Of a stretch of 37,935 bases of DNA, positions 1 to 37,935 are shown in pieces (positions within the stretch are counted from its first letter, which is position 1; each line of letters begins with the position of its first letter). The position numbers and the translations under genes were made by a program. This stretch comes from Desulfovulcanus ferrireducens. Its GTDB lineage: Bacteria > Desulfobacterota > Desulfovibrionia > Desulfovibrionales > Desulfonatronovibrionaceae. The stretch lies in NCBI RefSeq assembly GCF_018704065.1, contig NZ_JAGUQP010000005.1:1-37935 (forward strand), read 5' to 3'. The notes under the pieces were generated by a model. The model ran no database searches. It was given only the letters and a program-made list of their open reading frames with translations, and was not told where the DNA came from.

Positions 1-190
1 GACCAAAAGCTGAGTTACGGTGTCTTGATGCACCAGAAAGTTGAACGGTCTGTCACGCCTAAATTCTTATTTCTTTATCTCTTAAATTTGAAAACAGGTG
101 ATGTAAACATACGAGAAAGTTGAGGCTTATATTTTAACCGCAGACGCACGCAGATGGACGCAGGCAAGTGCGCCCGGCGACTTGCCGGTC

Positions 191-253
191 GTAATGCATT
201 TCAGAAACCAAGACTTTCAATCAGCGGGTAAGATAGGGTTTGGCCACAGGCTC
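191..253. repeat. Right end of a dispersed element (GAGYCTGTGGC family)
   Basis: About 63 bp match the right end of the element at 23765-24237 with roughly eight differences. Both begin GTAATGCATTTCAGAA and end in a TTTGGC...GGCT terminus. The outer end read in reverse complement is GAGCCTGTGGCCAAACCC, nearly the same as the left end at 23765 and the ends at 1522 and 1619. The left end lies outside the window. The four bases after the end are TTAA, a possible target duplication that cannot be checked here. Confidence 0.6.
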
Positions 254-276
254 TTAATCCTATTGGTTAGGGAACT

Positions 277-930
277 TTATGGTTCGTAAGTCGTCCCAAA
301 AATAGAGTAGTCAATCAGCACGTTATTACTCAGATCTGGGACATCATCACGCTTTCTCTCTCCGTGGAGGTAATGTTCAAATCGATTAAATGACTGATAA
401 ACTAGTCCCACCTGATCGTCTTTGTTTTCAATCATTGTATTTGCAATCAGGCCAAACACGTACTTTGCAATAGCCACTCCAGCTGCTGCAGCAGGGTTTG
501 CTGCAGCGCTGGCCAGAGCTAAAACATTGTCCACGAAACCATCGAACTCTGGTGCGCTAATCACACTATCTATCTTTCGTCCGAGATTGTTTACATCCTC
601 ATCAATTTCAAAAATCATTAGAGACCAGTTGAATGATACGGGTATCTTTTGTGCCGTATACAGCGCATACCCCGTGTCACCGAATGTCATTTGATGACCA
701 TCTCTTACATTGTCCAGCTGCATTAAGACCTTTGAACTCAGAACAGATTGGGCAGCGACCTTGATCAGTTCTTTTTTTTGCTCCGGATCTGTTGTTCGCT
801 GAAGGTCATCCAGCACTGGAAGATTTACGTCTTCACCAGTGATGAAACTAAGTATCTTAAGTTCGCCAGGTCCCCACTCACGGTTGTTTAGAATTTTTAA
901 CTTGTTGATTCTAAAGACGAAGAATTCCAT
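277..930 (-). CDS. Orphan protein of unknown function
   Basis: A 217-residue protein that I do not recognise. The start was set at 930 rather than the longer frame beginning at 1032, because a perfect AAAGGAGGGG ribosome binding site sits seven bases before this ATG. The N-terminal part is mixed alpha/beta (starts MEFFVFRINKLKILNN). The middle has a helical segment, and residues about 140-165 form an alanine-rich hydrophobic stretch (LALASAAANPAAAAG) that could be a buried or membrane-associated helix. The C-terminus is polar, with a GERKRDD segment. No signal peptide is visible. It stands alone between repeats, with no obvious partner, and looks like accessory gene content. Confidence 0.75.
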   Translation of the reverse strand: MEFFVFRINKLKILNNREWGPGELKILSFITGEDVNLPVLDDLQRTTDPEQKKELIKVAAQSVLSSKVLMQLDNVRDGHQMTFGDTGYALYTAQKIPVSFNWSLMIFEIDEDVNNLGRKIDSVISAPEFDGFVDNVLALASAAANPAAAAGVAIAKYVFGLIANTMIENKDDQVGLVYQSFNRFEHYLHGERKRDDVPDLSNNVLIDYSIFGTTYEP

Positions 931-1306
931 GATTTGCCCCTCCTTTAGTGCCGCAATCTCTTTATTTTTTGCTTGGATTATTTTCCGTAGTTCTTTATTG
1001 TAGTCGAACTTGACGGTTAAAATAACTATCAAGATGGCAGTTAATCCGTATGCAAATCCAGCGAGCGCATTGAATTTGAAACCCTTAACTTCAATTGATG
1101 AGTTTGGCCATTCCCATTATCTATCACATATAGCCATACGCACCAAGGCTGCAATCTTGTGCACAAGAGCTCACATGAAAATGTATAGGAAGACATAGGG
1201 CGCTTACTCGCCCCGATATATTAATTTTTTTAATTGATTAATATAAATTTATACGTCTATAAAGTATAAAATTAAAAATAACATTAACACAATTTTGTAT
1301 CAAGGA

Positions 1307-1353
1307 AAAAATGAAAAAAATAGACTTTTTCACAGTCTAAAATTTTCATTTTT
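1307..1353. repeat. AT-rich long hairpin
   Basis: The arms 1307-1326 and 1334-1353 are inverted copies over 20 bp with three mismatches; the loop is TTTTCAC. The right arm ends in a T run, so it could act as a weak factor-independent terminator on the plus strand. There is no gene just upstream on that strand, so its role is unclear. Confidence 0.5.
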
Positions 1354-1521
1354 AGATGTATGTATTAAAATTAGATATCATTTTAATTGGTTGACGTTAA
1401 AATTTAGTCATTATCTAAAAATTGTTTGGCCTAAAAAATAAATTTTAGTTGAGCTTATCTATTCTATATAAAAATAATTGTTTTCTCTTTTCTTGTTCAT
1501 ATTTGGCAAAATTTTGTCATA

Positions 1522-1619
1522 GAGTCTGTGGCCAAACCTCATTTTGACTACATGATTAGAAATCAGGATTGAAAAAAATTATGAAAAATTCTCCTCTGAG
1601 TAGGGTTGGTCACAGACTC
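1522..1619. mobile_element. 98-bp MITE-like element with CATA target duplication
   Basis: The ends are GAGTCTGTGGCCAAACC and its inverse with two mismatches over 17 bp. The element is flanked on each side by CATA (1518-1521 and 1620-1623), a plausible 4-bp target duplication. The same termini appear at 253, 23765 and 24237. It is too short to encode a transposase, so it would need to be moved by an element elsewhere. Confidence 0.65.
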
Positions 1620-1958
1620 CATAATTTTAAGTAATCAAACCTGTGCAGATGGTCTGTGCAATGATAATAATTCAGAATCTGGCGGCAATCAGGGGAAAAA
1701 CTCTACTAAGGAATCCCATATCCACTGACCATCCTACCTAGTCAATCACTCACCTACGCAACTACTCAACCCAAGTGCACCCATCGGATGCACTCAGCTC
1801 TTGTTTGACACGAAACCATTGAATAGTGTAACTTTGTTCGAGAGCTGAGCAGAAGTTTTAAGATTTCCCTTTCCATCAGTGAGCTATAAAATTGACCAGA
1901 CAAGCTTTTGCAGGCTCATCATTGTCCCTAATAGCTCGAAAAATTTTGAACAGATTTC

Positions 1959-1987
1959 TTGACAATACTCGCCTGGCTCTGCTAGGG
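1959..1987 (+). promoter_or_regulatory. Possible promoter of tRNA-Val / thrS
   Basis: A consensus -35 box TTGACA lies at 1959-1964. At the proper 16-17 bp distance the -10 is poor (GCTAGG/CTAGGG), so only half of the promoter is convincing. Its position just ahead of a stable RNA gene supports the call. Confidence 0.4.
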
Positions 1988-2003
1988 GTCTTCTACTTTT
2001 TGT

Positions 2004-2078
2004 AGGCGCGTAGCTCAGGGGGAGAGCACTTGCTTGACGCGCAAGGGGTCAGGAGTTCAAATCTCCTCGCGCCTACCA
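2004..2078 (+). tRNA. tRNA-Val (GAC)
   Basis: The acceptor stem AGGCGCG pairs with CGCGCCT, with discriminator A and an encoded CCA. The anticodon stem CTTGC/GCAAG encloses loop TTGACGC, giving anticodon GAC. The T arm AGGAG-TTCAAAT-CTCCT is perfect. The gene lies 60 bases before thrS and is probably transcribed ahead of it. Confidence 0.93.
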
Positions 2079-2092
2079 CCAATAGAAATTAT

Positions 2093-2117
2093 TTAGGGAG
2101 GCCTTAAGCCTCCCTAA
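2093..2117 (+). terminator. Hairpin between tRNA-Val and thrS
   Basis: A perfect 10-bp stem (TTAGGGAGGC / GCCTCCCTAA) with a five-base loop. It is followed only by TCTGTTTATA, a weak U tract, so it may be a terminator for the tRNA, a partial attenuator, or a processing site in the thrS leader. Confidence 0.55.
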
Positions 2118-2138
2118 TCTGTTTATAGGCAGGAAAAA

Positions 2139-4079
2139 ATGGTCAAGATAATTGGCGTGCAGGAAGATGTTCAGATCGAGTCCGGCCAGACCTTTGCAGA
2201 TGTTTTAAAAGCTGGTTTGTCCAACAAAAAAAGAAAGCAGGTAGTGGCCTGCAAATGTGATGGGCAGCTTTTTGATTTAACCCGTCGGGTTCCGGAAGAT
2301 TGTGCAGAGATAGAGCCTATCTATATAGACTCCTCGGAAGGTCTGGAAATTTTACGCCACAGTGCCGCCCATATTATGGCCGAGGCTGTTAAAGATTTGT
2401 TCCCTACGGCCAAGGTGACCATTGGCCCTAGCATTGAAAACGGTTTTTACTACGATTTTGATTATGAGCGCCCCTTTACTCCGGAGGATCTGGAAAAGAT
2501 AGAGGCCCGCATGCAAGAGAGCGTGGCCAAAAACCTTCCTTTTGAGCGCGAAGAATTGTCCAGGGAAGAGGCCAAGAAGCTTTTTCTTGGCATGAATGAG
2601 ACCTACAAGTTAGAGATCCTGGATGAACTTTCAGATTCCAGGGTGACTATTTATCGGCATGGCGATTTTGTCGATCTTTGTCGCGGCCCGCACATTCCTT
2701 CTACTGGCTATTTAAAAGCTTTTAAGTTAACGTCTGTTGCTGGGGCTTATTGGCGAGGCGATGAGAATAAGCCCATGCTGCAGAGAATTTATGGTACTGC
2801 CTTTGCGAGCCCAAAAGAGTTAAAAAAATATTTGAATCAGTTAGAAGAGGCCAAGAAGCGTGATCACAGGAAGCTTGGTCCTCAACTGGATCTTTTCAGC
2901 TTTTCTGAAGAGGCTGGTCCCGGAATGCCTATTTTTCATCCCAAAGGGGCATTAATACGGGCTATTTTGGAGGATTTTGAGCGTAAAGAGCATCTAAAAC
3001 GAGGTTATGAGATTGTTCAGGGGCCACAGCTTTTAAGGCGTGAGTTGTGGGAAAGGTCTGGTCATTACGATAATTATCGGGAGAATATGTATTTTACCGA
3101 GATTGACGACCAGGTCTATGGAATCAAACCCATGAACTGCTTGGCCCACATGCTTATTTATAAGTCCAGGATGCGCAGTTATCGGGACCTGCCCGTGCGT
3201 TATTTTGAATTAGGTACTGTTCATCGCCATGAAAAATCAGGTGTTTTGCATGGGCTACTTCGTGTGCGCCAGTTTACCCAGGACGATGCACACATTATTT
3301 GCCGCCCGGATCAGCTCCAGGACGAAATAACCGGAGTCTTGCAATTTGTGCAGGATATCATGCGGTTATTTGATTTTGAATATGAGATGGAAATTAGTAC
3401 CAGGCCGGAAAAGTCCATTGGCTCTGATGAAGATTGGGACCGCGCGACCAAGGCTTTAACCCAAGCACTCGATTCACTCGGTTTAAAATATGATATTTGT
3501 CCGGGCGATGGCGCATTCTATGGTCCAAAAATTGATGTAAAACTAAAAGATGCCCTGGGGCGAAAATGGCAGTGCGCCACAATACAATGCGATTTTACAT
3601 TGCCTGAGCGTTTTGACCTGGTCTATATTGGCGAGGATGGTCAGAGGCATCGGCCGGTGATGCTGCACAGGGTTGTTTTAGGAGCAATCGAGCGCTTTTT
3701 AGGCGTGCTTATTGAACATTACGCCGGTGCATTTCCTACCTGGTTGGCTCCTGTACAGGCCAGGATTCTGACCATTACCGATGCTCATAAGCCATATGCA
3801 GAAAAATGTTATAAGGATTTGCGCAAGGCCGGGATAAGAGTGGAGTTGGATACGCGCAATGAAAAGTTAGGATATAAGGTGCGTGAAGCTCAGATGGAAA
3901 AGATCCCTTACATGCTTATTGTGGGCGAGAAAGAAATAGAGCAATCTAGTGTCAATGTTCGCTTGCGCGGAGGGAAAAATTTGGGCATGAAGACAATTCA
4001 AGAAGTGGTTGAACTAATTATAGAAGATATGGATGAACCGTTTAAAAAGGGAGGAATGAGCTATAGATACCTCTATTAA
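2139..4079 (+). CDS. thrS: Threonyl-tRNA synthetase
   Basis: Charges tRNA-Thr in the cytoplasm. The 646-residue length fits the full bacterial form. It has an N-terminal TGS domain (about residues 1-62), then the editing domain with HSAAH near residue 74. The class II catalytic core shows motif 2 ([13 protein letters not shown]) and motif 3 ([13 protein letters not shown]), and an anticodon-binding domain closes the protein ([14 protein letters not shown] onward). The ATG follows an AGGAAAAA site. The last codons overlap the proposed infC start: the GGAGG inside the thrS 3' end appears to serve infC, so translation of the two is probably coupled. It leads a translation operon continuing to pheT. 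Confidence 0.97.
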
Positions 4080-4596
4080 GGCTCGACGGAATAGGCAGAT
4101 CAGGGCCAAAGAAGTTAGGGTGATTAATGTTGATGGGCAGCAGCTTGGTATCATGGATATTGCCCAGGCTTTGCAACATGCTCAGGCAATGGGGCTTGAC
4201 TTGGTTGAGGTTGCGCCTAATGCTAATCCGCCGGTATGCCGGATAATGGACTATGGTAAATTCCAGTATCAACAGCAAAAAAAGCAACAGGAAGCCAAGA
4301 AGAAACAGACCAAGATCCAACTCAAGGAAATAAAAGTTCGCCCCAAGACAGATGAAAACGATTTGCAGACAAAGGTTCGGCATATTCGCAGGTTTATCGA
4401 AAAGGGTGACAGGTGCAAGGTTACTGTTTTTTTTCGCGGCAGGGAATTGGCCCATAAGGATCGCGGCTTAGAAATTTTAAAGAAGATAGTTGAAATGCTC
4501 TCCGACATTGCTAAGGTTGAGCAGCAGCCGAAGTTTGAAGGTAGGACCATGAACTTGATCCTGTCTCCGATTGCCGGAAAGAAAAAGGTTAACTGA
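4063..4596 (+). CDS. infC: Translation initiation factor IF-3, non-canonical start
   Basis: Binds the 30S subunit and enforces start-codon fidelity. The N-domain ([20 protein letters not shown]), lysine-rich linker and C-domain ([17 protein letters not shown], then [17 protein letters not shown]) are all present. The reading frame continues upstream of the GTG at 4120, which would cut into the conserved N-terminus, and is closed by TGA at 4057-4059. No ATG, GTG or TTG gives a full N-terminus. The codon best placed, eight bases after GGAGG (4050-4054), is ATA at 4063; ATT at 4075 is the other candidate but is about 20 bases away. AUU/AUC/AUA starts are known for infC and allow IF-3 to repress itself. 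The predicted protein is 177 residues and overlaps the thrS end by 17 bases. Confidence 0.9.
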
Positions 4597-4668
4597 TTTA
4601 TTTTTCATTTTTATATTTTAATAAGACATTAAGCTTTCAGTTTTGAGCTTTTTAATAGGGAGGATAAC

Positions 4669-4869
4669 ATGCCTAAGATCAAGACAAACAGAAGTGCGGC
4701 CAAGCGCTTTTCTCTGACTGGTTCCGGAAAGGTTAGAAGAAGAAGACAAAATTTAAGGCATATTTTGACTAAGAAGAATGCCAAGAGAAAAAGAAGATTG
4801 GGACAGCCTGCACTTGTAGACAGTGCCAACATTAAGCAGGTTAAAAAGTTGATGCCTAATTCATTTTAG
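4669..4869 (+). CDS. rpmI: Ribosomal protein bL35
   Basis: A 66-residue, strongly basic protein of the large subunit. It starts MPKIKTNRSAAKRFSLTGSG and carries the typical RRRRQNLRHIL and NAKRKRRL runs. AGGGAGG precedes the ATG. It lies between infC and rplT in the conserved order. The 72-base gap after infC is AT-rich, with a short AAGCT/AGCTT hairpin that could belong to the leader control known for this operon in other bacteria, though nothing here proves that. Confidence 0.97.
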   Translation: MPKIKTNRSAAKRFSLTGSGKVRRRRQNLRHILTKKNAKRKRRLGQPALVDSANIKQVKKLMPNSF

Positions 4870-4894
4870 TTTTATTTTTTAGGAGGAGAAAGCA

Positions 4895-5248
4895 ATGCGT
4901 ATAAAAAGAGGAAAAACTGCCCACCGGAGGCATAAAAAATATTTGAAGATGGCCAAGGGCTATCGCGGTGCAAGGAGTAAATTGTATCGTACCGCACGGG
5001 AAACAGTGGAAAGAGCCCTTTGTTATGCTTACAGAGACAGGAAGCAGAAAAAAAGGGATTTTCGCAAGTTATGGATTGTGCGTATTAATGCCGCGGCTAG
5101 AGAGTATGGTCTCTCATATAGCCGGTTCATGCACGGTTTAAACGAGGCTGGGGTGGCTGTTAACAGAAAGGTCCTTGCGGACATGGCTGTCAATGAAAAG
5201 GCTGCTTTTGCCAAACTTGCGGAAATGGTAAAAGCTAGGGCAAATTGA
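4895..5248 (+). CDS. rplT: Ribosomal protein bL20
   Basis: 117 residues, the usual length. Basic N-terminal extension [18 protein letters not shown] followed by the globular domain ([18 protein letters not shown]). bL20 binds 23S rRNA early in 50S assembly, and in other bacteria also represses its own operon. AGGAGGAG lies ahead of the ATG. Its stop codon overlaps the pheS start (TGATG), indicating translational coupling. Confidence 0.97.
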
Positions 5249-6297
5249 TGATATCAGTTCAAGATATAATTCAGGATTTAGAAGGCCTGATCCAGGAGCT
5301 AGAGCAAAGCCTGGGTCAGGCTTCTTCTTTCCAGGAGTTGGAAAAGATCAGGGTTGAGTACCTGGGGCGAAAAGGCCGACTTGCTCAGGTAATGTCCCGC
5401 TTGCCTGAACTGTCCAAAGAAGATCGCCCCCAGGCCGGAAAAAAGGCCAATGAAATAAAGAACAAGCTGCACGAACTTTTCGAAGAGAAAAAAGAGTCCC
5501 TTGAAGAGCAAAAGAACCGCCTGGATTTGGCCACGTTTGATCCCACCATTCCGGGCCGAAATCCGGATGTAGGTTCCCTTCATCCAATAACCAGGGTAAT
5601 AGAAGATATCTGCTCGGTCTTTATACAGCTTGGTTTTGATGTGGTCTCTGGACCGGAAGTAGAGAACGATTTTTACAATTTCGAAGCCCTGAACATTCCC
5701 CCTGAACATCCTGCCCGGGATATGCAGGACACCCTGTATATCACAGATAAAATTTTGTTACGTACCCATACATCTCCTTTGCAGATCCGCACCATGCTTA
5801 AACGCAAGCCACCGGTTGCAGCCGTGGCCCCGGGCAAGGTATATCGTCGCGACTCTGACTTAACACACACACCAATGTTCCATCAGATAGAAGGTTTTTT
5901 GGTTGATACTCAGGTGAGTATGGCCGATCTCAGAGGGACATTAACCGCGTTCCTGCACCGGATTTTTGGGCCCAAGACCAGGGTACGTTTCCGCCCAAGC
6001 TTTTTCCCTTTTACCGAGCCCAGCGCAGAAGTAGATATCAGTTGTGTAATGTGTGGTGGTGAGGGGAAAATAGATGGCCAGACCTGTCGAGTTTGTAAAG
6101 AAACAGGCTGGGTGGAGATCTTGGGCTGCGGAATGATTGATCCGGCAGTATTTGCTATGGTGGATTACGATCCTGAAAAGTACAGTGGTTTCGCCTTTGG
6201 ACTTGGTGTGGAACGGATAGCCATGCTCAAATACGGTATTGGCGATCTGCGCATGTTTTTTGAAAATGATATTCGTTTCTTGCAGCAATTTGTTTAA
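5248..6297 (+). CDS. pheS: Phenylalanyl-tRNA synthetase alpha subunit
   Basis: Catalytic subunit of the alpha2-beta2 enzyme. The ATG at 5248 overlaps the rplT stop by one base and has AGGG seven bases upstream; a TTG three bases earlier is in frame but less likely. The N-terminal coiled coil spans roughly residues 1-85. The class II core follows, with [37 protein letters not shown] and the C-terminal [19 protein letters not shown] Cys-rich insert (CVMCGGEGK...CRVCKETG...LGCGM) sits before the last motif and looks able to hold a metal, as seen in some bacterial PheS. Length 349 residues. Confidence 0.96.
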
Positions 6298-6390
6298 CAT
6301 ATACTGTTGAGTGTTAAGTTGTAAGGTTGAACTTTTTTAATGTTCGGAAATTCAACTTTAACTCTGAAAATATAACGCTTAAACCTCCAT

Positions 6391-6488
6391 CGTCATTCTG
6401 AGCGAAGCGAAGAATCTCAGCGAAGCAAAGGCCTGTCCTTAGTAAAGCGCAGGAATTCAGAGACCCTTCTAGGACGCTCAGGGTGACG
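6391..6488. repeat. Palindromic dispersed repeat between pheS and pheT
   Basis: Bounded by CGTCATTCTGAGCG and CGCTCAGGGTGACG, inverted copies with two mismatches over 14 bp. The left part continues AAGCGAAGAATCTC, a sequence type known from memory to be widely repeated in many bacterial genomes. It interrupts the otherwise tight operon without touching a gene. Confidence 0.6.
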
Positions 6489-6569
6489 TTAACCTAACTA
6501 TAGGTATTTTCACGGTAAACTTAGCACTCAATACTTAATATTTAATAATAGTTTAGAACAGAGGAGTCC

Positions 6570-8963
6570 ATGCTTTTAAGTTTAAATTGGTTGCGCGAAT
6601 TTACCCCTTATGAAGGCTCTATAGAAGAACTGGCCGAGAGACTGACCATGCTCGGTCTTGAGGTCGAAGAGATAATCGAGCCTTTTGCACACCTGGCCGG
6701 GGTCGTAGTCGGTCATGTGCTGGAATGTGTACCACACCCTAATTCAGATCATTTGTCTTTGTGTCGGGTAGATGTAGGGGAACAGGTTTTACCGATTGTT
6801 TGTGGCGCGCCAAATGTAGCAAAGGGTCAGAAGGTCCCGGTGGCCCTGGTAGGGACAACCATGCCTGCCGGGTTTAAGATTAAAAAGGCCAAGATTCGAG
6901 GAGAGGTTTCGGAAGGGATGATCTGTTCGGAAACCGAACTTGAGCTTGGCACTGATGCATCCGGTATCATGGTTCTTGATGACGGGCTAAAGCCGGGCAC
7001 GCCTCTGGTTCAGGCCCTGGGGCTTGATGAATGTGTTTTAGACATTGGCGTTACTCCCAACCGAGCAGATTGTTTAAGCGTTCTGGGATTGGCCAGGGAG
7101 GTAGCCACTGCCTTTGATTTGCCATTAAACCTTCCCAAGTTCGAGCTTGAGGAAAATGCCGATCTGGATTGCACCAGGGAAGTCGAGATAATTATAGATG
7201 ACCCCGATCTTTGCCCACTTTATCAGGCCAGGATTCTGACTGGCTGTCAGGTAAAGCCGAGCCCCGCCTGGATGCGTTACAGGCTGATGGCTGTGGGCAT
7301 AAGACCAATCAATAATATTGTTGACGTGACCAATTACGTGCTCATGGAGTTGGGTCAGCCTCAGCACGCTTTTGATAGAGAGCTTCTAGCCGGGCAAACT
7401 ATTCGAGTGGCAAGAGCAAAACAAGGCATGGAAATTGTGACCTTGGATGATCAGGTTCGCAAACTGGAAGACTCTGATCTGCTCATCTGGGATTCAGAAA
7501 AGCCGGTGGGTTTGGCAGGAATTATGGGCGGAGCCAATAGTGAAATCAATGAGAAAAGCTCTGAAGTCCTGCTTGAGTGTGCGATTTTTAACCCCCCGAC
7601 AATCAGAAAGACTGCACGCCGCTTAGGTATAAGTTCCGAGGCTTCTTTCCGTTTTGAACGGGGAGTTGACCAGGTAGGTTCACCCTTTGCCCTGGACAGG
7701 GCAACTTATTTAATGGCTACTCTCTCCGGGGGCAAAGTTGCAAAAGGTGTAGCCAAAGCCGAGCCCAGGCCGTTTGTTAGCTGCCAGATAGATTTTAGAC
7801 CAAAGCGGGCTAGTGAATATTTAGCCCTAGATATAGATGAAGCCTTTTGTGCCAAAACCCTGTCCAAACTCGGCTGTGTGGTCGAGGAAAACGGGTCTAA
7901 ATGGAAGGTTATTCCTCCCAGCTACCGTCTGGATCTAGAAAGGGAAGTGGATCTTATTGAAGAAGTGGGTCGGGTTTATGGTCTAGACAAGATCCCTGCC
8001 CACCTGCCCAGGGTTAGCAAGTCCTTGGATGAAGAACATATCGACCGTGATTATGCCTTCACTTCAAAGGTCAAGAAGTGGGCCTTGGGGCTGGGTCTGC
8101 AGGAGGCCATAAACTATAGCTTTGTAGGTACACAGGACCTGGATCTTTTGGGTATTGCCGAGGAAGGCCGCGTTTTAATCTGCAACCCCCTGACTGAAGA
8201 GCAAAATGTCATGCGACCGGATCTTTTGCCGGGGCTTTTACAAACATTAAAAGTAAACATTGGTCAGGGTCACAAGCGTCTGAGACTTTTTGAGGTAGCC
8301 CATACCTTTATCCAGGACCAGGAAAGCGATACCGAGACAAGAGAAAATAACCGCTTGGGCATTCTTCTTTATGGGCAAAGACATGCACCTCATTGGCCGT
8401 TTAAAGAGGAAGAAGTCGATTATACCGATATAAAGGGGTTGGCAGACCACTTTTTGCTTGCCTTTAGAACACCAACAGCCCAGTTTAAGCTTGTAGAGGA
8501 TCATCCTTACTTAAGCCCTTGCGTGACTTGTGAAGTTGATTCCGTTGCAATAGGCTTTCTGGGCAGGCTGAAGCCGGAGCTTGCTAAGGCATACAAGGCC
8601 AAAAGTGCTGTCTGGTATGCTGATTTTGATTTGGATTTAATGCAGCAAATTTATCATGGCCAGGTGATTAAGTTTAAGAACATTCCCAAGTTTCCGGTAG
8701 TCCGCCGCGATATGACCATAGTTGCTCCCTTAGAGCTTCAGTACGGTCGCATTCTGGAAGTTATAAAACAACTGAAATTGTCGATTCTGGAGGATGTGAC
8801 CCTAATTGATATTTATCAGCCTGAAGGAGCAAAAGAAAAGAATGTTACCTTACGTTTTACCTATCGCCATCCGGAAAAGACTTTAAAAGATAAAGAAGTG
8901 AACAAAGTACAGCAAAAAGTTGCACAATTTGTACTGGATAATTTGGATGTGCGTTTTCCTTAA
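6570..8963 (+). CDS. pheT: Phenylalanyl-tRNA synthetase beta subunit
   Basis: Partner of PheS; binds tRNA and edits mischarged Tyr. The 797-residue protein has the N-terminal tRNA-binding (EMAP-like) domain (VVVGHVLECVPHPNSDHLSL, then CGAPNVAKGQKVPVA), B3/B4 editing domain (GVTPNRADCLSVLGLAREVA), B5 domain, and a C-terminal ferredoxin-fold anticodon-binding domain (FPVVRRDMTIVAP ... LRFTYRHPEKTL). GAGGAG precedes the ATG. The 272-base gap after pheS, which holds a repeat, is longer than usual for pheST. A strong terminator follows, ending the translation operon. Confidence 0.97.
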   Translation: MLLSLNWLREFTPYEGSIEELAERLTMLGLEVEEIIEPFAHLAGVVVGHVLECVPHPNSDHLSLCRVDVGEQVLPIVCGAPNVAKGQKVPVALVGTTMPAGFKIKKAKIRGEVSEGMICSETELELGTDASGIMVLDDGLKPGTPLVQALGLDECVLDIGVTPNRADCLSVLGLAREVATAFDLPLNLPKFELEENADLDCTREVEIIIDDPDLCPLYQARILTGCQVKPSPAWMRYRLMAVGIRPINNIVDVTNYVLMELGQPQHAFDRELLAGQTIRVARAKQGMEIVTLDDQVRKLEDSDLLIWDSEKPVGLAGIMGGANSEINEKSSEVLLECAIFNPPTIRKTARRLGISSEASFRFERGVDQVGSPFALDRATYLMATLSGGKVAKGVAKAEPRPFVSCQIDFRPKRASEYLALDIDEAFCAKTLSKLGCVVEENGSKWKVIPPSYRLDLEREVDLIEEVGRVYGLDKIPAHLPRVSKSLDEEHIDRDYAFTSKVKKWALGLGLQEAINYSFVGTQDLDLLGIAEEGRVLICNPLTEEQNVMRPDLLPGLLQTLKVNIGQGHKRLRLFEVAHTFIQDQESDTETRENNRLGILLYGQRHAPHWPFKEEEVDYTDIKGLADHFLLAFRTPTAQFKLVEDHPYLSPCVTCEVDSVAIGFLGRLKPELAKAYKAKSAVWYADFDLDLMQQIYHGQVIKFKNIPKFPVVRRDMTIVAPLELQYGRILEVIKQLKLSILEDVTLIDIYQPEGAKEKNVTLRFTYRHPEKTLKDKEVNKVQQKVAQFVLDNLDVRFP

Positions 8964-9038
8964 AGCATTATGCACTCCACAGGTAGTCCCTGTACAGACG
9001 AGACAAGTTCAGTAGTTTTTTTAGCTGGAATCAATATG

Positions 9039-9069
9039 AGGCGGACCTTCGGGTCCGCCTTGTTGTTTT
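9039..9069 (+). terminator. Rho-independent terminator after pheT
   Basis: A perfect 9-bp GC-rich stem AGGCGGACC / GGTCCGCCT closed by a TTCG tetraloop, followed by TGTTGTTTT. This is the clearest terminator in the window. Confidence 0.9.
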
Positions 9070-9129
9070 GGGGGAATGAGTTTATAGTCTGTTTAAACAA
9101 GCAGGTATAGGGCTACGAGTTACTAAGCA

Positions 9130-9453
9130 ATGGCGGGCAAAAAGGAAAAGTTATATAAGATTGGTCAGGCAGCTAAGATGCTCGGCCTGGAAAGTTATGT
9201 CCTCAGGTTTTGGGAGAAGGAATTCCCCCAGCTTAAACCTTTGCGCACGTCAAAAGGTCAGAGGCTTTATACTGAAGAACACATTAAGTTAATAAAAAAA
9301 ATCAAGACCCTCCTTTATGAAGACAGGCTGACAATTGAAGGGGCCAAGATGCGGTTGGAAGAACAGGAGCGCTGGTCAGGCCTTCTGTTGGAAATCAAAA
9401 AAGAATTGGAGGAGATAAGGCATCTACTTGGTCAGGACGCAAGAAGTGGCTAA
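9130..9453 (+). CDS. Small MerR-family transcriptional regulator
   Basis: A 107-residue DNA-binding protein. The MerR winged helix-turn-helix occupies residues about 8-75: YKIGQAAKMLGLESYVLRFWEKEFP, then the wing with KGQRLYTEEHIKLI. A short coiled coil follows (LLLEIKKELEEIRHLL). No C-terminal effector domain or cysteines are present, so it is probably a DNA-architectural or ligand-free regulator. Such a gene commonly follows pheT in related bacteria. It lies beyond the pheT terminator, has no strong ribosome binding site, and its target is unknown. Confidence 0.88.
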   Translation: MAGKKEKLYKIGQAAKMLGLESYVLRFWEKEFPQLKPLRTSKGQRLYTEEHIKLIKKIKTLLYEDRLTIEGAKMRLEEQERWSGLLLEIKKELEEIRHLLGQDARSG

Positions 9454-9604
9454 AATTGGCTACACTTTGGTTGAGTTGTTGAGTAGGAAAGTGGTTGAGT
9501 AAGTAGGATGGTCAAAGGAGAAGATTACCCTCGTGGCCTCACTCCTCAACATCATTTTGAGACTTACTAAATAAAGGCACTGCTGGCGGACGCACCCGAC
9601 GCGA

Positions 9605-11230
9605 CTAGCCTAAAAATTTTTTCATGATCTCTTTAAGTTCATACGCAATCTGGTAAACTTTATTTGCTTTTTCTTTGACTTCACTGGCTCTTTGAGCTGT
9701 TTCTCGTCCAGTATCTGTTATATCTTCACTCATAACAACAAATTCTTGAACCTTTTCTGACACTTTTTGAGCATTTACGCTGATTTCATTAGTTGCGGCT
9801 GATTGTTCTTCAACAGCAGTAGCTACATTGGTGGCCAGCTCACTGACTTGTTCAGTAACTTGATACATCCGATTGGCTGCTTCACCAACGAAAGCACTGT
9901 TTTTTTGTAAGTCCTTAACCATCTCTGTTATTTCAACAACAGCATCTCCTGTCTGTTTAGCAAGCTCTTTCACTTCATTAGCTACCACGGCAAAACCCTT
10001 TCCGGCATCGCCTGCTCTTGCTGCTTCAATGGTTGCATTGAGTGCTAAAAGATTAGTCTGCTCTGCAATGTTTCCTATTAAAACGATAACTTCACCGATT
10101 TTATTGGCTGCTTTAATTAAATTCTCGATAGTTTGTTTGGTATTTACAGCTTCCTGTTGAGCTCCATTCGCAGTTTCTCTTACTGACTTGGTATTTTGTG
10201 ATATATCATAAATTGTAGTGGTCATTTCTTCTATTGCGGCTGCAACGCTATTAATTTCTTCGCCAGTTAACTGGGCAATATTTTTTATTCCCTCGGCTTT
10301 ATTTTGAGTGTCGGAAGATACCCTGTCTATATCATTAGAAACCTGATTCATTTCGTTACTGGCAGAAACTAAATGATCAGCTTGTTGTTGAATATCAGCA
10401 ATTAGCTGTTTGGATTTTGTTGCCATTTCTTGAGTTTTAGCTATCAGGTTCTTCAATTTCGTTGTCATCTCCTGAAGATGAATTAATAGTTTGCCGATTT
10501 CTGTTTTATTATTTATGTCAAAGTGAATATCAAAATCACCATCTGCTACTTTATTAAATATAGTAGTTATCTTTTTAAAACCATTATTAATAGATTTAAT
10601 AATAAAAAAAGCAGTTATAATTGCAAAAAATATTGATATAGCAATAGTTGAAGACATAATAAGCTTAGCTTTGGCATAGTCGTTAGACGCATTGTCATTT
10701 CTAATTTTAGCCCTATTGACTCCATAATCCATTAAATCGTTTATAGCCTTCCGGGCTATACGAAATTTTTCTAAAGCCTTACCTAAGACTATCTCTTTAG
10801 CTCTTTCTTTTTCTCCTTTACTGCTCAATGGGAGCACTTTATCCTCTATAATCAACAAATATTCGTTAAAATTACTTTCGAATTCATTGAGCAGCAACTT
10901 TTCTTTTTCTGATAGTCTAGTCTTTCTATATTCTGCTAATTGTTTATAAATTCGATTTTTCTGCTCTTTGATTTGATTTGACAAATCTTCCATCTCTGGC
11001 ATGGACACACTTATAATATGTGTCAAAACATCACCCCTGATTCTATAACTTGCTGACTTAACGTTATCTAAACCTTCTAAAGGAACTAACTCCTGGGTAT
11101 ACATATCAGTAGTTCTTCTGTTTATTTCCTTCATAAAATATAATCCCATTAATCCTTGGCAACAGACCAACAAAACAATAATGGCAAAAGATAGTATCAA
11201 TTGAGTGCTAATTTTTAAATGCTTTATCAT
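9605..11230 (-). CDS. Methyl-accepting chemotaxis protein
   Basis: Membrane chemoreceptor of 541 residues. TM1 is about residues 11-33 and is followed by a periplasmic four-helix-bundle-type sensor (about 34-188, mostly charged helices). TM2 is about 190-212, then comes a HAMP segment (about 213-265). The cytoplasmic signalling domain peaks at the conserved hairpin tip QTNLLALNATIEAARAG (about 391-407). A GGAG motif lies ahead of the ATG. No CheA/CheW gene is nearby, so it must feed a pathway elsewhere. The ligand cannot be told from sequence; related four-helix-bundle sensors bind amino acids, other small molecules or partner proteins. Confidence 0.95.
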   Translation of the reverse strand: MIKHLKISTQLILSFAIIVLLVCCQGLMGLYFMKEINRRTTDMYTQELVPLEGLDNVKSASYRIRGDVLTHIISVSMPEMEDLSNQIKEQKNRIYKQLAEYRKTRLSEKEKLLLNEFESNFNEYLLIIEDKVLPLSSKGEKERAKEIVLGKALEKFRIARKAINDLMDYGVNRAKIRNDNASNDYAKAKLIMSSTIAISIFFAIITAFFIIKSINNGFKKITTIFNKVADGDFDIHFDINNKTEIGKLLIHLQEMTTKLKNLIAKTQEMATKSKQLIADIQQQADHLVSASNEMNQVSNDIDRVSSDTQNKAEGIKNIAQLTGEEINSVAAAIEEMTTTIYDISQNTKSVRETANGAQQEAVNTKQTIENLIKAANKIGEVIVLIGNIAEQTNLLALNATIEAARAGDAGKGFAVVANEVKELAKQTGDAVVEITEMVKDLQKNSAFVGEAANRMYQVTEQVSELATNVATAVEEQSAATNEISVNAQKVSEKVQEFVVMSEDITDTGRETAQRASEVKEKANKVYQIAYELKEIMKKFLG

Positions 11231-12043
11231 ATTATAACTCCATTAAAACTTGCTAGATTGCTATTTTACAGATTTTTTAGGTGTTTATAAAAAATTTGCT
11301 AAAGTTTTTGTAAGGTTTTGTCAATTCTTATGTCTGAATAATCGCTTCTGACACTATTTAAGATCCGCCTGCAAAAAGTCCTTTTTTGCAGGCAATGTTG
11401 AATTTTGAATTATGAATGTTGAATTATTTAAAAGGGTTACAGGATAATTTTTTGCTAAAGTTGTAAATTTCTAATTTTTGCAGTTGCATCACTTAAAAAA
11501 GAGTATTCTAGGGTAATCCAAATCTCATTATTTTTTGCTTGCTCTGATACCTATTTTTGACTTTTTATCCTGTTTTCATAAGGTCATAGCTATTGTCTTA
11601 GGTTTCCAAATTTTTTTTGGGACCATGCGTACTTTTTCAGACATTTCAAACAGATAAAGTGTAGGTTTGAGACACTTTCCTGGTTTCTTATTCTATGTTG
11701 TGTTATTGGTCTAACCTAGCTGCGCCTTATAGTTGAATGGGTTCAAAAAGTAGATTTTGAACCGGCGATTTTCACCAATGACTGAGATTGCCACGGGCAG
11801 CGAAGCTGCCCTCGCAACGACAATCTCGCCCCTGTCATTGCGAGCGGAACAAAGTGGAGCGAAGCAATCTCAAAGTTTGAACTGCAAAAAAAATCGCTCA
11901 ATTTAGGTCTAATTAAAAAAATCTCTCACTTGCTCACTTCGTTCGCTTGAGGCATTTACGCTGTTAAATGCTGAATGCCAGTCCAGCTTAGCTGGATTTA
12001 ACAGGGTAGGGCGGCGTCAGTGCTACCTGTCGGATACGCCCCC
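11231..12043. other. Gene-free region with hairpins and a REP-like element
   Basis: No gene is visible. The region contains a hairpin at 11367-11393 (GCCTGCAAAAA / TTTTTTGCAGGC), a 9-bp hairpin GGTTCAAAA/TTTTGAACC at 11740-11763, the REP-like element at 11764-11899, and a nested hairpin at 11961-12004 (CTGTTAAAT/ATTTAACAG around TCCAGC/GCTGGA). It lies upstream of the chemoreceptor and downstream of the broken oxidoreductase fragment. Confidence 0.6.
11764..11899. repeat. REP-like palindromic element, copy 1
   Basis: Ends GGCGATTTT and AAAATCGCTC are inverted. Inside are nested inverted repeats: GAGATTGC with GCAATCTC, and CTCGCAACGAC with GTCATTGCGAG (one mismatch). A second copy at 23937-24064 is closely similar along its length. 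The core resembles the widespread bacterial repeat built on GTCATTGCGAG...GCGAAGCAATCTC. Confidence 0.7.
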
Positions 12044-12256
12044 TTACCTTAGACTTAGCTTTTTGATCTCCAGGGCATAGGCCTTTTTGAACTGTTCCAG
12101 AAAGTTGCGATCAATTTTATCCCCCCGCTTTTCAACTTCCAGATAACGTTTTGGTATTTTTACCTGGTCTGGATTATAGTCGGTTTTAATTTTTAATACC
12201 AACCTGGATGCTACAAATCGTTTTTGAAGATATTGGCTACAAATTCTTAAGACCAT
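12044..12256 (-). pseudogene. C-terminal fragment of an aldehyde:ferredoxin oxidoreductase
   Basis: The 70-residue frame matches the last ~55 residues of the intact enzyme at 16454-18199: KRYLEVEKRGDKIDRNFLEQ against KRYLEVENWKGKIDPDFLEQ, ending QFKKAYALEIKKLSLR against QLKKAYAQEIKKLSQS. DNA identity near the 3' end is close to 90% by eye, decaying toward 12256. Everything upstream in the enzyme (all cofactor and cysteine regions) is missing, so it cannot function alone. The fragment and the intact 3' end are direct repeats that bracket the accessory island at 12.3-16.4 kb. Confidence 0.8.
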
Positions 12257-12594
12257 ACCTGAGTATTTTGCTGGACTTACTTTGGAAATTTTTTCAACAT
12301 AATAATGATATGATTTTCTATAAATTTATATTGCGGCGTTTTTTGTAAAAATAAAGTATTATATCGGATTTAATAGATTTTATTAGTTTTTTAAGATGTT
12401 TATAGTGATGATATTTCTAGAAGCGAAAATTGAGGTGTTTGAATATTTGGACAACATATTCAAGTTCATTGTTTTTTTATGTTGCAGAAGTTTATTGACT
12501 TTACTTAGTTGACCATCAGAGATGGATTGGGGTACAGAAATTTAGAAATTTTGAAAAAATAATGATATAAAATACTTTATACTTCTAAAAATAC
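12257..12594. other. AT-rich gap before the cassette-like genes
   Basis: No gene, tRNA or clear inverted repeat seen. The base composition is markedly AT-rich. It could hold the promoter for the following plus-strand genes, but no -35/-10 pair stands out. No integron attI site or integrase remnant was recognised. Confidence 0.5.
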
Positions 12595-13053
12595 ATGACA
12601 GTTTTCTTAACAATATTTGCTGGCTTTTTCACCTTCGTTTTAGGACAACTTGTACTGAAGCTGCTAATAGGCCCAGTACATGAGTTTAAGCGTACCGTTG
12701 CTGATATTTCACACGCAATTATTGAATATGCTAACGTCTATTCAAATCCTGGTGTGACAGGTGAAGAACTTGAAAAGAAAGTTTCTAATGAGTTCAGACA
12801 ACTCTCGTCTCGACTGAATGCCCAAATGTACTTAATTCCACGCTACGATCTAACTTCAAAAATCTTTGGCTTGCCTTCACGAGAGGCGGTAGCAATGGCA
12901 GCTAAATGCTTAATTGGTCTGTCTAATAGCGTCTATAAATCAGCATATCACCTTGCTTCAAAGAACGCTGATAAGGCCGAAAGGATATGCGATGTTTTGG
13001 GTATCTATGTACCTGAGCAAGATTGCATTAATAAGAAAAGAGAAAAGTCCTGA
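12595..13053 (+). CDS. Small membrane-anchored protein of unknown function
   Basis: A 152-residue protein with one N-terminal membrane helix (about residues 4-27, FLTIFAGFFTFVLGQLVLKLLI) and a mostly helical soluble part. The DNA between this and the next gene can fold like an attC site whose left arm contains this gene's stop codon, as in integron cassettes. The ribosome binding site is poor. I do not recognise the family with certainty; similar short proteins occur in accessory regions of Proteobacteria. The soluble part includes the segments EFKRTVADISHAIIEYANVY and NADKAERICDVLGIY. No catalytic motif is evident. Confidence 0.75.
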   Translation: MTVFLTIFAGFFTFVLGQLVLKLLIGPVHEFKRTVADISHAIIEYANVYSNPGVTGEELEKKVSNEFRQLSSRLNAQMYLIPRYDLTSKIFGLPSREAVAMAAKCLIGLSNSVYKSAYHLASKNADKAERICDVLGIYVPEQDCINKKREKS

Positions 13054-13122
13054 CAGGCCCCTGGAGCTGACCGTGTAACTGGCACGCGCTACTTGAACGG
13101 CAACTCAGCTCAACCGTTAGGT
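13048..13122 (+). repeat. attC-like recombination site 1
   Basis: The left arm (TCCTGAC, 13048-13054, containing the previous gene's stop) and right arm end (GTTAGGT, 13116-13122, matching the integron core GTTRRRY) bracket inner inverted arms GAGCTGA (13064-13070) and TCAGCTC (13105-13111). The next gene starts 28 bases after the core. This is the usual cassette layout, though the left arm is degenerate. Confidence 0.55.
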
Positions 13123-13150
13123 TGTGCAATTATTGCCAAAGGATCCTCTT

Positions 13151-14863
13151 ATGCATGACTATTCAACGAAATCAATCTTCACAGAAAATTTTCTTTCCTT
13201 GGAATTGCTAAATGACATATTGAATTATTTGCCCTGGCTGTTTCTTCATATTGGGGGTAAAAGAGTAGCGGTTGATGCTAAGCCCGACCAGTTTATTACT
13301 TCATTAAACGAGAAGGCCACAAAGCTTAATTTCAACCAATCTAATTTTAAAAGGCTACTAACTACGCACGTCAAAGCTTTGAAGGCCGGTAGGAAACCTA
13401 CAAAGAACTTAGCGCATTTTGTTCGTTGTCATCATGAAAAAGTTAAGGATAGCATTCACGGTATACCGAACACATTAGATAAAGCACGTAGTGCGTTACT
13501 GGCTTTAATTGAAGTTGAAGCCTTTATTGACAGAGATCAGGTATGCGATGCAATTGTTTTACTTAGTGATGAAGTTTCATCTCTGTTTATCGCAAAGGTG
13601 GTTCGTGCTTGGAAAGAACAGGCGAAAAGGCATAGGGAAGAACATGAAAGCTCTCCTTTACTTGAGATTTTTGAAGGTGACATATTTTGGGTAAGTCATA
13701 ATTTGATGGATAGTCTTGATGGCGTCTCAAGGTATAGATTCCGGGAACATTTTGGCGTTGGTGAGTTTGAAGCAGCATTTGCAAGTGTAGAGTCTATGTT
13801 GGCCACATCCCTCCTAGAGGGATTATCTGGGGTGGAAGCCAAGGCAATAGCAATTTGGGGGGATCAGAGATTGACATCAACTGCCTATAACCTCTGGCTT
13901 GTGAGTAGAAGTCGAAATCTCCCAAACCGGATTAGGGATTTTGTAAACGTTGCTTTACAGAGGATTGCTGGATGGCAGTTTCCTGAGGGCTGGTGGACTG
14001 ATTTTCAGTTATCTGAGCCCGCTGGTAAGGATCCGACTGGTTTGGATACTTATCGGCATTTGCCTAGTCCTTACACAACAGCACTTTGTTCCTTGAACCT
14101 TCTCAAACTAGCGATTTCAGAACCTATGAAACGACAAGGAGTCATAGGTGCAAAATGGTTACTCGAACAACAAAATCCAGATGGAAGCTGGTCAAGAAAA
14201 GATATGTCGGAGAAAGGGATTGCCGTGAGACCAGACCTCTTTCTTACCCTGTTGTCTCTTGAAGCCATAGGTCGTAGTGGAATTGAGAACGTCGACCATT
14301 CCATCCAACTAGGCGTTAAATGGATTATGCGCCAGCAGAATGAACTTGGAATGTGGGATGACGACGATTTCCCCTTTCCGTTTATGACTGTTCTAGTCTT
14401 AGAATTTTTGCAAAAAAAAGAATACTTCTCAAGAGATTTGGACACCTATTTGTCGATGTGTAGGGAGTTCTTAAACAGGAGCACGCAGCTGTCGCTAGAG
14501 GAGAATTCGAACTCTCATAAGCTAGCGATTATCACTGCTTTTCAGGGAATTGAAGCCTTCCTATATTCAGTGTTGAGTCATCCGAATGTAGATATCAAAA
14601 TTTTCGAAAAAGCAAATGAAACTATTGGCATGAGGAAAGCATTGTCTCAGTTTCAAACTTACCTACAAAACAAAGGCAAGTTAAAACGTAGTAGGGTAAT
14701 AAAATATCGTAATTCATTGGATCAACTTGCATACTTGCGAGATCAAGTGGTTCATAAGGGAATCGACATAACAGAATCAATGTGTCGCCCTCTCATTACA
14801 GATGCATTTAGGTTTGTGACTGAATTTTCTCTGGAGGTTTTTGGTTTCGATATATGGGACTAG
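13151..14863 (+). CDS. Toroid-repeat protein with C-terminal HEPN-like RxxxxH motif
   Basis: A 570-residue cytoplasmic protein. The start was placed at ATG 13151 because AAAGGA lies about eight bases upstream; a GTG nine codons earlier is also open. The middle (about residues 220-440) resembles the alpha/alpha toroid of prenyltransferase/terpene-cyclase folds, with repeats WLLEQQNPDGSW (about 337-348) and WIMRQQNELGMWDDD (about 390-404). The Asp-rich catalytic motif of squalene-hopene cyclases is not seen, so it may be a binding scaffold. The last 100 residues are helical and carry RDQVVH (R530, H535), matching the R-x4-H signature of HEPN ribonucleases. HEPN proteins often act in toxin-antitoxin and phage defence; that role here is inference. 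Flanked by attC-like sites. Confidence 0.8.
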   Translation: MHDYSTKSIFTENFLSLELLNDILNYLPWLFLHIGGKRVAVDAKPDQFITSLNEKATKLNFNQSNFKRLLTTHVKALKAGRKPTKNLAHFVRCHHEKVKDSIHGIPNTLDKARSALLALIEVEAFIDRDQVCDAIVLLSDEVSSLFIAKVVRAWKEQAKRHREEHESSPLLEIFEGDIFWVSHNLMDSLDGVSRYRFREHFGVGEFEAAFASVESMLATSLLEGLSGVEAKAIAIWGDQRLTSTAYNLWLVSRSRNLPNRIRDFVNVALQRIAGWQFPEGWWTDFQLSEPAGKDPTGLDTYRHLPSPYTTALCSLNLLKLAISEPMKRQGVIGAKWLLEQQNPDGSWSRKDMSEKGIAVRPDLFLTLLSLEAIGRSGIENVDHSIQLGVKWIMRQQNELGMWDDDDFPFPFMTVLVLEFLQKKEYFSRDLDTYLSMCREFLNRSTQLSLEENSNSHKLAIITAFQGIEAFLYSVLSHPNVDIKIFEKANETIGMRKALSQFQTYLQNKGKLKRSRVIKYRNSLDQLAYLRDQVVHKGIDITESMCRPLITDAFRFVTEFSLEVFGFDIWD

Positions 14864-14903
14864 CATAAGCAAAGATTATTCGGTCCAAAACAGGCTATAT
14901 TTT

Positions 14904-15000
14904 GCCTAACAAAGGGTTGGAGTCTGACCAAAAATGTGTCTTTTTTAGTTAACTGTATGTATTTTAAGAGCTTTTGGCAGCTTAACCGTCGCCATTAGAA
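14904..15000 (+). repeat. attC-like recombination site 2
   Basis: The left core GCCTAAC (14904-14910) fits RYYYAAC exactly. Downstream GGTTGGAGTCTGACCAAAA pairs imperfectly with TTTTGGCAGCTTAACC near the right end. The right core reads ATTAGAA (14994-15000) instead of GTTRRRY, so the site has probably lost activity. The next gene begins 22 bases later. Confidence 0.55.
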
Positions 15001-15022
15001 GCAACAAAAAGGGAAATTACCT

Positions 15023-15955
15023 ATGCCATTATTTGAGATAGCAGGGAATAGCCTTACACCTGTTGAACAAACAAATTTTCAACTAGAAAAAGACTTGCAG
15101 AGACTGATAGAGACCAATTTAGAGACAGTTTTTAATTGTCAATACGTTGCAGCTGAGTTTTCCACCGGCGCACAACATGCTGGTAGGATTGACACACTAG
15201 CATTATCAGAAGACAAAAATCCTGTAATTATTGAATATAAGAAAGTTGAATCATCTGAATTAATCAATCAAAGCTTATTTTATTTGCACTGGATTCAAGA
15301 TCATAAAGGTGACTTTGAGATAGCGGTTCAAAGAGCTCTGGGGAACGGGATAGAAATTGATTGGTCAGATGTGAGGGTGATATGTATAGCTCCAAATTAT
15401 AAAAAATATGACCTTCATGCTGTTCAAGTTATGGGTGCTAATATTGAATTATGGAAATACAGATTGTTCAAAAACAATACAATATATTTAGAAGAGGTTT
15501 TTCATGCCTCCAAAGTAAACAATGTAGTTGATGAAAATGGCAAGAATCCTGTGATGGTCGAAGCTGGGAAAAAGGCGGCACAGGTGAGAGCAACCGCCAC
15601 ATACACATTTGAACAGCATGTTGAAGGGAAAAGTGAAAATATAAAAAATCTAATCTATATGATTAGAGAGTACATGCTAGGCCTTGATTCTTCCATAGAG
15701 GAGGTGCCAAAGAAATTTTATATTGCATACAAGATATCGCAAAATATTGTATGCGTGGAGCCTCAAACAAAAAATATAAAGATATTTGTCAAATTAAAGA
15801 GTTCAGACATTGACGATCCACCTGATTTTTACCGAGATGTAAGCAAAATTGGCCACTATGGTACTGGTGACTCAGAATTTACGATATCATCAGAGGAGCA
15901 GTTTGAATTAATAAAGAAATATATTGAGTTAGCCTACAATAAAGTCGGTGGATGA
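15023..15955 (+). CDS. Predicted PD-(D/E)XK nuclease-like protein with C-terminal DUF5655
   Basis: 310 residues in two parts. The N-terminal 170 residues look like the NucS/DUF91 side of the PD-(D/E)XK nuclease fold: GRIDTLAL gives D57 and PVIIEYKK gives E71 and K73, in the right order for the active site. The C-terminal part (about 190-310: FEQHVEGKSENIKNLIYMIR ... KIGHYGTGDSEFTISS) matches what I recall of DUF5655, often fused to such nuclease-like domains. A DNA- or RNA-processing role is plausible but untested. It lies between attC-like sites 2 and 3 on the same strand as its neighbours. Confidence 0.82.
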   Translation: MPLFEIAGNSLTPVEQTNFQLEKDLQRLIETNLETVFNCQYVAAEFSTGAQHAGRIDTLALSEDKNPVIIEYKKVESSELINQSLFYLHWIQDHKGDFEIAVQRALGNGIEIDWSDVRVICIAPNYKKYDLHAVQVMGANIELWKYRLFKNNTIYLEEVFHASKVNNVVDENGKNPVMVEAGKKAAQVRATATYTFEQHVEGKSENIKNLIYMIREYMLGLDSSIEEVPKKFYIAYKISQNIVCVEPQTKNIKIFVKLKSSDIDDPPDFYRDVSKIGHYGTGDSEFTISSEEQFELIKKYIELAYNKVGG

Positions 15956-15957
15956 TC

Positions 15958-16056
15958 TTCTAAGAAAAGGGTGATCACGGACGGCAACCAGAAGGCTTTT
16001 TTCAAAGGCCGTGCCCACATCACTGTTGTAGCTTCCAGTAACACCAGACGTTAAAA
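15958..16056 (+). repeat. attC-like recombination site 3 (degenerate)
   Basis: The left core TTCTAAG starts just after the stop of the preceding gene; the right core is GTTAAAA (16050-16056). The inner arms GGTGATCACGG and the inverse of CCAGTAACACC pair imperfectly. The central part holds another hairpin (AAGGC...). The next gene starts 32 bases after the core. This is weaker than sites 1 and 2. Confidence 0.4.
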
Positions 16057-16088
16057 TCGAATGAGAGCAAATTTTTTATGGGGGAAAA

Positions 16089-16307
16089 GTGCCAATAATA
16101 TCAATAAAAATTGCAAAAGGTCGTTCAATTGAGCAAAAACGGAAACTTGTAAAGGCAGTAACAGATTCTGTGGTTTCAACCTTGGATGTTAAACCGGAAT
16201 GGGTTTCAGTTTTGATAGAAGAATTTGAGCGAGAGAATTGGTCCACTGGCGGAGAGTTGCATATTGATAAGTTTGGTTCTGGTTTTGGGCACTCAGGAAC
16301 AAAATGA
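16089..16307 (+). CDS. 4-oxalocrotonate tautomerase-family protein
   Basis: A 72-residue protein of the tautomerase superfamily, in which the amino-terminal proline acts as the general base after Met removal. The GTG start is followed by CCA, so Pro1 is present, and GGGGGA lies just upstream. Arg11 (GRS) is kept. Residue 39, Arg in classical 4-OT, is Ser, and Phe50 is Trp (ENWSTGGEL), so substrate choice probably differs. The last member of the cassette-like set; these proteins are typical small cassette cargo. The true substrate cannot be predicted. Confidence 0.88.
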   Translation: MPIISIKIAKGRSIEQKRKLVKAVTDSVVSTLDVKPEWVSVLIEEFERENWSTGGELHIDKFGSGFGHSGTK

Positions 16308-16368
16308 ATTAACGTAGTCTCCTCACCCCCCCCTTCTTTGCCTATTTTATATGATAGACAAAGGGAGA

Positions 16369-16417
16369 AGCGTATCCTGGAAATAATGCAAATGATGCCA
16401 AAACAATAGGATACGCT
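16369..16417. terminator. Inverted repeat between convergent genes
   Basis: AGCGTATCCT (16369-16378) and AGGATACGCT (16408-16417) are perfect 10-bp inverted copies, with a 29-base loop. It lies between the tautomerase gene and the convergent oxidoreductase gene, so it may end transcription from both sides. No good T tract adjoins it. Confidence 0.4.
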
Positions 16418-16453
16418 ATCTCTTCATCATTTAAGGATTTTGCGATAACGGAC

Positions 16454-18199
16454 TTAACTCTGACTTAGTTTTTTGATCTCCTGGGCATAGGCCTTTTTGA
16501 GCTGTTCCAGAAAGTCGGGATCAATTTTACCCTTCCAGTTTTCAACTTCCAGATAACGTTTAGGGATTTTTACCTGTTCCGGATCAAAGCCGGTTTTTAT
16601 TTTTAATGCCCACCTGGAGGCCTGAATTTCTTTGGCCGTCTCTTCCAGTTGCTCTTTAGAATAAGAATAGCCCAGGCTATTAAGTGCCTTACAGATATTT
16701 TCCACAGGATAGGCCTTGCGTCCAAACAGGCAACCAACCATAGAGTTGAGGAGACAGCGATATCTCTCCTGTTCAAGCATAAAATTTATGGCCTTTGAGA
16801 TATTTTTGCTATCTTCTTCCTGATCAAAGGAGTAAGCTCCGCTGTCCAGATGGGAGTGGCGAAAACCTAGAGCCTGGCTGACAAAATAGGTTTCTCCCGT
16901 GGCATACCCGGCCATTTCCTGACCAAGAACGCAGGCAAAATCCTCTCCTCCGAATTTTTCCGCGGCCTTCATCGTCCCTTGTGCAAGTTGAGCGTAAAAA
17001 TCATTCTTTTTAAATGCCAGATGTGTGATCGCCTCGCGATATGGCCCTAGTTGTCCAAATTCCAGGGGAACAAGAGTCTGGCTCAAAGAGACAACTCCTT
17101 TTTGCAAGGCCTCTGTGGCCCAGGCCAGGGCTACTCCTGTGCTTATGACATCAAGCCCGACGCGTTCCACGTCTTCAAGCAGGGTCAGGACATAGTCTTC
17201 CTGGGTCAGTCCCAGCATGGAGCCAACAGCAAAAATAGGCTCATAATCATAGGCTACCTGTCGGTATAAAAATTCGTGTTCAGGCCCAAATTTTTCGCGT
17301 AAAAGACCGATATGGATACATCCAACAGGGCAGTGGGCACAGGCAGTTTGACGCAAAAGGAGCTTTTCGGCAAAGGTTTCGCCTGAGATATTTTCAATTT
17401 TTGTGTCTTTGGTGGCCTGTAGGTTGCGCCATGGCAGGGCCTTGAGTTCGTTTAAGGGGATCAGATTCTGGGCCGTCCCTAAATCGTGATATTTGTGTAC
17501 AGCTTTGGTCTTGGTAATAATACTGTAAATTTCATCGTAAGTTTTATTGTATTCTTTGCCCTGGGTTGCCTCGAACTCAATATGGCTGTCACCGGCTAGA
17601 ACGATTCCTTTCAAGTTTTTGGCGCCCATTATTGCCCCGCTGCCCAGGCGGCCAAAATGGCGATAGGTATCTACGTTTATCAGGGCAAAACTAGCCAGAT
17701 TTTCTCCTGCCGGGCCTATACGTAAGATAGAGCGGTGGCCTGAATGTTCAGGATAAACCCTGCGCAAAATTTTACCTGTTTTAAAGATATCCTGTCCCTG
17801 CAAATAAGGGGTTTCATGGATGTCGATGCTTTTTGAAGATATGGCCAGGCAGGATAATCTTTCTGCTCGGCCTTTGATCACTATGGCGTCGTAGCCAGTA
17901 AAGCGAATGGCCAGAGCTGACCTTCCGCCGGCATGGGTTTCGGCATATTGACCGTGATAGGGAGATTGAAATCCAAGCACGGTTTTACTCATCATGGGGA
18001 AATATCCGGTCAAAGGGCCAATGGCCAGGATTATGGGCTGAGAGGGATCAAAAGGGTCGGCTTTTAAGTCTGCAAAGTGGGCAAAAAGCCCGGCCGCTAG
18101 TCCTGAGCCGCCAAGCCAATTATTTCTCTGATCAAAATATTCAATGCTGGCCTTTTTTTGACTCAAGTCAACTACCAGGACTTTGAATTTATTGTTCAT
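16454..18199 (-). CDS. aor: Aldehyde:ferredoxin oxidoreductase
   Basis: Oxidises aldehydes to acids with a tungsten (or molybdenum) bis-pterin cofactor and a [4Fe-4S] cluster, passing electrons to ferredoxin. The 581 residues show the family N-terminal domain (NNWLGGSGLAAGLFAHF; YHGQYAETHAGGRSALAIRF). The cluster ligands are the triplet in CAHCPVGC (about residues 285-292) and a late Cys in MVGCLFGR (about 490). GGAG precedes the ATG. The ferredoxin-like gene is immediately upstream on the same strand, 111 bases away, and probably forms the electron-transfer partner. The 3' end of this gene is duplicated as a fragment at 12044-12256. Confidence 0.94.
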   Translation of the reverse strand: MNNKFKVLVVDLSQKKASIEYFDQRNNWLGGSGLAAGLFAHFADLKADPFDPSQPIILAIGPLTGYFPMMSKTVLGFQSPYHGQYAETHAGGRSALAIRFTGYDAIVIKGRAERLSCLAISSKSIDIHETPYLQGQDIFKTGKILRRVYPEHSGHRSILRIGPAGENLASFALINVDTYRHFGRLGSGAIMGAKNLKGIVLAGDSHIEFEATQGKEYNKTYDEIYSIITKTKAVHKYHDLGTAQNLIPLNELKALPWRNLQATKDTKIENISGETFAEKLLLRQTACAHCPVGCIHIGLLREKFGPEHEFLYRQVAYDYEPIFAVGSMLGLTQEDYVLTLLEDVERVGLDVISTGVALAWATEALQKGVVSLSQTLVPLEFGQLGPYREAITHLAFKKNDFYAQLAQGTMKAAEKFGGEDFACVLGQEMAGYATGETYFVSQALGFRHSHLDSGAYSFDQEEDSKNISKAINFMLEQERYRCLLNSMVGCLFGRKAYPVENICKALNSLGYSYSKEQLEETAKEIQASRWALKIKTGFDPEQVKIPKRYLEVENWKGKIDPDFLEQLKKAYAQEIKKLSQS

Positions 18200-18310
18200 T
18201 ATTATGCTCCGTTTGGGGATATATTTTGGATTGAATTATTTTCTCGGTAAGTTTGGCCATGGACACAAATTTGTTTTTGTGTAGACAAGTTTATAATCCA
18301 AAATTCAACA

Positions 18311-18706
18311 TTATTCATAAGCAAGACATTGGTGGGGGCAAAAATCAACGCACTTTCCACAATGAAGACAGAAAATAGGAATATTTTCTTTGGGGTCAAA
18401 ATAGATGGCTTTCACAGGACAGGCCTTTGCACATTTGCCGCAGTGAATACACAGTTTGGATTTAAAAATAATCCCTCCACCGGGACGCTGGATCAAAGCC
18501 GCTGTAGGACATGGTTCGATACAGGGGGCAGGATTGCAGGCCAGACAATGAATGGCTTCGAAGCCTGTGCTTAAGCCACCTGAAGTTTGGATGTGGATGC
18601 CCGCTTTCTTCCAGGACACAGTTTTATGTACCAACCGGGCACAGGCCAAAGTGCAACTGGAGCAACCTATGCATTTTTCCATACTTATGGCACGCAAAAT
18701 TTTCAC
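18311..18706 (-). CDS. Four-cluster ferredoxin-like electron transfer subunit
   Basis: A 131-residue iron-sulfur protein with four Cys groups: CIGCSSCTLAC near the N-terminus, CLACNPAPCIEPC, CIHCGKCAKACP and CLHCGKCVDFCP. Sixteen cysteines can hold four [4Fe-4S] clusters, as in the small subunits accompanying some aldehyde oxidoreductases and DMSO-reductase-type enzymes. The start is GTG with a perfect GGGAGG six bases upstream. First gene of a two-gene operon with aor; it presumably takes electrons from the tungsten enzyme to cytoplasmic ferredoxin or another acceptor. A 12-bp palindrome lies 44 bases upstream. Confidence 0.93.
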   Translation of the reverse strand: MKILRAISMEKCIGCSSCTLACARLVHKTVSWKKAGIHIQTSGGLSTGFEAIHCLACNPAPCIEPCPTAALIQRPGGGIIFKSKLCIHCGKCAKACPVKAIYFDPKENIPIFCLHCGKCVDFCPHQCLAYE

Positions 18707-19087
18707 TATTTCCTCCCGATCCGGGTCTAAAGTTATTGAATTGGCAGTGGAGTCATGACTCTCTCAAATCATATCTCAACGAAATTCAATAAACTCAATG
18801 AATGTCGACGAACATAAAATATGAGCTGGTTCACGCAGCTTTTTAAGGTTTTTAGCCAAAATTTACTATTTTACCTTGGGCTAATCTTTGTTTAATATAG
18901 CTAGAACAAAAGGTCTAGCATTAGAATCGGGTCAGGCCCGACCGGTTTCGAGAACAGTTAAAATTTTTTGTTTTTTGGTGTGGGAGTTGGTTTAACCTTT
19001 CCTTTTTATTGCCAATTCTCTTGTTAACACCAATATCAGTAGGCGCAAACAAACAACAAATTTCAAACTTCAAGCACGGAGGACAGG
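18707..19087. other. Divergent intergenic region between the Fe-S gene and aspC
   Basis: No gene seen. It must hold two divergent promoters, but I found no clear -35/-10 pairs. It includes the palindrome GAGTCATGACTC at 18750-18761 and a GC-rich short hairpin around 18935 (GGGTCAGGCCCGACC). No molybdenum-cofactor riboswitch pattern was recognised. Confidence 0.45.
18750..18761. promoter_or_regulatory. Palindrome upstream of the aor operon
   Basis: GAGTCATGACTC is a perfect 12-bp palindrome, 44 bases upstream of the GTG of the Fe-S gene, a natural position for an operator. The binding protein is unknown. Confidence 0.4.
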
Positions 19088-20266
19088 ATGAATCTATCTC
19101 AAAGGATTTTGAGCCTTCAGCCCTCGGCCACGATGGCCATTAATGCCAAGGCTCAGGAAATGCGTGCCCAGGGCCGCAAGGTGGTTAGTCTGGCTGTGGG
19201 TGAACCTGATTTTGTCACCCCTGATCATATTATCCAGGCAGCTAAACAGGCTCTGGACGAGGGGTTTGTCAGGTACACTCCGGTACCTGGCATTCCGGAG
19301 CTTAGAGATGCAGTAGGTGGGTATTTTAGCCGATTTTATCAGGTAAGCCCTGAGCGTGAAGAGGTAATTCTTTCCAATGGGGGCAAACATTGCCTTTATA
19401 ATCTGTTTCAGTGTCTTCTGGACCCCGGAGATGAGGTGTTAATCCCGGCTCCGTATTGGGTTAGCTATCCGGCCATGGTCCAGCTTGCCCAGGGTGTACC
19501 AGTCTTTGTTTCGACCGAAGCTGAAGATAATTTTTTGGTCAGTGTGGATAAGCTTGAGGAGGCAGTCACGGATAAGACCAGGGCTATTATAATAAACACC
19601 CCCTCAAATCCTACCGGATGTCATTATTCCCAAGAGCAATTAAATGAATTGGCAGCCTGGGCCAAAAGCAAGGATATCTTTATCATTTCTGATGAAATTT
19701 ATGATCAACTAGTTTATGAACCAGCCAAACCAGCATCCCTGGCCGGTTTCTGGGCTGAGAACAAGGACAGGGTAGCTGTAGTCAATGGTTTGTCCAAGAG
19801 TATGGCCATGACCGGATGGCGGGTTGGTTTTTGTTTGGCCCATAAAGATCTCATTAAGGCCATGACCAAAATTCAGGGCCAGAGCACATCCAATATATGC
19901 TCGATAGCCCAGAAAGGAGCACTGGCAGGGCTAACCGGCTCTTATGAGATGGTGGAAAAGATGCGCCAGAGCTTTTTAACCCGCCGGGATCTGGCCTTAA
20001 AGATTGTTTTGTCCTGGCCGGATGTTGTCTGTCCTAAACCTGATGGGGCTTTTTACCTTTTCCCCCGAGTAGATGCAATATACAACGACAAAGTGAAAAA
20101 TTCCACTGAACTTTGTCAGATCATTTTAGAAGAGGCAGAAGTGGCACTGGTACCCGGAGCTGCTTTTGGCGATGATCGGTGTGTACGTATTTCTTATGCC
20201 CTCGATGAAGAGACCTTGACCAATGCCTTGAACAGGGTAGGAGAGGTTCTGGCTCGCCTTCGCTAG
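19088..20266 (+). CDS. aspC: Class I pyridoxal-phosphate aminotransferase (aspartate type)
   Basis: 392 residues, full length. It transfers amino groups between aspartate (or prephenate-like acceptors) and 2-oxo acids with PLP. Visible motifs: the N-terminal SLAVGEPDFVTPDHI, NTPSNPTGCHYS, the aspartate in SDEIYDQLVYE, the PLP lysine K237 in NGLSKSMAMTGWRVGF, and the late Arg in VRISYAL. The start has GGAGGACAGG in front. It fits the Ib subgroup that includes bifunctional aspartate/prephenate aminotransferases; exact specificity is uncertain. A palindromic repeat separates it from pgi. Confidence 0.93.
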   Translation: MNLSQRILSLQPSATMAINAKAQEMRAQGRKVVSLAVGEPDFVTPDHIIQAAKQALDEGFVRYTPVPGIPELRDAVGGYFSRFYQVSPEREEVILSNGGKHCLYNLFQCLLDPGDEVLIPAPYWVSYPAMVQLAQGVPVFVSTEAEDNFLVSVDKLEEAVTDKTRAIIINTPSNPTGCHYSQEQLNELAAWAKSKDIFIISDEIYDQLVYEPAKPASLAGFWAENKDRVAVVNGLSKSMAMTGWRVGFCLAHKDLIKAMTKIQGQSTSNICSIAQKGALAGLTGSYEMVEKMRQSFLTRRDLALKIVLSWPDVVCPKPDGAFYLFPRVDAIYNDKVKNSTELCQIILEEAEVALVPGAAFGDDRCVRISYALDEETLTNALNRVGEVLARLR

Positions 20267-20272
20267 TACATC

Positions 20273-20356
20273 GCTGTTATTACGCTCTCTTCGTTAGCTG
20301 CTTACCTGAGCGTAGGCGAAGGCATAATAAAGCCCCGAAGGGGGCGTAATAACAGC
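20273..20356. repeat. Inverted-repeat element between aspC and pgi
   Basis: GCTGTTATTACGC (20273-20285) and GCGTAATAACAGC (20344-20356) are perfect 13-bp inverted copies. The interior is GC-rich with small stems (CCCCGAAGGGGG). Related-looking GCGAAATAACAG / GTGTAATAACC pieces occur near 32150-32205, so it may be a dispersed family. It ends about 25 bases before the pgi ribosome binding site. Confidence 0.55.
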
Positions 20357-20391
20357 AACGCAGCGCGTTGCGTAACAACAAGGAGTTAACC

Positions 20392-21738
20392 ATGCCAGAT
20401 TATATCCAGTGGACCACGGCCTATCAGGGACGAATGCAAAAGGTCAGCCCTGATGAGGAGTTCAAATGGGCAGCAAAAATAAGTTCACGCCTTAAAAGGG
20501 AACTTGCAGAAGACAGCTTGCCTTTTCTGTCTTTAAGTCACTGGCCAGAGTTAAAAAAGAGCCTGACTGGTCTTAAAGACAGGATAAAGAAATATGACCA
20601 TATGCTTTTATTGGGGATTGGCGGATCAGCCCTGGGGGCAAAAGCCCTGCAAAAGGCATTTGCGCCAGGCCAGGATTTGCCTGGGCATAAAGGGCCGTGG
20701 TTGTGGATAGGGGATAATATCTGCACTAACTCTTTAGAGGTTTGGCTAAAAAATCTTCCTCCTGAAAAGACTTTGGTGGTGGTTATCAGTAAGTCCGGTG
20801 GCACGATAGAGACCATCAGCCAGTATTTTCTGGTTAAAAAGTGGCTTGAAAATAAATTGCCGAATACCTGGTCAGAACATATATTGGTAATCACTGATGC
20901 GGACAAAGGATTTTTGCGTGAGGAGGTGGCAAGATACAACTTCATCAGTCTGGATGTGCCGAAAAATCTAGGTGGTAGATATTCTGTACTCTCGGCCGTG
21001 GGGCTGGTGCCAGCATTGTTTATGGGACTTGATATTGATGAGCTTGTGGCCGGTGCGCAAGCTATGGCCGGTCCTTTGATTGAGAATGAAGTTACACCCC
21101 AAAATTTGGTTCGATATCCGGGCTGGAAGCTGGCTTTATGGGCTAAAACTTTAATGGATTTTGATTACAACCAGCTTATCTTTTTTATTTATCTTCCCTT
21201 ATGGGCCCATTTTGGGCAGTGGTTTGCCCAACTCTGGGCAGAGAGCCTGGGGAAAGATAATAAGGGTAGCATGCCTTTGCCTGCCATTGGAGTAACTGAT
21301 CAGCATTCTCTGCTCCAGATGTTTTTAGATGGCCCGAAAGATAAAGGATGTATTTTTCTTACCTGTTCAGGTCTTAAAGCCGGTCCTGTTTTTGACGCCC
21401 TTCCTTCCGGATGGGGGTATTTGGAGGACAAGGCCCTTGGCGAGATTTTGGAAGCCGAAGCCCTGGGGACTAAAATGGCCATGGGGCTGAATGGTGTGCC
21501 CCTTGTAGGGCTCGACCTGGAGAAGGATTGCGAGTTTAGTGCAGGTAAGCTGATTATGCTTCTGGAAGTCATGACGATTATGACCGGATGGCTTATGGAT
21601 ATAAATCCCTTAAATCAGCCAGCTGTGGAACTAGGCAAAAGACTGGCCAAAGCAAGGCTCGGAGCCGGTGGCTTTGAAAAGGAAGCAAGTATGCTGGATA
21701 GCTTTTTGAAGCAGAATCAAGAATTAGAGAAATTTTAG
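20392..21738 (+). CDS. pgi: Glucose-6-phosphate isomerase
   Basis: Interconverts glucose-6-phosphate and fructose-6-phosphate in the cytoplasm. The 448 residues match the shorter bacterial form. Motifs: LLGIGGSALGAKAL (about residues 72-85), phosphate-binding ISKSGGTIET, GGRYSVLSAVGL and DQHSLLQMFLDGPKD. The start was set at 20392, with AAGGAG about seven bases upstream; the frame opens eight codons earlier without support. It follows aspC by 125 bases containing a repeat, so co-transcription is possible. Confidence 0.95.
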   Translation: MPDYIQWTTAYQGRMQKVSPDEEFKWAAKISSRLKRELAEDSLPFLSLSHWPELKKSLTGLKDRIKKYDHMLLLGIGGSALGAKALQKAFAPGQDLPGHKGPWLWIGDNICTNSLEVWLKNLPPEKTLVVVISKSGGTIETISQYFLVKKWLENKLPNTWSEHILVITDADKGFLREEVARYNFISLDVPKNLGGRYSVLSAVGLVPALFMGLDIDELVAGAQAMAGPLIENEVTPQNLVRYPGWKLALWAKTLMDFDYNQLIFFIYLPLWAHFGQWFAQLWAESLGKDNKGSMPLPAIGVTDQHSLLQMFLDGPKDKGCIFLTCSGLKAGPVFDALPSGWGYLEDKALGEILEAEALGTKMAMGLNGVPLVGLDLEKDCEFSAGKLIMLLEVMTIMTGWLMDINPLNQPAVELGKRLAKARLGAGGFEKEASMLDSFLKQNQELEKF

Positions 21739-22299
21739 AATATTAAAATTGGTTGAATAGTTAAATGGTTGAGTAGTTGAGTAGTTATTTTTTATGACGA
21801 AAATAGTATTGTTTTTCATATAGTTGTTATTCTGGGCGAAGCTGCAAAAGGTCTGAATTTTTTTGACAGAAAATCGTCGAGTTTGATTCCGTTATCGTTA
21901 ATCTTTATTCCACAGGCTAGCCATATAGCTCAACGCTCCCTGCGAAAAGGGAATGGCAGGGGCATTATCCTAGTTAACCTATAAATCAATAACTCAACTT
22001 TCTGAGTTAATTTGCGAGCGCATTTTCTTCAATGCTAACAAAGACTTGGACACATCTAAGGCTTGCTTGCGGGCTGTGCATAATGGGGTTAGTCAATAGA
22101 ATATTATTTAATGCCTTTTCTGTTGTTATGATGGGTTTCGAAAGTTCGATGGAATAATCTCCCTATGCACAGCACTTCCGCAATCTTCGCCAAGATGTGT
22201 TACCCAACCCGTTTGTAATGCATTTCAGAAAATGTACTCTTCAATTGTGCAGTAATTTTAGGATGTTAATCATGTCAGAAAGTTGAGTCAATAAAACAA
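21739..22299. other. Gap between pgi and the histidine kinase
   Basis: No gene seen. It begins with GTTGAGTAG-type short direct repeats (about 21750-21785), similar to sequences near 9470-9500, and ends with the 297-bp foldback element at 21992-22288. Because that element ends 11 bases before the kinase ATG, the kinase's own promoter and leader may have been displaced. Confidence 0.6.
21992..22288. mobile_element. 297-bp foldback MITE with CAATA target duplication
   Basis: The ends ACTCAACTTTCTGA and TCAGAAAGTTGAGT are perfect 14-bp inverted repeats, directly flanked by CAATA on both sides (21987-21991 and 22289-22293), a clean 5-bp target duplication. The interior also folds: ACACATCT with AGATGTGT, GCTGTGCATA with TATGCACAGC, and CATTTTCTTCAATGC with GCATTTCAGAAAATG (two mismatches). 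It has no coding capacity. Its internal arms are related to those of the element at 23765-24237, although the outer ends differ. Confidence 0.8.
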
Positions 22300-23706
22300 A
22301 TGCAAACAAAAATTGCCCGCCCCTTTCAGCTAGTTAAGTTTTTATCCTGGAGTTCACTCCTGCTCATTTTGGGTTCGTCTCTGGTTTTGTCTGCTTTTAT
22401 GGCCAATTATGCCCGGGAAATAGTGTTAAAAAAGAATCACGAGTTCGCCTTGCTCCTGGCTGAAAACTTAAACCATCAGATTTATCAAAGGTTTACGCTG
22501 CCCACTATTTTGGGCTTCGGGCGCATCGAGCTCAAGCAAAAAGCCCAGTATGAACGTTTGGAACAGGTTGTTCGCTCAACCATCCATAGTTTTCATGTCT
22601 TGGATGTGCGGATTTATGATAACGAAGGTATTGTTTCGTACGCTACAGACAAAGAACTATTGGGCCAGAAGGGCTTGGCAGACAGGGCTGTCTTCAAGGC
22701 GATTACTTCCGGCGAATATAGTTTTAATTTGCAAAAAAGGATCTCCAATTGGAAGGCCATGTTTAGTTTTAAGTTGGAGTCGGAATCGGTTGTTTTAAGA
22801 ACGGTTTACCCTTTACGAGCTGAACGAACCTTGGGTCTGCGCGATGAGCCCATTATGGGTATCCTTGAGTTTACTCAGGATATAAGTTCTGATTATGAAA
22901 ACATTGTTCATTTTCAATGGCTGATCATCATGGTTTCATTCACGTCGTCTTTGATCCTGTTTTTACTTCTGTTTATGATCATTCGTCGGGCCGACCGGAT
23001 GCTTGCTGAGCGGGTCAGGGAAAAGGAGAAATTGGAAAAAGAGCTGCACCAGAATGAGAAATTGGCCAGCATGGGTCGGATGGTGGCCAGTATAGCGCAT
23101 GAGATTAGAAATCCTCTGGGTATTATCCGCAGCAGTAGTGAATTATTATTTAAAAGGGCCCAGAAAGAAGATAGCCCTCATAGCAGACTGCTTGAAGCCA
23201 TATTTCAGGAGTCCAGACGCTTAAGCCAGACTGTGAACGACTTTTTAGATTATGCCCGGCCTAGACAGCCTAAAATGGAGGATGTGGATATTGCACGGGT
23301 CATTGATGAGGCCTTGGCCTTTTTACACACTGAGGTTAAGCGCAAAAATGTGAGCGTGGAAAAGACAGGACCGGAGAAAGTTTTGGTTAAAGGGGATAAA
23401 GACCTTTTGTATCGAGCTTTTTACAACCTGTTAAGTAATGCGCTCCAGGCTGTCCCAAGTGGAGGCTGGATTAAAATTATTTTTCACGAAAAGGGACCGG
23501 TAGTGGAGATTCTGGATTCTGGCCCGGGGTTCGAGCCAGGCATGATCGAAAAGTACTTGGAGCCCTTTTACACTACCAAGGATACAGGCACAGGCCTGGG
23601 GTTGGCCATTGTCAACAATATTATTTCCAGTCATGGGGCTAAACTGACCTTGGAGAACCATGAACAGGGCGGGGCAAAAGTAAAGGTGAGTTTTGCGGCT
23701 AGATAA
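22300..23706 (+). CDS. Membrane sensor histidine kinase
   Basis: A 468-residue two-component kinase. TM1 is about residues 12-35; a periplasmic sensor of about 165 residues follows and looks like a Cache/PAS-type fold (VRIYDNEGIVSYATDKELLG). TM2 is about 205-229, and a charged coiled coil links to the dimerisation domain with phospho-acceptor His about 267 in SIAHEIRNPLGIIRSSSELL. The ATP-binding domain has the N box (FYNLLSNALQAVP), DSGPGF and GTGLGLAIV. No good ribosome binding site precedes the ATG, where a foldback element has inserted. Its likely partner is the NtrC-type regulator at 25103. Confidence 0.94.
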   Translation: MQTKIARPFQLVKFLSWSSLLLILGSSLVLSAFMANYAREIVLKKNHEFALLLAENLNHQIYQRFTLPTILGFGRIELKQKAQYERLEQVVRSTIHSFHVLDVRIYDNEGIVSYATDKELLGQKGLADRAVFKAITSGEYSFNLQKRISNWKAMFSFKLESESVVLRTVYPLRAERTLGLRDEPIMGILEFTQDISSDYENIVHFQWLIIMVSFTSSLILFLLLFMIIRRADRMLAERVREKEKLEKELHQNEKLASMGRMVASIAHEIRNPLGIIRSSSELLFKRAQKEDSPHSRLLEAIFQESRRLSQTVNDFLDYARPRQPKMEDVDIARVIDEALAFLHTEVKRKNVSVEKTGPEKVLVKGDKDLLYRAFYNLLSNALQAVPSGGWIKIIFHEKGPVVEILDSGPGFEPGMIEKYLEPFYTTKDTGTGLGLAIVNNIISSHGAKLTLENHEQGGAKVKVSFAAR

Positions 23707-23764
23707 GAACCGAAGTAGGTGACATTACAACAGGTTAGAGAATGTCGAAAGTAGAATGTCTAAA

Positions 23765-24237
23765 GAGCCTGTGGCTGAATCTTTTTTTCAATTTAATTTC
23801 TATGGTTTATTCTAGTCTTGGTTTCTTTCACGCTGGTACAAAGACTTGGACCCATCTAAATCTTGCTTGGGGACAGAGCATAATGGGATATTTTGGGTAA
23901 ACAAATATTCTTTTTATTATACCTATGAGCGATTTTCACTCAATGGGTAGAGATTGCCACGGACAGCTTCGCTGCCCTCGCAATGACAATCTCGCCCCTG
24001 TCATTGCGAGTGGAACAAAGTGTAGCGAAGCAATCTCAAAGTTTGAACTGCAAAATAATCGCTCAATTTAAACTATAGATAGTTATCGTAGGACTCGCAA
24101 GATATTTATCTTTGTCGCCCTGATGCTCTGTTTTGCCGCAAGCAAAGTTCAAGATTGGGTTACCCAAGCCGTTTGTAATGCATTTCAGAAGCCAAGACTT
24201 TCAATCAACGGTTAAAATAGGGTTTGGCAAGAGGCTT
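23765..24237. mobile_element. 473-bp foldback element with TAAA target duplication and a nested repeat
   Basis: The outer ends GAGCCTGTGGCTGAATC and the inverse of GGGTTTGGCAAGAGGCTT match at about 12 of 17 positions. TAAA flanks both sides (23761-23764, 24238-24241). Internal arms pair: AGTCTTGGTTTCT with AGAAGCCAAGACT, ACCCATCT with AGATTGGGT, and ACAGAGCAT with ATGCTCTGT. The central loop holds the REP-like element at 23937-24064. The ends match those at 253 and 1522-1619. Confidence 0.7.
23937..24064. repeat. REP-like palindromic element, copy 2 (nested)
   Basis: Closely similar to the copy at 11764-11899. Ends GAGCGATTTT and AATAATCGCTC are inverted. Inside, CTCGCAATGAC pairs perfectly with GTCATTGCGAG and GAGATTGC with GCAATCTC. 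It sits in the loop of the larger foldback element, so it probably arrived later. Confidence 0.7.
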
Positions 24238-24263
24238 TAAACCATTCGATTTAGAGGTTAAAA

Positions 24264-25103
24264 ATGGACAAAAAATTACCTGTAATCCCGGATGAGCGAG
24301 AGGAAGATTTGCAAAATCTGCATTTGGCTGACAGGGCGGATTTAATTGTATTTTTGGCCGGAAACCAGTTTATGCTTGCTGGTGAGCTTATGCAGGCCTT
24401 TCAAAAACAATACCCGGAAGTAGAAAATATTTTTTATGAGACCCTCCCCCCGGGATTGGAACTGAAGCAGATCCTGGCGGGTGGAGCCATGTTCCGCGGG
24501 CAGGTAATTGACGTTTGTCCGGATGTGTATACTTCTGTTTCTCTAAAGAGTATGCAGTTGCTTGAAGAAAAGGATTTAATTTTTAACGATTATTTTGTTT
24601 ATGCCCACAACAGGCTTTCTTTGATGGTTGCCAGAGGCAATCCCAAAAAGATTGTTTCGGTTTCGGACCTGGCCCGGGAAGACGTGCGCGTATCTCAACC
24701 CGATCCTGAAGTAGAGGATATCGGACACTATATTTTAAACATGTATTTAAAGGCCGGAGGGGAAAATCTGGTCCTGACAATTATGCAGGACAAATTATCC
24801 AGGGGACTTACCAGACTGACCACCGTGCATCATCGAGAGACACCAGAACGAATCATGAACGGCCAGGCAGATGTGGGACCTGTCTGGTATACGGAGATTT
24901 TGAGTGCCCAACAAAAAGGATTGCCTCTTGAGGGAGTGGAGGTAGGTGAAGATTTGGACCAGCATGAGGAAGTCAATTACTATGTCTGCCGGCTAAAAAA
25001 AGGTCTGCATCAAGAAAATGGAAAAAAAATTGTGCGTTTCTTAAAGTCCGGACAGGCGCAGGACATTTATAAAAAATTCGGTTTCGTGCCGGAGGAGTTT
25101 TAA
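24264..25103 (+). CDS. Cytoplasmic ModA-like substrate-binding protein
   Basis: 279 residues with the type II periplasmic-binding-protein fold, closest in feel to molybdate/tungstate ModA-type proteins (LIVFLAGNQFMLAGELMQAF; NRLSLMVARGNPKKIVSVSDL; NGQADVGPVWYTEILSAQQKG). Unusually, it has no signal peptide, lipobox or hydrophobic start (MDKKLPVIPDEREEDLQ), so it should stay in the cytoplasm. No transporter genes are adjacent. It lies between a histidine kinase and an NtrC-type regulator, and its TAATG stop/start overlaps the regulator gene, so it is translated together with it. I infer a sensing or ligand-presenting role; the ligand is unknown. Confidence 0.83.
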   Translation: MDKKLPVIPDEREEDLQNLHLADRADLIVFLAGNQFMLAGELMQAFQKQYPEVENIFYETLPPGLELKQILAGGAMFRGQVIDVCPDVYTSVSLKSMQLLEEKDLIFNDYFVYAHNRLSLMVARGNPKKIVSVSDLAREDVRVSQPDPEVEDIGHYILNMYLKAGGENLVLTIMQDKLSRGLTRLTTVHHRETPERIMNGQADVGPVWYTEILSAQQKGLPLEGVEVGEDLDQHEEVNYYVCRLKKGLHQENGKKIVRFLKSGQAQDIYKKFGFVPEEF

Positions 25104-26479
25104 TGACCGGAGATATCTTAGTCATTGATGATGAAAAAAATTATTTACTTATTTTAGAGGCTATTCTGCAGGAAGAAGGTTACACGGTAACAGCTCTGAG
25201 TGATCCTGAAATGGCTCTGGTTTATTTGGAAGAGTCTGAAGTGGACGTGGTTATCACTGATATGAAAATGCCGGGACTTAGCGGCCGGGATGTATTAGAG
25301 CATGTCAGGAAACATTATCCGCATATCCCTGTTTTGATCATGACAGCCTATGGAAGCATAGATGGCGCTGTTGAGGCCATGAAATGCGGGGCATTTGATT
25401 ATATTACAAAACCGTTCGCCAATGATGAGTTGCTTTTATCCGTACGAAAGGCCATGCACTTGGCCCAGGCGGCTCAGGAGAACAGGTTGTTACGCGAGAA
25501 TCTTGCTGAAAGGTATGGCCGGCATCAGATTGTTGGCAAAAGCAAGGCCATACGCGAAGTCCTGCGTATGGTCGAACGGGTGGCCCAGACCAGATCCACA
25601 GTGCTCATAACAGGGGAGTCAGGAACTGGTAAGGAGCTTATTGCCAGAGCCATACACTATTCATCACAGAGAAAAGACGCTCCTTTTGTCTCGCTCAATT
25701 GTATGTCTTTAAATCCTGGCGTGCTGGAAAGTGAGCTTTTTGGACATGAGAAAGGTTCTTTTACCGGGGCAGTGGCCAGAAAAAAAGGGCGGTTTGAACT
25801 GGCCCACCAAGGAACCTTGTTTCTGGATGAGATAGGCGAGTTGTCCTCTGATTTACAGGTAAAGCTTTTGCGTGTTCTCCAGGAGAAATCATTTGAGCGG
25901 GTTGGTGGCAATGAACCCATAAAGGTAGATATTCGTCTCGTAGCGGCAACTAACAAAGACCTTCGCCAGGCTGTGGCTAAAGGTGAATTTCGCGAAGACC
26001 TTTTTTATCGCTTAAACGTGGTCAATATCCATCTGCCGCCACTTAGAGAAAGAAGAGAGGATATTCCTTTGTTGGTGGCTCACTTTCTGCAGAAGTTGGC
26101 CGAGGAGAACAAGACCGAAATAAAGTCTTTTACTCCTGAGGCCATGGAATATTTAACCGCTTATGAGTGGCCGGGCAATGTGCGCCAGCTTGAAAATGTG
26201 GTCGAGAGGTGTCTTGTTTTGTCCACAAGCCAGAACATTGATGTAGATGAGCTACCGGCAGAAATTCGCGATGAAGAAGCCCAGTTTAAAAGCGCGGTGG
26301 ACTTTTTGCCCCCAAAATTAAACCTGGCTGAAACACTGGAAAAAATCGAAGCGGCCCTGATTAAACGGGCTCTGGTCAGGAGCAATTTTGTCCAGGTCAA
26401 GGCAGCCGAGCAGTTGGGTATTTCCAAAAGCCTTTTGCAATACAAACTAAAAAAATATCACATTAGTTTGAGTCCGTAG
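25103..26479 (+). CDS. Sigma-54-dependent NtrC-family response regulator
   Basis: 458 residues with three domains. The receiver domain has phospho-acceptor D53 (DVVITDMKMPG) and the usual acidic pair and lysine (VIDDEKN, ITKPF). The AAA+ domain has Walker A GESGTGKE (about 170), the sigma-54 contact loop GSFTGA (about 218; a Ser in place of the first Ala of the usual GAFTGA), Walker B and DLFYRLNVVNIHLPPLRER. A Fis-type helix-turn-helix closes the protein (VKAAEQLGISKSLLQYKLKKY). It would activate sigma-54 promoters when phosphorylated, probably by the kinase at 22300. Its targets are not visible here. Confidence 0.96.
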   Translation: MTGDILVIDDEKNYLLILEAILQEEGYTVTALSDPEMALVYLEESEVDVVITDMKMPGLSGRDVLEHVRKHYPHIPVLIMTAYGSIDGAVEAMKCGAFDYITKPFANDELLLSVRKAMHLAQAAQENRLLRENLAERYGRHQIVGKSKAIREVLRMVERVAQTRSTVLITGESGTGKELIARAIHYSSQRKDAPFVSLNCMSLNPGVLESELFGHEKGSFTGAVARKKGRFELAHQGTLFLDEIGELSSDLQVKLLRVLQEKSFERVGGNEPIKVDIRLVAATNKDLRQAVAKGEFREDLFYRLNVVNIHLPPLRERREDIPLLVAHFLQKLAEENKTEIKSFTPEAMEYLTAYEWPGNVRQLENVVERCLVLSTSQNIDVDELPAEIRDEEAQFKSAVDFLPPKLNLAETLEKIEAALIKRALVRSNFVQVKAAEQLGISKSLLQYKLKKYHISLSP

Positions 26480-26529
26480 AGTTGTTGCGTTTATTGAAAT
26501 CAATAAATTCAACAGACCCAATAAATCCA

Positions 26530-29514
26530 ATGAACTTAACAAAGGCAATAAGCTCATATTTGGCAAAGATAAAAAACGATCCTTCCTTGGCCCTGGATGT
26601 CGTTTGGCACGAAGTCTTCGAGTCAAAGGAAGCAGAGTATGGCCAGCCAAGTAAGCCCTGGTCCGAGCCGGTGCAAAAAATACTGGCAGCCAGAAAAATA
26701 CCCGGGCTCTTTTCTCACCAGGCACAGGCCATAGATCTGATCCGGGACAAGAAAAACGTGGTCGTGGCTACACCCACTGCCAGTGGTAAATCCCTTATTT
26801 ATAACCTGCCGGTATTGGAAACTGTTTTTACCCGTCCGGATAGCAGGGCCTTGTATCTTTTCCCCTTAAAGGCCTTGGCTCAAGATCAAAAAAAAAGCTT
26901 GCAGGAGCTTTTAAGCTCTGCGGGCCAGGAATTTGTCCCTGAAATTTGCATTTATGATGGGGATACCAAACCCTGGCAGCGCGCCAAGATCAGACAAAGG
27001 CCTCCGCAAATTTTGATTACCAATCCGGATATGCTCCACCTGTCTATTTTGCCCTACCATCATTTATGGCGCGATTTTTTTCAGAATCTGTCTTTTGTTG
27101 TTGTTGATGAGGTGCATACTTATCGGGGAGTGATGGGCTCGCATATGGCCTGGGTTTTTCGTCGGTTGTTGCGCGTTTGCCGTTACTATGGCCAGGAACC
27201 GCAATTTGTTTTTTGTTCAGCCACAATAAAAAACCCACAGGAGCTTAGCAGAAATCTGACTGACTTGGATGTGGCCTGTATCGAGAAGAGTGGTGCGCCC
27301 AGTGGAAAAAAGCATTTTTTAATGGCCAGGTCTCTTTTTGGTGCAGCTCAGACCGGGCTGAAGCTTCTTGAGTTGGCTTTAAAGATGGGGCTTAGAACCA
27401 TAGTCTATACCCAGTCGCGCAAAATGGCTGAACTTCTGGCCATCTGGATGCAGGATAAGGGCAAAGCTTTCAAAGATAAAGTCTGCGCTTACCGGGCTGG
27501 CTTTCTACCTGAAGAGCGGCGAAACATCGAGGCTAGGCTATCCAGGGGAGATCTTCTGGCTGTGGTTTCTACCAGTGCCCTGGAACTGGGGATTGATATT
27601 GGACATCTGGATTTGTGCCTGATGGTAGGTTATCCTGGTTCAATTATGGCTACTTGGCAGCGCATGGGCCGGGTAGGCAGGAGCGGACAGGAAGCCGCAG
27701 CCATTTTTATTGGCCATGAGGATGCCCTGGATCAGTATTTTCTCCACCATCCCAAAGAATTTTTAGGCCTTGAGCCGGAAAAGGCAGTGATTAATCCTTA
27801 TAATCCGGTGATAATGGGCCGGCACCTGGTCTGTGCAGCAGCAGATTTGCCTGTTAAAGCAGACGAAGAAATGTTGCAGAATAAAGAAGCGCAAAAGGAA
27901 ATAGACTGTCTGTTGGCCTCTGGAAAACTTATTGCTTCTGCTGACAGGTCAGAATTCTATGCACCCGGCAAATATCCTCATCGTCATGTTGATATCCGAG
28001 GTAGTGGGCAAATATTTAACCTCTTTGCCGGGCAAGAAAGAAAGTATATTGGGCATATTGATGAGTACCGGGCCTATCATGAAACCCATCCCGGGGCCAT
28101 TTATCTACATATGGGCGAAACCTACCTGGTCCAGAATCTGGACCCGGACACAAGGTCGGTTCAGCTAAAAGCAATGAAAGCACCTTATTTTACACGGGTC
28201 AGAACAGAAAAGAGCACAGAGATTCTTAAAGTGTTCCGGGCCAAAACAGTGGGCCGGGTTCAGATATTTCATGGCAAGTTAAGAGTAACGGAAAAGATTG
28301 TCGGTTATGAAAAGAGGTTGACTTACGGGCAAAGATTTTTAGGGGTCGCACCCCTTAACCTTCCGCCTCTGATCTTTGAAACCGAAGGTATGTGGCTGGC
28401 TATTCCTAAGGACATTCAGGATAAGATTGAACAAAAGTTTCTGCATTTTATGGGCGGGATACATGCCCTGGAGCATATTTTGATAGCCATCATGCCTTTG
28501 CTGATTTTAACTGACCGCAATGATCTGGGCGGTATTTCCATACCGATGCATGCACAGGTACAGGGACCGGCTGTTTTTATTTATGACGGCATACCCGGAG
28601 GACTGGGGCTGACTGCCCAGGCCTTTGTCCAGGCCAGGGAGTTGCTTGAACGGGCAGATGGGGTCATTGGGGCATGTGATTGTGAAAATGGTTGTCCCAA
28701 ATGTGTGCACTCGCCCAAATGCGGCTCTGGCAATCGTCCTCTGGATAAAGAAGCAGCGGGCTTAATCCTGGATATGATTCTGGAGGAGAAGGATAGAGAA
28801 GAAATAATAGCGATTGCCATGCCAGAAATCAAAAAGGATTCTCCGGTAAAGGTCAGGCAAGAGGCGCCTGCAAAAAATAAAGTCGATTCCGGGCAAAGTT
28901 ATGTACCTCCTGGGCGAGAGGAGTTGGTTCTTAGTGAGTCACAATCCGAAAAAACGATTTTTTACAGTTATGTCAAGGAAAACCAAAGGTTTGCTGTTCT
29001 GGATATTGAAACCAGGCGTTCGGCACAGGAAGTGGGCGGCTGGGGCAATGCCCACAAAATGGGCATTAGTTGTGTGGTTGTTTATGACGGGCAAAAAGAC
29101 AGTTTCCTGACCTTTATGCAGGAGGAAGTGCCTGACCTTATTAGCTATTTGACAGGCGTGGACCTGGTGGTAGGGTTTAATATTTTAAAATTTGACTACA
29201 ACGTGCTAAAAGGACACTCTGACTTTGATTTGCACTCCTTGCCTACTTTGGATATTCTAAACAGGGTGCATACGCGACTCGGATACAGACTCTCCTTAGA
29301 TCACCTGGCCAAGTATACCCTGGGGGTTAGTAAAAGCGCCAACGGTCTGTTGGCCCTTAGATGGTGGAAAGAGGGAAAGATAGACAAGATTATCGACTAT
29401 TGTCGGCAGGATGTGGCCATTACCAGGGATTTGTACCTATTTGGCCGTGATAATGGATATCTACTTTTTCGAAACAAAGCCAAAAAAATAGTCCGGGTAC
29501 CAGTAGATTGGTAA
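26530..29514 (+). CDS. DEAD/DEAH-type helicase (DUF1998) fused to a DEDD exonuclease
   Basis: 994 residues. The N-terminal part is a superfamily 2 helicase: Walker A region ATPTASGKS (about 82-90), DEVH box (about 193), and motif VI QRMGRVGRSG. A DUF1998 region follows with a four-Cys cluster CDCENGCPKCVHSPKCGSG (about 716-734), as in MrfA/YprA. The C-terminal 180 residues are an RNase H-like 3'-5' exonuclease with DIET (about 824), GFNILKFDYNVL and DYCRQDVAIT, as in MrfB/YprB. In Bacillus, separate MrfA and MrfB repair mitomycin C damage; here both activities are in one chain. The start is uncertain: ATG 26530 was chosen, and an in-frame TTG lies at 26482; neither has a good ribosome binding site. 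Confidence 0.93.
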   Translation: MNLTKAISSYLAKIKNDPSLALDVVWHEVFESKEAEYGQPSKPWSEPVQKILAARKIPGLFSHQAQAIDLIRDKKNVVVATPTASGKSLIYNLPVLETVFTRPDSRALYLFPLKALAQDQKKSLQELLSSAGQEFVPEICIYDGDTKPWQRAKIRQRPPQILITNPDMLHLSILPYHHLWRDFFQNLSFVVVDEVHTYRGVMGSHMAWVFRRLLRVCRYYGQEPQFVFCSATIKNPQELSRNLTDLDVACIEKSGAPSGKKHFLMARSLFGAAQTGLKLLELALKMGLRTIVYTQSRKMAELLAIWMQDKGKAFKDKVCAYRAGFLPEERRNIEARLSRGDLLAVVSTSALELGIDIGHLDLCLMVGYPGSIMATWQRMGRVGRSGQEAAAIFIGHEDALDQYFLHHPKEFLGLEPEKAVINPYNPVIMGRHLVCAAADLPVKADEEMLQNKEAQKEIDCLLASGKLIASADRSEFYAPGKYPHRHVDIRGSGQIFNLFAGQERKYIGHIDEYRAYHETHPGAIYLHMGETYLVQNLDPDTRSVQLKAMKAPYFTRVRTEKSTEILKVFRAKTVGRVQIFHGKLRVTEKIVGYEKRLTYGQRFLGVAPLNLPPLIFETEGMWLAIPKDIQDKIEQKFLHFMGGIHALEHILIAIMPLLILTDRNDLGGISIPMHAQVQGPAVFIYDGIPGGLGLTAQAFVQARELLERADGVIGACDCENGCPKCVHSPKCGSGNRPLDKEAAGLILDMILEEKDREEIIAIAMPEIKKDSPVKVRQEAPAKNKVDSGQSYVPPGREELVLSESQSEKTIFYSYVKENQRFAVLDIETRRSAQEVGGWGNAHKMGISCVVVYDGQKDSFLTFMQEEVPDLISYLTGVDLVVGFNILKFDYNVLKGHSDFDLHSLPTLDILNRVHTRLGYRLSLDHLAKYTLGVSKSANGLLALRWWKEGKIDKIIDYCRQDVAITRDLYLFGRDNGYLLFRNKAKKIVRVPVDW

Positions 29515-29564
29515 AGCCTTTTGAGATTGAGAAGTTGAGAAGGAGACAGGAGAGAGGCGAGGTC

Positions 29565-29654
29565 GGTAGGAACACAGTTCCGCACCGTGGGCCGGTTTTT
29601 GGTGGAGCTATGAGCTTATGCGCGGAGGTCAATAGACTCCACGAGTTTACGTGG
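29565..29654 (+). other. Hairpin-rich leader
   Basis: Three small hairpins lie in a row ahead of the next gene: GGT-A-GGAAC / GTTCC-GC-ACC (29565-29586), GGAGGTC / GACTCC (29624-29640), and CCACG / CGTGG (29639-29654; it shares two bases with the second, so the two compete). This could be a structured leader or small RNA, or chance. It matches no riboswitch I know. Confidence 0.3.
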
Positions 29655-29685
29655 GGGTAAAAGTCAGACGAATTACGAGGGAAAC

Positions 29686-30210
29686 ATGGATCTTCAACTT
29701 GCAGCTGAAAAAAATCCTATTTTGGGCCAGGAATTTTTAACTTGGCTCTGGTTTAAAAGTGAAGAAACCAATGGTTTGTTTGAGACCGGGGGTGGTCAGA
29801 GTTTTGCTCTGTATTTTGGGCAGAAGATTGCTGTCCAGGGCGGTGAAGGAGAGAGTGTGGAAAAGGCTGTCTGCTCAGGACTTATGTCTGAATTAAAAGA
29901 AGCCCGACAGGGACTTAGGACAGGTAAAAAGGTCGTACAGGCCATAGTCAGGATGGAGCAGGATACCAATGCTTGGCAGCTTCAGCTTAATGCAGATAAT
30001 TTTGCCATTTCAGGGCTAAAAACACCAAAGGTGGACATGAAACTGGAAGAAGGAGATGATCCGGATGCCAGATTTTTAGAAAAGATGTATCTTGTGGAAA
30101 AGAGTCTGGAGTTTTTGGATTCGGTTTATGAACAATTTTTGAGACTTAGGCTTTCAGCGGCATGGAGCGAGGAAGTAAGGAAGATAAAGAACTGGTTGGA
30201 CTACGAATAA
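29686..30210 (+). CDS. Conserved hypothetical protein, possibly RdgC-related
   Basis: 174 residues, soluble. The opening LGQEFLTWLWFKSEETNG and the closing YLVEKSLEFLDSVYEQFLRLRLS...W resemble, from memory, the C-terminal part of larger RdgC-like proteins of related bacteria. If so, this is a half-length stand-alone form. No catalytic residues stand out. The ATG follows GAGGGAAAC. It is followed after a short gap by a ModE-type regulator gene on the same strand, and preceded by the helicase-exonuclease gene, so a DNA-metabolism link is possible but only inferred. Confidence 0.7.
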   Translation: MDLQLAAEKNPILGQEFLTWLWFKSEETNGLFETGGGQSFALYFGQKIAVQGGEGESVEKAVCSGLMSELKEARQGLRTGKKVVQAIVRMEQDTNAWQLQLNADNFAISGLKTPKVDMKLEEGDDPDARFLEKMYLVEKSLEFLDSVYEQFLRLRLSAAWSEEVRKIKNWLDYE

Positions 30211-30255
30211 AAAGCTCGAAACTTGAAATCCGAAATCCCAAAAAAGGAGTTTGCT

Positions 30256-30636
30256 ATGGATAAAATCAAAGCGGTTCTTAGAATTCAGCCGTGGTTTGAG
30301 TCGGACAAAGGGGTTTTATTTGGCATGGGGCGAGTCTTGCTCTTGCAAAAAGTAATTGAATTGGGTTCACTGAATAAAGCAGCTAAAGAGATGGGCATGT
30401 CCTATCGGGCAGCGTGGGGCAAAATTAAGGCTTCTGAAGATGCCCTCGGTGCGCCTTTGCTCATTCGCGAAGAAGGAAAAAGGAGTTTTAAGCTTTCACC
30501 ACTTGGGGAAGAACTAGTCAATAAGTTTATTGCCTGGCAAAAAAGAGTGGAAGAGTTCGCCTTGAAAACTTCCCAGGATGAATTTCCCTGGGATGTTGAA
30601 CTTTTTGAAAAAAAAGAAATCGGTCAAGAAGATTAA
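30256..30636 (+). CDS. ModE-type winged helix regulator lacking the ligand domain
   Basis: 126 residues with the LysR/ModE-like winged helix-turn-helix: GRVLLLQKVIELGSLNKAAKEM, then MSYRAAWGKIKASEDALG. The start was set at 30256, which has AAAAAGGAG six bases upstream; the frame opens 11 codons earlier without support. Full-length ModE carries C-terminal molybdate-binding (TOBE) domains, absent here, so it would need a partner or act without oxyanion sensing. It may still control molybdenum/tungsten genes, given the aor operon in the same window. An inverted repeat follows the stop. Confidence 0.9.
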   Translation: MDKIKAVLRIQPWFESDKGVLFGMGRVLLLQKVIELGSLNKAAKEMGMSYRAAWGKIKASEDALGAPLLIREEGKRSFKLSPLGEELVNKFIAWQKRVEEFALKTSQDEFPWDVELFEKKEIGQED

Positions 30637-30641
30637 TGCAA

Positions 30642-30676
30642 TGGTTCTGGACCAGAGAAAATCTGATCCAGAACCA
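30642..30676 (+). terminator. Hairpin after the ModE-type gene
   Basis: TGGTTCTGGA (30642-30651) pairs perfectly with TCCAGAACCA (30667-30676), with a further CAG/CTG inside. It is followed by GCCTTTAAT, a poor T tract, so termination may be partial. Confidence 0.55.
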
Positions 30677-30790
30677 GCCTTTAATGTCCGATGCGTGGAT
30701 AAAAATTGAATTTCACTTCCGTGGAATCTTCAATCTTAAATTTCAAAACGGAAATATTATCAGTTTGTTAGCCACCCATTCAGTTTCAAG

Positions 30791-32017
30791 ATGACCTTAC
30801 CTTTAAGTCTTAAAATCGCCTTATCCTCCTTGCGTAATTATAAACTCAGGGCTGTTTTGGCTATCTTAGGTATTTTTTTAGGCAGCTTAGCTTTTACCGG
30901 GGTACAACATATTTCCAAGGCCTTGGTGCGCAAGGCTGAGTTGGAAACAGAAAAATTAGGGCCAAATCTGTTTATGGTCGTAAGCGGAACCTTGCGTTTT
31001 CATCGTTCGGGTCGGGCCAGACTATCCAGGGAAGCGCACAACTTTACTCTAACTGACGTCCAGGCTCTGGCTAATGGGCTACCCGGAGTTCTCAGCTATA
31101 CCCCATTTGTCAGACAGACCATACCTATTAAATTTAAACAAAATAAAGTTACATGTCAGATTGTTGCAGCCTGGCCCAATTACCCGGAGGTGCGCAGTTT
31201 TTGGCCAGAAATTGGCAGATTTTTTGATGCGAGAGAACTTGAGCAGCGGGCCAAGGTTTGCGTTCTGGGGGCCAAAATTGCCCAGCGGCTTTTCGGGAGT
31301 AAAGAAAAGGCCTTGGGCAACGAAGTTTTTTTCTTTCGCGCTGGCTGTCGTGTCATTGGTGTGATGCAGGAAAAGGGTTCTGATATTACCGGCACGGACC
31401 AGGACGAACAGGTCTTTGTCCCTCTGACAACTTATATGCGCAGGTTTGCCAATCAGAATTGGGTTTCCGGTGTTTACTTTAGTTTGAGCAAAGGGACGGA
31501 TCAGAATGTAATCAAGGATGCCGCCACCACTATTATGCGCCTAAGGCATCGGATAGATGCCGGAGAAAATGATGACTTTAGTGTACTTACTGCTAAAGAC
31601 ACGATTAAACTGCAAAAGCAGGCCCTTAATCTGGTTAAGACTCTGGGGCTTATCAGTTCATCTATTTCTTTTGCCGTAGGTGGAATAGGAGTGCTGTCGA
31701 TTATGACTCTTTTAGTGCGTATGCGTCATCTGGAGATTGGAATTCGTAGGGCCATGGGTGCGGCGAAAAAAGATATTGTCCATCAGTTTTTGTTCGAGGC
31801 TGCCACTTTGTCTAGTATAGGCGGTATGTTAGGCGTAAGTTTAAGTCTTGTCCTTGTTTATCTGGTTACAACCTTGGGTGACTTTCCCTTTGTCTTTGAC
31901 CCGTTAGTTCTTCTGGGCACCTTGTTGGGCTCAATGTTTTTGGGCATAGCCTCTGGTGCCTATCCGGCCTGGCAGGCCTCAAAGGTAGTGGTAGTCACCG
32001 TGTTAAAGAGTGAATAG
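30791..32017 (+). CDS. MacB/FtsX-family ABC transporter permease
   Basis: 408 residues. An N-terminal membrane helix (about 20-40, RAVLAILGIFLGSLAFTGVQ) is followed by a large periplasmic MacB-type core domain (about 45-270), then three membrane helices near 285-310, 335-360 and 370-395. The conserved cytoplasmic loop EIGIRRAMGAAKKDIVHQFL couples to an ATPase. No ATP-binding or membrane-fusion partner is adjacent, so its ATPase must be encoded elsewhere. The start lacks a clear ribosome binding site. The substrate (lipoprotein, peptide or other) cannot be told. Confidence 0.9.
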   Translation: MTLPLSLKIALSSLRNYKLRAVLAILGIFLGSLAFTGVQHISKALVRKAELETEKLGPNLFMVVSGTLRFHRSGRARLSREAHNFTLTDVQALANGLPGVLSYTPFVRQTIPIKFKQNKVTCQIVAAWPNYPEVRSFWPEIGRFFDARELEQRAKVCVLGAKIAQRLFGSKEKALGNEVFFFRAGCRVIGVMQEKGSDITGTDQDEQVFVPLTTYMRRFANQNWVSGVYFSLSKGTDQNVIKDAATTIMRLRHRIDAGENDDFSVLTAKDTIKLQKQALNLVKTLGLISSSISFAVGGIGVLSIMTLLVRMRHLEIGIRRAMGAAKKDIVHQFLFEAATLSSIGGMLGVSLSLVLVYLVTTLGDFPFVFDPLVLLGTLLGSMFLGIASGAYPAWQASKVVVVTVLKSE

Positions 32018-32213
32018 CCTATTGATTCAACTTTGGAGCTTGTCTTACGGGTTGTAATTTCAACCATATTAATGGACTTGTTTTATTCAATGAGTTCCGA
32101 AAGTTGACTTGGCCTGATTGGCTGGCCGACGGCGCAGCCTGATAATACCGGAGATGCAATAACGTGAGCTAAGCGAAATAACAGGGAGTGAAAGCGAGTG
32201 TAATAACCTGAAT

Positions 32214-32891
32214 TTATAATAATGGCTTGAACAAAAAGACAATAACTAAAGCTGGGAGCATATTGGTTATTTTGATTTGTTTGATTTCCAGCAGGTTTAA
32301 GCCGAGTCCCAGGATGAGTATCCCTCCTACTGCAGTAAGCTGATTAATGAGCACCGGGGTAAATAAACTTTGAAATTGTCCGGCCAGGAGGGTGATGCCT
32401 CCCTGATAGATGAGCATGGGAATGACAGAAAACATGACCCCTAGGCCATAGGTTGCGGAGAGTGCAATTGAAGTAAATCCATCTAGGGTGGATTTGGTAA
32501 GTAAGAGGGTATGGTCGCCCCGGATACCTTCATCCAGGGCCCCAAGAATGGTTAAGGATCCAATACAGAAAATGAGAAAGGCTGTGATTAAGCCTTGGGT
32601 AAAAGTAGAGCTTTGGGACCCCAATTTTTTTTTGAGACGATTGGCCAGGTTGTCCAGGTGTTTCTCCAGATCGATAGCCTCGCCTGTGATTGCTCCAAGA
32701 AGAATAGAGAAGATAAGAAGCAGTAAATTTTCCACTTTCAGGGCCATTTGCATACCTATTAGCAAAGTGGTCAGTCCAATGCCCTGAAAAACTCTTTGAT
32801 GGATCTTTGGGGAGATATGCGATTTAAGACAGAGGCCTATTAAGCTACCCAAAATTACTGCCAAGATATTGATAATGGTTCCCAGGGGCAT
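32214..32891 (-). CDS. DUF554 family membrane protein
   Basis: 225 residues, with about six hydrophobic segments. It starts with PLGTIINILAVILGSLIG and includes the conserved GLTTLLIGMQMAL, LIFSILLGAITGEAIDLE and FCIGSLTILGALDEG, characteristic of the YdfK/DUF554 family. The function of this family is not established; a transport role is assumed for its relatives. Only two bases separate it from the CBS-domain gene upstream, so they form an operon, which suggests that the CBS protein may regulate it. Confidence 0.9.
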   Translation of the reverse strand: MPLGTIINILAVILGSLIGLCLKSHISPKIHQRVFQGIGLTTLLIGMQMALKVENLLLLIFSILLGAITGEAIDLEKHLDNLANRLKKKLGSQSSTFTQGLITAFLIFCIGSLTILGALDEGIRGDHTLLLTKSTLDGFTSIALSATYGLGVMFSVIPMLIYQGGITLLAGQFQSLFTPVLINQLTAVGGILILGLGLNLLEIKQIKITNMLPALVIVFLFKPLL

Positions 32892-32893
32892 AG

Positions 32894-33328
32894 CTAATCT
32901 TCCTGATTTTCCAGAGCATTCATGAGACTTATGGTTAGACTTAAAAAGTCGGCTTCGGTAATAATCCCTACGAGTTTTTTTCCATCAACAATAGGCAGGC
33001 AGCCATATTTGTGCTTGAGTAAAATAGCAGCTGCATCTTTTAGTTTCATATCCGGGGTAGCTGTTTTGACATCAGTACGCATGATTTCACAGATGGGGAT
33101 ACTGGCATCCAATTCATCCTGGGTTTGACGGTCAATGCCGGCCAGTTTAGAAATGGTGGCCGATAAAATGTCGCGGTGGGTTATGATGCCGATAAAATTG
33201 TTTTCATCATCAACAATAGGAATATGCCGGATACGGGCCAGCTTCATGAGGGACCTGGCTGCAGCTAAGGTGTCGAATTTTTTTAGGGAAAAAACATCCT
33301 TGGTCATCAGATCGCTGACTAAGAGCAT
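32894..33328 (-). CDS. CBS-domain pair protein
   Basis: 144 residues made almost entirely of two CBS motifs (LMTKDVFSLKKFDTLAAARS...RHIPIVDDENNFIGIITHRDI, and IMRTDVKTATPDMKLKDAA...CLPIVDGKKLVGIITEADF). Such pairs bind adenosine nucleotides and regulate partner proteins. The start at 33328 is fixed by AAGGAGGAAACT in front; the frame opens 14 codons earlier without support. First gene of the pair with the DUF554 gene. Confidence 0.93.
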   Translation of the reverse strand: MLLVSDLMTKDVFSLKKFDTLAAARSLMKLARIRHIPIVDDENNFIGIITHRDILSATISKLAGIDRQTQDELDASIPICEIMRTDVKTATPDMKLKDAAAILLKHKYGCLPIVDGKKLVGIITEADFLSLTISLMNALENQED

Positions 33329-33563
33329 AGTTTCCTCCTTATCTAAAGGTTTTGAACGTAACTGTTTCAAGTAATTCAGTTATTCCGCTATTCCTCTATG
33401 GCAGAATAAAAAGAAATCACGTGCTTAATCGTTGATGTCTTTTATTTGTCAATTTGCTGTACTAACGAAACATTTTGTATTTTTGTTCACATGTTGGTCA
33501 ATCTAAAGTTAATATTTTTTATATTAATGGCTTAAAAAATAAAAAACCTCAAGTAAAGAACTC

Positions 33564-34727
33564 ATGGACGGCAAAAAAAATTATGACGTGGTTATTGTCG
33601 GAGCCGGGCCAGCCGGAGCCACGGCTGGAATAGTTTTGGCGAGGGAGGGGATGCGGGTTCTGGTTCTGGACCGGGAGACTTTTCCCCGAGATAAATTATG
33701 CGCAGGGCTTATCACCTTTAAAACCCAAGAACTTGTTTCTGGTTTGATTAACCAAAACATAACCCAATTACAGGCGAATGGAGTTATTCACTATCAAAGC
33801 CAGGCATATGGCCTGGGAAATAAAAAAGGGCTTTTTTATCAGGGTAGAATGGAGCACCCTTTTTACTTTGTAAAGCGCAGCGCTTATGATTACTTTCTGT
33901 TTAAAAAACTAAAACAATCCGGAGCCGCAGTCCTGACCGGGAAAAAGGTTTTAACTATAGATTTTAATCGGTCACAGGTTATTACTGCTTGTGGTCAAAC
34001 TTTTCAGGCCCGATTTATTGTTGGTGCCGATGGAGCCATGAGCCGGGTTCGAAATGCATTGTCCGGGCTAAATATTGTACAAGAACCATGGTCAAAGGGT
34101 GCAGCTCTGGCACTGGAGTGTTTTGTGCCAAGAGAGGCGGGAGAGTTTTATGATTTCCCTGTTGTTTACTTTGGTTATGTACCCAAAGGCTATATCTGGT
34201 CGTTTCCGGGGAATGAAGTTCAGTGTGTGGGTGTATGTTCTGAGCAAGTGAGAGAGGGACGTAAACTGAAGGAAGTACTTAGAACCTTTGGCCACAAGGC
34301 TGGCCTTGACCGGGAAAGTATGGAAAATATCAAAGCCCATGCTTTGCCTTATGGGAACTATGAGAAAAAGCCCGGTTATAAAAATATTTTGCTTGTTGGT
34401 GATGCAGCTGGTTTTGCCGATCCTTTGCTAGGAGAAGGTATTTTTTATGCCCATAAAAGTGCCTTGCTCGCTTGCCAGGCCATAAAATCCACGTTTGGAC
34501 ATCCGGAGAGGGCAGCCGGTGAATATACTCGCTTGGTATGGGAGATTATCCTGGAAATGGACTATGCTCGTTTCTGGAAGGAAGTCACCTTTAAGTTGTT
34601 TCGCCTGAATAATTATCGCTTGCTGGAAATTGTTTTCGCAAAATTTTCCACAAGGCTGGTCGAGACCGTCCATGGTCTGCGTTCTTTTAAATGGCTTAGG
34701 CCCAAGAAATGGAGTTCTTCTTTATAG
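33564..34727 (+). CDS. Geranylgeranyl-reductase-family FAD oxidoreductase
   Basis: 387 residues. The N-terminal FAD-binding Rossmann motif is VVIVGAGPAGATAGIVLA (about 9-26). The family signature PRDKLCAGLIT follows near residue 40, and the second FAD motif LLVGDAAGFADPLLGEGIFY lies near 275-295. These enzymes reduce double bonds of isoprenoid chains or lipids, or act on related substrates; the substrate here is unknown. A short AT-rich gap separates it from the divergent CBS gene. The membrane-associated C-terminus has basic and aromatic residues but no clear membrane helix. Confidence 0.88.
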   Translation: MDGKKNYDVVIVGAGPAGATAGIVLAREGMRVLVLDRETFPRDKLCAGLITFKTQELVSGLINQNITQLQANGVIHYQSQAYGLGNKKGLFYQGRMEHPFYFVKRSAYDYFLFKKLKQSGAAVLTGKKVLTIDFNRSQVITACGQTFQARFIVGADGAMSRVRNALSGLNIVQEPWSKGAALALECFVPREAGEFYDFPVVYFGYVPKGYIWSFPGNEVQCVGVCSEQVREGRKLKEVLRTFGHKAGLDRESMENIKAHALPYGNYEKKPGYKNILLVGDAAGFADPLLGEGIFYAHKSALLACQAIKSTFGHPERAAGEYTRLVWEIILEMDYARFWKEVTFKLFRLNNYRLLEIVFAKFSTRLVETVHGLRSFKWLRPKKWSSSL

Positions 34728-34936
34728 ACTTGAATTTAGCGTAAAAATAGCTCATAGCTCATGCCGTGTGGCGAGAACCGGGATCAATCGTTTAACTGCC
34801 AGTTTAAGCTATGGACAGACTTTCAACTGTGAGAGCGTTTAGCTCCTTGCATGGAAGTTTGGAAATCTTTTTTACCCATTAGATTTGACAAGTTAGCCAT
34901 CGACTAACTCAACTAGCTAACAAAGGGAGAATAAGA

Positions 34937-35581
34937 TTGGCCGTTGATTTGAGACGCAACCGGGAGCGGATGGTTAGAGAGCAAATAGAGGCCCGAGGCA
35001 TTAAGGCTCCCGAGGTGCTTAGGGCCATGCGTACAGTACCCAGGCATTTGTTTGTGGACGAGGCCCTGCAGGCCCAGGCTTATGGAGACCATGCTCTCCC
35101 CATCGGTCATGGCCAGACTATTTCTCAGCCATATATCGTGGCTGTAATGACTGCTCTTTTGCAGGTAAAACCGGGCATGACTGTGCTGGAAATTGGAACT
35201 GGCTCCGGGTATCAGGCAGCAATTCTTTCAGAAATTGGGGCGGAAGTATATACTGTAGAAAGGGTAAGGCCATTATACCTGGCAGCCACCAAGAGGTTTA
35301 GGGACTTACGTTATTATAATATCCGGACAAAGCTTGATGATGGGACTTTGGGCTGGCCGGAAAAGGCACCTTTTGACCGGATATTGGTCACGGCAGGTGG
35401 CCCGGAAGTACCAGAACCACTTTTAGACCAGTTGGCTGATCCGGGGATTATGGTTATTCCTGTTGGTCAGAGCAAAAGGAGCCAGACATTGGTGCGGGTG
35501 ATCAAGGAAAATGGCCAGATCAAAAAGGAGAATAGAGGGGCCGTTATGTTCGTGGACTTGGTGGGGAAACATGGGTGGTAG
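34937..35581 (+). CDS. pcm: Protein-L-isoaspartate O-methyltransferase
   Basis: Repairs isoaspartyl residues in aged proteins by S-adenosylmethionine-dependent methylation. 214 residues, full length. Motifs: [16 protein letters not shown] at the start, [24 protein letters not shown], and the SAM-binding [15 protein letters not shown]. The start codon is TTG, supported by GGGAGA about six bases upstream and by the conserved N-terminus. A hairpin terminator follows. Confidence 0.95.
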
Positions 35582-35587
35582 AGACGG

Positions 35588-35625
35588 CTGCAAAAAGTGG
35601 CGCTTTCGCTGTTTTTGCAGTTTTG
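35588..35625 (+). terminator. Terminator after pcm
   Basis: CTGCAAAAA (35588-35596) and TTTTTGCAG (35612-35620) pair around a GC-rich loop that can itself fold (GCG/CGC), followed by TTTTG. A similar CTGCAAAAA hairpin occurs at 11367-11393. Confidence 0.65.
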
Positions 35626-35700
35626 CATGATTTTTGAGCTCAGAGCTTTGACCTGCTTCAATATGTTGGCTTGTGATAAAAAATCAGCTTCGGAGGATAG

Positions 35701-36285
35701 GTGAAATTTTTTCAATCCTGGCTGGATAAATTGTGGGAGCTTTCCTCGACCAAGGGTGCGGAAAAAGTTTTAATGGGGGTATCGTTTACTGAGGCTATTT
35801 TTTTTCCTATCCCTCCTGATCTTTTGCTTATACCGATAGGTCTGGCCAAGCGGGAGAAATGTTTCAGGTTAGCCTTTATCTGCCTGTCAGCCTCGCTAGT
35901 GGGTGGTATTGTAGGCTATGTTTTAGGCTATTATTTCATGCAGGTCATTGGCTTCCCAATAATTAAATTTTATGGCTTAATTGACAAATATGCACTTATC
36001 CAGACCTGGTACGAGCAATATAGTGCCTGGGCCGTGGCAATTGCAGGCCTGACACCAATCCCCTATAAACTCTGTACGCTCACTGCAGGGGCCTTTAAAA
36101 TCAACTGGTTTATTTTTGTCTTGGCTTCTACTTTGAGCCGGGGAGTTAGATTTTATGCTATTGCCGGACTAATATATTGGCAGGGTGACCGGGCCAGGTA
36201 TTTTTTGGAAAAGAGGTTTGACCTTATTTTAACCTTGACTATTTTTTTAGTTATCTTAGGTTTTTTTATTATTAAGTTTATTTAA
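35701..36285 (+). CDS. VTT/DedA-like (YqaA-type) membrane protein
   Basis: 194 residues, about four to five membrane segments. The N-terminal part has SFTEAIFFPIPPDLLLIPIG, and later GLTPIPYKLCTLTAGAFKI, both typical of the SNARE-associated/VTT family, whose re-entrant helices with PIP motifs are implicated in lipid scrambling or transport. The start is GTG at 35701 with GGAGG five bases upstream. The C-terminal hydrophobic segment (LILTLTIFLVILGFFIIKFI) ends the protein. No operon partner is clear. Confidence 0.9.
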   Translation: MKFFQSWLDKLWELSSTKGAEKVLMGVSFTEAIFFPIPPDLLLIPIGLAKREKCFRLAFICLSASLVGGIVGYVLGYYFMQVIGFPIIKFYGLIDKYALIQTWYEQYSAWAVAIAGLTPIPYKLCTLTAGAFKINWFIFVLASTLSRGVRFYAIAGLIYWQGDRARYFLEKRFDLILTLTIFLVILGFFIIKFI

Positions 36286-36420
36286 TTAAATTTATGCCAC
36301 GTGCGAAAGCCAGTTTATGGTTGACAGCTTGTCATCCATGAAAGATAGTGGACCAATTTTTGGCTACGAGCTATAAGTCACGAGCTACCGAGTATATAAA
36401 ATTTATAAAGGGGTGAGATT

Positions 36421-37311
36421 ATGGCAAAAAAATCGAGTTGCGCATCATGTTCTAGTTCGGGGAAAAAAGAGAAGAGTGCATCTATGGCACTTCAGGACCA
36501 ACTCATTTCATCTACTTTAGCCAAGATTAAATATAAAATTTTTGTTATGAGCGGAAAAGGCGGGGTTGGGAAAAGCTCTATTGCCACTAATTTGGCAGCG
36601 GCGTTAGCTGACCAGGGTTACAAGGTGGGGCTTCTTGATGTTGATATTCATGGCCCTAGTGTTCCTCACTTGTTAGGAATTAAAGGCCTTTTGGATGTTG
36701 ATCGAGGCAAGATAATCAAGCCCAAGAAATTTTCTGATAACCTTTCTGTAGTGTCCATGGAGTCATTGCTCCAGGATCCTGATCAGGCAGTTTTGTGGCG
36801 TGGGCCAATGAAGACCTCTGCTATTCGTCAATTTGTTGCTGATGTAGATTGGGGGGAACTGGACTTTTTAGTTGTAGATTCTCCTCCCGGAACCGGGGAT
36901 GAACCCATGACCGTTCTGAAAACAATCCCTGATGCTATGTGTATAGTGGTCACTACTCCACAAGAAGTCTCACTAGCTGATGTGCGTAAGGCTATTAATT
37001 TTCTCCAGTACGCCAAAGCAAACATTTTGGGTGTGGTAGAGAATATGAGCGGGCTTGTCTGCCCTCATTGCTCCAAAGAGATCAACCTCTTTAAAAAGGG
37101 TGGAGGCAGGGAACTGGCTCAAAAATATGGTCTGGAATTTTTGGGCGCGATTCCTCTTGATCCGGCTACGGTACTGGCAGCTGATATGGGTAAACCGGTG
37201 GTTCTACTTGATGAAGACACTCCGGCCAAAAAGGCCTTTTTGGAACTGGCCCAGAAGGTGAACCGGATGGTCCGGGAAAGCTTTGAGACTGTATCGTCTA
37301 CACACACATAA
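36421..37311 (+). CDS. mrp: Mrp/NBP35-family P-loop ATPase
   Basis: 296 residues. A Cys-containing N-terminal tail (CASCSSSG) precedes a deviant Walker A SGKGGVGKSSIATNLAAAL (about 43-60), the switch D-x-D-IHGPSVPHLL, and DSPPGTGDEP. Two cysteines follow in NMSGLVCPHCSKE, which bridge the dimer and hold an Fe-S cluster in the family. It acts as a scaffold or carrier for iron-sulfur cluster assembly, fitting an organism rich in Fe-S enzymes such as those encoded here. AAAGGGGTGAG lies upstream of the ATG. Confidence 0.95.
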   Translation: MAKKSSCASCSSSGKKEKSASMALQDQLISSTLAKIKYKIFVMSGKGGVGKSSIATNLAAALADQGYKVGLLDVDIHGPSVPHLLGIKGLLDVDRGKIIKPKKFSDNLSVVSMESLLQDPDQAVLWRGPMKTSAIRQFVADVDWGELDFLVVDSPPGTGDEPMTVLKTIPDAMCIVVTTPQEVSLADVRKAINFLQYAKANILGVVENMSGLVCPHCSKEINLFKKGGGRELAQKYGLEFLGAIPLDPATVLAADMGKPVVLLDEDTPAKKAFLELAQKVNRMVRESFETVSSTHT

Positions 37312-37327
37312 GGGCGTAAGGCGCAAG

Positions 37328-37353
37328 TTGGAAAAAAATTTATTTTTCTCCAA
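37328..37353 (+). terminator. Possible terminator after mrp
   Basis: TTGGA-A-AAAAA and TTTTT-C-TCCAA pair around TTTA, with one mismatch. It is AT-rich and lacks a clean T tract, so the strength is doubtful. Confidence 0.4.
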
Positions 37354-37361
37354 AAAAAGAC

Positions 37362-37390
37362 TTGCAATTTTAAAATTTAGTATATATAAA
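37362..37390 (+). promoter_or_regulatory. Promoter of the tRNA-tuf cluster
   Basis: A sigma-70-like pair: TTGCAA (37362-37367), a 17-bp AT-rich spacer, and TATAAA (37385-37390). Transcription would start about ten bases before the first tRNA. The strength suits stable RNAs and tuf. Confidence 0.7.
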
Positions 37391-37406
37391 CCCGACTTCC
37401 TTGGTG

Positions 37407-37482
37407 GCTGGCGTAGCTCAATTGGTAGAGCAGCTGACTTGTAATCAGCAGGTTGCGGGTTCGAGTCCCATCGCCAGCTCCA
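37407..37482 (+). tRNA. tRNA-Thr (TGT)
   Basis: Acceptor GCTGGCG pairs with CGCCAGC, with discriminator T and encoded CCA. The anticodon stem GCTGA/TCAGC holds loop CTTGTAA (anticodon TGT). First of four tRNAs before tuf. Confidence 0.95.
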
Positions 37483-37490
37483 GATTTGAT

Positions 37491-37576
37491 GGAGGGGTTC
37501 CCGAGTGGCCAAAGGGAACAGACTGTAAATCTGTCGGCGTAAGCCTTCGGAGGTTCAAATCCTCCCCCCTCCACCA
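37491..37576 (+). tRNA. tRNA-Tyr (GTA)
   Basis: Acceptor GGAGGGG pairs with CCCCTCC, followed by A and CCA. The anticodon loop CTGTAAA between ACAGA and TCTGT gives GTA. A long variable arm (about 12 bases) matches the class II form of bacterial tRNA-Tyr. Confidence 0.95.
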
Positions 37577-37632
37577 GATTAAAAAGAGTAGGAGACAGGA
37601 AGACCTGTTGCTTGACTACTCTAAGTGAAAAT

Positions 37633-37709
37633 GCGGGAATAGCTCAATTGGCTAGAGCATCAGCCTTCCAAGCTGAGGGTTGCGGGTTCGAGTCCCGTTT
37701 CCCGCTCCA
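37633..37709 (+). tRNA. tRNA-Gly (TCC)
   Basis: Acceptor GCGGGAA pairs with TTCCCGC, followed by T and CCA. The anticodon stem TCAGC/GCTGA holds loop CTTCCAA (anticodon TCC). Confidence 0.95.
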
Positions 37710-37729
37710 CTTAGTCAAGCCTTTCCAAG

Positions 37730-37805
37730 GCCCACGTAGCTCAGTCGGTGGAGCACTTCCTTGGTAAGGAAGAGGTCACCGGTTCAAGTCCGGTCGTGGG
37801 CTCCA
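37730..37805 (+). tRNA. tRNA-Thr (GGT)
   Basis: Acceptor GCCCACG pairs with CGTGGGC, followed by T and CCA. The anticodon stem CTTCC/GGAAG holds loop TTGGTAA (anticodon GGT). Last tRNA before tuf; the Thr-Tyr-Gly-Thr-tuf order is the same as the E. coli thrU-tyrU-glyT-thrT-tufB operon. Confidence 0.95.
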
Positions 37806-37879
37806 GCATTTCCTGAGCTCTCCTCTTAAAAATATATAAAGTCATAATTAATCATAGAGAACAAATAGGGGGTAAGGTT

Positions 37880-37935
37880 ATGAGTAAGGCAAAATTTGAG
37901 CGTAAGAAGCCGCATGTAAATATTGGTACAATCGG
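37880..37935 (+). CDS. tuf: Elongation factor Tu, N-terminal start only
   Basis: The 18 complete codons visible read MSKAKFERKKPHVNIGTI, the N-terminus of EF-Tu; a partial Gly codon follows and the window ends there. The frame opens at an ATG after GGGGGTAAGG. EF-Tu delivers aminoacyl-tRNA to the ribosome. The gene follows the four-tRNA cluster and is very probably co-transcribed with it. Confidence 0.95.
   Translation, partial: MSKAKFERKKPHVNIGTI

Follow-up and report, generated by a model that had tools for sequence, protein, structure and literature searches.

A probable relic integron cassette array beside an aldehyde:ferredoxin oxidoreductase gene in Desulfovulcanus ferrireducens

Four adjoining genes in Desulfovulcanus ferrireducens very likely form a relic integron cassette array, in which the attC sites have decayed and for which no integrase was found in the genome. 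In the window, which is the whole stretch of 37,935 nt that was analysed, the four genes and the three junctions between them were read within positions 12595-16307. The array is a known kind of element, and its cassette origin is decided by homology, as read from the sequences of related cassettes.

Layout of the array and its locus

The four open reading frames all lie on the plus strand. Gene 1 (12595-13053), the gene of cassette 1, codes for 152 amino acids with an N-terminal hydrophobic stretch and falls in no Pfam family. Gene 2 (13151-14863, cassette 2) codes for a 570-residue squalene/hopene-cyclase-like repeat protein (PF13243, 29.6 bits, above the cutoff). Gene 3 (15023-15955, cassette 3) codes for 310 amino acids, with a nuclease-like N-terminal domain and a DUF5655 domain, and is a candidate of the PDC-S18 type. 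The last member, gene 4 (16089-16307), codes for 72 amino acids of the 4-oxalocrotonate tautomerase family (PF01361, 62 bits). A first-pass annotation of the letters alone had proposed four plus-strand genes with attC-like sites between them, and the three junction sites were found where it had placed them. Its guesses at the cargo were roughly correct, with the DUF5655 nuclease candidate and the tautomerase; the squalene-cyclase-like gene 2 had not been anticipated.

The three sites, all on the plus strand, are best described as decayed attC sites. At site 1 (13048-13122) the TGA stop codon of gene 1 falls inside the R'' sequence TCCTGAC, and the right end, R', is GTTAGGT. Site 2 (14904-15000) begins about 40 bases past the stop of gene 2 with an intact R'', GCCTAAC, and ends in ATTAGAA, in which the R' core is mutated from GTT to ATT. 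Site 3 (15958-16056) begins 2 bases past the stop of gene 3 with TTCTAAG, not TTCTAAC, and ends in GTTAAAA. The distance from the right core to the start of the next gene is 28, 22 and 32 bases at sites 1, 2 and 3. The earlier readings of one end of each site (GTTAGGT, GCCTAAC, GTTAAAA), of left arms that overlap or directly follow the stop codon at sites 1 and 3, and of a next gene that starts 22-32 bases past the right core were all borne out. Each site departs from the RYYYAAC/GTTRRRY cores on one side: TCCTGAC at site 1, ATTAGAA at site 2 and TTCTAAG at site 3. The left arms of all three carry a GAC at an offset of 21-22, and this R''...GAC spacing is likewise present in many of the attC sites used for training the models described below. 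The GC content of the array region is 36-41%, compared to 45-46% in the flanks. A search of the window with the Rfam library returned tRNAs only.

The array sits between an intact gene of the aldehyde:ferredoxin oxidoreductase (AOR) type (16454-18199, minus strand), which has orthologs in the family and flanks the array without being a member of it, and a fragment of the 3' end of that gene (12043-12211, minus strand), which is 86% identical to positions 16453-16621. The end of this fragment is overlapped by an attC-like match of 7.7 bits (11996-12060), which was treated as chance. In two relatives (loci L148 and L156), merR and AOR lie within 1.6-1.8 kb of each other, with none of the four genes between them. 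The AOR duplication may predate the insertion of the array, an order that we infer since a same-genus genome also has the AOR sequence repeated directly after AOR. The first-pass annotation had named, as counting against its reading, the case in which the same genes stand contiguous with conserved spacers in relatives. This was not what was seen: the genes are absent from the AOR loci of relatives, no second copy of gene 2 occurs in the 297 phylum genomes, and both gene 1 and gene 3 occur in true cassettes elsewhere.

Cassette boundaries in the array and elsewhere

The evidence from gene 3 is the most extensive. Its relatives occupy 40 loci in many phyla (57-82% identity), and in at least 11 of these loci the gene is enclosed in a true cassette whose boundaries are the same. 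Several of the homologs have full attC matches on one or both sides. Elsewhere, the cassette begins with TTAGAAGC, with the boundary falling between it and a preceding G, and ends at GCTTCTAAC; in the window the same TTAGAAGC is preceded by an A, and the end is CTTCTAAG. A large subset of the relatives has GTTAGAAGC (or close variants such as GTTAGAAACC) upstream of the gene and the complementary GCTTCTAAC (GGTTTCTAAC) directly downstream, a pattern that marks a cassette. The same positions in the window hold ATTAGAAGC and CTTCTAAG. This means that the right end of site 2, ATTAGAAGC, aligns with the left boundary of the gene 3 cassette elsewhere, and that the R'' of site 3 occupies the position of GCTTCTAAC downstream of the homologous cassettes. 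Core letters have been altered on both sides in the window, and the cassette-specific letters have been kept. The pair GTTAGAAGC/GCTTCTAAC, or close variants of it, is found in Alishewanella, Oceanisphaera, Allopseudospirillum, Marinospirillum, Desulfuromonas, Saccharobesus and others. The protein tree gives the window sequence no firm placement in the gene 3 family and points to no donor.

For gene 1, a relative with 48% identity is a true cassette at locus L124, in a genome from the class of Alishewanella. There GTTAGGAGTC stands before the gene, the stop codon lies inside the R'' CTCCTAAC, and an attC of 25.3 bits follows right after. The stop codon within R'' is in the same position in this homolog and in gene 1 of the window (TCCTGAC). 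Another relative of gene 1, on a Vibrio parahaemolyticus plasmid, had no attC nearby and was set aside. Gene 1 was absent from the 33 genomes that carry gene 3 in which it was sought, and a search of viral contigs for genes 1 and 2 found neither. Judged by a 5' core of the form TTRRRY with a complementary R'', in a unit that lies beside an attC elsewhere, genes 1 and 3 are integron cassettes. Within the window, gene 3 has both boundaries, with degenerate core letters, and gene 1 has its right boundary only; a left boundary of cassette 1 was looked for and not found.

A cassette in a real array starts with bases that pair with the R'' at its end. Cassette 2 closes in this way with five Watson-Crick pairs and one G-T pair of six (null 0.0015), and cassette 3 with seven of seven (null <0.0004), and in this respect both resemble the control arrays. 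Because the complementarity holds for cassette 2, gene 2 is a probable cassette as well. No cassette homologs of gene 2 or gene 4 were present within the sequences searched, and for both genes the cassette status is putative.

Gene 4 is the weakest member. It is possible, though rather doubtful, that only genes 1-3 arrived as cassettes and that gene 4 is native or was acquired separately and abuts the last attC, a mixed island that is compatible with a relic array. The attC models gave no match 3' of gene 4, closure complementarity fails for it, and the nearest tautomerases in cassette-bearing genomes have no obvious cassette boundary. Its position speaks for a cassette, however, since the gene starts 32 bases past the core of site 3 and in cassette orientation, and a lost terminal attC would be in keeping with the decay of the other sites.

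Decay of the sites and the missing integrase

The first-pass annotation had put forward a covariance search for attC and had counted a lack of matches above threshold against its reading; such a lack is essentially what the search gave. The training set of the first model, R1, consisted of 26 attC sites, taken from marine gammaproteobacterial arrays and class 1 integrons; the window supplied none of them. The model gave 86 matches with E-values of 1 or below in loci with arrays, and it detects arrays of the window's own phylum that are outside its training set (loci L041, L043 and L045). In the window it missed all three sites, and in the remaining genome it produced no convincing attC. On its own, R1 would have meant rejection of sites 1-3. 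The second and broader model, R2, was built from 92 attC sites, and the window was searched with it on both strands with the filters off. Its eight matches in the 38-kb window are led by sites 2 and 3, in that order, and site 1 comes in sixth place. Sites 2, 3 and 1 score 12.8, 11.5 and 8.3 bits at the expected end points, with E-values (0.6, 1.2 and 6.6) that are weak and, from a short calibration, rough. R2 was in part trained on attC sites from cassettes of this DUF5655 family, and site 3 is in this sense not fully independent. No site in the window passes the usual attC threshold alone with either model. About 0.04 R2 matches are expected in the 389 bases of the three junctions, and the probability of at least three is about 1e-5. 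Since three of the eight matches lie there, the sites are jointly beyond chance and individually weak. A strict regular-expression search for attC had been tried in the intI loci of the phylum; it found few sites, and the covariance models were used instead.

The junctions had been described in the first pass as inverted repeats that look like attC, and the likeness to attC held while strong inverted repeats were not found. The DNA folds of the bottom strands have z-scores against shuffles of -0.28, +0.71 and -0.25 at sites 1, 2 and 3, compared to -3.4 for an intact attC and -2.3 for a site on another contig of the same genome, C8. The fold test is weak evidence, because two further sites accepted by the models also fold unremarkably (z -0.3 and -0.5). 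A functional attC combines a bottom-strand hairpin with RYYYAAC/GTTRRRY cores, a combination that sites 1-3 lack.

The absence of a visible integrase extends to the whole assembly (2.59 Mb, 60 contigs, 98.6% complete), in which nothing exceeds the TIGR02249 cutoff of 265 bits; the highest-scoring piece has 80 bits. The two best candidates are tyrosine recombinases that score above the cutoffs for XerC and XerD and leave the central region of the integron-integrase model unmatched. A complete integron, made of intI, attI and an attC array, is thus not present, there being no intI in the assembly. The gene is also rare nearby, in nine of 199 genomes of the order, and complete integrons are reported to be absent from the Desulfovibrionaceae of one study (PMC11434368). 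Two genomes of the same family (G297 and G302) and one order-mate (G298) have intI with adjoining attC sites, so it is possible that the lineage lost intI and also possible that an integrase elsewhere delivered the cassettes.

The remaining genome holds attC matches that scored better. On contig C8, four same-strand matches (27.5, 19.8, 19.6 and 17.3 bits) lie within 1.6 kb, show closure complementarity and adjoin a group II intron with its maturase; this cluster scores higher than the window array on the attC threshold. Contig C14 has four attC-model matches (26.5, 19.7, 17.6 and 10.7 bits) and is left as a possible cluster only, because closure complementarity is absent. The C8 cluster is better preserved than the window array, which would then be the furthest decayed among two or three clusters.

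A cluster of attC sites lacking an integron-integrase (CALIN) is defined with IntegronFinder (PMC9024848). The window array is like a CALIN in its head-to-tail, same-strand cassettes, in the attC-like sites between genes and in the lack of intI nearby or in the genome; it differs in that its sites are under the individual thresholds, its cores are mutated and its terminal boundaries are lost. IntegronFinder takes at least two attC over threshold for a CALIN, and with R1 and R2 standing in for its model the window array has none. Of the first-pass suggestion of an integrase-less array, either a CALIN or a decayed one, it is the decayed array that stands. The routes proposed for CALINs, which are off-target insertion, loss of intI and rearrangement (PMC8618304), are indistinguishable for this array.

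That the array is a CALIN that is still mobile, with degenerate-looking and yet functional attC sites served in trans by an integrase encoded on a plasmid, in a phage or in genome sequence absent from the assembly, is improbable. The sequence of attC varies widely and its structure is conserved (PMC9024848), intI occurs in genera of the same family and could be missing from an assembly of this completeness and contig number, and the better state of the C8 cluster is in line with mobility. However, the conserved AAC/GTT core letters are altered on one side of every site of the array, and the unremarkable folds and the failure of R1 also argue against it. A genomic island or operon of non-integron origin, with terminators or other palindromes as short inverted repeats between genes, would account for the weak attC scores and folds, the partial direct AOR repeat that brackets the region and the low GC content, but it is highly improbable given the joint ranking of the three sites, the closure complementarity and the homologous cassette boundaries of genes 1 and 3, which largely refute it.

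History, cargo and significance

As a relic array, the region would have the following history. Each gene would once have formed a circular cassette that carried an attC of its own, and an integron integrase would have inserted them head-to-tail, a step that the homologous cassettes elsewhere indicate for cassettes 1 and 3 and that may be extended to cassettes 2 and 4. The integrase would since have been lost, or would have acted from elsewhere. Later mutations would have turned AAC into GAC at site 1 and into AAG at site 3, and GTT into ATT at site 2; for none of these sites is a stable hairpin of the bottom strand predicted. Since cores and hairpins have decayed, excision and shuffling of the cassettes would probably no longer be possible. 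The intact reading frames would have been kept as ordinary chromosomal genes, and because they are open, the four genes may still be expressed and of use. More tentatively, and with less than even confidence, the integrase may have been lost in the lineage and the clusters may be decaying at unequal speeds, with C8 well preserved and the window array nearly erased, so that defence-type genes remain intact and domesticated as fixed chromosomal defence genes.

The likely value of such cargo would be anti-phage defence from gene 3. The protein matches the PADLOC profile PDC-S18 over its whole length (370 bits, 2.7e-111, residues 2-308), which makes it a defence candidate by the full-length profile match. 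The best solved matches of its structure model (pLDDT 79.5) are EndoMS/NucS, with Shedu nucleases lower and a low overall TM. In the alignment, D57 is invariant and E71 and K73 nearly so, and the product fits a candidate PD-(D/E)XK nuclease. A putative role in anti-phage defence is plausible because integron cassettes are reported to serve as a reservoir for such systems (PMC12409362). The literature search found no paper on PDC-S18, nor one on DUF5655 together with integrons. Compared to other PDC-S18/DUF5655 proteins, gene 3 differs in riding a decayed cassette.

Genes 1 and 3 have relatives among the cassette genes of chromosomal integrons in marine Gammaproteobacteria; unlike these integrons, the window array is without intI or a recognised attI, has only four genes and has decayed sites. 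Integron cassettes can thus be recognised after their attC falls below model thresholds, with homologous cassettes fixing the boundaries, and relics of this kind would probably escape standard attC searches. The DUF5655/PDC-S18 nuclease-like gene has relatives in several phyla and is a cassette in marine Gammaproteobacteria and Desulfuromonas. The array may also be a case in which cassette cargo became fixed once the integrase was gone, in a lineage where few genomes have intI.

Gene 2 gave a weak match to PDC-S64; its single-sequence structure model (pLDDT 37) was too poor for use. The C-terminus of the protein carries an RDQVVH motif, which appears to resemble the HEPN motif.

attC-like clusters on other contigs

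Elsewhere in the genome, four attC-like sites and three small cassettes occupy positions 9608-11244 of locus L162 (C8:76000-93047), a cluster in better condition than the relic cassette array of the window (12595-16307). Here the first bases of the cassettes are complementary to the R'' at their ends, and a group II intron, with catalytic RNA domains and a maturase, lies directly upstream. The cluster may sit inside a defence island, since the large flanking proteins (L162 4445-7498 and 11283-15914) match defence-related PADLOC profiles (Ppl; PDC-S37/Hhe).

On contig C14 (locus L161, C14:28000-46000), four attC-model matches, all on one strand (26.5, 19.7, 17.6 and 10.7 bits), span L161 6080-10005. 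This closure complementarity is absent from them, and they possibly represent an additional decayed attC cluster. A protein of unknown family encoded there (L161 7259-7924, +) is flanked on both sides by attC-like sites; none were detected at its 89% identical copy (215 aa) in the window (277-1032, -).

A DUF5655 cassette gene in Saccharobesus litoralis

A relative of the third array gene (window 15023-15955), on a Saccharobesus litoralis plasmid (L062 2345-3291), lies between two model-accepted attC sites. It matches in two pieces and is probably frameshifted.

Repeated sequence near the array

Downstream of the intact aldehyde:ferredoxin oxidoreductase-type gene (16454-18199, -) is a second copy of its 3' fragment (12043-12211); in a same-genus genome (end of L144), the gene is likewise trailed by further such sequence. 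A palindromic repeat containing TCATTGCGAGCGGAACAAAGTGGAGCGAAGCAATCTC (window 11777-11890) resembles the dispersed repeats of many bacteria.
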